Shown here one piece after another: positions 1 to 64,000 of a DNA stretch of 64,000 bases. Each line of letters opens with the position of its first letter. Position 1 is the stretch's first letter. This stretch comes from Candidatus Poseidonia sp. GTDB lineage: Archaea; Thermoplasmatota; Poseidoniia; Poseidoniales; Poseidoniaceae. Position numbers and translations under genes: made by a program. The notes below the pieces were generated by a model. The model saw only the letters and a program-made list of their open reading frames with translations, had not been told where the DNA came from and did not search any database. The stretch spans positions 1 to 64,000 of the forward strand of contig JAKMEE010000012.1 in the NCBI GenBank assembly GCA_022426155.1. The letters are read 5' to 3'.

Positions 1-224
1 GTTCCGGTTCCGATATTAATGAGGGTCTCTTTTTTCTCTTTGTAGCAGGAGTATTTGTATCTTTAATACCCATTTTGAGCCTCATGATTCGTCGCATTCA
101 CGACACAGGGAATTCCGGTTGGTGGATTCTTCTTATTTGGATTCCTTACATCGGTGCTATTGCAATGTTTGTGTTTGCGATTATGCCTTCAGAACCTCGC
201 CCGAATCAATACGACCGTAGATGA
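1..224 (+). CDS. DUF805-family membrane protein, C-terminal part
   Basis: This is the 3' end of a gene that begins before the window; the reading frame enters at base 3 and stops at 222-224. The visible 73 residues hold a hydrophobic segment, then an R-R-I-H-D-T-G motif followed by GWW, a second hydrophobic segment, and a short polar tail ending P-N-Q-Y-D-R-R. The R-x-HDTG-x-SGWW signature and the P-x-P-N-x-Y end are typical of DUF805 inner-membrane proteins. The function of that family is unknown. It converges on the srp54 gene with a 29-base gap. Confidence 0.8.
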   Translation, partial: SGSDINEGLFFLFVAGVFVSLIPILSLMIRRIHDTGNSGWWILLIWIPYIGAIAMFVFAIMPSEPRPNQYDRR

Positions 225-253
225 TTAAATTGGAGCGCATTTCTTAGTCTGTA

Positions 254-1624
254 TCACATGCCGAAGGAAGACGGGTCCATATCCATCTCACCGTCTTTCA
301 TCATCTTCCGCATTTGTTTGTTCAACTTGCGGTTTCCTCCCATGCCCTTCATCATCTTGCGTGAACGGTTCCACTGCCCGATTAATTCCCGGACATCTTT
401 TTCTCTTACACCTGAGCCTCGGGCGATGCGCTTAATTCGATCTGATTTGATTTTGGCAGGTTCGTTTTTCTCCCAATTTGTCATTGAATCCATGATGGTT
501 CTGTAGCGGTCAAGATTACCTTGCATTGCTTCTTTTTGGCCCTTTGACATGGCTCCCATTCCACCCAGCATATTCCCTGGGAGAAATGACATTAATTTGT
601 CAATGGTTCCAACCTTCGACATCATTTCCATTTGCTTGTACATGTCATTGAGTGTGAATCGTCCACTCATCAGGCGTTGAGTGAGCCTCATGGCTTCTTC
701 TTGGTCCATGTCCTCAGGTGCCAGATCGATAAGGCCCTGAATGTCACCCATTCCCAAAAGGCGTGAAATAAATCGGTCTGATTCAAATTTCTCTAGGTCC
801 TGAACTCGTTCACCAACACCGACGTGGACGATGGGTGCACCTGTTGCAGCAACGGCTGATAATGCCCCACCACCACGTGCAGTACCATCGAGTTTGGTGA
901 TGACGATTCCAGTCACTCCTGCAAGGTCGTGGAAAGAAGCCGCCACGGGTCCAGCAGCTTGGCCAACTTGTGCATCGATGACCAACCATCGGTCTGTTGC
1001 TCGAGTGAGTGAAGCGATGTTTTCTAATTCTTCAACCAGTTCATTGTCCAATTGGTGACGCCCTGCGGTGTCAACGATGACCAAATCAGCTGAAGCACAG
1101 GCCGCCAGACCGTTGCGCACAATGGTGACAGCGTCTTTTGTTTCTGGCTCCCCATAGACCTGAACGGCACTATCTTCGAGAAGTTGCGACAATTGTGCAT
1201 ACGCACCAGGTCGATGAACGTCAGCTTCGATAACGGCAACTCTGAGTGAGTGTTTCTTACGATACCACTCTGCAAGTTTTGCAGTAGTGGTCGTCTTTCC
1301 TTGACCGTACAAGCCAACGAGGAGAAGCGTTGAACCACGTGGCTGAAATTCAATAGTCGGTCCTAGAATACGAACTAATTCGGTGTAAAGGATGTTCATC
1401 GCGTGAGTTTGGACGGTCAACCCTGGCCGACGCTCTTCATCTCGTAGACGCGATTCCATTCGGTCAACGATCTCTTTTGTCTGACGGATGTTGAAGTCAG
1501 CTTCTTGCAGGGCTCGGCGAAGACTGCGTGTCATCTCTCGCAATTCATCTTCATCGAGTTTACGTTTGTTCTTGAGAAGACCTAGCGAGCGAAATATCCC
1601 GCGTGACAAGCCTTCTAGAGCCAT
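254..1624 (-). CDS. srp54: Signal recognition particle GTPase SRP54
   Basis: SRP54 binds the signal sequence of nascent secretory or membrane proteins and the 7S RNA, then docks with FtsY through its GTPase domain. The 456 residues follow the family order: N-terminal helical bundle (about 1-90), GTPase with G1 GQGKTTTTAKLA near residue 108, the DTAGRH motif and TKLDG, then a methionine-rich M domain (about 300-456). The M domain contains the RIARGSG and KMMKGMGG motifs that contact signal peptide and RNA. Length is normal for an archaeal SRP54. It lies 50 bases downstream of the Get3/ArsA gene on the same strand, so both are probably co-transcribed as a membrane-targeting pair. The start ATG at 1622-1624 gives the typical N-terminus. 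Confidence 0.97.
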   Translation of the reverse strand: MALEGLSRGIFRSLGLLKNKRKLDEDELREMTRSLRRALQEADFNIRQTKEIVDRMESRLRDEERRPGLTVQTHAMNILYTELVRILGPTIEFQPRGSTLLLVGLYGQGKTTTTAKLAEWYRKKHSLRVAVIEADVHRPGAYAQLSQLLEDSAVQVYGEPETKDAVTIVRNGLAACASADLVIVDTAGRHQLDNELVEELENIASLTRATDRWLVIDAQVGQAAGPVAASFHDLAGVTGIVITKLDGTARGGGALSAVAATGAPIVHVGVGERVQDLEKFESDRFISRLLGMGDIQGLIDLAPEDMDQEEAMRLTQRLMSGRFTLNDMYKQMEMMSKVGTIDKLMSFLPGNMLGGMGAMSKGQKEAMQGNLDRYRTIMDSMTNWEKNEPAKIKSDRIKRIARGSGVREKDVRELIGQWNRSRKMMKGMGGNRKLNKQMRKMMKDGEMDMDPSSFGM

Positions 1625-1674
1625 GTTGATGCGTCACACTCGCCCCATTTCAACCCATTCCTCTAACAGTGTGG

Positions 1675-2925
1675 CTAGGTTCGTGGAATGTCAAGTGTCA
1701 AAACATCACCACTGAGCGATGCCTTGACTTGGCTGGACTTAACATGGCTCTCGGTCGGAATCTCTTGTTCACGGCCGTTAAGTCCTACGAAGAGGGTGCC
1801 TTGTTCGCTGCGAAGGCTCATTTCTTCTCGATGTAGGCCAGGGAAATGCAAGTGAACTCGTTCAATATCTTGTTCCAACTCTGAGACCATGCCTCTGTGC
1901 ACACAATGTTGCAAGGTTGAGCCTACTTCATGAGGGCCAATGGTGGCTGGAAGTGCTGTTGGTTCACCGTACAAAATCGCTCCAACTGAACGAAGTGACT
2001 CCAATCCGACCACTTCGTCGTCAGAAAGTTCCAATGTTGCAATATTGACGGCTCCAAGGGTTCCCTTCAATTCCTCAATTCGGCCAAGTTCTTGATTTCT
2101 ACGTTTCTGTAAGAATGGGTGATCAAATTCAGGCGTTAGCCTGTTGACCAAGCACCCACCAATGGGTAATTCAAATTCAAGAAGCGAATCATAGGCACGT
2201 ACGGTTTCATTGATTCCCATTCGTTCTGGGATGGTCACGAGGGTGAATGATGTGGTTGCGGGATCACTCAAAACACGACGAACATGAAGGACACGACGAC
2301 GAAATCGCTCCAGTTCCTCTTTCATAGCTTCACTTTCCTTTCGACCGAAGAGCATTGAGCGAATTCCTCCCGATACCCTCATCATACGAAGCAATCGACC
2401 TGACCATGCTTCGATGAGTTCTGGTAGCGAAAGAAATCGGAGTGTGTGGCCTGTTGGTGCCGTGTCAAAAACAACAACATCCCAGGTCGGATTTTCCATG
2501 TGGCGAAGCAGTTCATCGAAGGCCAAAGCTTCATCCAAGCCAGGAAGAATCATTTCTGAGGTTTTTACTTCCGATTTCATTTCGGCTATCTCTTCCTTTG
2601 CAGAGGGGTCAAGCATCATCCCCAGTCCACCAAAGCCGCCCATGCCGCTGCCTCCCATGTTATTCATGGCCTCGCCAAATTTCGGTAATAAAGCGGATAA
2701 TTTAGCCTCAGGGTCCATTTCTAGACCGTATAAGCCATTGACGCCTTCCACGGGTTGGGGTTCTGATCCAAGTTGGACATTGAGTGAATCAGAGGTTGAA
2801 TGAGCAGGGTCACTTGACACCAGTAACACCTTCAATCCTGAATCGGCGAGCCAAACTGCAGTTGCGGCCGATGTTGTCGTCTTGCCAACTCCTCCCTTCC
2901 CTCCAAAGAGTAACAGTCTCGCCAT
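1675..2925 (-). CDS. ArsA/Get3-family ATPase with alpha-crystallin-like tail
   Basis: This is a 416-residue deviant-Walker ATPase of the ArsA/Get3 family. It has an N-terminal P-loop GGKGGVGKTT (residues 8-17), the switch region SSDPAHSTSD, and DTAPTGHTLRFL. The last roughly 60 residues (S-L-R-S-E-Q-G-T-L-F-V-G to T-L-D-I-P-R-T) look like the HSP20/alpha-crystallin-like domain found at the end of some ArsA proteins. The CxxC zinc-dimer motif of eukaryotic and archaeal Get3 is not seen, so it resembles the Get3d-like lineage rather than classical Get3. Its role is probably targeting or chaperoning of membrane proteins; arsenite transport is unlikely because no ArsB or ArsR is nearby. It lies upstream of srp54 on the same strand. 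Confidence 0.9.
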   Translation of the reverse strand: MARLLLFGGKGGVGKTTTSAATAVWLADSGLKVLLVSSDPAHSTSDSLNVQLGSEPQPVEGVNGLYGLEMDPEAKLSALLPKFGEAMNNMGGSGMGGFGGLGMMLDPSAKEEIAEMKSEVKTSEMILPGLDEALAFDELLRHMENPTWDVVVFDTAPTGHTLRFLSLPELIEAWSGRLLRMMRVSGGIRSMLFGRKESEAMKEELERFRRRVLHVRRVLSDPATTSFTLVTIPERMGINETVRAYDSLLEFELPIGGCLVNRLTPEFDHPFLQKRRNQELGRIEELKGTLGAVNIATLELSDDEVVGLESLRSVGAILYGEPTALPATIGPHEVGSTLQHCVHRGMVSELEQDIERVHLHFPGLHREEMSLRSEQGTLFVGLNGREQEIPTESHVKSSQVKASLSGDVLTLDIPRT

Positions 2926-2972
2926 GCTTTAGCCAAGAGATGGGGGTGTTTGAATCACACCCCTGTCTCAGA

Positions 2973-3782
2973 ATGAATCAACGCTTTGATGAAGGGGGGT
3001 GTCAACCGCTAAGTGTGACATCAGCATTGGTCTTATTCCAACTGTCGAGTTTTTGTGCCCTGCTTGGCATGACACTTGGTTGGCGGGGTGTCATGACTCG
3101 ATTCTCTGGATTTTATGACTTGCCGACTGCATGGAGCCAAGTTTTCTGGGGAATTGTGTTAGGTGGTTTTTACGCTGTATCAGCGGACGGTGCATTGTTT
3201 GTGCCCTACTATGAAACTGTGACGTCAAAGGGTGACACTGACACGGGATTGAACATCGTTTCTTTGCTGCTCGTCACACTCTTTGTCACACTTGGAACGC
3301 ACTTTTTGCTCCGAAGAAAGCGAGTTAGGCTGGGGGGTTCACAACCCAGCAGTGGATGGGCTCTTGGTTTGGCGATTGGCGGAATGGTTTCCATGGTACT
3401 GATGTATCGGATGTTTGAATTCCAGGATATGGGCCCCATGGGTTTGGCAAATATTGCCTTGTTGGCCATTTTCACTCCACGTGCAGAAGCCCTCATCACC
3501 GCACGACATGGTTTCATGATGTTAGACGATCGACGTTGGGGGGCCATTTTACGCTCCATGTTTTGGCGCTCAGGCCTCCTTGTCGCAGTGTATTTCGTTG
3601 TGTTTAATCCACTCGGCTGGTTCATTTTACTACCTTTCATTATGCTAGCAACGCCTTATGCTGAAAAATGGATTTGGGAGTCGGTTCCAAAAGAAGGTCG
3701 CCGCCGGCTTCGTCGCATTTGGGCCGAGCAGGCACGTGCATCAACTGGTGTGATTGCCTCAGAACTTGATTCTGAGGAGTAA
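2973..3782 (+). CDS. Multi-pass membrane protein of unknown function
   Basis: The protein has about 269 residues and five or six hydrophobic segments, then a basic cytoplasmic tail (G-R-R-R-L-R-R-I-W) and an acidic end. I do not recognise the family. Only two short motifs stand out: MLATPYAEKWIWE near the C-terminus and an aromatic-rich first helix. The open frame extends upstream into the divergent ArsA gene. I chose the ATG at 2973 because it leaves 47 bases to the ArsA start; ATG 2940 and internal starts are possible. A hairpin followed by a T-run lies 62 bases after the stop. Confidence 0.7.
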   Translation: MNQRFDEGGCQPLSVTSALVLFQLSSFCALLGMTLGWRGVMTRFSGFYDLPTAWSQVFWGIVLGGFYAVSADGALFVPYYETVTSKGDTDTGLNIVSLLLVTLFVTLGTHFLLRRKRVRLGGSQPSSGWALGLAIGGMVSMVLMYRMFEFQDMGPMGLANIALLAIFTPRAEALITARHGFMMLDDRRWGAILRSMFWRSGLLVAVYFVVFNPLGWFILLPFIMLATPYAEKWIWESVPKEGRRRLRRIWAEQARASTGVIASELDSEE

Positions 3783-3843
3783 GTGATTGATTGTTTAGAG
3801 TGCTATGAATCAATTGTAGTGATTTTAGTACGATTTCATCTTT

Positions 3844-3862
3844 AACCTCTGCGGGGGTTTTT
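3844..3862 (+). terminator. Possible hairpin plus T-run terminator
   Basis: A short stem pairing AACCTC with GGGGTT (one U-G pair, four-base loop) runs straight into five T residues at 3858-3862. It lies between the membrane protein gene ending at 3782 and the zinc-ribbon gene starting at 3902, so it could end transcription of the former. Archaeal termination mostly relies on T-runs, so the stem may be incidental. Confidence 0.35.
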
Positions 3863-3901
3863 CACGGCAACCGTTAAAGGACGCCAGCCGAGCCTCATAC
3901 C

Positions 3902-5473
3902 ATGGGTGCATGCCCTTATTGCCGTAGCACAACGCTGCCCAGCGACACGATTTGCTATTCTTGTGGTCGCGTCTTGCCAAGTGGTGAACGTTCCTCGTAT
4001 CGTTTGGAGCAACAATTTAACCGCGGTTCCAAAGATACCACGTACAAAATGGCACAAAAGCCATCCAAACGAGGTATTGTGCAAACGCACATCGGTACTC
4101 GGCGCAATATCATGAAGCGTCAGAAGAACAAAGTTCGAAGTGTTGCTTTGGTTGCTCTAATTGGATTTGTGATGATGTCTCCTGCTGCCCAAGAAGCTGT
4201 TTTTAGCGCCGATGAATTCCTTCTTGATGCTGTGACTGGCTATCACGTCTATCCGGTTGAGGCATCATACACTTTGTCCAAAATAGTGGATTTGCAAAAC
4301 AAGGGTGCAGCTGGATATATGGTTGAAAGCATTCTCATACCTCCCGTGATCACAACGGCGATGGAACATCAATATCAATTTGAGTTCACAGATGGATCAG
4401 AGCCGATACAACCCATGACAATTCAACAAACCAACCAAATTACCGTAGTCGTTGAAGGCTCCTCCATCAACGTACCCATCGATGGACTTCCCAGTAAGAG
4501 CTACGAGGAACGGGTGATCACATCAGGTGGACATGAGGTATGGTGGCCAGGTTTAGGTTCAGATATTAACGAGTGTGAAGTCGCCAATTGCGTATTGGTA
4601 AAAATGAATCTTGCTGCCGGTGCAAGTGGTCGCTTCAGTTTTGACATAGATCTCAGTTCGCATTCGTATTCATGGTGGTCAGATACTCGGGTTGACCCTT
4701 GGATTCCTGGACAAGAATATGGTATTAACTTGGAAAATTCTGGGACATTTGCTGATATTGCCAATCGTGATTCAGGCCTCCGTCAAACTCAATTTGGTAG
4801 TGAATTGTGGTACGAGCGTGATGGGGGGGCAGGTTATGCTATCAACGCCCAAGATGCGCTAGTCACAAGCACTGCAGATTTGATTGCTTCAAGTTTACCA
4901 GAAGGACGGTCCGACAATGCTTACGCCTTTGCCAGAGCTGCATTTGACTTCCTTCATGCCAATGTTGTTTATGACACCGAGGCTCCCAATCCAGCTCGAA
5001 GTGGTCCTGCTTGCTTGGCCAGTGGCCTCGGAGATTGCGACGAGCAAACAAACGCCTTCTTCAGCATCCTCCGGACACGGGGCATTCCTGGATGGTATGC
5101 CTTTGGAGTGCTTGGAGACCCGAAATTCACCGATGTAAAATGGGAAGCCCACGCTTGGGGCTATATTCAACTCCCTCTGAATGACGAATGGTGCGAAGAA
5201 AAGAAGATAGTTCTCTCATCATGCTATGTTGAAGGATCCGTTGATGTGGTCAATAACAAGTGGTTGCTCAATACACCTACTGCTTATGTTGATTGGATTG
5301 AAGGTCAAGGAACAGATGGCACTGATGTCAACAATTACTTTCACCCTGTTCGCGAAGGGCCTTTGGGTTCCGGAGTGGATATTGATCGTGTACGGAGTTA
5401 TGACACCATCGATAGTGCAGATATCTCTGGTGGAAATTTCAAGGTCAATCGTTACGCTGAGAATTTGAAGTGA
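3902..5473 (+). CDS. Zinc-ribbon, transmembrane, transglutaminase-like protein
   Basis: This 523-residue protein combines three parts. Residues 4-21 form a zinc ribbon (C4-x2-C7 and C18-x2-C21). A basic linker precedes a transmembrane helix at about 78-95 (VRSVALVALIGFVMM). The rest is predicted to be extracytoplasmic and contains a transglutaminase-like fold with GDCDEQT (candidate catalytic Cys379) and EAHAW (candidate His417). The region between about 110 and 330 looks beta-rich and is unassigned. Transglutaminase-like domains act as cysteine peptidases, peptide crosslinkers or non-catalytic binders; nothing here decides which. The third catalytic residue (Asp) is not obvious. The stop is one base before the GTG start of trkA, but co-function with potassium uptake is not implied. 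Confidence 0.8.
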   Translation: MGACPYCRSTTLPSDTICYSCGRVLPSGERSSYRLEQQFNRGSKDTTYKMAQKPSKRGIVQTHIGTRRNIMKRQKNKVRSVALVALIGFVMMSPAAQEAVFSADEFLLDAVTGYHVYPVEASYTLSKIVDLQNKGAAGYMVESILIPPVITTAMEHQYQFEFTDGSEPIQPMTIQQTNQITVVVEGSSINVPIDGLPSKSYEERVITSGGHEVWWPGLGSDINECEVANCVLVKMNLAAGASGRFSFDIDLSSHSYSWWSDTRVDPWIPGQEYGINLENSGTFADIANRDSGLRQTQFGSELWYERDGGAGYAINAQDALVTSTADLIASSLPEGRSDNAYAFARAAFDFLHANVVYDTEAPNPARSGPACLASGLGDCDEQTNAFFSILRTRGIPGWYAFGVLGDPKFTDVKWEAHAWGYIQLPLNDEWCEEKKIVLSSCYVEGSVDVVNNKWLLNTPTAYVDWIEGQGTDGTDVNNYFHPVREGPLGSGVDIDRVRSYDTIDSADISGGNFKVNRYAENLK

Positions 5474-5474
5474 T

Positions 5475-6896
5475 GTGACCGAAATGAGAATAATTATCGG
5501 AGGTGCAGGAAGGGTCGGGCGTGAACTCGCTCGCGCCTTACGAGCAGAAAACTACGATATCGTGCTCGTGGACCAAGATTCAAGAGCAGTTTCAAACGCT
5601 CAGACTCTTGATTGTTTAGTCATCAATGGAGATATCACCTCACGTGACAAACTCATCGAAGCAGGTATCGAGGATGCCATTGTTTTCATAGCCGCCACTC
5701 CTTCAGATGAGCACAACATGATCGCTTGTTCAATGGCCGAGCATGCACATTCCAGCCTCAATGGAAAGCACACTCTCACCAGTATTTGTCGTGTGCGAAG
5801 TCGGAAATACATCGAGGAATATCAGTCCGGAAATCTGACCGAATGGGCTAAAGTTGACTACGTTGTCAATCCGCTTGCTGGTGCTATAGAACGATTGAAT
5901 GCAGGACTTCGTTCAAATGATATTGAACAGGTAATTCACATGGATGATGATGCTTACATCATTGAGATGGATGTTGGTGAAACAGCTCAAACCATCATCA
6001 ATCGTCCACTTGCTACACTTGAAGAAGAAATGGTTCATGGATTGCCTACCGTCGTTGCAGTTAAACGAAAAGGAGAACGCAGTATTATTCCGAATGGGGA
6101 CACCAAACTTCAGGTTGGAGACCGAATCGCAGTAGCAACCGTTGGTGTTGAAAGTTTCAATCCAGCCCTCATCATGTTCGGTCACGAAATGACCTACTTC
6201 CCAGAGACTCCACGAGTTGTCATTATCGGTGCCACTGAAATCGGTTCGCGTATGGCCTCGCATTGGCTAAAATTTGGTGCGAAGGTGACCGTGATTGAGC
6301 GGGATCTTCAACAAGCAAATCAACTCGCGGGGTCTTCAATAGGATCTAATCCTGATATTGAAGTGATTCATGGCGATCACCTTGATCGAACTGTGCTCAC
6401 TGAAATTGCCATGGACAAACACGATGTAGCAGTCAGTGCACTCGAAAGCGACCATGAAAACATTGCAGCGGTTTTGCTTGCCAGTGACCTCGGAGTAACT
6501 CGAACGGGTCTACTTCTGTTCGATGCAGATTTGGTCAAAGTTACTCAGCGCATGGGAATTTCATTTGCCGTTGACCGACGAAGTGTTGCGGTTGACAACA
6601 TGTTGACTCACGTCCATAGTCAATTGGCTGGCCATTTTGTCCTTCTCTCAGACATTCCCAATGTCAATGGGGCTACCTTCGAGGTGACCGAAAAGGCGAA
6701 GTTTGCAGGTAAGAGTGTTGCAGATGCACATCTCCCAGAATGGATGAAATTAGCCTTTATCAAGCGCCAACATCTCAACGGAAGGTGGGAAACTTCGAAA
6801 CCTTCTCCTGGTCATCTTTTGCTAGAAAACGACCGTTTAATCATATTTTGCCACCAGGATAAGATGCCTGATGCAGAGAAACTCTTCAAGGTGTAA
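5475..6896 (+). CDS. trkA: TrkA potassium-uptake regulatory subunit
   Basis: This 473-residue cytoplasmic protein has two tandem RCK units. The first begins with the Rossmann motif GAGRVGRELA (about residues 10-19), and the second with VVIIGATEIGSRMASHW near residue 250. Each is followed by an RCK_C-type regulatory region. It binds NAD(H) or nucleotides and gates the TrkH channel. The frame begins with GTG at 5475; an ATG at 5484, three codons later, gives an N-terminus that starts directly at the Rossmann strand and is an equally good start. It sits directly upstream of trkH with a two-base gap, the usual operon arrangement. Confidence 0.95.
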   Translation: MTEMRIIIGGAGRVGRELARALRAENYDIVLVDQDSRAVSNAQTLDCLVINGDITSRDKLIEAGIEDAIVFIAATPSDEHNMIACSMAEHAHSSLNGKHTLTSICRVRSRKYIEEYQSGNLTEWAKVDYVVNPLAGAIERLNAGLRSNDIEQVIHMDDDAYIIEMDVGETAQTIINRPLATLEEEMVHGLPTVVAVKRKGERSIIPNGDTKLQVGDRIAVATVGVESFNPALIMFGHEMTYFPETPRVVIIGATEIGSRMASHWLKFGAKVTVIERDLQQANQLAGSSIGSNPDIEVIHGDHLDRTVLTEIAMDKHDVAVSALESDHENIAAVLLASDLGVTRTGLLLFDADLVKVTQRMGISFAVDRRSVAVDNMLTHVHSQLAGHFVLLSDIPNVNGATFEVTEKAKFAGKSVADAHLPEWMKLAFIKRQHLNGRWETSKPSPGHLLLENDRLIIFCHQDKMPDAEKLFKV

Positions 6897-6898
6897 TC

Positions 6899-8545
6899 AT
6901 GCGTTTTGACGTCTTGTATCTCATCTTAGGATGGACGCTCATCGCCTTGACCGTTCCGTTGGGATTTTGTGGTCTACTCACAATTTTCCTAGATAATTGG
7001 ACAATGGCGCTGTATTCTTTTGCCATACCCGCTGGTTTATCGGCCCTTTCGGGCTTCCTGATGCTCAGTTTGGGCACCAGGACCGACACATCAGAACGCT
7101 TACGTGACCGTGAAGCCTTTGCTGCAGTTGCATTAGTATGGCCTATTGCAGTCTTTATCGGCGCCCTTCCATTTTGGTTCGGTGGAATGTTTGTGGGACC
7201 ATTTACAGATGGCGCCTCCATGGCCGATGTTCTGCGCGGTGCTGTGAATTCATGGTTTGAGTCGATGTCTGGATTTACCACGACAGGTGCCACTGTTATT
7301 TCTCATCAAATGAGTCCTAATTGTGTTCCTGGAGTGACACTTGATTGCATCAATGCCCAACCAAGAGGTTTACTCATCTGGAGATCTTTGACACAATGGC
7401 TTGGAGGTATGGGAATCATCATGCTGGGTATGATGATTTTGTCCCGTGTGATTGGTGGTGGAATGGCTCTTGCACGAGCGGAACTTACGGGACCCTCCCT
7501 CTCCAGAATCCGTCCAAAATTGAAACAAACAGCTTTGGCATTATGGGGGCTGTATTTTTTCCTCACATTGTCTGAGTTTCTGCTTCTTTATCTTACGGGA
7601 GCAATGAATCTATTCGATGCTGTCAATCATTCATTAACAACGATGCCATCCGGTGGTTTTTCAACACATGATGCTAGCATCGGTTACTATGATTCAGTCC
7701 TGGTTGAATCCATCATTATCGTTTTTATGTTCCTTGCTGGTGTTAATTTCACCCTCCTTTGGTTCATTCGTGAAGGTGATTATAAGAAAGCATTTGGCGA
7801 TGAAGAATTTCGCAATTATGCCTTGTATGTTTTCGTAGCGTTTGTCGCCATATCCATCGCTCTTATCGTCTCTGGTAATCCAGTCTCAGGTTCAATTCGG
7901 GATGGGCTTTTCCAAGTTGTTTCCTTTGCCACATCCACGGGATATACCTCAACGAATTACATGGGTGAATCATGGCCGCTGTTTGGTCATTTGATTCTGT
8001 TCATCCTAATGGTCATCGGAGCGAGTGCTGGTTCAACCAGTGGTGGATTGAAGATCATGAGGGTTACACTGGCGTTCAAAGTGGCCATGAGAGAACTCGT
8101 ACGAATCGCTCAACCTCGCAAAATCCAGCACGTTCGAATGAATGGAGAAGTTGTTGAAGAAAAGCAGATTGGATTGATTATTGGCATGTTATTTGTCTGG
8201 GTTGGCCTGTTTTTCATATCGAGTTTGGTTCTATCAATGTTTATGCCCAATGACACATTTGAGAGCGTTACAATGGTAGTAGCCTCTTCACTTGGAAATA
8301 CTGGCCCAACCTTGGGGAATTTTGGTCCTACTCAAACTTGGGATAGCATGAATTCAGGCGCTCTCATTATCACTTCAATATTGATGTGGTTTGGTCGTCT
8401 TGAATTGCTTACTGCCGTGATTCTCTTGCACCCACACACATGGCGTAAGGAAGCAAAATCAGATGCTGACCTCAAGGCTGTTGCAGTGGTCAAGCGAATG
8501 TTACCCGAACGGGAAAAACAGGACGATCAAAACAACGTCATTTGA
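6899..8545 (+). CDS. trkH: TrkH-type potassium transporter
   Basis: This 548-residue membrane protein belongs to the TrkH/KtrB superfamily. Selectivity-filter-like loops occur in four repeats, for example SGFTTTGATV near residue 125, MPSGGFSTHD, FATSTGYTSTNY and SSLGNTGPTLG. The intramembrane gate region is rich in small residues (GASAGSTSGGLK). It imports K+ with TrkA bound on the cytoplasmic side. The last codons overlap the 3' end of the convergent rfcL gene by 19 bases. The length is slightly above that of typical TrkH because of extra N-terminal helices. Confidence 0.95.
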   Translation: MRFDVLYLILGWTLIALTVPLGFCGLLTIFLDNWTMALYSFAIPAGLSALSGFLMLSLGTRTDTSERLRDREAFAAVALVWPIAVFIGALPFWFGGMFVGPFTDGASMADVLRGAVNSWFESMSGFTTTGATVISHQMSPNCVPGVTLDCINAQPRGLLIWRSLTQWLGGMGIIMLGMMILSRVIGGGMALARAELTGPSLSRIRPKLKQTALALWGLYFFLTLSEFLLLYLTGAMNLFDAVNHSLTTMPSGGFSTHDASIGYYDSVLVESIIIVFMFLAGVNFTLLWFIREGDYKKAFGDEEFRNYALYVFVAFVAISIALIVSGNPVSGSIRDGLFQVVSFATSTGYTSTNYMGESWPLFGHLILFILMVIGASAGSTSGGLKIMRVTLAFKVAMRELVRIAQPRKIQHVRMNGEVVEEKQIGLIIGMLFVWVGLFFISSLVLSMFMPNDTFESVTMVVASSLGNTGPTLGNFGPTQTWDSMNSGALIITSILMWFGRLELLTAVILLHPHTWRKEAKSDADLKAVAVVKRMLPEREKQDDQNNVI

Positions 8546-10116
8546 CCGGGCGTTGATTCATCATCTTCGCCGTCTTCGTCTGTAGTCTGCCTGATGTCTT
8601 CAAGAATTGGTACGGGTTCAGATTTCTGATGTTGAGACATGACCTCTTCCTGGTGTAAATTTTCCAAGTATTGCTCCTTTGCTTCTTTGTAAGCAGATAC
8701 CAACTCTTTGGTACTTCGCCTTGATAACGCCAAACCGCACATGGCTGCATGCTCCTCTGCTGTCAATCCAAGTTGCAAGGATATCCCAAAATTATGCGGG
8801 TCTCCTAGCTCACTTTCCTCTCTTGACAACAACATCAAAGCAGGAAGAAATTCTTCTCTTGCAGTGCTTTTACTTGTAGCGGTGACCGTTGCCAATTTCT
8901 CTACAATACTTGGTCGAGCGACTGCTCCTGATCGCCTCAAGAAATGAGGGTAAGACGGGAATATCCGTCCTTCAAGGGGGACAGGGTTTGCAATGGAGGC
9001 TGAGAGCGAGGACAAATGTTGAGTCCAATATGTTGATCGATGTGCGGTGTTGAGGTAACGTCCCATGAACATCTTATCAGCTTGCTTCAGACTTTGAGCA
9101 CCCCTTTGGATGCCTCCTGCATGGCTGAAGAGTGATGCATTATTCCAATGAACCCAATTCAGAAGTTCCGATGGGTCTTTGTCGATGGTTTGAGAGACCT
9201 TGAGAGCTGAAACCGCCGTGCGTGAACGATAAAGTGAATCCAGGCCGGGGAATATTTCAATAGAAACATCTCGTTGACTCTCGCCTGCATGAACATCAAC
9301 CATTGACTTCGTAAGTGGTTGTGTGATTCCCGCAGTCATAACCTGAAGGTCCCGCACCAGAGCACGTAAATCTCCGTGGTTATTCTTCACTAGTGCAGTG
9401 ATGGCGCCATCATCAAATTCAATGCCCTCCTCTCTTAAGACTCGGCGAGCAATACGGCGAAGCGCCTCGTTATTGGCTCGATCAAAAATTATCTTTTGTA
9501 CATGACGACCGAAACGATCACGAGTTGAACGCCAAGAAGAATTCTTCCCCCACAATCCCATCTCATCGTTGCAGGCAAGAATCACTGGTTGTTTGGTTTG
9601 TGAAAGCAAGTTCAACAACTCTGCCTTTCCCCCAGAATCACCCGAAAGGGTTCCACCGCGTACGTTTTCATCGTTGACCATGGCCTGTTCAATACGAGCT
9701 TGGCTGATTTCCCGCAATCCACCTGAAAGGTGATCGACTTCATCAAGAAGGATCAAGGTCCGAGATGGTGGGGCGCTTGGGTCATGGAATAATGAGCGGT
9801 GGGTTGCACCACTTGTTGCTGCTTTTCGAATGGCCGCAGCATTTCGTGCATCGCTCGCATTCAATTCAATAACATTCCACCCCATGTCTTGAGCAATGGC
9901 CCGTGCCACGGTTGTTTTCCCAACTCCGGGGGGGCCGACAAGGAGGAGGGCCTTCTTTTTTGGTGAACCCTGTAGCCACCCATCGAGCCATAATCGAATT
10001 TTCCGACGTTGAACTTCGTTACCTTCCAGCATCTGTTCGCTGGTGGGTCGGTAGCGCTCTGTCCAGTCGCTTGGTTGACCCATGGGGTAAACTTGACGCC
10101 GAGGGTTCTTCAACAT
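8527..10116 (-). CDS. rfcL: Replication factor C large subunit
   Basis: RfcL with RfcS loads the PCNA clamp at primer-template junctions. The AAA+ core holds the P-loop GPPGVGKTTVA and the Walker B LLDEVDHLSGG, followed by lid and collar regions, for about 529 residues in total. The C-terminus ends TPGQMTLF, which matches a terminal PCNA-interacting peptide (Q-x-x-L-F type) as in other archaeal RfcL proteins. The linker before it is strongly acidic. The start is taken as ATG 10116 (a GTG lies one codon upstream); ATG 10083 (MGQPSDWTERYRP) also fits the family. It lies eight bases after glyS, probably as one transcript. Confidence 0.95.
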   Translation of the reverse strand: MLKNPRRQVYPMGQPSDWTERYRPTSEQMLEGNEVQRRKIRLWLDGWLQGSPKKKALLLVGPPGVGKTTVARAIAQDMGWNVIELNASDARNAAAIRKAATSGATHRSLFHDPSAPPSRTLILLDEVDHLSGGLREISQARIEQAMVNDENVRGGTLSGDSGGKAELLNLLSQTKQPVILACNDEMGLWGKNSSWRSTRDRFGRHVQKIIFDRANNEALRRIARRVLREEGIEFDDGAITALVKNNHGDLRALVRDLQVMTAGITQPLTKSMVDVHAGESQRDVSIEIFPGLDSLYRSRTAVSALKVSQTIDKDPSELLNWVHWNNASLFSHAGGIQRGAQSLKQADKMFMGRYLNTAHRSTYWTQHLSSLSASIANPVPLEGRIFPSYPHFLRRSGAVARPSIVEKLATVTATSKSTAREEFLPALMLLSREESELGDPHNFGISLQLGLTAEEHAAMCGLALSRRSTKELVSAYKEAKEQYLENLHQEEVMSQHQKSEPVPILEDIRQTTDEDGEDDESTPGQMTLF

Positions 10117-10124
10117 CACCGATG

Positions 10125-11804
10125 CTAAAGGTCGGCGATATTGACTCTCTTCTGTTCACCCGTATCACGGTCACGGAGTGTTACAGTCCCGTCTTGGAGC
10201 GATTGGTGGTCAACCGTAATGCAGGAGGGTACCCCGATTTCATCGGCCCGCGCATATCGCCGCCCAATTGAGCCAGAACCATCGTACATGGAAACTGTAC
10301 CCGTTGATTTGAGGAAATTGCCATGAATTTCCTTTGCGAGTTCACCCATTCCTTCTTTCTCAAAGAGAGGGAATACACAGACATCTACTGGGGCGATGTT
10401 CTTCGAAAGATGCATGATTGTGTAGGCTTCACCCTCTCGCTCTTGTTCTTCGTAAGCATGGTCAATGACATGCCAGAGAATCCGGTCGATACCAAAGGCT
10501 GGTTCAATCACATGAGGAATGAACCATTCTCCGGTCTCCTTGATGCTCTTTTGGTTGACTTTGACATGTTCTTCCTCAACCGTGACGTCTGTTCCATTTA
10601 CATTCAATTGGGCGGGGAAGTTTGTTTCCTTTGGTAAGGACTCGACGGCATTTTTGACTGCACCAGCAAGTTGTTTGAATGCTGGGCCTGCTGTTGCACC
10701 GTTGATGGTCCAACCATCAATTTCAACCATGCGTGGCTCGTCAAATTCTCTTCTCGCCCTCAAAGTCCGTCCGGTGGCCTTCTCGTGAGATTCTAAGTCA
10801 TAACAGCCACGATGTGCGATTCCAACACACTCTACCCAGCCGTAGGAACCCTCAATTTCAGCATCCCAACAATCTGTCGCATAGTGGGCCATTTCATCAT
10901 GTTCATGTTGGCGGAATCTGATTCGTTTGGAGTCGATCCCGACTTTTTGGAGGAATGTGTGTGTCATTCCCATGAAGTATCCAACGGTAGCATGGCGGAT
11001 AATACCCTGTGCCACTGCCTCTCGAAGGGTCATCTCAAGTTCTCCATTCTCATCTGCGACCAATGTCAGGGGAGTGTCATCCCATTGTTGAAAATCATGT
11101 TCAACATTGACCTCTGGGTCAATGAAGTATTCCAATTCAGCCATGTTGAATTCACGAAGGCGAATCATCCCCTGCCGGGGAGATATTTCATTCCGATATC
11201 CTTTGCCCACTTGAACGGCTCCAAACGGCAAACGTTCTCGAAAGTGACGATAAAGTGAGGGATAGGAGGTGAACATGCCCTGAGCTGTTTCAGGACGGAG
11301 GAAACCTGGTCGACCAGATTGACCGGCTCCAATCGTGGTATTAAACATCAGATTCTGTGCAGATATGGGGCTCCATTGGCATTCATTGCACGCAGGACAA
11401 GGTGGTTTGATGAGATTGAGGAGTTCTTGTAACTCATCCTTCGAGAGCGCATCAGGATTTGGATGGTGTCCTTCGAGCAAGGTGTCTGCACGACTTCCTT
11501 CTTCACATCCACCGCAATCGGTCATGAAATCAGAAAATTCACCGACGTGACCACTGGCTTCTAGAACAGCATAGGGCGTGATGGTTGGGCAAGAGAGTTC
11601 AACGATATTACCCATTTGCAACCAGTGGTTGATCCATACCTGATTGATGCGTGAACGGAGACGACCTCCAACGGGTCCAAAATCATACAGCCCCTTGGCT
11701 CCTCCATGAATCTCAAATGCGGGAAGCAAAAATCCTCTTCTCTTGAGCATCCCATTGAGTCGGTCGAGGCGTGTTGCGTCATTCTCGCCCATACCTTCAC
11801 CCAT
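10125..11804 (-). CDS. glyS: Glycyl-tRNA synthetase (archaeal/eukaryotic alpha2 type)
   Basis: This class II aminoacyl-tRNA synthetase of 559 residues charges tRNA-Gly. Motif 2 is visible as YRNEISPRQGMIRLREF, together with the GlyRS signature GGAKGLYDFGPVG near the N-terminus. A cysteine cluster (DCGGC and CPACNEC) forms the insertion zinc-binding region of the archaeal/eukaryotic form. The C-terminal anticodon-binding domain begins near APVDVCVFPLF. The start ATG at 11802-11804 is chosen; a second ATG four codons in is possible. rfcL follows after eight bases. Confidence 0.97.
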   Translation of the reverse strand: MGEGMGENDATRLDRLNGMLKRRGFLLPAFEIHGGAKGLYDFGPVGGRLRSRINQVWINHWLQMGNIVELSCPTITPYAVLEASGHVGEFSDFMTDCGGCEEGSRADTLLEGHHPNPDALSKDELQELLNLIKPPCPACNECQWSPISAQNLMFNTTIGAGQSGRPGFLRPETAQGMFTSYPSLYRHFRERLPFGAVQVGKGYRNEISPRQGMIRLREFNMAELEYFIDPEVNVEHDFQQWDDTPLTLVADENGELEMTLREAVAQGIIRHATVGYFMGMTHTFLQKVGIDSKRIRFRQHEHDEMAHYATDCWDAEIEGSYGWVECVGIAHRGCYDLESHEKATGRTLRARREFDEPRMVEIDGWTINGATAGPAFKQLAGAVKNAVESLPKETNFPAQLNVNGTDVTVEEEHVKVNQKSIKETGEWFIPHVIEPAFGIDRILWHVIDHAYEEQEREGEAYTIMHLSKNIAPVDVCVFPLFEKEGMGELAKEIHGNFLKSTGTVSMYDGSGSIGRRYARADEIGVPSCITVDHQSLQDGTVTLRDRDTGEQKRVNIADL

Positions 11805-11878
11805 CCTTTCCTATCGTGGGCTACCTATGAACTTCACCGCACTCAAAGGGTGTGTGAGATACATTCTTGACATGCACA

Positions 11879-11888
11879 TGATTAAATC
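11879..11888 (+). promoter_or_regulatory. Candidate TATA box for the ferredoxin gene
   Basis: An AT-rich element GATTAAATCA is centred about 26 bases before the ATG at 11910. That is the distance from an archaeal TATA box to the transcription start, so the ferredoxin mRNA could be leaderless. No purine-rich BRE sequence was demonstrated. Confidence 0.4.
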
Positions 11889-11909
11889 ACTCCACTCCTT
11901 CCTTTCAAC

Positions 11910-12224
11910 ATGGGTCAGTCCATGGTGGCGATTGTTCAAGACGATTGCACTGGCTGTGACCTTTGTATTACGCACTGTCCATTTGAGGCTCTTTTACCGT
12001 TGGCAGTAAATCCAGAGGGGCGTACAAAGGCAAAACGTCCTGTTGTTGTGGTCGAGGCTCAATGCGTTGGATGCTTATCGTGCATTGGTTCCTGCCCCAC
12101 GGACGCTCTTCACGAGATCTCTGTGCCTGTATCAACAGAAGAATCGCCATTGCTCAATCCATCGCAGCCCCCTCTCACAGAAAAGGTGGTTCGTTGGAAA
12201 AAACGAGCCAATCGTTGGGCCTGA
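11910..12224 (+). CDS. 2[4Fe-4S] ferredoxin
   Basis: A 104-residue electron carrier with two complete cluster motifs, CTGCDLCITHCP (about residues 13-24) and CVGCLSCIGSCP (about 52-63). Each has the C-x2-C-x2-C-x3-C-P pattern of bacterial-type 2[4Fe-4S] ferredoxins. A charged insertion (N-P-E-G-R-T-K-A-K-R-P) separates the clusters, and a roughly 40-residue hydrophilic tail ends in basic residues. It stands alone between divergent glyS and the large helicase gene, so its redox partner cannot be inferred. Confidence 0.92.
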   Translation: MGQSMVAIVQDDCTGCDLCITHCPFEALLPLAVNPEGRTKAKRPVVVVEAQCVGCLSCIGSCPTDALHEISVPVSTEESPLLNPSQPPLTEKVVRWKKRANRWA

Positions 12225-12294
12225 TGTGTGGCATCCATCCGTTACTTCTTTAAGTTCCATTCACACGCTTCGCGCTAGTGAGGCGTGAAAATAA

Positions 12295-15200
12295 ATGGCG
12301 GAAATAGTCTACTTGGATTCCCCAGTTGAATCTGAGAAATTGTATGAACAGCTATGTCCACCTGTTCGTCAATGGTTTCAAGACAAATTTCCTGACTTTA
12401 CTGCGCCCCAAAAACTTGCCATCCCTTCGATTATGAACAAGGAACATCTGTTGTTATGTTCTCCCACAGGGTCTGGTAAAACACTGACTGCTTTTCTTTC
12501 GGTTATTGACCAACTGGTACGACTTGCACTTGACAAAAAATTGGAAAAGAAAGTTCACGCGATTTATATTTCTCCAATCAAAGCACTCGCCAATGATATT
12601 CAACGCAACCTCATTGGCCCTTTGAACGAGATCAAAGAAAAATATCTTCCAGACCGTGCCCAAGACATTCGAGTGGGGCTTCGAACGGGTGATACATCCC
12701 AATCAGACCGTCAGAAAATGCTGCGAAAGCCCCCACATATCCTCATCACAACCCCAGAAAGTTTGGCTATTGCCATCACATCTCCCAGATTTCAACCGAT
12801 TGTCAGTGATGTTGAATACATGATTATAGACGAATTGCACTCAATGGTTTCTACCAAGCGAGGGGTCCATCTTTCACTGACTCTTTCCCTCCTTGACACC
12901 CTGCTCAAGAACCCTGTCCAACGTATCGGAATTTCTGCGACGATGGAACCACTTGAGACAGTTGCCGAGTACCTTGTTAGCAGCGATGACAGAGAAGCAC
13001 GAGGACAACCGAATAAAGTCTCGATAGCGAAAATATCTGGATCCAGGGAATTGGATTTAGACATCCTGATTACTCATCCAAAATTCAGTGACCTCCCTGT
13101 GATGAAAATTCTTGATTATAACATCGAAGCCATTGCTGATTTAATTAGCGCCCACACTACCACTTTGGTCTTTGCAAACACTCGAAAAATGACGGAAACA
13201 ATCGTTCAACGCCTTCGTCCATTTTTAGGAGATTTAGTTGCTGGGCACCATGGTTCAATGGACAAAAACATCCGGTTGGATGTGGAAAAGAAACTCAAAT
13301 ATGGCCACCTGAGGGCTGTTGTCACATCATCCTCATTGGAAATGGGAATCGACATTGGGTCGGTTGATCTAGTGCTTCAGGTTGGCAGTCCAGGTGACAT
13401 TGCCACAGCATTGCAACGCATTGGTCGTGCTGGCCACCATGTGGGTGGAATTCCTCGTGCAAGGTTTTTGCCTACCAGTGTGGATGACCTCATTGAACTC
13501 GCTGCTCTGCAAGCTGCCATTCAAACGGGCGATATGGATCGACTTGATTTCCCGCAAAACTGTCTTGACGTTGTCGCTCAATTCATGATTGGTTTAGTGA
13601 TCATCAATGAACTTGATATCGATGAAGCCTACGAAATCATTGTCAATTCTTGGTCATATCGGAATTTCGAATACGATGACTTCATTGAAGTCTTAGATAT
13701 GCTCGAGGAGGAACGACGTGTTTGGGTGGATTGGGAAGAAAACATCTACGGAAAGCGTGGTTATTCTCGTATGATCTTTTACACGAATATTGGAACAATC
13801 GCCCCTGACAATTCTTACTTGGTATTCAATGCCGAGGGGTCGATCTTAGGGCAATTATCGGGCTCATTCGTTTCCAACTTACGCGGTGGTGACGTCATTC
13901 TGTTGGGTGGTTCCACCTACCGTGTGACCAATATTCAGGGGACACGCGTCAATGTAACATCGGTCACTGGCCACCGACCCACCATCCCTTCATGGTCTGG
14001 AGAAGCACGTTCCAGAAGCCGAGAACTCTCAGGTGCCCTCCTCGATTTGATTGGACACTGTATTGTGGCATTGCGAAGAGAGCATGACCCCCGGGTCTTG
14101 CTACGCGATGCCTATGGTTTATCGAAGGAAGTTGCAAGTGCTATTGCTCGACACTTAGAAGAACATTCATTGGATTCATTCCAAGTGCCTGATCCACAAC
14201 GAATCTTGGTCGAACAAGTCGTTACAGGTGCTCACCCGACTTACATGATTACCACATGTCGAGGTCGTGGCTTCAATACGGCTTTGGGCTATTTCATGGC
14301 TGGACTCGCCGAAGCGAACAACATTTCAGTGATTGAAATGTCCTTTGATGAAAACGGTCTCTTGCTACGAACTTCCGAAGAAGTCGATCCTGGCACAATG
14401 TATCAAGCGTTTCAACAAGGTAATCACATCGAAGTTATTGAACGGTACATCGTAAATACACAAATTTTTGCAAAGCGATTTAGAGAAGTTTCTGGTCGTT
14501 CATTGATCATACCAAAGCGAATCGGTGCCGAAGAGATCAGTCCTCAACAATTCCAACAACGTGCAGAGGCTTTGCTCAACAAGCATCGCACAACTGAGGA
14601 TAGCTTGTTGATGCGAGAAGCGAAAAATGAAATCATGTTTGCTGATATTGACATGATTGGATTGGAAAATTTCCTCTCCGCCTGTGTTGAGGGTGAAGCT
14701 CGGATTGTACATACAAAAGTTGTTGTTCCATCCCGCCTCGGTATGTCACTCTTCATGTCCGCCTTTGAAGATCTGATGTCGATGAAGACCCGGGCTTTCT
14801 TGGTAAAAGACATCGATCCCGCTATCTTGCAACGTCTGCTCGGAACCCGTTCGTTGGCAACGGAATTATCAGATGAACAATTGACGAATTATTACTTGGA
14901 CAAGGCCCCCATCCCACAAGATGCAAACGGTCTGTTCCGTTTGATGAGCCATGGTGGAGGTTTGGACCGGGATTTCAACAATCCATTGTACAAAGAAAAG
15001 TTATCCAATATCGATATTGAACGAGTGGCTGGATGGGTTCAAGAGTTATGCCAGGCGGATCGAATCACGAAGATTGATGGGACTGGTCTGGATGAACTCG
15101 ATGGAAAATGGTTCTCCTCATACATGGCTGAAATTCACGGGACTCTTGGTTGTCTAGCCGTTAACGGTGGGAAAGATGTTGAAGATCTACGTGAATTACA

Positions 15201-17577
15201 TACTCGTGGGATTCGTTACAAAGTCGCAGTTGAATTTGACGGGCGTACTCCAACAAAATGGGAAAATCGTGAGTTGAGTGACCCAGAAGAAGCCATGCGT
15301 GTAAAAATTATCGAGATGCTAGGTTCAGAAGGCCCAAAAACAACAGAAGGCTTGGTTTCTCGTTTGCCCTTCCCTGAATCATTGATTGAACGTGTACTCC
15401 AAAACCTCGAAACCCGAAATGTCATTTCTGTAGGCTTTTTCAAGCAAACTGATGATGCTGAATATATTTTGAGAGTCGATGAACATCGACTTACTGGAGG
15501 TGAAGAAGAGGTCGTTGAATATCGATGGATTCAAAACTTAGTTCTCGAAAAATCCTTCAAACACTATCCCGATGGTTTTTCAGCCTTCAACGAACATGTT
15601 CTCTTCCAAAAACAACAAGAATTATTGTACAGGATTGATGGATTTAATTTCAGTGATTGGAAGGACGTCCAATTGGATTCTGATGTGATTATGGGACGAT
15701 TGCTCCATAATCGAATCGGATACACAACCAAGGGCAATATCTCCATGTTGCTTGGATTGAAACCTGAACCATGGATTGGGCCGATGGAAGCCGAATTATT
15801 GACCAAGATACCAATCGGAGAAAATGTGACTCGTCAGGAAATTATGGCGGATTATCCGAAGGGTGATGAATTTAAATCGCTGCAAAGAGATCTCAAAAAC
15901 GCCCTTAGTAATTTGGAACGTCAAATGTTGGTTGTAAAGCAATTTGAGGAGGTGGCAGGACGACGTCGTCGCCTCTCATTATTCCACCGAGTTCATGATG
16001 TATACCCACCAATGAGTTTTGAGGATGCTTTGGTTGAAGTAATTCGCAGAATGGGGCCCGTGAAGGCGAACACGCTCCGTTTCTACGTTTCACAAGGTTT
16101 TGAAGAATTGACGATCGCTCTGATGAATTTGGAGCGAACTGAACGGGTCACCAAGGTCATGGCCTTGGTTCCTGAACCCGAAGCATTCTACTGCGTTCCA
16201 GAAGAAGCAGAATTGCTTGGTCGACCACGTAGGGAGGATCGGGAAGTTCGGATCCTCACTCAATCTGATCCTTATGTTTCAAGATTCATTTGGGAAGTTC
16301 GTCGTGTTCTGGATCGTGGTTGGTATCTTCCAATTTTCAAGGGTGTTGATCCGATTGGTAAGGTCTTGATGTTCAAAGTGAATGATTACCTCGAAATCAA
16401 AGACTTACATGTTCCAACAGCTTACTTGGATGAGTTCTGTGCAGCATTTGAAACCCTTCTTCAGAATCATTCAGACCAATTAATCGACGTCGCCGTTCTT
16501 TCAAATTTCAACAGCGAACCTATCACTCAGGTAGACGATGCTACTCGTGAAGCATTGGAACGTATCGGTTTCAAAATTACGGGAGAGCGAATGATTCGTG
16601 GTGCTATTGTTGACCCCCAACCCCGTGAAATCGCTGAAAGAGCCTTATTCCATATTCATAACCTCCACCAAAATACACGTCATGAAAATGAATTGCAAGC
16701 ACTCAAGGCAACCACTGAAATCAGAGATGATTTTGCGCTACGTGGGCGCTGTGAGTTGTATCGTGTTGACCTCAAGAGCATGGCGAGTGCGAATCGGTTA
16801 CACCAAGGAATCAACCTACGTGGTCATCAAGTCTGGGCTTCATACCAACATTTCCAGGACATTCTTGCCATAAGGAACGAACCTGCTGATGAGGATTTGT
16901 GGGATGTCATGGAGTTCTTCACCTCCAATTCGGACCCAAATTTGTTCAAAGAGCGGCACGCTCTCTCTCAATCAGAGTTCCGGAAGTTAGTTCAGCCTTT
17001 GATTCGTACAGGTCATATCGTGCAGGATTTCCGTGGCGGATTTAGAACCGTGATGCCAAGAAACGACATTGACCGTGTTGAACTGCGCAGGGAATTCATC
17101 CGTAAATTAATCGAAAAATACCCTGTTATCACATTGCGCCAACTGACTCAACTCTCCGGAACCTCGTTTAAGCCAGAGGAATTGAAGGCCGTTCTCAACT
17201 CGTTTGAAGAAGATGAAACTCTCATCAAAGGTTTCCTCATTGAGGATTTCCATCAAGTCTGCTGGGGGAGGAAAGAATTGTTGGAGGAGGCACGCTCCAT
17301 CCCTCCGATACGTGATTTCGTCCTCCCTCCATCGGATCCGATTGCTCCGTATTTTGCCGATATACTCAAGGAACGTTTTGGATTTGGTTCAGCGTATTTG
17401 GTCTTCAGAAATGCAGAACCGGTGGCCGCATTCAAGGCAAATACACGAAATAAAATTATCGATGTGAAAGATTTCGAAGGATCTGAAAAAGCTTGGCGAA
17501 TTGTCAAAGAATTTGCTTGGGAGCACCAAATGCCATTGCAAACAGAACTTCGCATCGGTGGCAAGAAACTTCAGTAA
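12295..17577 (+). CDS. lhr: Giant Lhr-type superfamily 2 helicase
   Basis: This 1760-residue protein starts with an Lhr-type helicase core. Visible are motif I SPTGSGKT (56-63), motif II DELH (179-182), motif III SAT (214-216) and motif VI QRIGRAGH (374-381), followed by the winged-helix and Lhr-specific regions up to about 870. The remaining roughly 890 residues exceed typical archaeal Lhr (about 900 in all) and even the long bacterial form (about 1500). Two similar segments near 1320-1370 and 1680-1730, each starting S-D-P and continuing to a K-x-N-x-x-I-x-I/V-K-D motif, resemble the beta-rich end of AlkZ-like DNA glycosylase domains. Lhr proteins unwind or anneal nucleic acid in DNA repair. 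The ATG at 12295 follows the ferredoxin stop by 70 bases. Confidence 0.93.
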   Translation: MAEIVYLDSPVESEKLYEQLCPPVRQWFQDKFPDFTAPQKLAIPSIMNKEHLLLCSPTGSGKTLTAFLSVIDQLVRLALDKKLEKKVHAIYISPIKALANDIQRNLIGPLNEIKEKYLPDRAQDIRVGLRTGDTSQSDRQKMLRKPPHILITTPESLAIAITSPRFQPIVSDVEYMIIDELHSMVSTKRGVHLSLTLSLLDTLLKNPVQRIGISATMEPLETVAEYLVSSDDREARGQPNKVSIAKISGSRELDLDILITHPKFSDLPVMKILDYNIEAIADLISAHTTTLVFANTRKMTETIVQRLRPFLGDLVAGHHGSMDKNIRLDVEKKLKYGHLRAVVTSSSLEMGIDIGSVDLVLQVGSPGDIATALQRIGRAGHHVGGIPRARFLPTSVDDLIELAALQAAIQTGDMDRLDFPQNCLDVVAQFMIGLVIINELDIDEAYEIIVNSWSYRNFEYDDFIEVLDMLEEERRVWVDWEENIYGKRGYSRMIFYTNIGTIAPDNSYLVFNAEGSILGQLSGSFVSNLRGGDVILLGGSTYRVTNIQGTRVNVTSVTGHRPTIPSWSGEARSRSRELSGALLDLIGHCIVALRREHDPRVLLRDAYGLSKEVASAIARHLEEHSLDSFQVPDPQRILVEQVVTGAHPTYMITTCRGRGFNTALGYFMAGLAEANNISVIEMSFDENGLLLRTSEEVDPGTMYQAFQQGNHIEVIERYIVNTQIFAKRFREVSGRSLIIPKRIGAEEISPQQFQQRAEALLNKHRTTEDSLLMREAKNEIMFADIDMIGLENFLSACVEGEARIVHTKVVVPSRLGMSLFMSAFEDLMSMKTRAFLVKDIDPAILQRLLGTRSLATELSDEQLTNYYLDKAPIPQDANGLFRLMSHGGGLDRDFNNPLYKEKLSNIDIERVAGWVQELCQADRITKIDGTGLDELDGKWFSSYMAEIHGTLGCLAVNGGKDVEDLRELHTRGIRYKVAVEFDGRTPTKWENRELSDPEEAMRVKIIEMLGSEGPKTTEGLVSRLPFPESLIERVLQNLETRNVISVGFFKQTDDAEYILRVDEHRLTGGEEEVVEYRWIQNLVLEKSFKHYPDGFSAFNEHVLFQKQQELLYRIDGFNFSDWKDVQLDSDVIMGRLLHNRIGYTTKGNISMLLGLKPEPWIGPMEAELLTKIPIGENVTRQEIMADYPKGDEFKSLQRDLKNALSNLERQMLVVKQFEEVAGRRRRLSLFHRVHDVYPPMSFEDALVEVIRRMGPVKANTLRFYVSQGFEELTIALMNLERTERVTKVMALVPEPEAFYCVPEEAELLGRPRREDREVRILTQSDPYVSRFIWEVRRVLDRGWYLPIFKGVDPIGKVLMFKVNDYLEIKDLHVPTAYLDEFCAAFETLLQNHSDQLIDVAVLSNFNSEPITQVDDATREALERIGFKITGERMIRGAIVDPQPREIAERALFHIHNLHQNTRHENELQALKATTEIRDDFALRGRCELYRVDLKSMASANRLHQGINLRGHQVWASYQHFQDILAIRNEPADEDLWDVMEFFTSNSDPNLFKERHALSQSEFRKLVQPLIRTGHIVQDFRGGFRTVMPRNDIDRVELRREFIRKLIEKYPVITLRQLTQLSGTSFKPEELKAVLNSFEEDETLIKGFLIEDFHQVCWGRKELLEEARSIPPIRDFVLPPSDPIAPYFADILKERFGFGSAYLVFRNAEPVAAFKANTRNKIIDVKDFEGSEKAWRIVKEFAWEHQMPLQTELRIGGKKLQ

Positions 17578-17642
17578 CTGCCCATCATTCGTTAAATCAG
17601 CATACCAATGTTGTTTAAAGTACCCCGCGGTTACCAACCTAC

Positions 17643-20600
17643 ATGCAGAAAGCAGTTTTCTTGGTTTCATTATTCGTTTTGAGCCTTCTCTTTCCTCTCA
17701 CTTCTTCAGTGCAAGCACAAACAAGCGGAGAAGGAGAATCTGATGATTTTCAAATACTTCACACAGCAATCAATCCTACAAATAACCACACATACCATCT
17801 TCTTTCAGCAGGCTCATGGGAAGATTCTGCACAAGCTGCACGTGGTCTTGGAGGTTTCTTGACGACCGTGGATGACGAGGTTGAAAACACATGGTTGTTC
17901 GATACTTTTGCATCTTGGGACAATCTCTCAAGGCACCTATGGACTGGTTTGTCCGATGTCAATTCGGAAGGTGAATATCGCTGGCATGATGGAACTCCAT
18001 TCTTTTATCGAAATTGGGGAGAAGAGCAACCATCTGCCGGTGGAGATGAAGATTATGTCCACATTGCCTCAACCAACATGGGTAATATCATGCCAGAAAC
18101 ATGGAATGATTTGGAAAATGACCCTCAATATTTCCCGGTCTATGGCGTTGTTGAGATCGGACCCGGTGCCGACTTTTCACTTCGATTTGACGGGGAAGGC
18201 GATCATGTAGTTGTTCAACACGACGAACAACTTAACTTCACTGATTCCCAAGAAATTGAATTGGAAGCATGGGTTCATCCATTCAAGGTTGAAGGCTTGC
18301 AATTCATCATGATGAAGGGTGATTATGGGTGGGGCATGTACCTTAACGGAGACAAACTCGCTTACGCTTCTGAATACAGCCTATCCCAACATCCCCAATC
18401 CAATCAAACTCTCGATGCTAATGTTTGGTCGCATGTCCGAGTTTCCATCCAGAAAGATGTTGGTGGTGAATTTTTCATCAATAATCAATCCGCTGGATTG
18501 ATCGGTGCTGAAGATGCCAAAATCCCTCTAGGCGACTTTGGTTCCAACGATTGTTTCACCTCTGGTGACGATTGCGATGAATTGTATATCGCCAGAATGG
18601 GGGCTGGATGTGAGTGCAATTACTTTGAGGGAATGCTCGACAACCTATCCATTTGGTCTTCCAAACAATCCTCACCAGTTGGCGAATTGAATTTAAGTTC
18701 TGAATGGACCTTTGCAGAGGGCGAAGGTGACATTACGATTGATCATGAATCTCGTAACGGAAGCATTGTCGGTGCTGATTGGGTGATGCCCGACGGTTCA
18801 ATTGTTGCTCAAGCCGTTGAGTTATTCTCGGGAGAAGAATACTATTTGGAATTTGTAAACGACGGTGACACCTTGCTCTTTTTCGTAGAAATTGGTGAAT
18901 ACACGCGCTCCTTGTCTTGGTTTTCTTTTTCCTACAAATTTGACGAAGGCGGTTTACCGACAAATTACGATTTGTACATGGCTCATGACGAAGTGCCAAC
19001 TTCATGGAATCATGATGAATACATTCTCGCGGAATATGGATGGGCCTCAGAAAGTTGGTCTTGGCCAGATGAGGGCATCGCATGGTTTTCAATTATCCCA
19101 GATGGTGATCTGGAAGAGTTGATCATCTCGGTCGAGATTGATACGGCTGACCCACCGCCTACACTTGATGAGATGACTGAACTCAAACAAAGTATCCCAG
19201 TTACAAATCAAGAATTGTCAGGGCAAGGAGGTCCTGGAGGCGATTGGGATTTCATCGCGAATTACTATTACGTCAATGTGACCGAACCACTCGCTGATTT
19301 ACGAGTTCGAACCTACGGTGGACGAGGCGATGTGGATATCGGGATTTCATATTACAGTCCTCCAACACCCCAAGATTTCTGGGTCTGGGATGAGCCTTCG
19401 ACTGAGAAGGATCAGGGTGAGGTACAACTTGAGGCTTGGTCAACCGGCGGCGGCAATGATGAAGAAGTCCACTTGTTCGACGTGGAGCCAGGTTTGTATT
19501 ACATTACGGCATATACATACCGTCAAGCGAGGGAATTTACTATTGTGACAGATTTCGTTTATCCTCCCGAAAACGTTGAGCCAAGCGATGCAATCGTCCT
19601 CACACCAGGAATAGAGTATGGCCTTTTGAGCGGATATGTCGGTCTTTCACAATACTTCAAAGTGGAGGTGCCTCAAGACACAGAGCGCTTGATTGTGGAC
19701 CTCTCCGATGGGGATGGAGAAGCCTCTCTTTTCATGCGCTTGGACCAAGCCCCCACTTCGACCACGTATGATCATCATTCAACATCTGGAGGTGCAGATG
19801 ATAGAATTGCATTCAATGACCCAACTCCGGGTTGGTGGTACATTCTCTTGACCTCAGAATCTGTCTTTACTGGAGTGAACATCATGGCAGAGTTTGCGGA
19901 CCGATATGTCTGGTCCTACGATGGAACGCCCATTGAATTGTACAACGAGGAGCCCCTTTCCGGTATTGAGGTTCCGAAAGGGGAAACCATCGAATTCTAT
20001 GCAACTCTTGATGAGCCAGGCAATTATTTCCAAATTGAGTCATCAGGTGGTTCTGGTGATGTAATGATTACCATCAATGGAATGCAATTCATGTTTGATA
20101 TGTTCGGAGGAGATGATGGATGGATTGACCAAGGTGGCCGACAAGGACCACCGCTTGAATTCGAAGCTGAACAATTTGAGATGAACAGCGGTAAATCTGG
20201 CACAAATCACATACTGACGGTGGAATTCCCAACCAACGGTGACATTGATATTGAAATCAGGGGTATTTCTGACGTCATAGATCTCACTTTAGTAGCTCGA
20301 TGGGATGTCTCAGATTTCCCTGTTGAGCCCATAGATCCAGTGAAACCAAAAGAAGGAACTGAAGCCTCATCCTGTGATGAGACTGCCAGAAATGATTTCG
20401 CTGAAAGTGATCTTGATGGGTCTGGCGTATTGGAAAGCGACGAATTAGGAATGGATTCAGATGATCAGATTTCATCGGTAGGACCTCGAATCTTCATGTT
20501 GTTTGATGCTAACGAAGATGGTGAGGTGGAATACAGAGAATACTTGCAGGTGATGTGCAATTGCGATAATGAGGTCACCATGGCATTTGAAGAATTTTCC

Positions 20601-21275
20601 CAAGGTGGGGAACAAGTTTCAATCAAAAACCTCATCACTCATCCATGGATGAACAAGTATGATTTTGAATCCTATGATGGAAACGAAGATGGTTTCATCG
20701 ATCGTGATGAATTAGGGCTCTTGGCAATTATGTGTGAGACCACATTCGATGCCTTTGACGGTGATGGTGATGGAGTGCCCGATGACGAGGATGCATTCCC
20801 TGACGACCCTAGTGAGAGCAAGGACACAGACGGTGACGGGGTCGGTGATAACTCAGATCTCGCACCAAGCGTTGCCAATGACATCATATATTCTACTGCA
20901 GCGATTTTATTCCTGGTTTTAGCTAGTCTTCTTGCTCTCTTCATTCGTGGTGCAAACCGCAATAATGACAATCCAACGGGTTGGGATGGAATGGAGAGTA
21001 TGGAAGACAGAATGTTAGGTGAATCCCCATCCAAATATGTAGAACCGCTTCCAGAATCGACCATGGATTATTCCATATCATCAACTGAAAATATCTCAGA
21101 CCCGTTACCAATTGAATTGGTTTCAGATGTACCAGTTGCACAAGAACTCACGGCACCTGACCCCTCGTTGATGGGAATGGTACTCAGCGGACGAGAGACC
21201 CTTGAATATCCAACCTCTTCCGGTAGGTTTTGGTTCCGAAATTCAATGGAAGAACCATGGCAACTCGATGAGTGA
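17643..21275 (+). CDS. Secreted multidomain C-type-lectin/LamG/EF-hand surface protein
   Basis: This 1210-residue protein begins with a signal peptide (1-26, ending SSVQAQ). Domains in order: a C-type-lectin-like domain (about 45-175, with WTGLSD and WNDLEND); a LamG/concanavalin-like jelly roll (about 180-345, FDGEGDHVVV to LDNLSIWS); then repeated beta domains resembling pre-peptidase C-terminal domains (about 520-930). EF-hand-like acidic loops follow (DLDGSGVLESDE, DANEDGEVEYRE, DGNEDGFIDRDE), then thrombospondin-type-3-like Ca loops (DGDGDGVPDDEDAFPDDP). A transmembrane helix lies near 1080-1100, and a roughly 100-residue tail is predicted to be cytoplasmic. It is likely a membrane-anchored, calcium-stabilised adhesin or glycan-binding protein. 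The C-terminus has no PGF-type sortase signal. It is predicted to be cell-surface exposed. Confidence 0.85.
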   Translation: MQKAVFLVSLFVLSLLFPLTSSVQAQTSGEGESDDFQILHTAINPTNNHTYHLLSAGSWEDSAQAARGLGGFLTTVDDEVENTWLFDTFASWDNLSRHLWTGLSDVNSEGEYRWHDGTPFFYRNWGEEQPSAGGDEDYVHIASTNMGNIMPETWNDLENDPQYFPVYGVVEIGPGADFSLRFDGEGDHVVVQHDEQLNFTDSQEIELEAWVHPFKVEGLQFIMMKGDYGWGMYLNGDKLAYASEYSLSQHPQSNQTLDANVWSHVRVSIQKDVGGEFFINNQSAGLIGAEDAKIPLGDFGSNDCFTSGDDCDELYIARMGAGCECNYFEGMLDNLSIWSSKQSSPVGELNLSSEWTFAEGEGDITIDHESRNGSIVGADWVMPDGSIVAQAVELFSGEEYYLEFVNDGDTLLFFVEIGEYTRSLSWFSFSYKFDEGGLPTNYDLYMAHDEVPTSWNHDEYILAEYGWASESWSWPDEGIAWFSIIPDGDLEELIISVEIDTADPPPTLDEMTELKQSIPVTNQELSGQGGPGGDWDFIANYYYVNVTEPLADLRVRTYGGRGDVDIGISYYSPPTPQDFWVWDEPSTEKDQGEVQLEAWSTGGGNDEEVHLFDVEPGLYYITAYTYRQAREFTIVTDFVYPPENVEPSDAIVLTPGIEYGLLSGYVGLSQYFKVEVPQDTERLIVDLSDGDGEASLFMRLDQAPTSTTYDHHSTSGGADDRIAFNDPTPGWWYILLTSESVFTGVNIMAEFADRYVWSYDGTPIELYNEEPLSGIEVPKGETIEFYATLDEPGNYFQIESSGGSGDVMITINGMQFMFDMFGGDDGWIDQGGRQGPPLEFEAEQFEMNSGKSGTNHILTVEFPTNGDIDIEIRGISDVIDLTLVARWDVSDFPVEPIDPVKPKEGTEASSCDETARNDFAESDLDGSGVLESDELGMDSDDQISSVGPRIFMLFDANEDGEVEYREYLQVMCNCDNEVTMAFEEFSQGGEQVSIKNLITHPWMNKYDFESYDGNEDGFIDRDELGLLAIMCETTFDAFDGDGDGVPDDEDAFPDDPSESKDTDGDGVGDNSDLAPSVANDIIYSTAAILFLVLASLLALFIRGANRNNDNPTGWDGMESMEDRMLGESPSKYVEPLPESTMDYSISSTENISDPLPIELVSDVPVAQELTAPDPSLMGMVLSGRETLEYPTSSGRFWFRNSMEEPWQLDE

Positions 21276-21318
21276 TTCAAAGAGTCATCTTCATCAGCCT
21301 TTGTTTCATGGGCCAACT

Positions 21319-21390
21319 GCCCTTGTAGTGTAGTGGATATCACCCCGGCCTCCGGAGCCAGGAACCCGCGTTCGAATCGCGGCAAGGGCG
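21319..21390 (+). tRNA. tRNA-Arg (anticodon CCG)
   Basis: A 72-base cloverleaf. The acceptor stem GCCCTTG/CAAGGGC pairs perfectly over seven base pairs; the D arm is GTG...CAC with GG in the loop; the anticodon loop CTCCGGA has U33 and anticodon CCG; the variable loop is four bases; the T stem CCGCG/CGCGG pairs perfectly around TTCGAAT. The discriminator base is G and CCA is not encoded. One C-A mismatch lies inside the anticodon stem (CCGGC against GCCAG). No intron is seen. CCG reads the Arg codon CGG. The convergent OYE gene ends two bases away. Confidence 0.9.
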
Positions 21391-21391
21391 T

Positions 21392-22489
21392 TCATTCATC
21401 CTCTGAAACGAAGTTTTTCCAACGCTTCATGTAACTGATGAATGTCTCGTTAAGCCCTGCATGTCGTAAGGTACGGGGATGAAATGGGGGTCGTTGAATC
21501 TCTTCTCCCTTTGTTCTGATCATCTCTGGCCATGTTGGATGGGCAATTCCAGCACGGGCTACACCGATGAGGTTCGCTCCTTCACCAATTGCAAAATCCA
21601 CATCTGCTCGGTCCCAAATAGCGCCTGTCGTGATAATTGGAATCGTCCCCTTGAGGTCATCCGTGAACCACCGCGTGAGGGTCTTTTCCTCATCACCTTC
21701 ATTGGTGTGGAGTGGAAAGATATCCCAACATGAGATGTGGAGAAAATCCATTCCCCAATCTTTGCACCATCTTGAAACTTCGAGGGTATCGGACAAGGTA
21801 ATGCCAGCCTTTTCAATCACGGGGGAGAGTCTGACACCAACCAAGAAATCATGACTTGTTACCTTACGAATTGCCTCATAGATTCTTTGCAGAAATCTTG
21901 CTCTGTTCTGAAGAGTACCTCCCCATTTGTCCTTTCTGCGATTGGTGACAGTTCCGAGGAACTGACAAATCAAATAACTATGCGCACCGTGGAGTTCAAC
22001 ACCATCAAAACCTGCCTTTTCACACCGTTGGGCAGCGTCAGCAAAATCTTGTATGAGGCTCTCAATTTCATCATGAGTTAATGCCCTTGATGACTCCTCC
22101 ATGCCCGCCTCTATATTTTCAGATGCCGAAACAGGTCTCACACCATTCAATGCCTCTGGGGCCCTCATGCCCCCGTGAAAAATCTGAACCAGTCCAATCG
22201 AGCCATGCTGATGAATCTCCCTTGCAAGTTGTGTCAATCCAGGAACATGAACATCAGAATAGACACCGATTTCACCATCCCAACCTTTTCCGTATTGTTG
22301 AACATTTGCCGCCGCCGTCGTGACAATACCAAAGCCTCCTTTGGCCCTCAAAGCGAGCCAATGGATTTCATCGTCGGAAATGGTTCCATCTTGATGACTC
22401 TGCTTATTGGTCATCGCAGCTAAAACAGAACGGTTTCGAACCTTGATGTTCGTTCGAGGAAAGACAAATGGCTCATCCATGGCTCTCAT
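21392..22489 (-). CDS. Old-yellow-enzyme family NADH:flavin oxidoreductase
   Basis: A 365-residue FMN-dependent TIM-barrel reductase. Family marks are the N-terminal N-R-S-V-L-A-A-M-T-N segment, the HGAHSYLICQFL motif whose paired histidines bind substrate, the NRRKDKWGG segment, and a C-terminal G-V-A-R-A-G-I phosphate-binding turn near 324. The family reduces activated C=C bonds or dienoyl-CoA. No C-terminal iron-sulfur or FAD/NAD domain of the 2,4-dienoyl-CoA reductase type is present, so it is the short form. The substrate is unknown. It ends two bases from the tRNA-Arg gene on the other strand. Confidence 0.9.
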   Translation of the reverse strand: MRAMDEPFVFPRTNIKVRNRSVLAAMTNKQSHQDGTISDDEIHWLALRAKGGFGIVTTAAANVQQYGKGWDGEIGVYSDVHVPGLTQLAREIHQHGSIGLVQIFHGGMRAPEALNGVRPVSASENIEAGMEESSRALTHDEIESLIQDFADAAQRCEKAGFDGVELHGAHSYLICQFLGTVTNRRKDKWGGTLQNRARFLQRIYEAIRKVTSHDFLVGVRLSPVIEKAGITLSDTLEVSRWCKDWGMDFLHISCWDIFPLHTNEGDEEKTLTRWFTDDLKGTIPIITTGAIWDRADVDFAIGEGANLIGVARAGIAHPTWPEMIRTKGEEIQRPPFHPRTLRHAGLNETFISYMKRWKNFVSEDE

Positions 22490-22570
22490 GAGAGGTGGTT
22501 AGGTGGGTCGGCCATCATCCTTTCCGAAGGAAATTCTCCGTCACCATTTGGCATCAAGGATGACTCGCTA

Positions 22571-23476
22571 TCATGGTGAAGTGTTCTTATCTCGACTGAA
22601 CGGTTCAATGAGCGTCAAAATATTTCGATGCATCTTTGGAAGAATCTCGAACATAATGAGGGCGATAAGGAACATTGCAAGGAGGCTGAAAAAGCGTGCA
22701 ACATAGGTGTGCCCAAATTCAAATACACTCATCCCCCACAAATCCCACTCGGTGTAGGTCATGTGCATCCAGATTAATCCAGCATTACGGAACACGTTCA
22801 AAAAATGTATGAGTGGTATGACGAGAATCAGAGCACGTACACGTTGTTTCCAGTGAAGGTTGAGCACTGAGATTGCACCGATGAAGAGAACCATGGATTG
22901 CAAAGCCGTGCAGGCCAAAACAAAATTGATTCCAATCACTCCTCCATCTGCCAAAATCAATTCAGATTGGAAAGCATATTCTCCTGTGAAATCTGTAGAG
23001 AACCATCGATTTCCGTCCCATTCTTCCCAGGTGACTCGCCCACTGGTCGCATTCACCCATGTATCACCAATTTCAATGGATTCACCGCCTGCAAATCCGA
23101 GTAGCCACGCTGATTGAGAAGCAACGAACCAAATGGCGAGAATACTCAACCATGGAATGTAAGCGATCAACAGGTAGGGGCCACCTGCAAAAGCAACGGT
23201 TCCCCGAGCCCAATACAAGGCTTCTCGTTGGTGGGGCTGGTGATGTGTCTCCCACCAAGCCATACCAATTGCAAGAGGCAGAGTCATGGCGCACAATGCG
23301 ACCAACACTGAATCATCATGTTCAAGGTAGGTCCATGAAAGGTTGAAAAAATAGAGACCCACACCGATCCACCCAATTTGTGCGAGGCGCTCAGTTGCAG
23401 ATTTCCTCCAAATCCACGAACATGCCAAGGCAAACATACCGATGGCACCGACAAGTGTCGCGGTTGAACTTTCCAT
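22571..23476 (-). CDS. artA: Archaeosortase A-like membrane transpeptidase
   Basis: About 301 residues with roughly eight transmembrane segments. The archaeosortase active-site residues are recognisable: a cysteine in ACTALQS (C189), an arginine in NVFRNAG (R230, 41 residues later, matching the spacing known for ArtA), and a downstream histidine/arginine pair in FGHTYVAR (H256, R261). Archaeosortase A removes a C-terminal PGF-CTERM tail from surface proteins and links them to membrane lipid. A roughly 50-residue extracytoplasmic loop lies between helices 5 and 6. No PGF-CTERM substrate is encoded in the window. The start is ATG 23476; a GTG lies two codons upstream. It faces away from the GmhB-like gene. 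Confidence 0.8.
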   Translation of the reverse strand: MESSTATLVGAIGMFALACSWIWRKSATERLAQIGWIGVGLYFFNLSWTYLEHDDSVLVALCAMTLPLAIGMAWWETHHQPHQREALYWARGTVAFAGGPYLLIAYIPWLSILAIWFVASQSAWLLGFAGGESIEIGDTWVNATSGRVTWEEWDGNRWFSTDFTGEYAFQSELILADGGVIGINFVLACTALQSMVLFIGAISVLNLHWKQRVRALILVIPLIHFLNVFRNAGLIWMHMTYTEWDLWGMSVFEFGHTYVARFFSLLAMFLIALIMFEILPKMHRNILTLIEPFSRDKNTSP

Positions 23477-23563
23477 CAGCACAAGTCAATGCAGGGGTCG
23501 CTTCTCTTTGAACTTCTCCAATCATTCGGGAAAACCCTTCATGTTCCTAGGTGTGGCCATACC

Positions 23564-24223
23564 ATGGAGGGAGTGTTTGTACAGTGGGGTCCAGAGCCCG
23601 ATGACTTCGGTCCTTCCTCACAACCAGTTGCATTTTTGGACCGTGATGGTGTTCTCAATCTTGGAAAAGAAGGATATGTGAATGGGCCAGATGAAGTGGA
23701 ATTACTCAAAGGAGCGGGTTTGGTTGTTGGAGCACTCAAAGAAGCAGGTTATCTTGTATGTGTTGTAACAAATCAATCGCCCATTCAGCGAGGATTGTGG
23801 GGTCCTGAACGCTTGGGTGACATCCATCATGAATTGCAACGGCAATTGCTTGGTGAACATTCCAAAGCCGCCATCGATCTTTTTTTGGCCTGCCCTCATC
23901 GGTTCAAAGATGGATGTGCTTGCAGAAAACCCTCACCTGGTATGCTCAGACTTGGACATCAAATGCTTCGTGAGGAAATTCCGACTGAACGTCAAGAAGG
24001 TCCCTTTGAACGACGAATCGAATCTCCGGTTGTGGATTGGTGGGGCAAAAAACCCTCCTCGCCTCATCCTTTGGATTTGATGGTGGGTGACCGACGCTCT
24101 GATATGGGTGCAGGGTGGGCTTTTGGGTGTCGTTTATTTCGTGTAAATGCAAGCATTGGGCTTACACAGGTTCAACTTCAATGGTTGAACGATGAAACAT
24201 CTGGAGACTCATTCCAGCCATGA
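23564..24223 (+). CDS. HAD phosphatase, GmhB/HisB-N-like
   Basis: About 219 residues of a HAD-superfamily phosphatase. Motif I is AFLDRDGVLN, motif II lies in VVTNQSPIQRG, and the zinc-binding loop C-P-H-x(5)-C-x-C-R-K-P-S-P-G is characteristic of the GmhB/histidinol-phosphatase branch. Motif IV is LMVGDRRSDMGAG. The usual substrates are heptose 1,7-bisphosphate or histidinol phosphate; the genomic context decides neither. A segment between the zinc loop and motif IV (F-E-R-R-I-E-S-P-V-V-D-W-W) is longer than usual. The frame is open up to an ATG at 23489, but ATG 23564 leaves space for a divergent promoter with the archaeosortase. Confidence 0.85.
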   Translation: MEGVFVQWGPEPDDFGPSSQPVAFLDRDGVLNLGKEGYVNGPDEVELLKGAGLVVGALKEAGYLVCVVTNQSPIQRGLWGPERLGDIHHELQRQLLGEHSKAAIDLFLACPHRFKDGCACRKPSPGMLRLGHQMLREEIPTERQEGPFERRIESPVVDWWGKKPSSPHPLDLMVGDRRSDMGAGWAFGCRLFRVNASIGLTQVQLQWLNDETSGDSFQP

Positions 24224-24232
24224 GGTGAATGT

Positions 24233-25444
24233 ATGGGATGGTTAGGACTTGATGATACAGATACATTGGATGAAGGTTGTACGACTCATGCATTTGATGA
24301 TTTATTGCGGCATTTGCCTTCCGATGTCGAGGTGGGAACGGCTCGTCTCGTTAGATTGTGGCCTTTTGCATCTGGGAGAACCCGAGGAAATGCGGCGGTG
24401 TCAGTTGAACTTCTGACCAAAAATGAAGCAGCTCTTATGGAACATTTAGAGGATTGGTGGCAGACCTCTCTTGTTCACCTCAAAGGTCAACATTCAATTT
24501 CTCATCATTCGAGCCGACAGCAACAATCAACCGACCCAGGAATGGTCTGGTTTTCTCATCAACCCGATGAATCTGCCTACTGGATGACAGTCAGGGGTGA
24601 AGTCAAACAGCGGGATTTACCAATTCCCGATAAGGAATGGGGAGGTCTTGGTTGCATTGGAGCTATTGCAGCCGCAGCTTGGCCAAAACATCATTCAACT
24701 TGGGAAGGGATTGCTTGGCGTGAAACTTCCTCCCCCAATACACCGAGAAGGGTCTGTGAAAAAACCCTGAAGGACATTGATGAGTGGCCAGATACCTTTC
24801 TTTCACGCGACCCACGGCGTGGTGTGAGTCTTATCGCACCAAGAGGACCTTCACCCGTACTTCTGGGAGTAAGAGCAACGTCAGAATCTACCGCAAGTGC
24901 AGCCCTTTCATCACTCTTAGAGTCTCAGGACACAGAACAAGCGTCGTCTTTCCGTATTTTTCAGACCAATCAAGCGTCAGGTGATCATCTTGATGGAACC
25001 AGGAGAGTTACCATTGAATCAGTTGATGTAGTAAGGGAACGTAAACATGCAACCATCCAGTCATCGGATGGTGCGATGATTGCCTATGCAGAAGGTGGTC
25101 CTATCAATCGTTTAGCGAGATGGCTTCAACCTGGTGATGTCGTTGATGTCAGAGGCCTACATGACCCTCAAGGTTCATTGCACATTGAACAGATGAAACT
25201 CGTTTCTGCCAAAGCTCGTCAACGAGTCCGACCGTCGTGTAAAATGTGTGATGTTCGAATGAAAAGCATGGGGGCAAATCAGGGAATCCGTTGTCCTAAA
25301 TGTAGAGAACAACACGCAGATGCCTGGATTGAACTTGAACCAGAGCCACCCTATCTCGATTGGATTGAGCCACCGGCCACTCACCGTCGCCACCTCGCTC
25401 GCCCCTTGGAATGGGGGGTCCCTGAAACGAGATTTGAACCCTGA
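24233..25444 (+). CDS. tiaS: tRNA(Ile2) 2-agmatinylcytidine synthetase TiaS
   Basis: TiaS attaches agmatine to C34 of the CAU-anticodon tRNA-Ile so that it reads AUA. The 403 residues show the archaeal-specific pattern: GLDDTDTLDEGCTTH at the N-terminus (kinase-like domain), GLGCIGAIAAAAW in the ferredoxin-like domain, an OB-fold-like region around 265-325, and a zinc ribbon C-K-M-C...C-P-K-C near 341-363. The start ATG at 24233 follows the phosphatase gene by nine bases. It marks the genome as archaeal because TiaS is restricted to Archaea. Confidence 0.93.
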   Translation: MGWLGLDDTDTLDEGCTTHAFDDLLRHLPSDVEVGTARLVRLWPFASGRTRGNAAVSVELLTKNEAALMEHLEDWWQTSLVHLKGQHSISHHSSRQQQSTDPGMVWFSHQPDESAYWMTVRGEVKQRDLPIPDKEWGGLGCIGAIAAAAWPKHHSTWEGIAWRETSSPNTPRRVCEKTLKDIDEWPDTFLSRDPRRGVSLIAPRGPSPVLLGVRATSESTASAALSSLLESQDTEQASSFRIFQTNQASGDHLDGTRRVTIESVDVVRERKHATIQSSDGAMIAYAEGGPINRLARWLQPGDVVDVRGLHDPQGSLHIEQMKLVSAKARQRVRPSCKMCDVRMKSMGANQGIRCPKCREQHADAWIELEPEPPYLDWIEPPATHRRHLARPLEWGVPETRFEP

Positions 25445-25487
25445 TGGGGACGGAAAGATGAAAACCATCCTCTGTTAACCAAGATTC

Positions 25488-25748
25488 ATGGAACCGGAGA
25501 CTACGAGAAATATTGTGTCACTCATCGGCGTGCTAACGCTGGCCCTCATGGTGTGGTTTATCACCCGACGAGCGATGAAAAATCGTGAATCTATGATGGA
25601 GCAGAATGCTCCGAAGGTTGCAGGTGAGGATGAACTCGGTGGAGCCGCACGAAACCCAGAGCAATTCAATGAACCAGATGAGGATGCTCTCGATGAAATG
25701 GCCAAATTACTTGGTGAAGACGACGAAGAATCAGATCTTGAAGCCTGA
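25488..25748 (+). CDS. Small single-pass membrane protein
   Basis: An 86-residue protein with one transmembrane helix (about residues 8-25, VSLIGVLTLALMVWFIT), a basic stop-transfer segment (RRAMKNR) and a strongly acidic cytoplasmic tail ending D-D-E-E-S-D-L-E-A. I do not recognise the family. It overlaps the 3' end of the convergent RadB-like gene by 18 bases. Confidence 0.65.
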   Translation: MEPETTRNIVSLIGVLTLALMVWFITRRAMKNRESMMEQNAPKVAGEDELGGAARNPEQFNEPDEDALDEMAKLLGEDDEESDLEA

Positions 25749-26360
25749 ATCCTCAATCATTAATTCAGTGGGTTCGCCCTCCCGCTTCAAAATGCGTTGT
25801 CCCCCTTTTTGACTACGCTCTAATGTCCATGCCTCAAATCCAGCTTTGGTCATGGCCTCTTTTCCACGAGGGAGGATGTTCTCGCTGGATGATCCGCTTG
25901 CGTCAACAGTTCCCTTGGAAATGAGAAGTAATCCAACTTCTTCGGGTGTATGTTCGGCCAACCGTTTCACTTCGTTGATTGAGTTAACGGGAATTCTACC
26001 CGAACCATCGCACCAATCATCCAACACAACAAATTTCACACTTGGTAATCCATGCATGGCCTCGAGGATTGCATCAATGGCTTTGTCAAACCGACCTCCG
26101 AAATTCATGGCATGAAATCTCGAAGATTCGACCAAGGAGAGATGTTCAAACAGTTGCGAGAAGCGTGCTGGGTCAGGCATCTCGGAGCTGGCCCATAGGA
26201 CACGTCCTTTCGCAGCAATGATGTCGGCTGCAGCATGAAGACCAAGACTTGTTCCACCGGTGCTTCCTTCAACAGCGAGATGAATTTTCTTTCCATTCAC
26301 CTTGAAATCAACTCGTTCCATGTCATTGAACGGTAGGCAGGGGTGCATGATGGTTTTCAT
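25731..26360 (-). CDS. RecA/RadB/KaiC-like protein with degenerate P-loop
   Basis: About 209 residues. The layout is that of a RadB- or KaiC-type RecA fold: a strand followed by EGSTGGTSLGLHAAADIIAA, where a Walker A loop is expected, then G-R-V-L-W-A-S-S-E-M, and a hydrophobic strand ending in aspartate (VKFVVLDDWCDG), as in Walker B. The Walker A position lacks the invariant lysine (G-G-T-S instead of G-K-T/S), so ATP hydrolysis is doubtful. The C-terminal strands (W-T-L-E-R-S-Q-K-G-G-Q-R) resemble the RadB/KaiC beta-hairpin. The start is uncertain: ATG 26360 is used; 26348 and 26321 are alternatives. It is divergent from a small membrane-protein gene. Confidence 0.7.
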   Translation of the reverse strand: MKTIMHPCLPFNDMERVDFKVNGKKIHLAVEGSTGGTSLGLHAAADIIAAKGRVLWASSEMPDPARFSQLFEHLSLVESSRFHAMNFGGRFDKAIDAILEAMHGLPSVKFVVLDDWCDGSGRIPVNSINEVKRLAEHTPEEVGLLLISKGTVDASGSSSENILPRGKEAMTKAGFEAWTLERSQKGGQRILKREGEPTELMIEDSGFKI

Positions 26361-26410
26361 TAAAACATTCCTTGAGGAAGGCCTATGACCTCCCACACAT
26401 TGGGGAAACC

Positions 26411-26620
26411 ATGAGCGGAGAAATCCGAGATGGCGAACGAATCCCACGCCGACCTGCACCTGAATTTGAGGAGGCAAGCAGTTTTTCAGAAGCCATTCGT
26501 CGCGATGGTTTTTTCGGCACAGCTCTGGAAGATAAAAATCAATACGGACCAGTTGCGATGACCGTTCTTCTGCTCATCGTGGCTGCGGTTACTGGAACAC
26601 TTCTCCGCCTTCTCGGGTGA
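26411..26620 (+). CDS. Small C-tail membrane protein
   Basis: A 69-residue protein with a charged, proline-containing N-terminal part (R-I-P-R-R-P-A-P-E-F-E-E) and a single hydrophobic helix at the very end (about 50-66, MTVLLLIVAAVTGTLLRLL). This tail-anchored layout could be a Get3 or SecE-like client, but no SecE signature was recognised. The ATG at 26411 is chosen over an upstream in-frame ATG at 26372, which would overlap the divergent promoter. Confidence 0.6.
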   Translation: MSGEIRDGERIPRRPAPEFEEASSFSEAIRRDGFFGTALEDKNQYGPVAMTVLLLIVAAVTGTLLRLLG

Positions 26621-26689
26621 GTCCAAAAGTAGCCCTTCTCCCTTCTGCAAGGGCGATAACATCAAACCCTACATGCAAAAACGGGCGGC

Positions 26690-27130
26690 ATGGATGACCA
26701 ATCTGTGAACGTTGAATCACGCACATCATCCCAAGACAAGCGTTGGACCATTATGGCAGCCTTACTGGGTACTAACACAGCCTTCATGCTCTTTCAGGGG
26801 ATTGAACAGGAAAGATCACCGGCGGTGATGAGGGAAGTTGCACTCACTGTCATTGCTGCAGCCTTACCCTTCCAAGCCATTTATTTCTTGATTTACACTT
26901 TCTTGCTCGAGCATGAAGGGAAATTGAGTGAGGAACGAACCGCTCGTCTGGAAATGGCATCTGCGGTTTGTCAGTTGGTCGCTTATGCATCATTGAGCGC
27001 CATCGTCATGATGTGGTACAATATCTCAATTTATGTCGGGGTGGTTTTCTTGGCGTCCACAGGACTCGCCATCATCCTTATTCGGGCAGTGATGAGTCCA
27101 GTTGTTGTCGAAAAAACAAACGCTGCATAG
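26690..27130 (+). CDS. Four-helix membrane protein of unknown function
   Basis: 146 residues with about four hydrophobic segments (around 22-38, 48-71, 88-106 and 110-132), the middle pair separated by a charged loop (E-H-E-G-K-L-S-E-E-R). No motif was recognised. It stands alone between a small membrane-protein gene and purB. Confidence 0.6.
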   Translation: MDDQSVNVESRTSSQDKRWTIMAALLGTNTAFMLFQGIEQERSPAVMREVALTVIAAALPFQAIYFLIYTFLLEHEGKLSEERTARLEMASAVCQLVAYASLSAIVMMWYNISIYVGVVFLASTGLAIILIRAVMSPVVVEKTNAA

Positions 27131-27201
27131 GTGATTCCTCACAAATCATGGCAGTATGTGTCGTGGCAAGGTTGATGAATCGGCCCCAATGAAGACCCAA
27201 C

Positions 27202-28551
27202 ATGGCCTTCTGCCCGCTGGATTACCGCTACGGTTGTCAAGATTTCAAACACATCTGGTCAGAACTTGGCCGCCATGAACGACAATTGGAAGTTGAACGT
27301 GCACTTATTTGGGCACATTGGCAACTTGGTCGAGTGACAGAATCAGACTATGATGCAGTGGCTGCTATTGCAAACCCAGATTCCGTCTCAAAAGAACGTG
27401 TCTCGGAGATTGAAGCAGAAACCAAGCACGATATTATGGCGCTAACAAAGGCTATGGCTGAAGCGGCTGGAGATGCTGGTTGGTGCATTCATCTCGGCGC
27501 AACATCAAATGACATTGTCGACACTGCTGTCGCTCTCCAGTTGAGAGATAGCCTGGTGCTTCTTCGGGAGCAATTGTGCAACTTGATCAACATTTGTGCC
27601 GATGTGGCTGAACGTGAGCGAGATACCGTCATGCTTGGCCGAACTCACGGTCAAGCCGCTGTCCCCATCACCTTTGGCCTCAAAGCAGCTGTTTGGTTGG
27701 ATGAACTTCGTCGCCAATTGATCCGTCTGGATGAGTGTTCTCCTCGTATTGCCGTTGGAAAATTCCTCGGAGCGGTTGGGACCGGAGCTGCGCAAGGTAA
27801 GAACGCAAGAGCTCTGCAATCTCTTATCATGGAGCATTTGAGTCTTGGAACTCCTTTAGCAACGACACAAGTTGTCGGCCGTGATCGATATGTGGAATAT
27901 GTTTCATGGTTGGCGAACGTTGCTACCACCTGTGAGAAAGTCCTGCAAGAAATACGTAATCTACAGCGTTCTGAGATCGCAGAAGCAGGAGAAGGATTTG
28001 ATATCAAGAAGCAAGTTGGTTCATCAACGATGGCTCACAAAAAGAACCCCATCAAATCGGAGAATGCGTCAGGTCTTGCTCGAATTGTTCGTTCCTTCAT
28101 CATCCCCACATACGAAAACGCATTGCTTTGGCACGAGCGTGACCTTGCAAATTCAAGCAGTGAGCGATTTACCTTATCACACGCTTCTGCACTGTGTGAA
28201 GATGTGATGGCAAAGACCGGAGATGTTCTCAAAAATATGTGGGTTGACCGGGAACGCTGCCTCGCTAACATCCATAGTCAACGTGGATTGGTGATGGCCG
28301 AGAAGGTGATGATTGAGTTGGTGGATCATGGCATTGCTCGTGACGAGGCCCATGAGATTCTTCGTGAGGCTTCATTTGCCGCGGTAGCAAACAAGGAAGA
28401 GTTGATTGATGTTTGCAGTCGAACTCCTGCCATCGCCGCTGCCTTTTCAGCAGAAGAACTCGAATTTATGTTTGACCCTCAGAACCATGTAGGGGTTTCT
28501 GGTGAAATTGTTGATGAATGCGTAGCACTTGCTAGAGCAGCCATTCAATGA
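27202..28551 (+). CDS. purB: Adenylosuccinate lyase
   Basis: PurB catalyses two fumarate-releasing steps in AMP synthesis: from SAICAR and from adenylosuccinate. The 449 residues show the fumarase/aspartase superfamily signature GSSTMAHKKNPIKSE near residue 273 (the flexible catalytic loop with serine). Also visible are the HLGATSNDIVDTA segment and the RTHGQAAVPITFG segment with its catalytic histidine. Length is normal. The ATG at 27202 gives the family N-terminus (C-P-L-D-Y-R-Y-G). Seven bases overlap the convergent dph6-like gene. Confidence 0.96.
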   Translation: MAFCPLDYRYGCQDFKHIWSELGRHERQLEVERALIWAHWQLGRVTESDYDAVAAIANPDSVSKERVSEIEAETKHDIMALTKAMAEAAGDAGWCIHLGATSNDIVDTAVALQLRDSLVLLREQLCNLINICADVAERERDTVMLGRTHGQAAVPITFGLKAAVWLDELRRQLIRLDECSPRIAVGKFLGAVGTGAAQGKNARALQSLIMEHLSLGTPLATTQVVGRDRYVEYVSWLANVATTCEKVLQEIRNLQRSEIAEAGEGFDIKKQVGSSTMAHKKNPIKSENASGLARIVRSFIIPTYENALLWHERDLANSSSERFTLSHASALCEDVMAKTGDVLKNMWVDRERCLANIHSQRGLVMAEKVMIELVDHGIARDEAHEILREASFAAVANKEELIDVCSRTPAIAAAFSAEELEFMFDPQNHVGVSGEIVDECVALARAAIQ

Positions 28552-29192
28552 AAGGTGAGATGGCCTCGTACGCCATCCCAATGTTTGGTTGTTGTCAATT
28601 CCATACTGCCATGAAAATGCGGTCCTGAAGTAACGAGTGTTTCGTATTCCCCTCCTTCTCCTTCAACATTGAATCTGTGTTTCTTTGCAAGTTTGTCGAG
28701 TTGGTCAACATCTTCAAGTGTCAATATTTTTCCAAGCCATGCGTCATCCAGACCTTCGCAACTCACCGCGGTAATCATAATTTGAAAGCCATGTTCGACC
28801 ATGCCATGAACGTGGTCTAGTCCATCATGATGCCATAATGGAGTCCAACATTTAACATTCAAGCGTTCAGCCATTTGTTCCAATCGAGATTTTTGATAAT
28901 CTGAACGAAGTGCCCCAGAAACGAATCCGTCAATATCACGTTCCCTTAGTGCATGTTCCAAGTCCTTCATTTCCTGATTGGATTGTCCCGATGAAGGAAC
29001 AGCAACCCATGGAAGATTGGCCAGTTTTGCCTGAACCTCAACTTGCTCTGTGCCAGGGAGTTGAAACATGTGAGAATCATCACCGTGGACTCTGACGGTG
29101 ACGAGTGAATCGATCGTCCAACCTTTGCAAATCGCCCACCACCATGCAGCAGCTGAATCCTTCCCACCGGATGAGAGAACTGCGACACGCAT
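28545..29192 (-). CDS. dph6: Diphthine-ammonia ligase-like ATP pyrophosphatase (Dph6)
   Basis: About 215 residues of the adenine-nucleotide alpha-hydrolase fold. The N-terminus RVAVLSSGGKDSAAAWWWA carries the PP-loop SGGKDS, and the C-terminal half holds G-E-G-G-E-Y-E-T-L-V, both typical of Dph6/MJ0570 proteins. Dph6 performs the last step of diphthamide synthesis on EF-2, and the EF-2 gene lies 11 kb away. The start is ATG 29192; an in-frame ATG five codons upstream is less likely because the family begins directly with the PP-loop strand. Confidence 0.9.
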   Translation of the reverse strand: MRVAVLSSGGKDSAAAWWWAICKGWTIDSLVTVRVHGDDSHMFQLPGTEQVEVQAKLANLPWVAVPSSGQSNQEMKDLEHALRERDIDGFVSGALRSDYQKSRLEQMAERLNVKCWTPLWHHDGLDHVHGMVEHGFQIMITAVSCEGLDDAWLGKILTLEDVDQLDKLAKKHRFNVEGEGGEYETLVTSGPHFHGSMELTTTKHWDGVRGHLTFH

Positions 29193-29255
29193 GAACAGGG
29201 CACACACTTCTCATTCAAGAGCATGTTGAGATGTGAGGGTTGATATGGGGCGGCG

Positions 29256-29268
29256 GGATAAATTAAAT
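29256..29268 (+). promoter_or_regulatory. Candidate TATA element upstream of psmA
   Basis: The AT-rich run GATAAATTAAAT stands out in an otherwise GC-rich spacer, about 75-85 bases before the psmA ATG. It may drive the proteasome/exosome operon. The implied leader is about 50 bases. No experimental start is known. Confidence 0.35.
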
Positions 29269-29342
29269 GTCACCCGAGGGGCGTTCATCTAGAATCACCC
29301 GCATCCTCATAAAGTGTCAATGAAACGAAAACAACAGAGGTC

Positions 29343-30071
29343 ATGAATATGCAACCAAGCGGAAGAGGATACGACCACGGAATTACTACTTTTAGCCCAG
29401 ATGGACGATTGTTCCAAGTCGAGTACGCTCGTGAATCTGTCAAGCGTGGTACTACTACTGCAGGATTGAAATTCAAGGACGGCGTTGTTCTGGTTTGCGA
29501 TAAGCGCATCATCAGCCGCCTCATTATTCCTGAATCCATTGAAAAGATGTTCAAAATTGATGGACATGTCGGAATTGCTACATCCGGTTTAGTCGCAGAT
29601 GCTCGGCAATTGGTCGCACGAGCACGAGTTGAGGCTCAAGTGAATCGAATCACCTACGGTGCAACGGTCCCTGTGGATGTCCTGGTCAAGAAGATCTGCG
29701 ATTTCAAGCAATCTTTTACACAATACGGGGGATCACGACCCTTTGGTACTGCCTTGCTCATTGGCGGCGTTGATGCTAACGGGATTCATCTTTACGAAAC
29801 CGATCCTTCTGGCGCCTACCAATCTTACCACGCAGGGGCAATCGGAAGTGGGCGAAACACTGTGATTGAGTTCTTCGAAGACAATTGGAAGGATAACATG
29901 ACATTGAATGCAGCCATGAAACTTGGTCTTGAAGCTCTTCGTTCTGCTAATGATGCCGAGTTGAACCGTGATGCTGTTGAAGTGACTGTGGTGGACGGAA
30001 ACGGCTACCGTGTTCTCGACCGAGATGCGGTTAACAAGCAAATTGATCGTTTGAAGCCACTTGAAGAGTGA
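29343..30071 (+). CDS. psmA: Proteasome alpha subunit
   Basis: The 242-residue alpha subunit forms the outer rings of the 20S proteasome and the gate that PAN or Cdc48 opens. The N-terminus YDHGITTFSPDGRLFQVEYA (about residues 10-29) is the diagnostic alpha signature, including the gating YD-x-x-x-T-x-F-S-P-D-G-R segment. The length is typical. It heads a plus-strand run of ten genes up to 36116, the conserved archaeal proteasome-exosome superoperon. The beta subunit is not in this window. Confidence 0.97.
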   Translation: MNMQPSGRGYDHGITTFSPDGRLFQVEYARESVKRGTTTAGLKFKDGVVLVCDKRIISRLIIPESIEKMFKIDGHVGIATSGLVADARQLVARARVEAQVNRITYGATVPVDVLVKKICDFKQSFTQYGGSRPFGTALLIGGVDANGIHLYETDPSGAYQSYHAGAIGSGRNTVIEFFEDNWKDNMTLNAAMKLGLEALRSANDAELNRDAVEVTVVDGNGYRVLDRDAVNKQIDRLKPLEE

Positions 30072-30124
30072 ACCATCGGCATCTTGATGCTCCTCCTTGC
30101 GCTCATCGTATCCGAGGGGCAACC

Positions 30125-30811
30125 ATGGTAAGTCTAGATTCAGCTGTTTTGGCTCGTATGGAAAAGGGTGGAAAGCGTTACGAGGTCTTACTTGACCCCA
30201 CCCTCGTTGAGGGCTTCAAAGCCAATCCAGAAAACGTTAACCTAGATGATTTATTGGCCATGGATGAAGTCTTTCATGATGCACGTGGTGGAGAGCGACC
30301 TACGGAAGAAGCCATTGAGCGAGTTTTCGGGACTCAAGACATATCCACGATTGTACAAATCATCTTGGAGAAAGGTAGCATTCAATTGACAACCGCTCAA
30401 CGAAAAGCGATGGTGGAAAACATGCGTCAACAGATAATTCATCACATCCATACTCAAGCAGTTGATCCAAAAACAAAGTCCCCCCATCCCAAAACACGCC
30501 TGGAGTTGGCATTGGATGAATCGAGGTACTCCGTGGACCCGTTTAAGCGACTCGAAGAGCAAGTCAAAGATGCCATCGCTAAGCTCAAACCCTTGATTCC
30601 TCTGTCTTTTGAGTCGATTCGTTTGGCTTTCAAAGTGCCAGGTTCTGCATACGGGAGTGCACATCGAATTTTACAACCTTATCACCAGAAATCTGGCTGG
30701 CTGGAAGATGGCTCCTGGGCGTGTGTGGTGGAGTGCCCTGCAGGGATGAAAGCGGACTTGATTGGGGATGTCATGAGGCGTTCATCTGATACTGAAGTCA
30801 AAGAACTCTGA
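30125..30811 (+). CDS. sdo1: SBDS/Sdo1 ribosome maturation protein
   Basis: A 228-residue archaeal SBDS homologue. It shows the N-terminal FYSH domain (residues about 8-95, with the family pattern G-K-R-Y-E-V-L-L-D-P and D-V/I-S-T-I-V-Q-I-I-L-E-K-G) and the C-terminal domain ending in a ferredoxin-like fold. In eukaryotes SBDS releases the anti-association factor eIF6 from the large ribosomal subunit together with an EF-2-like GTPase. ATG 30125 is chosen because it gives the usual family N-terminus and a 53-base gap from psmA; the frame is open further upstream. Confidence 0.94.
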   Translation: MVSLDSAVLARMEKGGKRYEVLLDPTLVEGFKANPENVNLDDLLAMDEVFHDARGGERPTEEAIERVFGTQDISTIVQIILEKGSIQLTTAQRKAMVENMRQQIIHHIHTQAVDPKTKSPHPKTRLELALDESRYSVDPFKRLEEQVKDAIAKLKPLIPLSFESIRLAFKVPGSAYGSAHRILQPYHQKSGWLEDGSWACVVECPAGMKADLIGDVMRRSSDTEVKEL

Positions 30812-30882
30812 ACTTTCACCCTGTGCTCCATAGGGTGGGCTTTATCATGGGATGGCGGTTCGGCCGAATTGGAGAGAAAAGA

Positions 30883-31578
30883 ATGTCCCAAGGTCAGACC
30901 GGCGCCGAGCAGCGCCTCGTGACCCCGGGAATGACCATCGGGTCATCCACCGGGAAGCGAGCAGGAAGCGGCATTATTGCCGAAAACGAAACGTTCGTTG
31001 CCACCCAACTTGGTTGGCTAAGAGAAATTAACAACACAGTCTCTATCGATCCTATTCACGCAGCCTACATGCCACGATCTGGCGACCTAATTGTCGGAAA
31101 TGTGGCTGAGGTTCGAAACAATCTTTGGTTCATGGATATTAACGGGGCATTCCAAGGTTTATTGCCGATGTCATTGGCACCTTGGAAAGTCGAATTTGGG
31201 GCAGCCCGACAACACATGGATGTTGGGAACGTTGTTCTCGCTCGTGTTCAGGAAGTCGACGAATGTCACAATGTCGTCCTAACCATGAAAGGGGTTGGCC
31301 TTCGTCGCCTCAACCAAGGTACTGTTGAATCCATTCCAGTCCAGCACATTGACCGTGTGCGTGGAGAAAATAACGCAACCCTTCAGCGTCTCCGTGATGC
31401 ATGCGACTGTCGAATTATGGTCGGTGAAAACGGCCGTATCTGGATTGACGGTGAACCAGAAGGAATCACATGGGCGCGAAAGGCCCTGCAAATGGTGGCC
31501 AGTGACGGTCACACCAAAGCATTCGAGGCGATTCTCGCCGACATGGAACAAGAACAGAAACTCAAAGGTGATGCATGA
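30883..31578 (+). CDS. rrp4: Exosome RNA-binding cap protein Rrp4
   Basis: Rrp4 sits on the Rrp41/Rrp42 hexamer and feeds RNA into the central channel. The 231 residues contain an N-terminal domain (V-T-P-G-M-T-I), an S1 domain (about 65-140, V-G-N-V-A-E-V-R to V-L-A-R-V-Q-E-V) and a KH domain near 160-210. ATG 30883 follows the purine-rich GGAGAG and is preferred over ATG 30847 or the longer open frame. The stop overlaps the rrp41 start (ATGA). Confidence 0.95.
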   Translation: MSQGQTGAEQRLVTPGMTIGSSTGKRAGSGIIAENETFVATQLGWLREINNTVSIDPIHAAYMPRSGDLIVGNVAEVRNNLWFMDINGAFQGLLPMSLAPWKVEFGAARQHMDVGNVVLARVQEVDECHNVVLTMKGVGLRRLNQGTVESIPVQHIDRVRGENNATLQRLRDACDCRIMVGENGRIWIDGEPEGITWARKALQMVASDGHTKAFEAILADMEQEQKLKGDA

Positions 31579-32306
31579 TGGGCGGCTACGGAGATGTACA
31601 ATTACTCAATGAAGATGGAAGCCGTTTGGACGGTCGTAAAGTGGATGAAATGCGTCCTGTTTCAATCGAAGCAGGAATTCTCCCTGCAGCCGATGGCTCA
31701 GCCATGGTCACACAGGGACTGAATGTTGCAGTAGCTGCAGTTTACGGTCCAATGGAAGCACACCCTCGTAAGATTCAACGTCAGGATCGTGCCGTCATCG
31801 ATGTCCGATACAATATGGCTCCATTTTCAACATCTGACCGAATCCGCCCTGGATTCAATCGACGCTCTCGAGAAATTTCAAAGGTGACTGCGGAAGCTCT
31901 TGAATCAGTCGTTCTAGTTGAGCGATACCCTCGCTCAAAGATTCGTGTGGAAATCGAGATTCTTGCGGCAGAAGCCGGAACTCGCTGTGCGGGTATTACT
32001 GCAGCAGCAGTTGCTCTTGCAGATGCAGGGATCCCTATGCGTGACCTCATCGTAGGTGTGGCCTCGGGTAAGATCGAAGATACTGTCGTGTTGGATTTGG
32101 ATAAGGCTGAAGACAATTATGGACAGGCTGACCTTCCAGTCGGAATTCTACCAAATACTGGCGAAATCGCATTCCTACAAATGGATGGAGACCTTTCACC
32201 AGATGAATACAACTTGGCAATGGAATACAATTTCAAAGCCGCTAAGGAAATTCACGAAATCATGGTTGATGCCCTTCAACGCCGCTACCAAGGAGGTGAG
32301 GCTTGA
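31575..32306 (+). CDS. rrp41: Exosome catalytic subunit Rrp41
   Basis: A 243-residue RNase PH-fold subunit that carries the phosphorolytic active site of the archaeal exosome. The pattern R-L-D-G-R-K-V-D-E-M-R near the N-terminus, the arginine-rich RNA-binding segment (D-R-I-R-P-G-F-N-R-R-S-R-E-I) and the acidic catalytic stretch D-L-D-K-A-E-D-N-Y-G-Q-A-D are present. The start is ATG 31575, overlapping the rrp4 stop; a second ATG follows directly. It is translationally coupled to rrp4 and rrp42. Confidence 0.97.
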   Translation: MMGGYGDVQLLNEDGSRLDGRKVDEMRPVSIEAGILPAADGSAMVTQGLNVAVAAVYGPMEAHPRKIQRQDRAVIDVRYNMAPFSTSDRIRPGFNRRSREISKVTAEALESVVLVERYPRSKIRVEIEILAAEAGTRCAGITAAAVALADAGIPMRDLIVGVASGKIEDTVVLDLDKAEDNYGQADLPVGILPNTGEIAFLQMDGDLSPDEYNLAMEYNFKAAKEIHEIMVDALQRRYQGGEA

Positions 32307-33091
32307 TGGTGCAGTTGGTACCAACTCTTCTCCGCCAAGAATTGGCTCGCCTCGCTGAGGAAGATGCTCGTATCGATGGACGAGGTCGATGGGATTCCCG
32401 TGGTTTTAATCTCGAAACCGATTGTCTCTACAATGCAGAAGGATCTGCCAAGGTTGTCTTGGGCGGAACCGTCGTGTATGCTGGTGTCAAATTTGAACTT
32501 CGCACACCATGGCCAGACCGACCAACACAAGGTTCACTCATGTGTGGCGCGGAACTCCGACCAGTGGCTGGCCGCAAGTACGAACCAGGACCACCATCAC
32601 CTCAATCCATTGAGCTAGGTCGTGTAGTCGACCGTGGAATTCGTGAATCAGGTTGCATCGACATGGAAAGTTTGTGCATCGTTCCAGGCGAGAAAGTTTG
32701 GGGCGTTATGATCGACATCCACGTTATGTCAGACCAAGGAAATATTTTCGATGCATGTGGCCTTGCTGCCATTGCAGCATTGCGAACAGCTGTTGTTCCA
32801 GCCGAACGTTTTGATGTCGGTGAAGACCATGTTTTGGGTGTCAAAGGGACACCGATTATGGCATCATTCACACGTGTTGGTGGTCGCTTCGTTTACGATG
32901 CAACTGAACAAGAAGAACTTGGTGGAGATGAGCGCATTCACATTACTCTCGGAGATGAAGGTCATCTCCACTCCTTACAGAAGGGGCTAAAAGGGGCATT
33001 CACACCCGCCGAGTTTACCGAGATATTCGATGTGGCACAGGAACGATGTGTTGAACTAAGAAAACTCGTAGCAGAAAAGGAGGGGAACTGA
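32306..33091 (+). CDS. rrp42: Exosome subunit Rrp42
   Basis: A 261-residue RNase PH-fold partner of Rrp41 that contributes to RNA binding but lacks the catalytic acids. Family marks are R-I-D-G-R-G-R-W-D-S-R, the G-S-A-K-V-V-L-G-G-T segment and D-I-H-V-M-S-D-Q-G-N-I-F-D-A. ATG 32306 shares its A with the rrp41 TGA stop and follows the Shine-Dalgarno-like AGGAGGTGA. A TTG one codon upstream is in frame but unlikely. Confidence 0.96.
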   Translation: MVQLVPTLLRQELARLAEEDARIDGRGRWDSRGFNLETDCLYNAEGSAKVVLGGTVVYAGVKFELRTPWPDRPTQGSLMCGAELRPVAGRKYEPGPPSPQSIELGRVVDRGIRESGCIDMESLCIVPGEKVWGVMIDIHVMSDQGNIFDACGLAAIAALRTAVVPAERFDVGEDHVLGVKGTPIMASFTRVGGRFVYDATEQEELGGDERIHITLGDEGHLHSLQKGLKGAFTPAEFTEIFDVAQERCVELRKLVAEKEGN

Positions 33092-33451
33092 TTGGCAAAG
33101 CGTACTCAGAAAGCAGGTGCAACAGCACGATTTGGTGCACGATACGGTGTGTCCGTTCGACGCAATGCAGGGTCTGCTATGGCCAAGCGTTCTCGAAAGT
33201 ACACATGCCCTGTGTGCCAATATCAGAAAGTCGAACGCAAGTCCGTCGGTATTTGGTCATGCAAAAAGTGTGATCACACCTTTGCCGGTGGTGCTTGGGA
33301 GCCGTTCACACGAGCCTCCGATGCCAACACTCGAATTCTTCGCCGCTCCATTGACGGAGCAACTACCGCCGACATGGCTTACATCGCCCAACAGGCAGCT
33401 ATGAACTACGAGCGAGAAATCGCTGAAAGCGCAAAGAGCGAAGAGGAATGA
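33092..33451 (+). CDS. rpl37ae: Ribosomal protein L37Ae (eL43)
   Basis: A large-subunit zinc-ribbon ribosomal protein of 119 residues. It has the N-terminal family pattern M-A-K-R-T-x-K-A-G-x-T-A-R-F-G-A-R-Y-G and two CxxC knuckles (CPVC near 38 and CKKC near 56). The C-terminal tail after A-S-D-A-N-T-R is longer than in many archaea. The start is TTG 33092, directly after the rrp42 stop and behind AGGAGG; the family N-terminus begins there, so the rare start codon is well supported. Confidence 0.95.
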   Translation: MAKRTQKAGATARFGARYGVSVRRNAGSAMAKRSRKYTCPVCQYQKVERKSVGIWSCKKCDHTFAGGAWEPFTRASDANTRILRRSIDGATTADMAYIAQQAAMNYEREIAESAKSEEE

Positions 33452-33470
33452 GCCTCACCGAGGTGTCATT

Positions 33471-33695
33471 ATGTGGCATCTTGATTTGGACATAACTTCA
33501 CGCAGTCAACAGGACACTGAGGCACTTTCAGCAGCTCTTGCCACAGATTGTGATATTGATTGGGTAGATGGACAGACCTTCCGATTTCAACTGAGCGAAG
33601 CCAAGTGCAAGGACCTACGGGCCATGTGGAATACCCGTCTTCGTGGATTGATTGCAACCGATGAAGTGTTGAAAGTCTTCGGAAAGCATTCTTGA
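33471..33695 (+). CDS. pcc1: KEOPS complex subunit Pcc1
   Basis: A 74-residue protein of the CTAG/Pcc1 family. KEOPS makes the N6-threonylcarbamoyl modification of A37 in ANN-decoding tRNAs, and Pcc1 is its tRNA-contacting dimerisation subunit. The short ferredoxin-like pattern ends with the diagnostic R-A-M-W-N-T-R-L-R-G-L-I-A-T-D-E-V-L. Pcc1 is commonly found in this exosome operon position. The ATG at 33471 is the only good start. Confidence 0.85.
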   Translation: MWHLDLDITSRSQQDTEALSAALATDCDIDWVDGQTFRFQLSEAKCKDLRAMWNTRLRGLIATDEVLKVFGKHS

Positions 33696-33724
33696 ACCTG
33701 TAGTCTTCCCTTGGGACAGGTGGG

Positions 33725-34045
33725 ATGATGGAACATCTAGAGCAACTCCAATTGGTTGTCGGTGAAGTGCAAGCTGCACGACAACAAGTTAACAACGTTC
33801 GAGCACAAGTTCAGGAGCTCGAAGGCACGATCACTGCAGTGAAAAATCAGCCAGAAGAATTGGCGCTCCATCGGCAATTAGGTGGTGTATTGGTGGAAGT
33901 TGCAGATCGTGGGCAATTATTGCAAGAATTAACCGAAACCCTCAGCGCATTACGAACCCACTTGGAACGGTTCACTGAACGTGAAAAGCAACTTATTGCT
34001 ACCTATGATGAGTTGAAGCAATCCATACAAGGAGCACAAGAATGA
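33725..34045 (+). CDS. pfdB: Prefoldin beta subunit
   Basis: A 106-residue predicted coiled-coil protein, with two long heptad helices (about 5-45 and 65-103) and a short central beta hairpin region. This is the layout of the four beta subunits of archaeal prefoldin, which hold unfolded clients for the thermosome. The position between Pcc1 and the DHH gene is conserved in archaea. Its stop overlaps the next start by four bases. ATG 33725 or the adjacent ATG 33728 starts it. Confidence 0.88.
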   Translation: MMEHLEQLQLVVGEVQAARQQVNNVRAQVQELEGTITAVKNQPEELALHRQLGGVLVEVADRGQLLQELTETLSALRTHLERFTEREKQLIATYDELKQSIQGAQE

Positions 34046-35052
34046 ACTCAATATCGGACTCTCAAAGCCATCAACTGGATGAGTTTCATACCTGGCTTCT
34101 TCAAGCTGTGAAGCGGGGTCCAGTCGCTGTGGTCACAGGAAAAAATGGAGATATGGACACTGTTGGTTCAGCGATTGCTTTGGCCTCTGTTCATCCAAGT
34201 ATGATGGCATGCGGATTGCATCTTGGTCGAATTTCTAAACGCCTTGTTGAACGGCATCGAGCTCCGTTCCGAAAACTGGCACCAACACACCGCAGTTGGC
34301 CTACAGACTTGGCTGGAATCATTGTCGTTGATGCAGCAGCAGAAAATCAGACTGGCCTTGAACTTCCTCAAGTCCCTCTTTGCATCATAGATCATCACGC
34401 AACCAATGATTGGAATCTCTCATCAGATGACCTCATGCTTCAATGGGATGTTCGTGCTACCACCGAGGTGGTCACCCACTATCTCCTGAGGCATGCAAAA
34501 GATTCGCTCTCCATTCCTGTTTGCGAATTCCTCCTTGCAGGATTAGTCACCGATACTGGCCGCTTCAAACATGCCACCGCTGCTTCCTTTGCTACCGCAC
34601 ATGCTTTGCTTGATGTCAGCGGCATTGACTATCAGGCATTTCTCCAGGAACTTGAATCCGAGGAGGTTTCACCAAGTGAGAGGGGTGCAATGTTACGAGG
34701 TATGAATCGTGCAACAATCACCGAAGCGGGAGATTGGTCCATAATACGAACAACTGCTGGAACACTTGAAGGAAAAATTGCATCACTACTTACTGGACTG
34801 GGTGGGGATGCTGTTGTTGTAACCCGACACCGTGATGGTGCCACGCGAATGACTGTCCGTGCACCCCGGTCAAGTGTTAATCAAGGCCTTCAACTTGGAC
34901 AAATCATGTCTGAAATCGCCCAATCCCTCGGTGGAGAAGGTGGAGGTCATGATGGTGCTGCAGGATGGTCTGGAACAGCCGACCCAGTTGCTGCCGAATC
35001 AGCATTCGTTGATGCCGTTGCACGTTGTAAGCGCAGGAGAGGGACGGATTGA
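34042..35052 (+). CDS. DHH-family phosphoesterase (RecJ/NrnA-like)
   Basis: A 336-residue phosphoesterase with the N-terminal metal motifs N-G-D-M-D-T (D37, D39), V-V-D-A-A-A (D97) and the DHH motif IIDHHA (D117-H118-H119), and a C-terminal DHHA1-like domain ending in glycine-rich G-G-E-G-G-G-H-D-G-A-A-G. Relatives are RecJ-like nucleases or oligoribonucleotide/cyclic-dinucleotide hydrolases. The operon with exosome genes suggests RNA or nano-RNA turnover. Translation is coupled to prefoldin by ATGA overlap. Confidence 0.9.
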   Translation: MNSISDSQSHQLDEFHTWLLQAVKRGPVAVVTGKNGDMDTVGSAIALASVHPSMMACGLHLGRISKRLVERHRAPFRKLAPTHRSWPTDLAGIIVVDAAAENQTGLELPQVPLCIIDHHATNDWNLSSDDLMLQWDVRATTEVVTHYLLRHAKDSLSIPVCEFLLAGLVTDTGRFKHATAASFATAHALLDVSGIDYQAFLQELESEEVSPSERGAMLRGMNRATITEAGDWSIIRTTAGTLEGKIASLLTGLGGDAVVVTRHRDGATRMTVRAPRSSVNQGLQLGQIMSEIAQSLGGEGGGHDGAAGWSGTADPVAAESAFVDAVARCKRRRGTD

Positions 35053-36116
35053 CAGTGATTGAGCCAACCCGTGGCCCTGGCCAGTTCGTTTCCCGTTGGA
35101 GGAAGCATGGCCCGGTGGATGCAGAAACTCTTGTTGCATGGAAAGAAGAAGATGCATGGGCGGCTTGGCTTCCACTCGCTGAAGCAGCTTTGTTTTTGGA
35201 TGCACCTGAATTATTGAACGTCATTGAGACTTGCCTTAGTCCCGCCGAACAGGCCGTACTATTGTTGGTGCGACGCCGATGGCTTGGGGATACACATTTG
35301 ATGGAAGCCATTGAGGAGGCCATCAATATCACCCAACACCCCGATACTCGTGATTTGATTCTTGAAGGACGACTTCGAATGGAACGTGGGCTCACTCGAT
35401 ATGAATCTGGAGATGCTGAAGGTGCAGAAGAGGATTTGACATGGGCTGAAACCCGCTTAAAATCAGTTGCAAAAGCATCTCGAGACCATGACTTGTCATT
35501 GTTAAACAAGGCCGCCTTTCATTTGGCCCAAGGTGAGGCCTTGATGGCGCTGCAAGTGTATGGGGACATCTCACGTACGGGAGGTCATGCCCATGAAACA
35601 ATCGCAATTTCACGAATGGGAGCAAGTCGGATTCGAGCCTCTCTGGGCCATATGTTTGATGCTGGCCGTCACGCATGGAACGCCCACAAACATGCAATTC
35701 TTGGACATCAGCAACAAATGGCAATTGAAGCAGGAGCCCTCTTTTTGGAATTATCTCTCCCCCACATCGATGATTCAGCACCCCGTATGCAGGACCAAGT
35801 TGACAACGCCGTTCCAAGAGATGCTGAACAAACAGCACCTATCTTATCGGTCAACATCGCTGATGTCAACGGTGTTTTTGGATGGTGTTTCGAACATTTG
35901 GGTGATGGATATGGAGGGATTGACCGACCAGATTTGCGAGCCATGTTTTCACTGGCCCACCGATTGGACCGGGTCGATCATTTTGAGGAATTAATACAGC
36001 AACCAGATTTAGTTGAAGATCCAATGCTTGCTGCCGTTGTTCAAGCTTGTTGTCAAAATCAGGAACTGGAAGAACAATGGGGCACTCGACTTGCTCAGCT
36101 CACCATGCTAGAGTGA
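35049..36116 (+). CDS. Helical-repeat (TPR-like) protein of unknown function
   Basis: A 355-residue alpha-helical protein. The alternation of short amphipathic helices with A/L/G spacing (A-E-E-D-L-T-W-A-E-T-R-L, A-L-M-A-L-Q-V-Y-G-D-I) suggests TPR-like repeats, mostly at residues 100-230. No catalytic motif is seen. The proposed TTG start at 35049 overlaps the DHH stop by four bases; the first internal GTG is two codons later. It is the last gene of the exosome operon and ends by overlapping the convergent Nudix gene by nine bases. Confidence 0.7.
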   Translation: MTVIEPTRGPGQFVSRWRKHGPVDAETLVAWKEEDAWAAWLPLAEAALFLDAPELLNVIETCLSPAEQAVLLLVRRRWLGDTHLMEAIEEAINITQHPDTRDLILEGRLRMERGLTRYESGDAEGAEEDLTWAETRLKSVAKASRDHDLSLLNKAAFHLAQGEALMALQVYGDISRTGGHAHETIAISRMGASRIRASLGHMFDAGRHAWNAHKHAILGHQQQMAIEAGALFLELSLPHIDDSAPRMQDQVDNAVPRDAEQTAPILSVNIADVNGVFGWCFEHLGDGYGGIDRPDLRAMFSLAHRLDRVDHFEELIQQPDLVEDPMLAAVVQACCQNQELEEQWGTRLAQLTMLE

Positions 36117-36518
36117 TAATGCCGCACACCATTCGCTGAGTTCCTGAAATTCCTCGATGGTCCAGGTTTTGACAGGGGGGACTTCTCGCCACCACCTTAC
36201 TTCGGACACTTTTTCATCACTGACTGACCATGCTTCTTCCACGGTATCCTCTACGATGACATGTCCAACCCAACCTTTAGGATAATAAGTGGTATTCCAG
36301 GATTTGAGTTCACCACTCATTCCAGTTTCCTCAAATAATTCTCGTAACAGTGCCTCTTCAGGAGATTCTCCCGATTCAAGATGGCCACCTGGTATTTCCC
36401 AGCCTCGTTCTGGATGTTCTACAAAGAGGACTTCGGATTCACCACCCATCACAGTTGGTTTTTGATTTGATTTTGTGACCCAAGCCAAAACAAAAATGGG
36501 GTTTTCTCGTTCTTCCAT
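36108..36518 (-). CDS. Nudix hydrolase
   Basis: A 136-residue single-domain Nudix protein. The Nudix box is complete: G-H-L-E-S-G-E-S-P-E-E-A-L-L-R-E-L-F-E-E (about residues 45-64) followed by T-G, matching GX5EX7REUXEEXGU. The substrate is not predictable; the fold favours nucleoside diphosphate derivatives. ATG 36518 sits one base after the upstream stop codon and is preferred over a GTG at 36530. It is the last gene of a three-gene minus-strand unit (UbiD-like, helical-repeat, Nudix). Confidence 0.85.
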   Translation of the reverse strand: MEERENPIFVLAWVTKSNQKPTVMGGESEVLFVEHPERGWEIPGGHLESGESPEEALLRELFEETGMSGELKSWNTTYYPKGWVGHVIVEDTVEEAWSVSDEKVSEVRWWREVPPVKTWTIEEFQELSEWCAALSL

Positions 36519-36519
36519 C

Positions 36520-37536
36520 TTACATTTCACCTTGAATACGATTGAGCCAAGGTTCAGCCCATTCCTCGCCGGTGGCTACCAGTCGTCGAGCGAGGAAGAA
36601 CGCTTGTTGGGTGTCTCCCCCAGCTACGAGGGTCTCCAATTTAGAAAGGTCGGGATGGACTGTGGCAATCTCTTCTTGCTTGGCAAGGGTTTCTTCGACA
36701 GGTTGCGATGATTGAGAAACGCGCTCAGTAAGTGACTCCATGTTTCGAAGGAACGCATCACGATGTTCTATTGAAGGGCCGGACCATGGTTCTACTTCTT
36801 CTCCATCCATCCGTTGCTTCAATCTTGAAAGAAATTGGTCTCGTACTTCCCGATGGGGCTTGAGTTGTTGAACATGATCATAGCAAGACCACGCTTCATC
36901 GATTTCATCTCGACGCTCGTGAAGTCGGCCCATCTCCATCCAGAGTTCATGGTTTGTTGGTCGGTGTGCGAGAAGATGGCGTGCGAGGTCGATGAACAAA
37001 TCTTCGTGCCCAGCGCTCCGAATTCTTTCCAATCGGCGAGCAAAAACTATGTTAGCACGTTGATCACGAAAATCGAGTCGTTTACATCGCGTGGCAAAAT
37101 CCATGAGTGCAGGAGGCGGTCCTTCCTTGGTGGTCGATGATGAATGGATGAATTTCCACCATGCATCGGGTTCGAGTGGATCCTTGGCGAAGGCAGCTTC
37201 GAGTAATTCTCTGCCAACCATAAGGAAATTAATGTCAGTGAGTTGCTCCAAATGTTCAGGATCTCTGCCCAAGATGGAGAAGATGTCTTCGAGAACAGCA
37301 TGAAGGCCGTCATTATCTTGGTTCATTTCCTTGAGCTCTGCTAAACAACGCCAATTCCGTTCATCTGTAAAATCATGTAAGATGGCCTGCCTTGCATTTT
37401 GTTCTGCCCAAGCAAGATTCTCAGGGGCTCTGTCAACATCAATTTTAGCTAGTTTAGCGAATTTCTGGGCTGCGGAGCGATAACGATTTCCCAGGTTTCG
37501 GCGAGGGTGTTGAAGGAGGTCTTGACTGTCGACCAT
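36520..37536 (-). CDS. Helical-repeat (TPR-like) protein
   Basis: A 338-residue soluble protein built of helix pairs resembling tetratricopeptide repeats (for example W-M-E-M-G-R-L-H-E-R-R-D-E-I-D-E-A-W-S-C, a TPR-like A-Y/W pattern, near residue 210). I cannot assign a function. It begins nine bases after the UbiD-like gene and ends one base before the Nudix start, so the three are likely co-transcribed. It is similar in style, though not obviously in sequence, to the other repeat protein at 35049-36116. Confidence 0.65.
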   Translation of the reverse strand: MVDSQDLLQHPRRNLGNRYRSAAQKFAKLAKIDVDRAPENLAWAEQNARQAILHDFTDERNWRCLAELKEMNQDNDGLHAVLEDIFSILGRDPEHLEQLTDINFLMVGRELLEAAFAKDPLEPDAWWKFIHSSSTTKEGPPPALMDFATRCKRLDFRDQRANIVFARRLERIRSAGHEDLFIDLARHLLAHRPTNHELWMEMGRLHERRDEIDEAWSCYDHVQQLKPHREVRDQFLSRLKQRMDGEEVEPWSGPSIEHRDAFLRNMESLTERVSQSSQPVEETLAKQEEIATVHPDLSKLETLVAGGDTQQAFFLARRLVATGEEWAEPWLNRIQGEM

Positions 37537-37545
37537 GGCATTCCC

Positions 37546-38856
37546 TCATTGGACGGACATAAAGCCAGATTGATCAATACCGAAATCAATGGTTGCATCA
37601 TAGCCAATTTTTGAGGTATTTCCATCATCGTAGCGTGATGGGTCAAGTGAACTTCCTCGTTGACCGGAAAGTATGAGGGTGTCTTTATCCGGTTGCCATC
37701 GAGTCATCATGGCCCATTCAACTCTTACTGGGTCGGTGATGTCGATGTCCTCATCAACAACCGTCACGATTTTCATGCTCCTGTGACCTGCAAAGGCCGC
37801 TTCAATGGCTTTCATTCCATCCTCCTGGCTGGTTTTTCTGATCTTCAAAACAGCGCCTAGCCATCCACATCCACCTTCTGTCATGTGAACATCTAAGCAA
37901 TCAACGACTTCATTGACAGCGGCTTTGATGGTCGGGGCTCGGGGCAATCCCATCAATGTCTTGTGTTCGGCTTCACCAGGGATGAGGGCGTGGAAAATTG
38001 GATTATTTCGATGAGAAATCCCATCAATCTCAATGACGGGCTCTTGACGAACATCATCAACAGTTCCAGTGATGTCAACATAAGGTCCTTCATCATCATC
38101 TTCAAGCGTGATTCTACCCCACATGACATATTCAGCATTTGCTGGCGCATGGATGCCATTAGGCAATTCCACCAATTGTAGGGTTTTTCCATATAATTTC
38201 TCATGCAAAGCAGCGGCGATGGTTAATTCGTCGATGTTTTCATTAAACGACATAGCAGCTGCGAGCAAGACTACTGGGTCAGGTGCATTCACGACTGCAA
38301 TGGACACTTCTCTTCCTTCTTCACGCGCAGCCATGACCATGGTTCGCAGGTGACGTGGAACCAAACGGACAACGAAGTGATTTGGATCTCTTAGGTACTG
38401 ACGATGAAATGAGACATTTCGAATACCGTTATCCTCTGCTATAATGATGCTCGCCGATGAATAACGACCTCGGTCTTCTGGCCAATGGTGCGGGATTGGA
38501 AGAACTGTCAAATCGACTTCAGATTGCTGGTTCTCCAAGCAGGGTGCATTCTCCTGAGATACTATTTCTGGTTGACCTGGATTCGTCATGGCCCAACCGA
38601 GTGTGTCGATGTATGCTTCGGGTTCAATTCCGATGGCCGCACACAATCGGTCACGGGTCAACATGTTGACGGCGGCACGATGGCCGGGGCATTCTTCAAT
38701 ATTGCTAAAGATGGTCATTTCATGCCCAGTTGATTGAGAATGATTGAGCATATCATGAATCAGGCTGACCTGCGAAGGTTCATTGTTCGCTGCGCCAAGA
38801 TGGTCACGGAAGGCCATAGACACTCCAATGAACGGCGGGGTTTGAATGTTGTTCAT
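37546..38856 (-). CDS. UbiD-family decarboxylase (possible archaeal AMPD)
   Basis: A 436-residue UbiD homologue, the prenyl-FMN-dependent decarboxylase family. Recognisable segments are the DRGRYSSASI region near 115, the arginine-rich HFVVRLVPRHLR segment, and the C-terminal DITDPVRVEWAMMTRW motif followed by LDPS. The family removes carboxyl groups from alpha,beta-unsaturated acids. In many archaea a UbiD protein of this size is the anhydromevalonate phosphate decarboxylase of the modified mevalonate pathway. IPK and GGPP synthase within 8 kb make that the leading hypothesis, but UbiX is not visible here. It heads the Nudix operon and is divergent from rpS12. Confidence 0.88.
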   Translation of the reverse strand: MNNIQTPPFIGVSMAFRDHLGAANNEPSQVSLIHDMLNHSQSTGHEMTIFSNIEECPGHRAAVNMLTRDRLCAAIGIEPEAYIDTLGWAMTNPGQPEIVSQENAPCLENQQSEVDLTVLPIPHHWPEDRGRYSSASIIIAEDNGIRNVSFHRQYLRDPNHFVVRLVPRHLRTMVMAAREEGREVSIAVVNAPDPVVLLAAAMSFNENIDELTIAAALHEKLYGKTLQLVELPNGIHAPANAEYVMWGRITLEDDDEGPYVDITGTVDDVRQEPVIEIDGISHRNNPIFHALIPGEAEHKTLMGLPRAPTIKAAVNEVVDCLDVHMTEGGCGWLGAVLKIRKTSQEDGMKAIEAAFAGHRSMKIVTVVDEDIDITDPVRVEWAMMTRWQPDKDTLILSGQRGSSLDPSRYDDGNTSKIGYDATIDFGIDQSGFMSVQ

Positions 38857-38932
38857 GTCAGTTTGAATTGTTGAATCTCTTCAAGGCGAAAACAAGAGAC
38901 TCAGGAGATGCTGCGTTGGCTGCGAGGGATTT

Positions 38933-38942
38933 CATTAAATAG
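38933..38942 (+). promoter_or_regulatory. TATA-like element upstream of rps12
   Basis: CATTAAATAG about 40 bases before the S12 start codon is the best TATA candidate for the S12-S7 operon. It leaves room for a roughly 20-base leader containing the GAGGTG ribosome-binding site at 38970-38975. Confidence 0.45.
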
Positions 38943-38981
38943 GGGCGGCAAGTCGGCGAAGTGCTTCAATGAGGTGTTATG

Positions 38982-39410
38982 ATGGGCAGAGGACTCTTCG
39001 CAGGTGCCAAGATGGCAAAGGACCGACAAAAATTCCGTTGGTCAGACCGACGATACAAGAAGCGTATGCTCAAATCTCGTGCCAAGCACGACCCTCTTGC
39101 TGGTTCAACTCAAGCAAAGGGTATCGTTGTTGAAAAAGTAGGTATTGAAGCCAAACAACCCAACTCAGGGATTCGCAAGGCTGTCAAGATTTCACTGATC
39201 AAGAACGGAAACAAACTTACTGCATTTGCTCCTGGTGACGGTGCTATCAACTTCATCGATGAACACGACGAAGTGATGGTGGAAGGTATTGGTGGGCGCA
39301 TGGGTCGTTCATACGGAGATATCCCCGGAGTTCGTTACAAAGTGATTCAAGTCAATGGTGTGTCTCTCGACGAAATGGTTCGAGGACGAAAGGAGAAGCC
39401 AGTCCGCTGA
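38982..39410 (+). CDS. rps12: Ribosomal protein S12
   Basis: A decoding-site ribosomal protein of 142 residues. The archaeal N-terminus M-G-R-G-L-F-A and the central segment [13 protein letters not shown] (the site of the conserved PNSA/PNSG loop) are present. ATG 38982 gives the family start; another ATG at 38979 precedes it. A GAGGTG ribosome-binding site lies 7-12 bases upstream. It starts the S12-S7-EF-2 block. Confidence 0.97.
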
Positions 39411-39417
39411 GGTGAAC

Positions 39418-40035
39418 ATGATGAGTGATACAGATTCAGAACCCGTTGAAACCGTCAAACCAATCGCTGGTATTGGTACCAAAGTCTTTGGAAAGTGGGA
39501 TGCTTCAGAAGTTACCTGCAAGGACCCTGGATTGGCTCCTTACATCAACCTCTCAACGGTTGGTGTCCCTCATACCGGAGGACGTCACGCTAATGCCTGG
39601 TTTGGTAAAGCTAAACTTTCCGTGGTTGAACGTTATATCAACAAATTGATGCGAACAGGAAATTACACCGGGAAGAAGATGGGTGCCATGAAGGCCTTTG
39701 AAGGCGCATTGGATAGCATCGCTGACAAATCTGGTAACAATCCTCTCCAAGTCTTTGTTGACGCTATTTGCAATGCTGCACCTATGGAAGAGATCACTCG
39801 AATCAAGTTCGGAGCCGTTTCACAGCCAAAGGCTGTTGATTCATCTCCTTCTCGCCGTCTTGATGTTGCACTTGCTAACCTCGCACGAGGAGCTCAACAA
39901 GGAACAACAAAGTCCAAGCGCACGCTCAAGAGTTGTGTCATTAATGAATTGACAAAAGCCGCAGAAGGCGATGTTACCTCTTTTGCAGTTGGCAAGAAGG
40001 AAGAATTGGAACGCATTGCAGCATCTGCACGTTGA
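39418..40035 (+). CDS. rps7: Ribosomal protein S7
   Basis: A 205-residue head protein of the small subunit that initiates assembly of the 3' domain of 16S rRNA. The S7 signature is seen as K-L-S-V-V-E-R-Y-I-N-K-L-M-R and D-S-S-P-S-R-R-L-D-V-A-L-A-N-L-A-R-G-A. The N-terminal extension is acidic (S-D-T-D-S-E-P-V-E-T), as in other archaea. The start is ATG 39418 (adjacent ATG 39421 also possible), seven bases after the S12 stop and behind AGGTGA. Confidence 0.96.
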   Translation: MMSDTDSEPVETVKPIAGIGTKVFGKWDASEVTCKDPGLAPYINLSTVGVPHTGGRHANAWFGKAKLSVVERYINKLMRTGNYTGKKMGAMKAFEGALDSIADKSGNNPLQVFVDAICNAAPMEEITRIKFGAVSQPKAVDSSPSRRLDVALANLARGAQQGTTKSKRTLKSCVINELTKAAEGDVTSFAVGKKEELERIAASAR

Positions 40036-40305
40036 GTTCCTCGCACTTCCAATTGGTTTTGCCACGCTGCATACCTTTCAAGACTAGGGTATTTTCTCAT
40101 TAGCATCAGGTGACTTTGTTTCTTAACGCACATTGATCTTCTCTCTGATATTTGGCGATTGTAGAATCGCAAGAAAGACCTCTAAATCCAGAAGTTCTAG
40201 TTGGTTTGTTTTTGACCCATGAGTCATGGCTTTTTGGTGGGACGCAGCGAGTCACTTAAGAACCCCTTTTCAGTGGGGCAAGATAACGAGAACACGGTGG
40301 TAACC
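40036..40305 (+). other. 270-base spacer between S7 and EF-2
   Basis: This is the longest gene-free interval in this part of the window. The frame of EF-2 is open upstream to 40219, but the family N-terminus starts at 40306, so that part is likely untranslated leader. Two T-rich runs (40117-40124 and 40203-40214) could be a terminator for S7 and a promoter region for EF-2. No RNA gene was recognised. Confidence 0.5.
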
Positions 40306-42513
40306 ATGGGACGCAAAGAAGACAACATCAAGAAGGCCACAGAGGTCATGCATATACTTCCACAAATCCGCAATCTGTGCATTGCAGCTCACATCGATCA
40401 CGGAAAAACAACACTTTCTGACAACCTTATCGCTGGTGCAGGAATGATGTCGAATGAGTTGGCTGGTGCCGCTCGTGTCTTGGACTTTGACGAACAAGAA
40501 TCTGCACGTGGAATTACCATTAACGCTGCTTCAGCATCAATGGTTCACGCAGTCGAAGGAACAGATTTCCTCATCAACCTCATCGATACACCAGGTCACG
40601 TTGACTTTGGTGGAGACGTGACACGTGCCATGCGCGCTGTTGACGGATGTTTCATTTTAGCTTGTGCTGTTGAAGGACCAATGCCTCAAACAGAAACGGT
40701 TGTCCGTCAAGCTTTGAAGGAAAAGGTGAAGCCTGTTCTGTTCATTAACAAAGTTGACCGCCTCATCAATGAATTGCAAGTCACACCAGAAGACATGATG
40801 GAGCGATTCCAAGCAACCATTACCAAGGTGAACAAGTTGATTCGTCAATTTGCACCTGAAGAATTCAAGAAATCCTGGCAAGTCTCAGTTTCTGATGGAA
40901 CCGTTGCATTCGGTTCCGCTTATCACAACTGGGGCATTACCGTTCCTTACATGGCTAAGTCTAAGATTTCTTTCAAGGAAATTTTCGAATATTGTAATAA
41001 CGAAGACCAAAAGACGCTTGCAGAAAAGGCTCCCGTCCACGAAGTTCTTCTGGACATGGCGGTTTCCAAACTACCAGGTCCAGTTGAATCTCAACCTTAC
41101 CGAATTCCAAATATCTGGCAAGGTGACATTGATTCTGAAGTCGGAAAAGCCATGGTTCAGTGCGATCCCGATGCTGAACTTGCCATGATGATTACCAAGA
41201 TTTGGATGGACCCCCACGCAGGTGAAGTTGCAGTCGGTCGTGTCTATTCTGGGTCAATCAATCAGGGTGAAACTGTCTATGCGATCGGTGCCGCTAAGCC
41301 CGAACGTGTCCAACAAGTATCAATGATGGTCGGAGGCGACCGTATTCCAGTGCCTAAAGTCGTTGCTGGAAACATAGCAGCTGTTACGGGTATTCGATCA
41401 GCAGCTGCTGGTGTAACCCTCTCACGTGACAAGGATTTCGTGCCTTTCGAAGCAATCCGCCACTACTCCGACCCTGTCGTTACCGTCGCTGTTGAACCGA
41501 AGAGTATGAAGGACCTTCCAAAGTTCATCGATGCGCTTCGTTCACTGGCAAAAGCCGATGCTTCTTTGAAAGTGACTACCAATTCAGAAACTGGAGAAGC
41601 ATTGCTTGCTGGTATGGGAGAACTTCACTTGGAAATCACTGTTTATCGAATTGAAGAAGAACAAAACATCAAAGTCAAAGTAAGTCCGCCAATTGTGGTT
41701 TACAGAGAAGGTATTGATGGTTCCAATCGTGGTAATTCCTTCGAAGGGAAATCACCTAACCGACACAACCGTTTCTTCTTTGAAATCGAAGCATTGTCTG
41801 AAGAAGTCGTTGCTGCACTCCGCTCTGGAGCCCTCGGCGATGGACCTGTTCGCTCAGGAGACGCTAAGGAGGTTGGAAACAAGTTCGGAGAATTGGGGAT
41901 GAACAAGGATGTCATGCGTAAAATTTACGCAATTCATGGCACCAATGTCTTGGTCAACGATACCAAGGGTATTCAAAGCCTTCACGAAACTCGAGAATTG
42001 ATCATTGAAGCTTTCAAGGAAGTGTGTGTAAAAGGCCCCATCGCTGATGAGCCAGTTCAAGGAATGTATGTTCGCTTGGTTGATGCTAAGCTCCACGAAG
42101 ATGCTATTCACCGCGGCCCAGCACAAACCATCCCAGCAGTCCGTAATGGAATCAAGGGGGCCATGATGCGAGCCCGTACCGTCATTTTGGAACCAATGCA
42201 GAAGGCTTTCATTTCCGTTCCAAACGATTGGCTTGGACAAGTCACTCGTGAGGTTACAACACGTCGTGGAATCATCGAAGACATGCCATCTGAAGGAAAC
42301 GTTACCACCGTTGTTGGCGTTATTCCAATCGCTGAAACCTTCGGTTTCTCAAACGATATTCGTGCCGCATCACAAGGTCGTGCAGTATGGAATACAGAGA
42401 ACCTCGGATTCGAAGTTCTTCCCCCTCAATTGTTTGACAAAGTTGTCGGAGAAATTCGACTACGAAAGGGTCTCAAGCCAGAACCAAACCCCGAATCATA
42501 CTACTCAGATTGA
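40306..42513 (+). CDS. fusA: Translation elongation factor 2
   Basis: A 735-residue translocase GTPase. The N-terminal motifs are AAHIDHGKTTLSDNL (G1, about residues 25-39), RGITIN (G2), DTPGHVDF (G3) and NKVDR (G4); the C-terminal domains follow the archaeal/eukaryotic EF-2 pattern. The site of diphthamide is the histidine in the domain IV region near D-A-K-L-H-E-D-A-I-H-R-G. Dph6-like and SBDS genes elsewhere in the window act on or with EF-2. ATG 40306 is chosen because the longer open frame adds residues not found in the family. Confidence 0.98.
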   Translation: MGRKEDNIKKATEVMHILPQIRNLCIAAHIDHGKTTLSDNLIAGAGMMSNELAGAARVLDFDEQESARGITINAASASMVHAVEGTDFLINLIDTPGHVDFGGDVTRAMRAVDGCFILACAVEGPMPQTETVVRQALKEKVKPVLFINKVDRLINELQVTPEDMMERFQATITKVNKLIRQFAPEEFKKSWQVSVSDGTVAFGSAYHNWGITVPYMAKSKISFKEIFEYCNNEDQKTLAEKAPVHEVLLDMAVSKLPGPVESQPYRIPNIWQGDIDSEVGKAMVQCDPDAELAMMITKIWMDPHAGEVAVGRVYSGSINQGETVYAIGAAKPERVQQVSMMVGGDRIPVPKVVAGNIAAVTGIRSAAAGVTLSRDKDFVPFEAIRHYSDPVVTVAVEPKSMKDLPKFIDALRSLAKADASLKVTTNSETGEALLAGMGELHLEITVYRIEEEQNIKVKVSPPIVVYREGIDGSNRGNSFEGKSPNRHNRFFFEIEALSEEVVAALRSGALGDGPVRSGDAKEVGNKFGELGMNKDVMRKIYAIHGTNVLVNDTKGIQSLHETRELIIEAFKEVCVKGPIADEPVQGMYVRLVDAKLHEDAIHRGPAQTIPAVRNGIKGAMMRARTVILEPMQKAFISVPNDWLGQVTREVTTRRGIIEDMPSEGNVTTVVGVIPIAETFGFSNDIRAASQGRAVWNTENLGFEVLPPQLFDKVVGEIRLRKGLKPEPNPESYYSD

Positions 42514-42514
42514 G

Positions 42515-43012
42515 TTGGTCACCGTGGGAGGTACTGTCCTCGGATTGCACGTCAATCCAAACGGAGGCGTCCCAAAGCATCCCGTTGCGTCTCTTGACAT
42601 CACGTCTGAAGGCTGTGAGGGTGACCGTCAAAATGACCTAAAACATCATGGTGGACCGAACCGGGCCATTTGTTTCATGCAGTCTGAAGTTCTGGATTTG
42701 TTGCGACAACAAGGCCACCCCATTTCTCCAGGCTCTACGGGAGAAAATATCCTCATTGTCGGTCTGCCAACACATGAAATCAATATTGGTACTTTCATCA
42801 CCATCGGTCAAGTCCTTGCAGAAGTCACGGGAGATGCTCCTCCCTGCAAGACGATACGAGCGTCCTTTTCACAGGGTGATTTCAAATCCTTGAGCCATAA
42901 GATCACACCAAAACAAACGAGATGGTATGCTCGAGTTCATGTGGAAGGAAGAATACAGCTCGGTGATAAGGTCTCCATACTCAATGGATTCGAGCCAACT
43001 GGAAATCGGTGA
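42515..43012 (+). CDS. MOSC-domain protein
   Basis: A 165-residue MOSC domain, the beta-barrel found in molybdenum-cofactor sulfurases and in YiiM/YuaD-type proteins. It carries the conserved features G-D-R-Q-N-D-x-K-H-H-G-G-P-x-R-A-I near residue 40 and the cysteine in D-A-P-P-C-K-T-I that holds the persulfide in relatives. The proposed TTG start is one base after the EF-2 stop; GTG 42524 is the alternative. The last 32 bases overlap the 3' end of the convergent isoprenoid gene. Confidence 0.85.
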   Translation: MVTVGGTVLGLHVNPNGGVPKHPVASLDITSEGCEGDRQNDLKHHGGPNRAICFMQSEVLDLLRQQGHPISPGSTGENILIVGLPTHEINIGTFITIGQVLAEVTGDAPPCKTIRASFSQGDFKSLSHKITPKQTRWYARVHVEGRIQLGDKVSILNGFEPTGNR

Positions 43013-44732
43013 GCTCGCGAAGCGCCCTCATTGCAGGTCCTTCACCGAGTTGGTCAAGGCATGCGTGCGCTTTCGCATGATATGATTCAGCCATTTGACG
43101 TGCGTATTGGATTGAACCAAGGTCTTCCAAGGCCTGAAGTCCTGCTCTTAAATCATCAGGGTCAGCGTCATCACCACTTCCTAGAACCTTCAGCAAAGTG
43201 GTTTTTGCTGCGGAATCTTCCTGTCTTAATGCATGGATCACCATCAGTGTTCGTTTCCCTTGGGCCACATCCGATCCCGCAGGTTTTCCGAGAGTTACAG
43301 AATCAGAAAGGACATCAATCAAATCGTCCATCAATTGGAAGCAGAGCCCGAGAGCAAGGCCCCAATCGGCCATGAGTTGGATGATTTCATCGTCAGCACC
43401 GGAGATTCGTGCTCCTATTTCTGCACATGTGAGGAACATTACTGCTGTTTTCCCCTCAATCATTTCGATATAATTCTCTTCCGAAACATCCAGCCGCTCT
43501 TCAAATTCAATGTCGAGTTGTTGACCCTCGCTGACTCGTCGAACCATCCAAGCGATTCTGTTGACCAACGGTGCGACATCCTTTGATTCAAGGTTTTCCG
43601 CTTGCACGAGTCGTTCAAATGCAATCGCCAGCATCGCATCTCCTGCATTGATGGCAGTAGGCATATCGTATTCGATATGAACCGCATTTCTACCTCTTCG
43701 AATTTCATCGTTATCCATGATATCGTCATGAACCAAGGTAAAATTGTGAACTGTTTCAATGGCCGCTCCAATATCTAGCAGGCCTGCGTGGCTATCTCCG
43801 ACGGCTTTGGCAACGAGCCATGGCAATGTAGCACGCATACGCTTCCCACCACCTTCAATGAGATGCATCATGGCATTGGCAAGGCGTGGATGGCGTGATT
43901 CTCTTAGACTTGCTTCAATCCTCTTCTCAACAAGGGGCTTAACTTCCTTGATACTTGTCAGAAGATCGGCTCCTTCTGCGCCAGGGAGCATGTGACTGAT
44001 GTCGCCCATGTCGTGTATCATGTCATCAGAAAGTTCCTTCAATTCGGACGAATTACCAGATACATCCCACCATTTTTTCGTCATTATTCGACTAGCGATG
44101 CATCGAAACCAAGGCGCTAATGCATTCATTCCTTCACGCTGTTCAAGCAGAAGTGCTTCCATCTCTTGGTATGAAACCCACATCCACTCTGATACCTCAT
44201 TTGGATTAGCATTGACCTCAACATCTGCTTGTATGACGAGGATATGGTCGACTTCACGCTCAATCCAATCCGAATTCATACGGCACGAATATCGCATCTT
44301 TGTCATGAATGTGAAGTCATGAATTGATACATTGTCTGGTGAGATTCCTAATTCTTGTTCGAGTTTTCGAACGGCTGCTCGCTTCACACCCAACGCATCG
44401 GATTCTACCAGTTCATCTTCGCTGTGCAATGGATGAGAACAACATGAGTTTGCCCAGACTCCTGGGAAAGTAACCTTGTCCATACTTCGACGTTGAAGCA
44501 GAAGTTCCCCAGATGAATTAAACAATAATACGCTGAATGCGCGGTGGTATGCTCCTGCACCATGATGAGTTTCGACTTTGGACATCGGTCCGAGAACTTC
44601 GTCTTGTTCAGAAACATGAATGACAGCTTCAGCCATCAGTGCGGCTTGATTCACATCTTCGTCCGCAAGACGTTTGAGTTGTGCATCATCCAATCCAACG
44701 GTGGGGACGTCAGTAATACCGTAGCCTGCCAT
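42981..44732 (-). CDS. Fused isopentenyl-diphosphate isomerase (type 1) and GGPP synthase
   Basis: This 583-residue gene fuses two consecutive isoprenoid enzymes. Residues 1-225 are a type 1 Nudix-fold IPP isomerase: metal-binding H57 and H63, NSCCSHP with the catalytic cysteine (C97 or C98), and EREVDH (E158, E160). Residues about 250-583 are a trans-prenyltransferase: GGGKRMR (294-300), the first aspartate-rich motif DDIMD (336-340) and a second one in Q-L-M-D-D-L-I-D. Phe331 five residues before the first motif is the residue that limits chain length to C20 in archaeal GGPP synthase. The protein would isomerise IPP and extend it to GGPP for ether-lipid synthesis. It lies 69 bases after IPK on the same strand. 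Confidence 0.93.
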   Translation of the reverse strand: MAGYGITDVPTVGLDDAQLKRLADEDVNQAALMAEAVIHVSEQDEVLGPMSKVETHHGAGAYHRAFSVLLFNSSGELLLQRRSMDKVTFPGVWANSCCSHPLHSEDELVESDALGVKRAAVRKLEQELGISPDNVSIHDFTFMTKMRYSCRMNSDWIEREVDHILVIQADVEVNANPNEVSEWMWVSYQEMEALLLEQREGMNALAPWFRCIASRIMTKKWWDVSGNSSELKELSDDMIHDMGDISHMLPGAEGADLLTSIKEVKPLVEKRIEASLRESRHPRLANAMMHLIEGGGKRMRATLPWLVAKAVGDSHAGLLDIGAAIETVHNFTLVHDDIMDNDEIRRGRNAVHIEYDMPTAINAGDAMLAIAFERLVQAENLESKDVAPLVNRIAWMVRRVSEGQQLDIEFEERLDVSEENYIEMIEGKTAVMFLTCAEIGARISGADDEIIQLMADWGLALGLCFQLMDDLIDVLSDSVTLGKPAGSDVAQGKRTLMVIHALRQEDSAAKTTLLKVLGSGDDADPDDLRAGLQALEDLGSIQYARQMAESYHAKAHACLDQLGEGPAMRALRELTDFQLARIH

Positions 44733-44801
44733 TCCTCTCCCCGTTCCTTGTAAGCACTCTCGCTACATGAAGAGTTCTCTTTACTCAGTTGGATAAAAGT
44801 C

Positions 44802-45611
44802 TCAATTTTTAAAACGAGTGCCACGGAATTCGCCACCAATACAGGCTTTGTATACCCGTTCTGGATATTCGCCACTAACCATTACAACTTCAATCCCATT
44901 GGCAGCAACTTCAAGTCCTCGCTGAACTTTCAAACCAATGCCGCCAGTGACGTCAATGGCACTCTTGTGCTCACCTACATAGACTGTTTCTGGGCTTAAG
45001 ATTTCAATCAAGTCTTCTGCTGTGGCCAGGTGAGGTGGCTGCGAAAGTACACCATCAACCCCCCCAATAGCAAATACAAGTCGTTTGACGTTGGGAACTT
45101 CAATGGAGAGTCGAGCAACCAGATCATCTCCAGAAAGAATACCGAAGAGTTTCGGTTCATCACAGGGAACAACATCGCCAAATGTAACAGTGACAATGCC
45201 TCTCGGTGCTTCAATGAAGGGCGAGAGATCCCCTTCAAAATTGAGTCCAGTCCCCTTTGCCCATTGATGTGGTGGAAAACTAATGGCTGTGATGTCCTGT
45301 TTTGTGAGGGCCTTCATGATGTGGTCGTTGAGCTCCATCATATCGTTTCGGACTTCTTCAATTGCCTGTCTTTGTGTGAGTTTCAAAGGTGATTCAAAGC
45401 CCTCTATTCGACCTTCGGAAAGCCGATATTCCTTTGCTTTCAAATGTCCATAGGATCCCGCACCATGGACTAGGATGACATCGAAACCTTCCTTCATCAC
45501 ATTGGATATTTGTTCAACAAGGTTGTCAATAGTTGAAAGGTTTGGCACCTTTAGTTGGTCCTTCTGAGTGATGAGGCCGCCACCCAATTTCATGACGACC
45601 CGCTCTCGCAT
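44802..45611 (-). CDS. ipk: Isopentenyl phosphate kinase
   Basis: A 269-residue amino-acid-kinase-fold enzyme that phosphorylates isopentenyl phosphate to IPP, the key step of the archaeal mevalonate pathway. Marks are the N-terminal M-K-L-G-G-G loop, the IPK-specific H-G-A-G-S-Y-G-H segment (its histidine contacts the substrate phosphate), and S-G-D-D-L-V-A-R and D-V-T-G-G-I near the ATP site. The start is ATG 45611; a GTG two codons earlier is in frame. It is followed by the Idi-GGPPS fusion that uses its product. Confidence 0.95.
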   Translation of the reverse strand: MRERVVMKLGGGLITQKDQLKVPNLSTIDNLVEQISNVMKEGFDVILVHGAGSYGHLKAKEYRLSEGRIEGFESPLKLTQRQAIEEVRNDMMELNDHIMKALTKQDITAISFPPHQWAKGTGLNFEGDLSPFIEAPRGIVTVTFGDVVPCDEPKLFGILSGDDLVARLSIEVPNVKRLVFAIGGVDGVLSQPPHLATAEDLIEILSPETVYVGEHKSAIDVTGGIGLKVQRGLEVAANGIEVVMVSGEYPERVYKACIGGEFRGTRFKN

Positions 45612-45699
45612 GAACACCCCATGAATCGCATGTCAATGAGTGTAACGCTTGGGCCGACTGTTTCCAAGCATTCATGAAGCAAGGAGGGGAGCAGGCTCC

Positions 45700-46035
45700 A
45701 TGGCCGAAGGACCAACGATGGACGAGTTCATGCGACATTTGCAGGTTTGCATCCAAGAGGCAAAAGAAATTCCGGATACTCAGGAACGTGAAAACCGTCT
45801 ATGGCAGCTGGAAAGCGCTGTTCAAGAGGCAATCATCTACAAGAACCGCTATGAGGAATTGCAACGTCATGGTATCGACCCCATTCGTCTTGTACAATCA
45901 TCAGAAATTGAACAATCTGCACCTGCACCAAAGAAGGTTGAAGCCTTGATGACAGGACATATCCTTTGTGGGTCATGCAGCGCCGTGCTCGAGAATGATT
46001 TGGATTTCTGTCCAGCTTGTGGATGGGAAAAGTGA
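45700..46035 (+). CDS. Zinc-ribbon protein of unknown function
   Basis: A 111-residue protein. The first 75 residues are predicted helical and charged (coiled-coil-like), and the C-terminus is a zinc ribbon CGSC...CPAC. It has no recognised family. ATG 45700 is chosen because AAGGAGGGGA lies nine bases before it, one of the strongest Shine-Dalgarno sequences in the window; the open frame upstream begins only with TTG. It converges with kptA (one-base gap). Confidence 0.7.
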   Translation: MAEGPTMDEFMRHLQVCIQEAKEIPDTQERENRLWQLESAVQEAIIYKNRYEELQRHGIDPIRLVQSSEIEQSAPAPKKVEALMTGHILCGSCSAVLENDLDFCPACGWEK

Positions 46036-46036
46036 A

Positions 46037-46741
46037 TCACTCTTCTTCTTGCTCTTCAATTTCCCATTGTGCAACCATTTCCAAAATCAATGGGTCATCT
46101 GCTTCAATTTGATAGAGGTATTCTCCAGGGACTTCGTCAGTAAGGAACACAGTGGTTCCTGCACGGTAAATTGTTTGGCCGTCAGCAATTGCACGAGATG
46201 TATCAATTTCAAGGATGGTTGGTCGGTGAATTCGAACGTGTCCTGCTTCCATAGCATTCTGAATACTTCGTGAAAGGTGAACGTTCTTTCTGTCACCAGC
46301 TGTGATTCCGAATTCAAGCAAAGTAGCTGCTTGGTCTTCTTCACAAGGATAGTACAATGCCTCTGGAATGTCGTCCGTAGGCAGGTCAAGGTCAAGTTCA
46401 ATGGAGTGTCCGTAAGTTGCACGCATCATTCCATTTTCAACTTGATATCTCCCCTTTTCGTCTGCGTTAGCGATGGCCTCAAAGTGCCATCCACGCAACC
46501 AGTGATAGTGACGTCGTTGCTTTCCAATAGCCTCGGAGAGCTCTCGTGCGTTAACCCATCCATTGATGTCCATCTCTACATTGAATTTTTCAGGAGCGTG
46601 TCGCAAAACAAGGGCGAGCATCCGGCCCAATGAATTGGCTTCTCGATCACTCATGATGAATTTCCCTTCATCGTTGCACACTGCACAGTTGGTCCCTGAG
46701 AAATGTCCGTGGCTTCTGCATTGTCGTAGCATATTGTGCAT
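46037..46741 (-). CDS. kptA: RNA 2'-phosphotransferase Tpt1/KptA with N-terminal zinc finger
   Basis: A 234-residue Tpt1 homologue that moves a 2'-phosphate from RNA to NAD+, as after tRNA splicing in eukaryotes. The core motifs R-H-A-P-E (residues 47-51), Y-G-H-S-I-E-L, and V-H-L-S-R-S with R-x-H-R-P-T-I-L-E-I-D are present. Residues about 8-25 (C-R-S-H-G-H...C-A-V-C) form an extra C-x3-H...C-x2-C finger, as in several archaeal homologues. The gene is divergent from the thiolase gene. Confidence 0.9.
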   Translation of the reverse strand: MHNMLRQCRSHGHFSGTNCAVCNDEGKFIMSDREANSLGRMLALVLRHAPEKFNVEMDINGWVNARELSEAIGKQRRHYHWLRGWHFEAIANADEKGRYQVENGMMRATYGHSIELDLDLPTDDIPEALYYPCEEDQAATLLEFGITAGDRKNVHLSRSIQNAMEAGHVRIHRPTILEIDTSRAIADGQTIYRAGTTVFLTDEVPGEYLYQIEADDPLILEMVAQWEIEEQEEE

Positions 46742-46760
46742 GCGGGAGTGACTTGTTCAA

Positions 46761-46775
46761 GAACCCTGCGGGTTC
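46761..46775. promoter_or_regulatory. Short perfect inverted repeat in the kptA/thiolase spacer
   Basis: GAACCC-TGC-GGGTTC is a six-base perfect stem with a three-base loop, lying between the divergent kptA and thiolase starts. It may be an operator or mRNA hairpin; nothing shows which. Confidence 0.25.
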
Positions 46776-46853
46776 CACAACACTCCCAAACAACGCTAAT
46801 GGGACAAAGTGTTGGGGCGTGTGTATCAAATGTTGTCGCCTTCTGGCACGACC

Positions 46854-48026
46854 ATGGTTGATGTTGCAGTGGTTGGTGCAGGCCAGACAAAATATGGCAA
46901 TCATCCACTTGGACTCAAGGGCATGTGGGCCGAAGCAGCAGAACGGGCCTTTGCATCGATTGACGGCGATTTTTCTCCCTCCATGGTGGATGAAGCCTTC
47001 ATCGGTAGTTTAGCGTTCGGTGGTGCTCAACTTGGCAACACTGCGGCTTTGTTAACTGAACATTCAGGCATGGATGGTGTGCCAGTACGGCGAGTTGAAA
47101 ATGCCTGTGCATCCTCTGGATTTGCATTCCGAGATGCCTGGATGGCCATCAAGAGTGGTCAAGCAGATGTTGTCGTTGCCGGCGGTATTGAAAAAATGAA
47201 TGATCTCACTCCTGAAAGAAAGCGATTCTGGCTAGGTGTTTCGGGTGATACAGAGTGGGAGCGATTGGCTGGTTTGACGTTTCCTGGCACCTATGCTTTG
47301 ATGGCACGCCGTCACTTCCATGAATACGGCTCGACACATGATGATCTTGTCAATATTAGTGTCAAGAATCACGCACATGGAGCCCTCAACCCTTTGGCTC
47401 ATATTCAGAAACAGGTTACTTTTGAGAAAGCTGCTAGCGGTTTCATGGTAGCTGACCCATTGACCCTCTACGATTGTTGTCCTACTTCTGATGGGGCCTC
47501 TTGCGTCATTCTTGCTGCAGACCATGTGGTCAAGCGCTTTACAGATTCACCTGTCTGGGTTCGTGGTTCTGGTGCTGCGTCTGACAATCTTGCTTTGCAT
47601 GACCGCCCATCCATCACTCAACTGAAAGCTACCCAGCAGGCAGCAAAACTCGCCTATGGCCAAAGTGGCCTGACGGCCAACGATATTGACCTCGCAGAGG
47701 TACATGATTGCTTTACGATAGCCGAATTGATGGCAACCGAAGATCTTGGCTTTGCTGAACGTGGCCAGGGCGGTGAGTTTGCTCGTGAACAACGTGGAAT
47801 GCTGAACCAAGGAAATGTCACCATCAATCCAAGTGGAGGTTTGAAATCAAAGGGTCACCCACTTGGAGCGACAGGAACGGGCCAAGTCGTTGAAGTCTTC
47901 AAACAACTCCGTCATGAAGTTGAGCAAGGGCGACAAGTGGACGATGCTGAGAACGCACTCACTCACAATGTGGGTGGTTCTGGAGCCACGTGTGCGGTTC
48001 ATGTTTTCGGGAGGGAAATCGCATGA
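46854..48026 (+). CDS. Archaeal-type thiolase (acetyl-CoA C-acyltransferase)
   Basis: A 390-residue thiolase of the archaeal/SCPx-like branch. The active-site cysteine is in R-V-E-N-A-C-A-S-S-G (C85). The H-D-C-F-T motif and the C-terminal N-P-S-G-G-L-K-S-K-G-H-P-L-G-A-T-G with its catalytic histidine are intact. This branch makes acetoacetyl-CoA for the mevalonate pathway, or cleaves 3-ketoacyl-CoA, usually together with a DUF35 protein that follows here. ATG 46854 gives the family N-terminus M-V-D-V-A-V-V-G; ATG 46830 is an alternative. Confidence 0.93.
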   Translation: MVDVAVVGAGQTKYGNHPLGLKGMWAEAAERAFASIDGDFSPSMVDEAFIGSLAFGGAQLGNTAALLTEHSGMDGVPVRRVENACASSGFAFRDAWMAIKSGQADVVVAGGIEKMNDLTPERKRFWLGVSGDTEWERLAGLTFPGTYALMARRHFHEYGSTHDDLVNISVKNHAHGALNPLAHIQKQVTFEKAASGFMVADPLTLYDCCPTSDGASCVILAADHVVKRFTDSPVWVRGSGAASDNLALHDRPSITQLKATQQAAKLAYGQSGLTANDIDLAEVHDCFTIAELMATEDLGFAERGQGGEFAREQRGMLNQGNVTINPSGGLKSKGHPLGATGTGQVVEVFKQLRHEVEQGRQVDDAENALTHNVGGSGATCAVHVFGREIA

Positions 48027-48856
48027 TGGAATCCGACGTTTGGAAGGGCTATCTTGCTGCGTGGACAGAACAGTGCATTATGATACAATCACCCTTCGTT
48101 CACAAAGGCATACGTGTATTTGGCCCTGATAGTGATTATACAACCTTCGCAATAGCTGCGATTCAACTTCATCTACAAAATGGTGGTCTGTTGAGTGTAG
48201 TTTCAGCACCTTCAGAAATTGAACCAAGTATTGTTCAATATGCAACGGGAATTGAAATCTCAACGATGGATAACGATTCAACTCCAGAGTGGGACCTCCT
48301 GATTGGTGACGATGCTACAGTGGTACTCGCCTTGAACAATTCCTCATTTGAACTACCAGAATTTGAAACCAAAATTGAGGTTGATGCCCAATTCCATGAG
48401 AGTATGATGGCAGCTTGGAAGAAAGAACTCAATATCTCGAATGTTAGTCAAGGCGCCTATGTTTCAATGGCCCTTTACAATGAGGGGGCAAACACAAGGA
48501 TGACACTTGCAAGTGATGTTTTTGGAAATGGCCCGGTTTGGCCCCCCAGACAAATGGATTCATCCGGTCAACGGCCTGATGTACAGCGCCAACCCTTGCA
48601 AACAAACGGGATTGTTGAATCATGGACTGCTCTTTCAGCCGCTGGTGCACCATCTGAATTTTCATTGAGAGCTCCACTTTTAGAGGGCTTGACAACGGTA
48701 TATGTCCGCCTCACAGACGGTCCTCATGGTGTGTTTTTGATGGTTGATGATGAGGAACATGATATTTCAATCGGAAATTCAGTTGAATTTGTTATTCGTA
48801 GGATTTACGGTCAAGAAAGTGTTGTTCGATATGGCTTGAAGGCTCGACCCATTTGA
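48023..48856 (+). CDS. DUF35/OB-fold protein with unusual N-terminal region
   Basis: A 277-residue protein whose start overlaps the thiolase stop (ATGA). The last roughly 85 residues (N-G-I-V-E-S-W-T-A-L-S-A to V-V-R-Y-G-L-K-A-R-P-I) have the profile of the DUF35 OB-fold, which usually accompanies archaeal thiolase and HMG-CoA synthase as an acyl-CoA channelling partner. The usual zinc ribbon before the OB-fold is absent. Instead there are about 190 residues; the stretch V-F-G-P-D-S-D-Y-T-T-F-A-I-A-A-I faintly recalls HMG-CoA-synthase-like thiolase folds that are fused to DUF35 in some prokaryotes. No catalytic residue could be assigned. Confidence 0.6.
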   Translation: MMESDVWKGYLAAWTEQCIMIQSPFVHKGIRVFGPDSDYTTFAIAAIQLHLQNGGLLSVVSAPSEIEPSIVQYATGIEISTMDNDSTPEWDLLIGDDATVVLALNNSSFELPEFETKIEVDAQFHESMMAAWKKELNISNVSQGAYVSMALYNEGANTRMTLASDVFGNGPVWPPRQMDSSGQRPDVQRQPLQTNGIVESWTALSAAGAPSEFSLRAPLLEGLTTVYVRLTDGPHGVFLMVDDEEHDISIGNSVEFVIRRIYGQESVVRYGLKARPI

Positions 48857-48898
48857 AATGAACAAAGGTTTCATAGAAAGCCAAGCCGACGAGGATGC

Positions 48899-49915
48899 AT
48901 GGCAGGTTTTGGCGGATTGCGAAAAGGCAGGAACGAGGCGATAGACAACCTCGGTTATAACGAAGAAGGTGATTGTCCGCGATGTGGTGGTAATGCCCAA
49001 GATTCAACCATGAAAGGTTACCTTCAATGTGGTTCTTGTAGTCATGAGTGGCAGGACCCAAATTATGTTGAAGAGAAGAAGGTTATCGAACCACCGACCT
49101 ACAAACGTGATGAAGAATTGATTCGGCAATTCAAAGAAGATATTCAATCTGGTGAACTTGCCAATGTATTGGGCGTTCAATCAGAATTATCAACAGAACA
49201 AGAACAATCTCTGAAGCGATTGGAGGACAAGTGGATGTCTGGCATGCAAGGACACTTCAATGCAGCTGTTGAAGAACGTAAGCCGTTGATGATTAGTTTT
49301 GATGACGAGGATAATATCCTTTCGACTGAAGTTGCTTCTGTAACAATTGTGGCCAACGGATTCGATGGTGGCGAGGAAATTCGTCTTGAATATCCCGGAA
49401 AAGGAACCGAATTTTACGCTTTCAATGAGCGAAGTCCTACAGGGTGGAAGCGTGGACAAAATGCTGAGGCCACGGCCCGATCAATTGCGAACGTCATTAA
49501 TCGTTCATCTCGTTTGGTTTTTGCAAATATCAATGGACCACGTATCGGATTTGAATTACGCGATGAGTCACTGAAAGCAGCCTCATTTGTCTTATTTGTT
49601 GATGACCCCGGCGGCACGGACATTATCGCTGAGAAGGGAGGAGTTGTCTTGGACGCAAGAGATCCAGTTTCATTCGAAGATTATCGCAATGTCGTCAAGT
49701 TGGTTCTGGAAGACGGAATCATTTCACCAAGTGAAGATCAACTTCTCTGGGCGATTCGGGAACAACTAGGTATTGATGATTCATATCACGTTCAATTGGT
49801 GTTGGAAATCTGTGGTGAAAACACATTGAAGGAATGTACCAATTGTGCAGGAATGGCTGAATTGTATCAAGAATATGCTGCTTGGTATTGTCATGCTTGT
49901 GAAGACTGGTGTTGA
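48899..49915 (+). CDS. Zinc-ribbon protein with TerB-like segment
   Basis: A 338-residue soluble protein. It opens with a zinc ribbon (C-P-R-C near 26-29, C-G-S-C near 44-47) and closes with another (C-T-N-C near 315-318, C-H-A-C near 333-336). In between, residues about 90-250 look beta-rich, and about 260-300 (L-V-L-E-D-G-I-I-S-P-S-E-D-Q-L-L-W) resemble the first helices of TerB/DnaJ-associated domains. No membrane segment is seen. It precedes the MamK-like actin gene by 132 bases. I do not recognise a family. Confidence 0.65.
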   Translation: MAGFGGLRKGRNEAIDNLGYNEEGDCPRCGGNAQDSTMKGYLQCGSCSHEWQDPNYVEEKKVIEPPTYKRDEELIRQFKEDIQSGELANVLGVQSELSTEQEQSLKRLEDKWMSGMQGHFNAAVEERKPLMISFDDEDNILSTEVASVTIVANGFDGGEEIRLEYPGKGTEFYAFNERSPTGWKRGQNAEATARSIANVINRSSRLVFANINGPRIGFELRDESLKAASFVLFVDDPGGTDIIAEKGGVVLDARDPVSFEDYRNVVKLVLEDGIISPSEDQLLWAIREQLGIDDSYHVQLVLEICGENTLKECTNCAGMAELYQEYAAWYCHACEDWC

Positions 49916-49960
49916 ATCTTAAATTGACTTTAGCCTCCGCTTCTATAGGTTTGAATCTTG

Positions 49961-49970
49961 ATTATATTTC
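49961..49970 (+). promoter_or_regulatory. AT-rich promoter candidate upstream of the actin gene
   Basis: ATTATATTTC in the 132-base spacer before the actin gene fits an archaeal TATA box. It would place transcription initiation near 49990, with a leader of about 55 bases. The spacer holds no gene. Confidence 0.35.
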
Positions 49971-50047
49971 GGATTTTGATAATCTTCTCTCGTTGATATC
50001 GGTGGGATTCTTCATAAACTCAACCGATATGGGAAGCGTGGTAGCCT

Positions 50048-51073
50048 ATGGCAAAAGAGACGTTGTATATTGGAATTGATTTGGGAACCTTCCGTTCTGT
50101 GATGGTCTCATCTGACAGTCACGAAGTCGAAGAATTGACAGTTATTGGTACGCCAAAAGATGCGATTGCACGAAATTTCCTCAAGCGCGATGTGCTCTTC
50201 GGAGAAGAAGCACTCAAGAACCGTTTAGCATTGAATCTTTACCGCCCTCTTGAACTCGGTGTCATCAAGGACACCCCTGAAGACCGAGAATATATTGCGC
50301 ACTTTATCACTCATCTCATTGGACTCTCCGACCCCGAAGAGTACGACCGTGTGGTTGCAGTTATTGGTGCACCTGCTGAGGCTAGTTATGTCGATAAGAC
50401 GGCTATCTTTGATGCAGCAGCAGGATCCGTTAACTCTGCAATGATTATTTCCGAACCATTTGCTGTGGCTTACGCATTGGACATGCTAACACATACTCTC
50501 GTGATTGATATCGGAGCAGGTACGACTGACTTATGCCGCGTTTACGGAACGATCCCAGGTCCTGGAGACCAAATGCACACCGGCTACGCTGGTGATTATG
50601 TAGATAACCAAATCATCAAGGAAGTTCAGAAGAAATACAACGGTGCCCAAATCACAAAGGACATGGCTCGTCGATGGAAGGAACAACATTCTTTTGTTTC
50701 AACATCAGCACCGGATGAACCCATTCTCGTGGATTTCTCAATTGAAGGAAAGGCCATGACACTTGACATCACAGATTGCATTCAGCGAGCCTGTGAATCC
50801 ATTGTTGACCCTATTGTTGAAAATGTGAAGGCACTTATTGCTGGATCTAACCCTGAATACCATAATGAATTCCGTAAGAACATGGTCCTCGCAGGCGGTG
50901 GCTCTTCAATTCGTGGACTCGGCGCACTCATTGAACGTCGTCTATCCGACATGGGTGATGTGAACGTTCACGTCGTTGATGACCCAGTCCGCCTCGGCGC
51001 TATGGGTGGTCTACGATTGGCTATGGAAGTTCCAGAGGAGATGTGGAAGAACCTCACTTTGGCCAGTCGTTGA
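50048..51073 (+). CDS. MamK/MreB-like actin
   Basis: A 341-residue actin-family ATPase. Phosphate-1 is G-I-D-L-G-T-F-R-S (9-17), phosphate-2 D-I-G-A-G-T-T-D (154-161) and the adenosine motif A-G-G-G-S-S-I-R-G (282-290). Several segments match MamK of magnetosomes more than MreB as I remember it: Y-P/R-P-L-x-x-G-V near 66-72, E-P-F-x-V-x-Y-x-L-D, V-Y-G-T-I-P-G-P-G-D-Q near 165-175, and the ending G-G-L-R-L-A-x-E-x-P-x-x-x-W. It presumably forms cytoplasmic filaments; its cargo or role is unknown. ATG 50048. Confidence 0.88.
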   Translation: MAKETLYIGIDLGTFRSVMVSSDSHEVEELTVIGTPKDAIARNFLKRDVLFGEEALKNRLALNLYRPLELGVIKDTPEDREYIAHFITHLIGLSDPEEYDRVVAVIGAPAEASYVDKTAIFDAAAGSVNSAMIISEPFAVAYALDMLTHTLVIDIGAGTTDLCRVYGTIPGPGDQMHTGYAGDYVDNQIIKEVQKKYNGAQITKDMARRWKEQHSFVSTSAPDEPILVDFSIEGKAMTLDITDCIQRACESIVDPIVENVKALIAGSNPEYHNEFRKNMVLAGGGSSIRGLGALIERRLSDMGDVNVHVVDDPVRLGAMGGLRLAMEVPEEMWKNLTLASR

Positions 51074-51108
51074 AGTAAAACTCACACAAGGTAGCCATGG
51101 ATGGTTGA

Positions 51109-51852
51109 ATGACCATGGGCCGCCAATTTGATACGAACCATTTACCGTTCCCGATGCCCAAGCGGTCGCATGCCCTTTCCCAATCTTGGCATACTCTCAC
51201 CTTTTTGCATTGGGAAATTCATCCTAATGCATTAGAAGCTCATTTGCCCCCAGGTCTCGAAATCGACCTCTTTGAAGGACGTGCCTTTGTGGGAACAATT
51301 CCCTTCTGGATGAAACATGTTCGTCCTCGATGGTTGCCTTCTGTTCCATTCGTTTCATCATTTCCAGAATTCAATGTTCGTACATACGTCATCAAGGATG
51401 GGAAACCTGGTGTGTATTTTCTCACATTGGATGCGCAAAGTATGGTGACGTGCATGTATGCCACGCGAGCCTACGGCCTCCCATACAGATATGCTTCATG
51501 CAGATTAAAGGTAAAACCACATCGTTACGAATGGTCTTCGAAACGTAGATCTGACGGTGTTTCTTTGGTGGGTCATGCTGAAGCCTATGGTCCAATACTG
51601 ACGGCAGAAAGGGGTACATTGGAATATTTTCTCTTCGAACGATATTGCTTATACTCCGTTCACAAAGGCAAACTCCATCGAGGATACACGCATCATAATC
51701 CTTGGGAATTTCAGGAAGCGACAGCTCATGTCCAATCCAACACATTGACGGAGTCGTATGATTTGGGAATTGCTGATGTACTTAATCCAGATATAATCCA
51801 TGTTTCATCTGGAGTGGATGTTCACACGTGGACGATGGAACTTGTTGAATGA
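51109..51852 (+). CDS. DUF2071 family protein
   Basis: A 247-residue soluble protein of the DUF2071/YqjF type. Marks are W-E-I-H-P-x-A-L-E-A-H-L-P-P-G-L-E-I-D near 43-61, F-V-G-T-I-P-F-W-M-K near 68-77, and the N-V-R-T-Y-V pattern. The biochemical role of the family is unknown. It starts at ATG 51109, 35 bases after the actin gene, and the three plus-strand genes from 48899 may form a loose cluster. Confidence 0.8.
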   Translation: MTMGRQFDTNHLPFPMPKRSHALSQSWHTLTFLHWEIHPNALEAHLPPGLEIDLFEGRAFVGTIPFWMKHVRPRWLPSVPFVSSFPEFNVRTYVIKDGKPGVYFLTLDAQSMVTCMYATRAYGLPYRYASCRLKVKPHRYEWSSKRRSDGVSLVGHAEAYGPILTAERGTLEYFLFERYCLYSVHKGKLHRGYTHHNPWEFQEATAHVQSNTLTESYDLGIADVLNPDIIHVSSGVDVHTWTMELVE

Positions 51853-51855
51853 GGT

Positions 51856-52515
51856 TCAGGCTTTTCCAGCGGCTTCAACTTCTGCCCAATCTCGCATAAA
51901 TCCTTCAAGCCCCTTATCGGTCAGTGGATGCGTCATCAATTGACGGAATATCTTGGCAGGCATGGTTGCAGTATGGGCACCAAGTTGTATGCATTGGAGT
52001 ACATGTGTTGGGTGACGGATGGACGCTGCAAGGACCTTTGTTGAAATATCGTAATTATCCCACGTGTTCATAATTTCCGCAATCAATTCCATTCCATCAT
52101 GACCTGTGTCATCGATTCGTCCGATGAATGGTGAAACATAGGTGGCTCCAGCCTTAGCCGCCATTAGTGCTTGAGAGGCTGAAAAGATGAGTGTGACATT
52201 CGTGTCAATTCCCTTTTCAGTGAGTATCTTTGTTGCAGCAAGGCCTTCAGGTGTGCATGGGATTTTGATGATGACATTCTCGGGTAATGCATCCTTCAAT
52301 TCGAGCCCTTGTTCCACCATGCCTGCAGTGTCCATTGCAGTGACTTCTGCAGAAATTGGTCCAGAGCAGATTCCGGCAATTTCCTTGACAACTTCTTTAA
52401 AATCTCTTCCAGATTTCTTGATGAGGGATGGATTGGTGGTCACACCGTCCAAAATACCCCATGCGGCAATCTCACGAATTTCATCAACATCTGCAGTATC
52501 CAAAAAGAACTCCAT
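51856..52515 (-). CDS. tal: Transaldolase (small, MipB/TalC type)
   Basis: A 219-residue TIM-barrel transaldolase of the short type, moving dihydroxyacetone between sugar phosphates in the pentose phosphate shunt. Visible are F-L-D-T-A-D at the N-terminus, [14 protein letters not shown] with the Schiff-base lysine, and V-S-P-F-I-G-R. Some members are fructose-6-phosphate aldolases. It lies downstream of the split transketolase on the same strand. Confidence 0.94.
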
Positions 52516-52564
52516 GTTTATTTGTCAGAGGAGGGAATCTATGAACTCTCCCCTACGGTTTTAC

Positions 52565-53503
52565 TCACAGTTTTCGCTTGATGGCTCGTTGCGCAGCCTC
52601 TGCTATGAACGGTGATGAAATTTTCATGACTTCAAGCATTTCATCGGCACCGCCAGATTCACCAAATCGATCAGGAACACCCACGCGTTCCAACGGAGCG
52701 GGTGAGTTGGAAGCAAGGTGTTCCGCCACCGCGCCTCCTAATCCACCAATGATGTTGTGATCCTCTGCGGTGACAATTGAACCACATGTGCTAACGAGTT
52801 GGTCAATCAATTGACCATCAAGGGGTTTGAGGGTGTGCATATCTACTACAGTTGCGTGAATGCCTTCTTGGGCAAGTTGCTCAGCGGCTTTGAGCGATTC
52901 AGACACCATAACTCCACAGGCAATGATGGCCACATCATTTCCTTCTCTCAGAACAATTCCTTTTCCAATTTTGATAAGATCTTCTTTGCCCTCGTAGAGG
53001 ACCGGTGTTTTATTTCGGGCAGTTCGGGTGTAGGAGGGGGAATTTGATTCCGCCAGTTGCATGGTGAGGATTTTAGTCGAAACGATGTCACTTGGATGCA
53101 TGACAATCACGTTGGGCAAAGTACGGAAAATTGCTAGGTCTTCAATGGATTGGGCAGAGGAACCATCGGTTCCCGTGTGCGTTCCACCGTGACTGCCACA
53201 TACATGCACTGCGAGATTTGGGCGAGCAACTCCATTCCGCATCTGTTCAAAGGCTCGTTCTGTAAATATTGCGAAGGTGCTTGCAAAAGGGATGTATCCT
53301 GATGCTGCCAGTCCAGCACCAACGAGAAGCATGTTTTGTTCACCGATGCCGCAAGAAACAGTACGGTTAGGATGAGCTTTGCGGAAATGCAGTGATTTTG
53401 TTGATTTACCAAGGTCGGCCTCGAGCACTACAACTTTTGGGTTATTTGCCAATTCGAGGAGCGCTTCACCGTAGCCGTCACGTGTTGCTGCTACATTGCT
53501 CAT
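52565..53503 (-). CDS. tktB: Transketolase, C-terminal (Pyr/C) subunit
   Basis: The 312-residue C-terminal half of an archaeal two-subunit transketolase. It holds the pyrimidine-binding domain (C-G-I-G-E-Q-N-M near residue 51, whose glutamate activates thiamine diphosphate) and the C-terminal domain (V-T-A-E-D-H-N-I-I-G-G-L near 247). The start overlaps the tktA stop by four bases, so the two subunits are translationally coupled. Confidence 0.94.
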   Translation of the reverse strand: MSNVAATRDGYGEALLELANNPKVVVLEADLGKSTKSLHFRKAHPNRTVSCGIGEQNMLLVGAGLAASGYIPFASTFAIFTERAFEQMRNGVARPNLAVHVCGSHGGTHTGTDGSSAQSIEDLAIFRTLPNVIVMHPSDIVSTKILTMQLAESNSPSYTRTARNKTPVLYEGKEDLIKIGKGIVLREGNDVAIIACGVMVSESLKAAEQLAQEGIHATVVDMHTLKPLDGQLIDQLVSTCGSIVTAEDHNIIGGLGGAVAEHLASNSPAPLERVGVPDRFGESGGADEMLEVMKISSPFIAEAAQRAIKRKL

Positions 53504-54327
53504 TGTGCCACCTCACCAAGTTCAATCATGGCTTGATGATACTGTTCATCGTTAGGAGCAGCGCCGTGAAATGCAGGGTTATCGGCCATGTATGAAATCC
53601 CATGTCCTTTCACAGTATGAGCGATGATGATACTTGGCCCATCGTTATTATTACCTAAGAATTCCAAACCTTCCAGAATTTCATTCATATCATGTCCATT
53701 GACTTCTTTGACGTTCCATCCAAATGAACGCCATTTTGCAGGGATATCGAACATGCGCATTTGTGCCTCGCAAAAGTCGTCATTTTGTATCCGATTCCGG
53801 TCCAGAATTACATTGAGGTTTCCAAGTTCGTGGTGTGCAGCCGCCATGGCTGCTTCCCAAACGCTTCCTTCCTGAATTTCTCCATCACCTAACATTACGT
53901 AGGTTTGGCGTTGGCTTCCTTCAAGTCGGGCAGCAATTGCTGTACCCATGCCAAATGATAATCCCATGCCGAGTGAACCTGCGGAAAAGTCAACGCCGGG
54001 ACACCATTTCATATCCACGTGTCCTTGACAAATTCCACCCAGTACTCGGTAAGAGGACAGATCTTCTACCGAAATGAACCCCATCTCAGCAAGAATGGCA
54101 TACATTCCTGGTGATGCATGACCTTTTGAGAGAATGAAGCGATCCCGGTCTCCCCAAGTGGGTTCATCGGACTTCACACGCATTTGGGTTTTGTAGAGTG
54201 CTGTAAGAAGGTCAATTTCTGATAAGGAGCCACCAGGGTGTCCAGCTTGTGCTCGGTGTACCATGTTGACAATGTGAACTCTGCACTTACGCGCCGTTTC
54301 TTCCAAATCTTCAACATTCCATGTCAT
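53500..54327 (-). CDS. tktA: Transketolase, N-terminal (PP) subunit
   Basis: The 275-residue thiamine-diphosphate-binding half of transketolase. G-H-P-G-G-S-L-S near residue 30, G-S-L-G-M-G-L-S-F-G-M-G near 123 and the G-D-G-E-I-Q-E-G-S-V-W-E-A-A motif mark the metal/ThDP site. ATG 54327 is chosen to give the family N-terminus; the frame is open to ATG 54387. With tal it makes a complete non-oxidative transketolase/transaldolase set. Confidence 0.94.
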   Translation of the reverse strand: MTWNVEDLEETARKCRVHIVNMVHRAQAGHPGGSLSEIDLLTALYKTQMRVKSDEPTWGDRDRFILSKGHASPGMYAILAEMGFISVEDLSSYRVLGGICQGHVDMKWCPGVDFSAGSLGMGLSFGMGTAIAARLEGSQRQTYVMLGDGEIQEGSVWEAAMAAAHHELGNLNVILDRNRIQNDDFCEAQMRMFDIPAKWRSFGWNVKEVNGHDMNEILEGLEFLGNNNDGPSIIIAHTVKGHGISYMADNPAFHGAAPNDEQYHQAMIELGEVAQ

Positions 54328-54405
54328 GATGCCACCAACATCATGTTGGCAGCAAGGATGGCCTTTCATCCTTGTGTCAACAACCATTGAAGAAATGAGG
54401 CCGCT

Positions 54406-56451
54406 TCACTTCCTTTTCGGCTTCAAGGATTGCATGAGTTGACCTATGGCATCACTGGCAATAACAACTGAGTCACCTGCCAAACTATTGCCCTTTGGAA
54501 GTGCACGAGTTGCGAGCCAAACGAAGACTCCTGCAAACCAAGCAAAGAAGAGTAAGGAGTACATATTGCCCAAAGTACTGATGGAAAAAATCTTTGGGAG
54601 GTCAATTTTTGCAACAATGAGGACTGCAATTAGAACTCCCATGATCGATTCTCCTGCAATAAATCCAGCTCCGATAAGCACGCCTCGATTCTCTACTTCC
54701 TTGGCTGCCTCTATTGCTTTGGGTGATGGTTTTTCACGCAATGCTCCGTCAACACGCAGGTGTGCGCTTCGAAGAAGTATGTGAGAGAGAATCCCACCAA
54801 CCATGATCGGAACAGACAAACCTAGGGGGAGATAGATGCCGATTGCCACACTCATTACTGGCATTTTGAGGCGTATCAGTACCACGGCAATAGCGGCACC
54901 CAATATGACCATCTGCAAATTCAATCCACCACCAAACGCACCTTGCACAATGGCCCCAAATAATTCCGCTTGGGGGGCCATCAATGCCTTATCACACATT
55001 GGATCTGAAGGTAGTGGGTTCAACTGACATGCAGTTTGAGAAATTCTGAATGCACCATGGAGAAGTGATAGTACGGGTCCGATAATAATCGCCCCAGTCA
55101 AAACTCCAATAATCTCAGCAACTTGTTGTTTTCTCGGTGTTGCACCTAACATGTGACCGGTCTTTAGGTCCTGCATGACATCGCCAGCAATGGCTGCACT
55201 GGTCGCTACGATTGCAGCAATAAGCATGGTGGCCATCATCAAATCCCGGGTCTCCATATTGAGCATGAGGTCTCCAATAACCCAAACCAGACCTACTGTG
55301 AAGAGAAGAGCAGCAATCGTCATCCCAGAGACTGGAGAATTCGATGAGCCAACGACCCCTGCAATGTATCCGGCAACTGCGGCAAAGAAGAAGGAAACCA
55401 AGCCCAAGAAAAGTGCACCTGCGAGAGCCAGGATGAATGAAGAGGTTGACCACCAGTAAAAGAAGAAGGTCAGGACCACCAATACAATGCAGGCGAGAAA
55501 TACTTTGGGCATTGGAAGATCTTGTTCAGTGCGAGGAAGTTCACGGTCCTCGCTATCTGATTTCACAAAGGCTTTTGACAATCCCGTGATGATTGTTTTT
55601 CGCATGGACCACAATGTGTATACGCCACCAACAACCATGGTTCCTACACCAACATAGCGGACCTGGTTGGCCCAAATTAAGTAAAATCCATCTACGAGGT
55701 GTTCCGTTGCTGGCCAACCATAAATGAGGCCGTACATTGGGACAAGTATGGCAAATCCTAGAACACCTCCAAAAAAGATGAAAGATGCAATTCGAATACC
55801 AACAATGTAGCCCACAGAGAGTAATGCGATAGAGAGGTCCATGCCCGCATACAGACGTGTCGACATGAATTCAACGGCTCCTTCAACAGTGTGATGCGTG
55901 ATTTCAAATCCTTTGACCATCAACCCATAGATTCCGCCAATTGCAAGAGCATAGAGGATGGCCAATGCACCATCGCCACCTTCTTCTCCAGCAACCAGAA
56001 CTTCTCTGCATGCTACACCTTCGGGATATGGTAGGGCTTCCTCAACGATGAACAGTCGTCGTAAAGCGATGGTAAACATGGTCCCAAGCAGACCTCCTAG
56101 TGTGGCGATGATCAATGTGTCAAGCCATTGGATACTCGTCCACAAATTCATCACAAGCAATGCTGGTACTGTGAATATGACGCCTGCAGCGAGCGACTCG
56201 CCCGCTGATGCCATTGTCTGAACAGAATTGTTTTCCAAAATACTGACATCTTTGAACAACGAACGAAGTATGATCATCGACATGACGGCGGCGGGAATAC
56301 TTGCTGAGACGGTCATTCCTGCATAGAGTCCAAGATATGCATTGGCTGCAGTCATCAACACTCCAAGAACGATGCCGACTAAAATCACTCGCAGTGTCAA
56401 TTCCTTCGGACTTTCATTTGCCGAGATGTACGGCTCCTGAGTTCCGCTCAT
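54406..56451 (-). CDS. OPT-family oligopeptide transporter
   Basis: A 681-residue multi-pass transporter of the OPT superfamily, with about 15 hydrophobic helices. The N-terminal helix contains A-Y-L-G-L-Y-A-G-M-T-V-S, typical of the family, followed by the P-Y-P-E-G-V-A-C segment near residue 145. OPT members import peptides or metal chelates using a proton gradient; which is unclear here. It is divergent from the cation ATPase gene. Confidence 0.9.
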   Translation of the reverse strand: MSGTQEPYISANESPKELTLRVILVGIVLGVLMTAANAYLGLYAGMTVSASIPAAVMSMIILRSLFKDVSILENNSVQTMASAGESLAAGVIFTVPALLVMNLWTSIQWLDTLIIATLGGLLGTMFTIALRRLFIVEEALPYPEGVACREVLVAGEEGGDGALAILYALAIGGIYGLMVKGFEITHHTVEGAVEFMSTRLYAGMDLSIALLSVGYIVGIRIASFIFFGGVLGFAILVPMYGLIYGWPATEHLVDGFYLIWANQVRYVGVGTMVVGGVYTLWSMRKTIITGLSKAFVKSDSEDRELPRTEQDLPMPKVFLACIVLVVLTFFFYWWSTSSFILALAGALFLGLVSFFFAAVAGYIAGVVGSSNSPVSGMTIAALLFTVGLVWVIGDLMLNMETRDLMMATMLIAAIVATSAAIAGDVMQDLKTGHMLGATPRKQQVAEIIGVLTGAIIIGPVLSLLHGAFRISQTACQLNPLPSDPMCDKALMAPQAELFGAIVQGAFGGGLNLQMVILGAAIAVVLIRLKMPVMSVAIGIYLPLGLSVPIMVGGILSHILLRSAHLRVDGALREKPSPKAIEAAKEVENRGVLIGAGFIAGESIMGVLIAVLIVAKIDLPKIFSISTLGNMYSLLFFAWFAGVFVWLATRALPKGNSLAGDSVVIASDAIGQLMQSLKPKRK

Positions 56452-56580
56452 GCTCCTTCGAAGTGGAGTGAGTAGGTATAATCACCGATGAAATTACGTG
56501 GGACACCTCCCATCATTTTGATAAGGCTTCAGCAATGGCATAGAACCACATGGTGCTGTTGGCACTACCTCGGTGATGGT

Positions 56581-59475
56581 ATGACTGGAGTCAACTGGCA
56601 TTCTCTTGAAATTAATGACTGCTTGACTGAGCTTGACTCATCAACAGAGGGTATTTCATCTGATGAAGTCATTGCAAGACAGTCCATCCATGGACTAAAT
56701 AAACTCGCGGAACCCGAGAAAGTTTCATCACTCCTCAGGTTTTTATCTCAATATAACGATCCTCTGAATTATCTTCTTATCGGGGCTGCACTCGTCGCTC
56801 TCGCCATCCACCCGGACCAACCCGGAGATGCAATTTTCATCTTCATTGTCCTCACCGCGAACGCATTGTTTGGTTTTTGGCAAGAAGGACAAGCTGAACA
56901 GGCCATGGATTCGCTGAAGGAAATGTCGATCTCAAATTGTGTGGTGATACGACGTGAATTCGAAAGCGAGATACCTACTTCTCAACTGGTACCTGGAGAT
57001 GTTGTCAAACTGGAACAGGGATTGAATGTACCTGCCGATGTACGTATACTTCGTTCACAGCAATGTAAAATTGATGAATCAGCATTGACAGGTGAATCAG
57101 ATACCATCGAAAAAATTACCGGAAATATTACCGAAAATGCACTTCTTGCAGATAGAAAGAACATGGCCTACATGGGTACGACTGTTTCATCTGGCCGAGG
57201 ATTGGGGTTGGTTGTTAATACAGGCATGCAAACCGAACTCGGAAAAATAGCTCAAAACATTGCTGAGTCACAAACTCCTAAAACTCCACTTGAATTGAAA
57301 CTTGAGAGCCTTGGACGTTTCCTTGGTTTTATCGCTTTAATTGTCGCAGTTCTTCTTGTTTCGTTGAAGATGATTATTGCTTTTGGAGACCCTGGAGCAG
57401 ATGTTAAGGAAGCTGCAGTCGAACAATTCATTGTCGCTATTGCTATCTTTGTAGCCATCGTCCCAGAAGGCCTTCCAATCATTTTAGTCATCACACTTTC
57501 ACTCGGAATGCGAAACATGGCACGACATAAGGCCATCATTCGTCGCATGAAGGCTGTTGAAACCCTTGGCTCAACAACCGTTATTTGTTCGGATAAGACA
57601 GGAACATTGACCAAGAATCAGATGACATTACGACAATTATCAACGCTCCATAAATCATACAATTTCTCGGGAGAGGGCTTCAAACCATCAGGTTCGTTGA
57701 TGATCAATAATATCGAATTATCTGATGAGGACTTTAAACGTGAGCAAGCAGATTTGAATTTCCGATTGACTGCGGCTTGTCTCTCATTGTGCCATAATTC
57801 ACACATCTCCAAAACAGACGGATATTGGCAGGCAATCGGTGACCCCACTGATTCTGCCTGTGCGGTCGCTGGTTGGAAGATTAATGGAGATGTTCGAAAA
57901 TTCTCCCAACGCTATCCAAGAGCGCATGAATTCTTCTTTGACTCCAATCGTAAGCGCATGAGTGTTGTCCATGAATACGAAGGCGAATCTTGGGTCTTCT
58001 CGAAAGGAGGATTGGGTGGGTACAATGAACTCATGGAATGGAAATTGAATGGCAATGATGTCGTACCCCTTACCGATGAGGACCGTGCATTCATCAAACA
58101 AACCAATGCAGAAATGGGTTCAAGGGCCATGCGTGTTATTGCGCTCTTCGCCCGTCAAATGAATATAGGTGAGGACGTTGAAGATGTGAATGTCATTGAG
58201 AATGATTTGATTTTCCTAGGCCTCATTGGCATTATGGATCCCCCGCGCCCCGAGGTTAAAGATGCGATTGCAAGATGCCAAACCGCTGGTATCAAGGTCA
58301 AGATGATCACTGGAGACCAAGCTGTCACTGCACAAGCAATCGGCAAAGAATTAGCAATTACAGCAGGAAGTTTACCACCTGTTGATGGTCGTGACCTCTC
58401 AGAGATGAATGATGCTGAACTGACCGATGTTGCTCAAAACATATCCATCTTCTCCCGTGTGACGCCTGACCAAAAAATGCGGATTGTTTCTGCTCTTCAA
58501 GAGCAAGGTGAGATCGTTGCAATGACTGGTGACGGTGTCAATGACGCACCCGCTTTGTCCGGTGCGAACATTGGTATTGCCATGGGCATTTCCGGCACAG
58601 ATGTCGCGAAAGATGCTGCAGACATGGTCTTGCAGGATGATAACTTTGCGAACATAGTGCATGCGGTGGAAGAAGGAAGAAAAATCTATCAAAACATTCG
58701 TAATTTCGTTCGTTATCAAGTTTCAACCAACGTTGCTGCAGTTGCTTTAATCATCATTTCAACCTTTATTTTCGGTTGGAACCTCCCCCTCACAGCAACA
58801 CAAATTCTAGTGATCAATATCCTCATGGATGGGCCACCTGCTGTTGCTCTTGGTGTCGAAAAGAATCACGGCAATGTCATGAGCCGCCCACCGCGTCCAG
58901 TTGACGAAGGTTTGCCGAATATGGGTGATATTTCACTCATCTTCTATCTTGGCGCAGTGATGGTGACAGGAACTCTCGCAGTCTTCTTCCTCGCTGGCGG
59001 GGGCCTTGAGCAATGTGAAATGCTCCCCGCAGACGAATTAGCTTCTGACCAATTCACATCATTCGATGTTGATTTGTGTGATGATGGAGATGCAGCTGCA
59101 ATTGAAGATTGGGAACATTATGCAAACGGTCATTTCGAACATGCGCAAACGATGACATTTGCCGTTTTTATCGTGTTTCAATTATTCAATGTGCTAAATT
59201 GTAGATCGAGTGACCAGAGCATCGTAGAACTCGGTCTATTTTCCAACAAAGCCATCAATCTGGCTCTCATCATCTCATCTGGACTCCTTCTCTTCTTTGT
59301 ACAATTTTCAGAGTTGAGCATCCTTGGCGTCCAAATTGGAAGTTTACTATCAACCACCGTTCTTGAACGTAATGACTGGTTGATTGTGTTCCTCGTTGCA
59401 TCAACGGTTTTGATTATCGAGGAGTTCAGAAAACTCCTTGTGAAGTCCCAGATATTTGCTGTCAAGGCACGTTGA
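56581..59475 (+). CDS. P2-type cation-transporting ATPase
   Basis: A 964-residue ATP-driven cation pump. It has the N-terminal cation-ATPase domain, actuator motif T-G-E-S, helix-4 motif P-E-G-L-P, phosphorylated C-S-D-K-T-G-T-L-T (Asp338), nucleotide-binding K-G-G region and hinge T-G-D-G-V-N-D-A-P-A-L. The motifs place it in the Ca2+/H+/Na+ P2 group; the ion cannot be named. Between late helices sits an acidic, cysteine-containing extracytoplasmic loop (about 820-860). ATG 56581 gives the usual N-terminus (W-H-S-L-E); the open frame upstream to 56488 is probably not translated. Confidence 0.93.
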   Translation: MTGVNWHSLEINDCLTELDSSTEGISSDEVIARQSIHGLNKLAEPEKVSSLLRFLSQYNDPLNYLLIGAALVALAIHPDQPGDAIFIFIVLTANALFGFWQEGQAEQAMDSLKEMSISNCVVIRREFESEIPTSQLVPGDVVKLEQGLNVPADVRILRSQQCKIDESALTGESDTIEKITGNITENALLADRKNMAYMGTTVSSGRGLGLVVNTGMQTELGKIAQNIAESQTPKTPLELKLESLGRFLGFIALIVAVLLVSLKMIIAFGDPGADVKEAAVEQFIVAIAIFVAIVPEGLPIILVITLSLGMRNMARHKAIIRRMKAVETLGSTTVICSDKTGTLTKNQMTLRQLSTLHKSYNFSGEGFKPSGSLMINNIELSDEDFKREQADLNFRLTAACLSLCHNSHISKTDGYWQAIGDPTDSACAVAGWKINGDVRKFSQRYPRAHEFFFDSNRKRMSVVHEYEGESWVFSKGGLGGYNELMEWKLNGNDVVPLTDEDRAFIKQTNAEMGSRAMRVIALFARQMNIGEDVEDVNVIENDLIFLGLIGIMDPPRPEVKDAIARCQTAGIKVKMITGDQAVTAQAIGKELAITAGSLPPVDGRDLSEMNDAELTDVAQNISIFSRVTPDQKMRIVSALQEQGEIVAMTGDGVNDAPALSGANIGIAMGISGTDVAKDAADMVLQDDNFANIVHAVEEGRKIYQNIRNFVRYQVSTNVAAVALIIISTFIFGWNLPLTATQILVINILMDGPPAVALGVEKNHGNVMSRPPRPVDEGLPNMGDISLIFYLGAVMVTGTLAVFFLAGGGLEQCEMLPADELASDQFTSFDVDLCDDGDAAAIEDWEHYANGHFEHAQTMTFAVFIVFQLFNVLNCRSSDQSIVELGLFSNKAINLALIISSGLLLFFVQFSELSILGVQIGSLLSTTVLERNDWLIVFLVASTVLIIEEFRKLLVKSQIFAVKAR

Positions 59476-59517
59476 TGAAATGCACATCTTCATGAAGGGT
59501 TTCCCACAGGGTTTGTC

Positions 59518-60729
59518 ATGCAGGCATGGACGTCTGAAGGTCATCGTGCTGGTGCCAATCAAGACTGGCAAGACCTTCTTTCGGCTTCCCTTGGCATTGA
59601 TGGGGACTGGAGCCCGATGCTATCCTCTATTCTTGAACGCCTTCGTCGTGGAGTAGCCCTCTCATTGAGCGATGGAGTTCAATTGTTCAATCATCCCGAC
59701 CTCCATGAAGTCGGTCGGTTGGCGAACTGTGTTAGAACTGCAAAATTTGGAAACCATGCTTTCTTCAATTCTAACGTACACATCAATCAAACCAACATTT
59801 GTGTCCTTGCTTGTCGATTTTGTGCCTTTCGTCGAGGGCCAAAGGCGGAGGATGCTTATGCAATGGATATTGATACGTACCTCAATGACCTTGAACAATA
59901 TGCGCCCTTTGTGGATGAAGTTCATTCAGTTGGCGGTTTGCATCCTAAATGGGGGGTTGAACATTACGAATCCTTATTTCAAGCATGTAAGGAAAAATTC
60001 CCACACATCGCCATTAAGGCACTAACCGCTGTTGAAATCAAGCACCTAGGGCAACTCTCCAACCTACCAACCTTAGATGTTTTAGTCAGACTTCACCACG
60101 CTGGATTGCATTCATTGCCAGGTGGTGGTGCTGAAATTTTAGATGATGAGGTGAGGGCGATTATCTGCAATGGAAAGGAGAGTTCTGAAGAATATCTTCG
60201 GATACACGGCGAAGCACATAGCATTGGTATGCACTCCAATTGCACCATGCTTTTTGGGACCATAGAAAGCATAGAACAACGCGTCAAACACATGATTTCA
60301 CTTCGTTCTCTACAGGAACAAACAGGAGGATTCCAATGCTTTGTTCCATATCCGTTTCTTCCCGATGATTCGCGCTTACCACAAGCACAGTTGGCCACAG
60401 GGACTGAAATATTACGCACCATTGCAGTCTCTCGCTTGATGTTAACCAATATCCCCCACATCAAGGCCTATCGTATGAACATCGGAGATCATGTTGCAGA
60501 ATTAGCGTTACAATATGGAGCGGATGATATTGATGGGACCGTCCAGAAGGAATCCATCATGCATTTGGCTGGTTCGAATGCACCACTCGACCATGACCGC
60601 GCAAGGCTTGCTCGTATCATTGAGGATGCAGGGTGCATCGCTGTGCAAAGAAATACGACCTACGAATCCTTTTCTCTGTTTGAAGCGCCGACAATCAAAC
60701 CTCGTCGTTCTCTCAAAATGGCCCAATGA
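59518..60729 (+). CDS. mqnE: Radical-SAM aminofutalosine synthase (MqnE-like)
   Basis: A 403-residue radical SAM enzyme of the menaquinone futalosine pathway. The cluster motif is C-V-L-A-C-R-F-C (C-x3-C-x2-C), and the MqnE/MqnC signature H-S-L-P-G-G-G-A-E-I-L-D-D-E-V-R follows. S-N-C-T-M-L-F-G-T-I-E and T-G-G-F-Q-C-F-V-P favour MqnE, which joins a chorismate-derived enol with S-adenosylmethionine. MqnC, the dehypoxanthine futalosine cyclase, is a paralogue and cannot be fully excluded. It starts the mqnE-mqnA-mqnD run. Confidence 0.88.
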   Translation: MQAWTSEGHRAGANQDWQDLLSASLGIDGDWSPMLSSILERLRRGVALSLSDGVQLFNHPDLHEVGRLANCVRTAKFGNHAFFNSNVHINQTNICVLACRFCAFRRGPKAEDAYAMDIDTYLNDLEQYAPFVDEVHSVGGLHPKWGVEHYESLFQACKEKFPHIAIKALTAVEIKHLGQLSNLPTLDVLVRLHHAGLHSLPGGGAEILDDEVRAIICNGKESSEEYLRIHGEAHSIGMHSNCTMLFGTIESIEQRVKHMISLRSLQEQTGGFQCFVPYPFLPDDSRLPQAQLATGTEILRTIAVSRLMLTNIPHIKAYRMNIGDHVAELALQYGADDIDGTVQKESIMHLAGSNAPLDHDRARLARIIEDAGCIAVQRNTTYESFSLFEAPTIKPRRSLKMAQ

Positions 60730-60738
60730 TGTGATGGT

Positions 60739-61587
60739 ATGGTTGAAGAAACATGGCTCAAAACTTTGGGCAGAGTCGCTTTCATGAATTGTGACCCATT
60801 ATATCATGACTTAGACTCACGCTGGAATGTTCTTTCTGCTCCTCCTTCTTGGCTTACGGGTCATATTCTTCGACAAGATTGTATTTTGGCACCCATCCCA
60901 GCTGCAGATTATGCGAAACACAAATCTGAATTGATGCTCATTCCAGATATTGGCATTGGATCTGCTGGTACAGTTGGGAGCGTTTTATTGTTCGGAGAAA
61001 TGCCAATTGAAGCCATGAAGACAATTGCACTCCCCACAGATTCAGCAACCTCAGTTTCCCTTTTGAAGTATCTTTTGAAAGAACGTGACTTGGATGTCAG
61101 TTACACTACACAAGGCCCGGATTATGAACTCATGATGGAATCTTCTGATGGAGCTTTATTAATCGGGGACAGGGCTTTGGAGGCTGCTAAAAACCATCCA
61201 GAAAATATCCGTCTCGATCTTGGTGAGGCTTGGATGGAACGGACGGGTTTGCCAATGGTTTTCGGCGTGTTCGTAGCTCGTAAGGACACACCTCTGGATG
61301 CGGTACAATCCGCTCATCAAACTCTTTTACTCGGGCTTAAGGAATTTGAGACTTCAACTCAGAAACGTCACGATGTTATTCAGTGGGCTATGGAAAAATC
61401 AGATTTAAGTTTTGAACGGCTTGATCAGTATTTTGGCGAAGTGTTCAATCGTCTCGATCCGGTTCATATCGAAGGGTTGTCTGTTTACCTTCAACACGTG
61501 TTTGGGATCAATAAACCGGTGGAATTCGCTTGGGATTCATCCGGTTACGATGTTGAACTTGAACAAATTGAAACGGTTGGTTCTTGA
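60739..61587 (+). CDS. mqnA: Chorismate dehydratase MqnA
   Basis: A 282-residue periplasmic-binding-protein-like fold (used in the cytoplasm) that dehydrates chorismate to 3-[(1-carboxyvinyl)oxy]benzoate, the first step of the futalosine pathway. The family N-terminus G-R-V-A-F-M-N-C-D-P-L-Y, the I-G-S-A-G-T-V-G segment and L-L-I-G-D-R-A-L are present. The start ATG at 60739 follows mqnE by nine bases. Confidence 0.9.
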   Translation: MVEETWLKTLGRVAFMNCDPLYHDLDSRWNVLSAPPSWLTGHILRQDCILAPIPAADYAKHKSELMLIPDIGIGSAGTVGSVLLFGEMPIEAMKTIALPTDSATSVSLLKYLLKERDLDVSYTTQGPDYELMMESSDGALLIGDRALEAAKNHPENIRLDLGEAWMERTGLPMVFGVFVARKDTPLDAVQSAHQTLLLGLKEFETSTQKRHDVIQWAMEKSDLSFERLDQYFGEVFNRLDPVHIEGLSVYLQHVFGINKPVEFAWDSSGYDVELEQIETVGS

Positions 61588-61609
61588 AGGTCAGGAGGGT
61601 GGCGCAGGT

Positions 61610-62497
61610 ATGGTGGCAGAGTTACCTCTAGATGAAGATGGAAACAAAATCGTTCGTATTGGGCATAGCCCTGACCCGGATGACGCTTTTATGTTTCACG
61701 CTATGACTACCGGGGCGTTTCCTACACCTGGTTATCGTTTCGTCCACGAACTACAAGATATCGAAACTTTGAATCATCGTGCTATGAATCAAGAATTAGA
61801 AGTCTCCGCAGTATCCATTCATGCTTACCCAGATATTTCAGAACATTATGCCCTGATGAATTGTGGTGCTTCGATGGGAGAAGGCTACGGCCCCATGGTA
61901 GTGGCAAAGCAAGGAATCAGCTTGGACGAAGTTCGTTCCTCAACCATTGCAGTTCCAGGTTTGAAGACCAGTGCATATCTTGGCTTGCGTTTGGCTTGGG
62001 GTGATTGTGATGTTGAAGTCGTTCCTTTTGACGAGATTATCCCACGCGTTCTTGACGGAACTTATCTGAGCGGACTGATTATTCATGAGGGGCAATTGAC
62101 CTATGTTGAACATGATCTTAACGTTTTGATTGATCTTGGTAAGTGGTGGAATGGACGAACAGAGAATTGGCCCATGCCATTGGGCGGAAATGTAGTACGC
62201 CGCGATCTTGGGCAAACCGTCATGGAAGACATCACAAAGTACACGAAGATGAGTATTGAATTTGCGATACAATCACCTACTGAAGCATTGGAATTCGCCA
62301 AAGCATGGGGTCGAGGAATCGATGATGAAACTAATCGCGAGTTTGTAAGCATGTATGTCAATGATCGTACAATCGACTATCGCGATGAAGGTCGTTCAAG
62401 TATTCGACAATTCATACAAGAAGGCCAAGAACTCGGTTTGATCCGTTCATCATTTGATGTGAATGAAATTGATTTCATTGGTGCACCAGAACAGTGA
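61610..62497 (+). CDS. mqnD: 1,4-dihydroxy-6-naphthoate synthase MqnD
   Basis: A 295-residue enzyme of the same fold as MqnA that acts late in the futalosine pathway. It begins with the family motif G-H-S-P-D-P-D-D-A-F-M-F-H (about 18-30) and has the V-P-F-D-E-I and L-I-I-H-E-G-Q-L-T-Y segments. ATG 61610 is preceded by the AGGAGGGTGG ribosome-binding site and gives a standard N-terminus, whereas the open frame extends farther upstream. The genes mqnE, mqnA and mqnD look like one transcript. Confidence 0.92.
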   Translation: MVAELPLDEDGNKIVRIGHSPDPDDAFMFHAMTTGAFPTPGYRFVHELQDIETLNHRAMNQELEVSAVSIHAYPDISEHYALMNCGASMGEGYGPMVVAKQGISLDEVRSSTIAVPGLKTSAYLGLRLAWGDCDVEVVPFDEIIPRVLDGTYLSGLIIHEGQLTYVEHDLNVLIDLGKWWNGRTENWPMPLGGNVVRRDLGQTVMEDITKYTKMSIEFAIQSPTEALEFAKAWGRGIDDETNREFVSMYVNDRTIDYRDEGRSSIRQFIQEGQELGLIRSSFDVNEIDFIGAPEQ

Positions 62498-62508
62498 GGA
62501 TTGAGGGC

Positions 62509-62997
62509 ATGGTTCATCCTGAACGTCAACCACAGGTGAGCCAATACGGGTCAGTTGACCCAGCTCCACCTTCAAAATCGACTGACATCGAGTCGTTAAA
62601 ATCCATTGTCAATGATGAACATCTTCCAATGTTTCACCGAATGAGGGCGGTTTTTGCATTACGAAATGAGCGCAGTGATGCAGCATGCCTGGCATTGTGT
62701 AGCGGATTTTCTTCAAGCAGTGCTTTGTTGCGTCATGAATTGGCCTATGTCCTTGGACAAATGCAAAATTCAGTCTGTTTACCCACATTGATTGAACGTC
62801 TAGAAGACGATAATGAACATGTCATGGTCCGCCATGAAGCTGCAGAAGCGATGGGAGCAATAGGCGACCGGAGTGTCATTCCAATCCTAGAAAAATTCGT
62901 AAAAGATCCGCTACCAGAGGTTTCTGAATCCTGCATCGTTGCATTGGATTTGCTGGCTTGGGTGGCTGGCTCGGAATTTGAATCGACAGATTGGTAG
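62509..62997 (+). CDS. Half-length deoxyhypusine hydroxylase-like HEAT protein
   Basis: A 162-residue HEAT-repeat protein. Two His-Glu pairs, H76-E77 in L-L-R-H-E-L-A-Y-V-L-G-Q-M-Q and H109-E110 in M-V-R-H-E-A-A-E-A-M-G-A-I-G-D, are 33 residues apart. That is the spacing of the iron-binding HE pairs in each half of eukaryotic deoxyhypusine hydroxylase, and the surrounding sequence is strikingly like that enzyme. The eukaryotic enzyme has two such halves (four HE pairs, about 300 residues); this protein has one and might act as a dimer. It could hydroxylate deoxyhypusine on aIF5A, but that is inference. ATG 62509 is preferred over GTG 62494. Confidence 0.75.
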   Translation: MVHPERQPQVSQYGSVDPAPPSKSTDIESLKSIVNDEHLPMFHRMRAVFALRNERSDAACLALCSGFSSSSALLRHELAYVLGQMQNSVCLPTLIERLEDDNEHVMVRHEAAEAMGAIGDRSVIPILEKFVKDPLPEVSESCIVALDLLAWVAGSEFESTDW

Positions 62998-63056
62998 GTG
63001 CATCCTCCCTCAAGTTCAAAGACTAGATGCCATACGACATTACAGGAAGAAGGGCC

Positions 63057-63266
63057 ATGCCGCACGAACATCTCCGACTCGCCCAAGCCCCAAACGGTGA
63101 ATTAGGTCCTCGTTGCCATGAGTGTGGCATGAGGTTGACCTTCGGAAATGCCATGGTTGTCGACAAGTTCTACATGTGCTGGGACCACTATGTGGCTGCC
63201 ACAGGCGCTGATACTGAGACCAAAGTAGCTCAGGCCGATGAACGCTTCTGGATGAAGGGCGAATAA
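63057..63266 (+). CDS. Small zinc-binding protein
   Basis: A 69-residue protein with a Cys/His quartet (C-H-E-C near 20-23 and M-C-W-D-H near 40-44) that probably binds zinc, and a charged tail. The start ATG 63057 follows GGAAGAAGG; an upstream in-frame ATG at 63027 is also possible. It lies between the DOHH-like gene and priS. No family was recognised. Confidence 0.6.
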   Translation: MPHEHLRLAQAPNGELGPRCHECGMRLTFGNAMVVDKFYMCWDHYVAATGADTETKVAQADERFWMKGE

Positions 63267-63318
63267 GAACGGCTTTGTTCAAGAACCCTCACCGTTTCAT
63301 GGTGAATGAGCGAGTATT

Positions 63319-64000
63319 ATGTCACAAGGTTGGGCGCGATTTGCGCATCGTTTTGGCCAGTACTATCGTACGGCTGATCTTTGGTCGCCTCCTCGGATCA
63401 AAACAAGAGAATGGATGTTCATTCCCTTCGGAGGCGCCCCACCAATTCGGCACAAAGGGTTCGCAACAACAGAATCAGTTCGGACATTTCTTAATGCTCG
63501 GGCAATGCATTCTTGTTTTTACTCTACGGCCTATTGGCAGCGACCTTATGAATTGAAAATGGCCGACAAGGGTTGGCATGGAGCAGATCTCATTTTTGAT
63601 TTGGATGGCGATCACCTACCTGGCGTAACAGACAAAGATTTCCCTGGTATGATGGAAGTGATACAAGAACAAGCATGGTCACTATGGAATGATTTTTTAC
63701 AACCTGAATTCGGTTTCCGGGACGACTACTTGCAAGTAACCTTCTCTGGACATCGCGGATTTCACCTTCATTATCGAGACCCGAAATTTTTTCATCTCGA
63801 TTCGGAGGCTAGAAGAGAATTGGTATCTCATATTCGAGGCGAGGGTGTAGATGTCAAAGGCGGTCTCGCTAGATATCACGATTCTTCGGCAACAGGCTGG
63901 ACCAAACGTCTCAGAAATGGAATGGACGACATGATTCAAACATTACGAAATATCGATACAGGGGGGCCAAATGCATCAGAAGAACTCAAGCGGCTCGAAG
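63319..64000 (+). CDS. priS: DNA primase small subunit PriS (truncated by window end)
   Basis: The first 227 residues of the catalytic small subunit of archaeal primase, which synthesises primers with PriL. Recognised are F-Y-S-T-A-Y-W-Q-R-P, the catalytic aspartates in H-G-A-D-L-I-F-D-L-D-G-D-H (the D-x-D metal site) and the nucleotide-binding S-G-H-R-G-F-H-L-H-Y. The frame runs off the right edge. ATG 63319 is chosen from the frame that carries these motifs. Confidence 0.92.
   Translation, partial: MSQGWARFAHRFGQYYRTADLWSPPRIKTREWMFIPFGGAPPIRHKGFATTESVRTFLNARAMHSCFYSTAYWQRPYELKMADKGWHGADLIFDLDGDHLPGVTDKDFPGMMEVIQEQAWSLWNDFLQPEFGFRDDYLQVTFSGHRGFHLHYRDPKFFHLDSEARRELVSHIRGEGVDVKGGLARYHDSSATGWTKRLRNGMDDMIQTLRNIDTGGPNASEELKRLE

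Follow-up and report, generated by a model that had tools for sequence, protein, structure and literature searches.

A pair of MamK-family actins with conserved partner genes in the marine archaeal order Poseidoniales

Introduction

What does an actin of the MamK type do in a planktonic archaeon? MamK forms the filament that aligns the magnets of magnetic bacteria. In the literature it is commonly treated as a magnetosome protein (PMC10653835), and the window analysed here, a stretch of 64,000 nucleotides from a Candidatus Poseidonia sp. contig (JAKMEE010000012.1), carries a gene that a preliminary description had likened to MamK rather than to MreB. That description had supposed a small planktonic archaeon as the host, in agreement with its identity as a planktonic member of Poseidoniales (Marine Group II, MGII) with a small genome, the assembly of which is approximately 89% complete. 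Earlier hints at the breadth of the MamK family are present in the literature (Yutin et al.). In the papers searched, no cytoskeleton study was found for Poseidoniales/MGII, and our literature search found no earlier description of the actin–partner system reported below.

Results

Sequence motifs and nucleotide site of actin A

The gene in the window, hereafter actin A, is located at 50048..51073 on the plus strand, starts with ATG and encodes 341 aa with zero internal stops. As the preliminary description had stated, the actin motifs are intact: both nucleotide-binding motifs, GIDLGT and the phosphate-2 motif DIGAGTTD (50507..50530, plus strand), are present, and E136 within SEPF (50450..50461, plus strand) and D154 within the phosphate-2 motif align with the catalytic E143 and with D161 of MamK, respectively. 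Both residues are invariant in all aligned relatives, the Glu being found in all MamK-family rows and in BeeR.

The segments quoted as family-specific (I-P-G-P-G-D-Q, E-P-F-x-V-x-Y-x-L-D and a C-terminal L-R-L-A-x-E-x-P-x-x-x-W) were all found in actin A, as GTIPGPGDQ at residues 167-175 (50546..50572, plus strand), EPFAVAYALD at residues 136-145 and LRLAMEVPEEMW at residues 322-333 (51011..51046, plus strand), the last of which is a family-wide segment. Based on pattern counts in the alignment, the GTxPxxxDQ block is conserved in 6/6 MGII A, 4/6 MGII B and 26/36 bacterial relatives as well as in AMB-1 MamK and BeeR, but in 0/7 MreB and 0/7 salactin sequences. The block thus marks the whole MamK/BeeR clade and excludes MreB and salactin, giving no indication of magnetosomes. 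A specific likeness to magnetosome MamK was not supported: actin A shares 39.6% identity over 336 aa with AMB-1 MamK, and is equally close to bacterial homologues (approximately 39–46%).

The site corresponding to A278 of MamK is N273 in actin A; it is occupied by D, E or N in the MGII A proteins and often by D or E in bacterial relatives. The A278D change presumably renders AMB-1 MamK non-polymerising, going by the title of PDB 5LJW. The filament interface may thus differ, and the contact at this site has probably changed.

Assignment of actin A to the MamK family

Among the NCBIfam profiles, actin A gave the highest score with MamK (366.6 bits, E-value 1e-109), followed by BeeR (215.6 bits, 9.5e-64), MreB (96.6 and 86.3 bits, 1.3e-27) and salactin (66.3 bits, 2.5e-18). 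Each score lies under the cut-off of its profile, namely, 400 bits for MamK (NF040964), 530 for BeeR, 293 and 365.75 for the two MreB profiles and 400 for salactin, and the MamK cut-off was exceeded by no Poseidoniales genome. In Pfam, actin A was assigned to MreB_Mbl with 95.3 bits, passing a cut-off of 27 that represents a superfamily-level threshold, and its salactin match of 58.5 bits passed the laxer Pfam cut-off of 27.1. The best PDB chains by sequence were AMB-1 MamK (1.9e-76), BeeR (2.7e-45) and MreB (4.9e-15), in this order; no match to crenactin or Ta0583 was recognised in this PDB sequence search. The AlphaFold2 model of actin A, built on 29 relatives (pLDDT 90.7), gave the MamK filament structure 5LJV as its top fold match (TM 0.89/0.93, E 4.5e-39), followed by BeeR (3e-34) and MreB (6e-24).

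Phylogenetic trees were constructed with MreB as the outgroup. The attachment of salactin to MGII B in one tree (84/100; branch length 6.15) was rejected as long-branch attraction, and the final tree was built without salactin. In this tree, the MamK-like set formed one clade, split from MreB with 100/100 support, and the firm clustering within MreB that would have contradicted the preliminary description was not seen. The MGII A (100/100) and MGII B (98/100) groups were recovered as sisters (93/99), A and B constituting an archaeal branch inside a broad MamK family. AMB-1 MamK joined a Rhodospirillaceae sequence (98/100) and a Latescibacterota sequence (90/93). The main MamK-family branches were poorly separated, and we therefore make no claim as to which use of these actins came first. 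Taken together, profile, tree and fold firmly place actin A in the MamK family, apart from MreB and salactin; the early preference for MamK over MreB was upheld by all three, and the separation from salactin by profile.

Distribution of actin A and its paralogue B

A second actin gene, paralogue B, was identified on another contig of the same genome, encoding a protein 47% identical to actin A. The MreB profile matched A, B and a 629-aa reading frame, the last of which was taken to be DnaK. The actin of a Poseidonia sp. locus (L125) is 90.6% identical to A. A MamK-like actin was detected in 198/319 Poseidoniales genomes, consisting of 167/171 genomes of the window's family and 31/148 of the second family, and both A and B are missing from most genera of this second, sister family.

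In the rest of the phylum, a MamK-like actin was found in one sampled genome only, a Thermoplasmata MAG. This protein (L050:7986-9083) scored 435.5 bits, above the NCBIfam MamK cut-off, such that an automated pipeline would label it as a magnetosome-type protein of this archaeon; no magnetochrome domain was found in the MAG. Its estimated contamination is 7%, but the actin gene adjoins an apparent archaeal-type Kae1.

Partner genes of actins A and B

The gene directly upstream of actin A, c1 (48899..49915, plus strand, 338 aa), lies 132 bp away on the same strand and encodes a protein with a zinc ribbon at each terminus, the Cys pairs being conserved at both ends. This arrangement was observed in 16/17 scored A loci; in the exception (L138), the locus is rearranged and c1 is still located a few genes away. 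No Pfam family matched c1 above threshold, and a fold search with its AlphaFold2 model of moderate quality (pLDDT 74.8) gave no convincing PDB match, so c1 offers no pointer to the cargo of A. Phage-tail and flagellin fragments were rejected as fold candidates, with a TM of about 0.2. Between the thiolase gene and c1, a 288-aa protein is encoded at 47990-48856 of the window; it has no Pfam match, and its cluster was found in 8 sampled loci of some genera only.

Actin B is flanked on both sides. Directly upstream in 17/18 scored B loci is c2, the remaining locus (L158) beginning at a contig end. The c2 protein belongs to the subtilases (Peptidase_S8, 4.4e-21); its N-terminus is signal-like, it has a single C-terminal hydrophobic segment, and it is thus predicted to be a type-I membrane-anchored subtilisin-like protease. 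Downstream of B in 17/18 scored loci is c3, whose product, roughly 390-440 aa long, is a coiled-coil protein.

The partner genes and actins are co-inherited. Among the 319 genomes, c1 was present in 179, of which 178 carried a MamK-like actin, and c3 in 177, of which 174 carried one. Within the second family alone, a MamK-like actin was found in 28/29 c1 genomes and 22/24 c3 genomes (Fisher tests of 1e-25 and 5e-17, respectively, both uncorrected for ancestry). These genomes are mostly incomplete assemblies with non-independent histories, and part of the co-occurrence reflects common descent instead of repeated separate events. Archaellin showed no more than a loose association with the actins.

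MamK-like actins beyond magnetosomes

At least 263 relatives were recovered when GTDB contigs were scanned. Most of the 80 best belong to Nitrospirota, Desulfobulbaceae, Planctomycetota, Acidobacteriota, Omnitrophota, Latescibacterota and groups like these, and Methanoperedens is also represented. Using the magnetochrome domain as the marker of magnetosomes, we detected none in 17/19 tested genomes of these relatives; the two positives were a Rhodospirillaceae genome and an Omnitrophota MAG. As judged by this marker, MamK-family actins occur widely among bacteria, and in some archaea, without magnetochrome. The preliminary description had seen no magnetosome genes in the window, consistent with the neighbours of actin A, which encode a thiolase, c1, a DUF2071 protein and a transaldolase. 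Its proposal to search the full genome for mam genes was followed with the magnetochrome marker, for which no match above the cut-off was found in the approximately 89% complete assembly (best E 0.15). With a score below the MamK cut-off and no magnetochrome in its genome, actin A is not a demonstrated magnetosome protein.

Two recurrent arrangements were observed upstream of the bacterial relatives. A cluster of N-acetylmuramoyl-L-alanine amidases lies just upstream in 33/80 loci of many phyla (L052-L082 and others). These were identified by the DPGHGG motif, which by itself occurs in 26/78 upstream proteins compared with 1/681 background ORFs. The pairing of amidase and actin genes thus appears to be widespread. 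Of the non-amidase upstream partners, which are otherwise different proteins, 28/37 have in common a C-terminal segment, LLSKIFEANLELQK (L067, L070, L073, L078, L083, L084, L086-L091, L093, L096, L098-L101, L103, L104, L106, L107, L110, L113, L115, L123, L124 and L129), and this set includes the Omnitrophota genome with the magnetosome marker. The segment could be a MamK-docking peptide. A similar actin-docking motif in c3 was considered on the basis of a likeness seen by eye and was rejected, since a motif matrix trained on bacteria left both c3 and c1 within the background; the C-terminus of the Thermoplasmata partner (L050) likewise failed this matrix.

Two further loci were noted. The gene directly after the Methanoperedens MamK-like actin (L121:9042-9653) encodes a coiled-coil protein in which an archaellum ArlD/E domain was identified (PF04659, 3.5e-14), and the C-terminal end of this protein scores higher for the bacterial segment than the 99th percentile of the background. 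A contig from a viral collection (IMGVR_UViG_3300009370_000045) carries a MamK-like actin 43% identical to A (L216:2995-4038), with major-capsid-like and terminase-like genes, judged by eye, located nearby. A 161-aa protein encoded two genes upstream of this actin ends in the bacterial partner segment (score 25.0, background 99th percentile 10.6), and no match was obtained among 50,697 GenBank phage records.

Discussion

The second paralogue and the strict partner genes tell more of function than the features noted in the preliminary description. We consider it fairly probable that A and B are two partner-linked, filament-forming actins of the MamK family, from a branch confined to Poseidoniales, and that they serve the envelope or positioning in a way that has nothing to do with magnetosomes; the genome examined gave no sign of magnet-making genes, and the filament therefore most likely has another job. 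That A and B polymerise, that they bind their partners and that they have this role is what we infer. By a MamK-like mechanism, A and B would polymerise with ATP into a scaffold or track, to which partner proteins would couple cargo other than magnetosomes. Actin A would work with the upstream c1, beside its paralogue B, and c1 and c3 would serve as adaptors for A and B, respectively; c3 would be cytoplasmic, and c2 may link B to the cell surface or envelope. The location of relatives elsewhere beside envelope or coiled-coil genes (the amidase and the LLSKIFEANLELQK partners) was counted for this envelope or positioning reading. Weighing against it are the residue found at the A278 site, the lack of a convincing fold match for c1 and the part of the co-occurrence that is due to common descent.

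A more elaborate version is rather unlikely as it stands: a two-actin cytoskeleton, in which a coiled-coil adaptor tethers B to a surface protease anchored in the membrane and A is attached to a zinc-ribbon adaptor, would organise a protein-degrading patch on the cell surface or an internal compartment. If so, the magnetosome role would be one of several functions served by an ancient and widespread positioning actin.

Among the alternatives, a function in cell shape or division is a possible but doubtful one. A and B would take MreB-like functions in these wall-less archaea, determining form or septation rather than positioning cargo; the MreB profile gave no actin besides A and B in the genome, and many bacterial MamK-like genes come after N-acetylmuramoyl-L-alanine amidase, an envelope/division gene. 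However, the absence of A and B from most sister-family genera indicates that neither can serve shape or division universally across Poseidoniales, and no known division or shape gene was seen beside either, the partners being zinc-ribbon, subtilase and coiled-coil proteins.

The positioning of archaella or chemotaxis machinery at a pole by the filament is quite improbable. Archaellin is present in most genomes of the window's family, and the Methanoperedens actin precedes an ArlD/E-domain protein, yet no motility gene was seen beside A or B. In the second family, archaellin occurs without the actin in 39 genomes and an archaellin match is missing in 13/31 actin genomes (Fisher p = 0.02, without correction for ancestry). 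This dissociation led us to reject the link. A ParM-type role in DNA segregation is highly improbable: such a role would fit the presence of two paralogues, each with its own small gene group, and of a zinc-ribbon partner that might bind DNA, but the loci are chromosomal, with neighbourhoods conserved among housekeeping genes, the ParM-type family is missing from the Pfam and NCBIfam matches, and a plasmid search gave, among the matches listed, proteins of <60% identity only, annotated, where annotated, as rod-shape proteins. That A is a true magnetosome MamK, as family membership might suggest, with magnetosome genes clustered in another part of the genome and possibly missing from an assembly that is approximately 89% complete, is extremely improbable given the conserved non-mam neighbourhood of A in many species and a marker that went undetected in its own genome yet was detected in two relatives.

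The MamK family reaches through an abundant ocean archaeal order and many bacteria without the magnetochrome marker. This breadth suggests that the magnetosome protein may have specialised from an older positioning actin, a direction left unproven by the resolution of the tree. In addition, c1, c2 and c3 are named, testable partners for an archaeal actin system.

Comparison with known systems

Actin A and AMB-1 MamK (PDB 5LJV, 5LJW and 5JYG) share the same fold and catalytic residues, and A has no large insertions. A differs from MamK in its score of 366.6 bits, short of the cut-off of 400, its other partners, its own branch of the tree and the lack of a magnetochrome marker in its genome. MreB has the actin fold in common with A, but its 96.6 bits lie far under the cut-off and the two are split in the tree. 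Salactin, which occurs in Haloarchaea and other Methanotecta, is an archaeal actin reported to be closest to MamK (PMC10746226); unlike A, which scores 66 bits against its cut-off of 400, salactin has no PGPxDQ block and forms a very long separate branch.

BeeR of Verrucomicrobiota (PDB 8R2N) is likewise a MamK relative in non-magnetotactic organisms and has the PGPxDQ block in common with A. BeeR is defined by a disordered N-terminal extension of 30-50 aa (PMC11929497), whereas the actin core of A begins at residue 3-6 with no such extension; the score of A, 215.6 bits, is also below the BeeR cut-off of 530. MamK-like actins from Nitrospirota, Desulfobulbaceae, Acidobacteriota, Planctomycetota and other groups belong to the same clade as A and, like A and B, adjoin recurrent partner genes. 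The bacterial partners are the cell-wall amidase or proteins with the C-terminal segment, while those of Poseidoniales are neither, c3 having failed the segment test. MamK of a deep-branching magnetotactic bacterium acts together with coiled-coil proteins (PMC12748827); differing in its partners and in having no magnetosomes, the model proposed here for A and B resembles this MamK and coiled-coil system.

Follow-up and report, generated by a model that had tools for sequence, protein, structure and literature searches.

A single-half homologue of deoxyhypusine hydroxylase in Poseidoniales and other Thermoplasmatota

In a 64,000-nucleotide stretch of Candidatus Poseidonia sp. DNA (the window), we found a protein of 162 amino acids that is genuinely homologous to one half of deoxyhypusine hydroxylase (DOHH), the iron enzyme that completes hypusine on a translation factor in animals and fungi. 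The homology is shown by its sequence, its fold, and the conservation and spacing of its predicted iron ligands. Its gene, termed half-DOHH here, lies on the forward strand at 62509..62997, from an ATG at 62509 to a TAG ending at 62997. An alternative in-frame GTG lies upstream at 62494, and relatives align at the ATG; dN is well under dS (dN 0.017-0.22; dS 0.13-2.9 where estimable). The protein likely acts as an O2-dependent homodimer on deoxyhypusinated aIF5A, a function in which dimer, iron, substrate, product, and activity are all inferred. Papers up to 2021 state that an archaeal DOHH orthologue is unknown (PMC6105217, PMC5178350, PMC8153317), and half-DOHH is a candidate, from an abundant marine group, for this missing enzyme. 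Chemical detection of hypusine has been reported for some archaea; in cultured Euryarchaeota, Thermoplasmales among them, amino-acid analyses reported deoxyhypusine with hardly any hypusine or none, and Poseidoniales are not named there. No paper linking hypusine to Marine Group II or Poseidoniales was found in the open-access literature searched (subscription papers and preprints excluded), and relative to that literature an archaeal half-DOHH is new.

Among all PDB sequences, the best phmmer match is human DOHH (4d4z; E 8.8e-65), whose N and C halves align separately to the archaeal protein (99.8 and 120.0 bits), the C-half alignment taking in the inter-half linker YxSVDPAPP. The motif SVDPAPP, which matches the linker joining the human halves, is located in the tail of half-DOHH at residues 15-21 (62551..62571, forward strand). 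Half-DOHH shares 41% identity with the N half of human DOHH and 45% with its C half; between these two halves, identity is 39%. The AlphaFold2 model, built from a 38-row alignment, is confident (pLDDT 93.2, pTM 0.86), and a Foldseek search of the PDB ranks 4d4z first (E 7e-11; TM 0.84 by query; 45% identity), followed by alphaRep HEAT proteins, which are artificial, with E values no better than 5e-5. Half-DOHH shares with human DOHH the HEAT hairpin fold, the 33-residue spacing of HE pairs within each half, the SVDPAPP motif, and 41-45% identity per half. In contrast, human DOHH joins two halves in tandem, with eight HEAT hairpins and four HE pairs in one chain, whereas the archaeal chain has one half only and two HE pairs.

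Once the 4d4z chain numbering, which is that of human DOHH plus 5, is converted to human numbering, the first HE pair, His76-Glu77 (62734..62739, forward strand), maps to human H56E57 and H207E208, and the second, His109-Glu110 (62833..62838, forward strand), to H89E90 and H240E241. A spacing of exactly 33 residues separates the pairs, the same as in each human half. In human DOHH, mutagenesis and the crystal structure identify H56, H89, E90, H207, H240, and E241 as iron ligands, so that the diiron centre draws one His-His-Glu set from each half, and E57, E90, E208, and E241 as side-chain contacts to the substrate (PMC9117371). H76, E77, H109, and E110 do not vary across the 38-row alignment. 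Both pairs are conserved without change when 54 relatives, most of them Poseidoniales, are aligned, and they remain intact in nine distant homologues from six other Thermoplasmatota families. A chance or generic HEAT match is rejected by a control with the phylum's generic HEAT proteins, where the His-Glu pair is absent at both sites in 30 of 30 aligned stretches and the positions hold mostly Val and Arg, with a single Glu, in the His column. Phycobilisome (PBS)-lyase HEAT proteins (CpcE, NblB; PF03130/PF13646) share the HEAT repeat fold, but their family matches to half-DOHH are weak and far under the family cut-offs (17.3-24.5 bits for CpcE/NblB/CpeY vs 300-600), and half-DOHH does not qualify as a bilin lyase by this criterion. 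Pfam and NCBIfam find generic HEAT and PBS-lyase HEAT repeats only, which would explain why the gene carries no DOHH annotation. The initial annotation had claimed two HE motifs 33 residues apart within DOHH-like flanks, and these are present, with the flanks SALLRHELAYVLGQMQ and MVRHEAAEAMGAIGD both found in the protein; its claim of a one-half DOHH homologue also held, by sequence, fold, and ligand conservation, and the outcome that it named as a refutation, closest relatives among PBS-lyase HEAT proteins unrelated to DOHH, did not occur, the closest solved relative being DOHH.

A scan of GTDB genome contigs yielded 56 relatives, nearly all from Poseidoniales; its search patterns were exact peptides from the query, so that other phyla, Asgard archaea, and bacteria are not excluded. 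By profile search, half-DOHH occurs in 227 of 319 Poseidoniales genomes, covering 19 of 22 genera and both families. Among 390 genomes drawn from Thermoplasmatota, nine further clear carriers (137-240 bits) belong to six other families, most of them retaining the DPAP tail motif, and all remaining matches outside Poseidoniales fall below 45 bits. The gene therefore spans eight families of the phylum, two in Poseidoniales and six others. All intact full-length homologues are single halves, and neither the 319 Poseidoniales genomes nor the 390 from the phylum yielded a two-half tandem with four HE pairs in our searches.

Half-DOHH was lost repeatedly and is dispensable, with the reservation that gaps in the assembly may account for some genomes scored as lacking it. 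In the window, it is preceded by a gene of the MqnA/D family of the menaquinone (futalosine) pathway (61613..62494, forward strand), a syntenic partner for which no functional link is implied, and followed by the DNA primase small subunit gene (63319..63999, forward strand; cut by the window end), a syntenic marker that verifies losses. Between half-DOHH and primase, at 63027-63263, lies a gene for a 79-residue protein with CxxC and CWDH motifs and no Pfam match, conserved at this position in most Poseidoniales loci. In nine gene-lacking genomes, mqnD and primase are both present and intact where sequenced. Genome G095 holds a decayed copy with stops between these neighbours, and in G287 (L096 1-1503) the N-terminal tail MSEDKPDTDEFGSVDPAPPSSKTDV after mqnD is the sole DOHH remnant. 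The G287 tail continues, in frame, as an unrelated open frame of ~200 residues without a Pfam match; separately, the G170 copy (L080) has in-frame stops and split frames, reflecting either decay or sequencing errors. Deoxyhypusine synthase (DHS) is kept in all gene-lacking genomes tested, and hydroxylation therefore appears dispensable, in parallel with yeast lia1 mutants (PMC8153317).

In the mechanism we favor, each chain would form one HEAT hairpin set carrying one His-His-Glu iron set (H76, H109, E110), with E77 as a second Glu whose counterpart contacts the substrate in human DOHH. Two identical chains would probably pair in the manner of the two halves of the eukaryotic enzyme, an inference made without a dimer model, and the pairing may unite two irons in an O2-activating diiron centre, for which there are no iron data. 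A two-fold symmetric diiron site could form from a homodimer because each human half gives a His-His-Glu set. The putative centre would then hydroxylate the deoxyhypusine made by DHS on the lysine of the aIF5A loop SKPGKHG. A heterodimer with a partner half from a second gene was rejected: no second copy was found in the genome, where half-DOHH is single copy with no partner half seen.

The initial annotation had named aIF5A and DHS as genes to look for, and both are found: aIF5A with the modifiable loop SKPGKHG, and a canonical DHS bearing SWGKM, its catalytic Lys motif. Its statement that hypusine would be made if the protein is active remains an inference, as do the diiron site and aIF5A hydroxylation. 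A second, divergent DHS paralogue (G000:C19:47427-48329, L002) lies beside arginase-family and AdoMet decarboxylase genes. Spermidine synthase (PF01564) was not found in the 89%-complete genome, which leaves the aminobutyl donor unclear. Outside Poseidoniales, DHS is present in nine of nine half-DOHH carriers. DOHH requires O2, and half-DOHH co-occurs with aerobic respiration outside Poseidoniales: COX1 is present in nine of nine carriers there vs a background of 75 of 263 sampled genomes (hypergeometric p 8.7e-6; ~2.5e-4 by family). The family-level value uses an estimated number of families and controls only partly for relatedness, and the co-occurrence gives only indirect support for an O2-activating diiron centre.

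Co-variation of the aIF5A loop with the gene lends suggestive support, no more, to the possibility that aIF5A is the substrate. Among 100 Poseidoniales aIF5A sequences, the reference loop SKSKPGKHG is altered to STSKPGKHG or TKRKPGKHG in 20 of 43 gene-lacking vs 4 of 57 gene-bearing genomes. This test was conceived after 19 genomes had been seen; in the remaining 80, the counts are 14 of 34 vs 4 of 46 (p 9e-4). By our reading of the tree, parsimony places seven of eight loop changes in gene-absent clades, which make up 38% of branch length (binomial p 0.007). An independent-pairs test runs in the same direction without reaching significance (median p 0.25), and one gene-bearing clade also has the altered loop. 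Human eIF5A has Thr at the altered position as well, so this change cannot be read as a strict switch. The loop nevertheless offers a natural experiment on the purpose of hydroxylation.

The origin of half-DOHH is unresolved. A transferred eukaryotic DOHH that kept only its C-terminal half and linker is possible, though less likely than not, and compatible with the proposed function. In favor of such a halved gene, SVDPAPP precedes only the human C half, and half-DOHH is slightly closer to that half (archaeal halves are 44-54% identical to it and 39-47% to the N half). Against it, half-DOHH is nearly equidistant from both human halves and nearer each than they are to one another, it is present in eight Thermoplasmatota families, the tree gives no supported placement with the C half, and a tail retained as linker would be just as expected after duplication and fusion of a half. 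The identities fit a single-unit ancestor that was later duplicated and also a slowly changing halved gene, and a tree comparison of ancestral and transferred origins, with only two eukaryotic halves and long branches, does not separate them (AU p 0.34). The ancestral dimeric form suggested by the initial annotation thus remains undecided, with the dimer inferred only. In a bolder reading, which we are slightly more inclined to doubt than to accept, a living homodimeric half-DOHH makes archaeal hypusine and preserves the state before duplication and fusion; if true, part of the hypusine pathway thought specific to eukaryotes has an archaeal single-unit form. Half-DOHH also suggests a route by which a symmetric two-half diiron enzyme could arise from a dimer of halves.

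Against an aIF5A hydroxylase stand the lack of adjacency to DHS or aIF5A, the weakness of the loop correlation once relatedness is removed, the missing spermidine synthase, and the dispensability of the gene. An alternative, which we consider unlikely, is a DOHH-descended iron oxygenase with another protein or small-molecule substrate, or a monomeric mononuclear iron enzyme. It is favored by the absence of a DHS or aIF5A gene next to half-DOHH in any locus examined, the complete His-His-Glu set within each half, and frequent loss. It is disfavored by the substrate-contact Glu, which is invariant along with the ligands, by the concentration of loop changes in gene-absent clades, and by the dedication of human DOHH to eIF5A (PMC9117371). 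A non-enzymatic, metal-free HEAT-repeat scaffold, supported only by the generic HEAT and PBS-lyase HEAT domain calls, is very unlikely given the four invariant residues, whose pairs are absent from the generic HEAT proteins checked, and PBS-lyase matches far weaker than the DOHH match.

A search for close virus, phage, or plasmid homologues of half-DOHH found none. One apparent bacterial homologue (L052), from the Deltaproteobacteria single-cell genome AH-558-G13, was rejected as its contig shows Poseidoniales synteny and is likely contamination or mislabelling. An IMG/VR viral contig (L098) encodes at 4920-5249 a HEAT-like protein of 109 residues in which the VRHEA motif occurs twice; this distant, HE-bearing HEAT protein adjoins an open reading frame resembling a phage portal protein.
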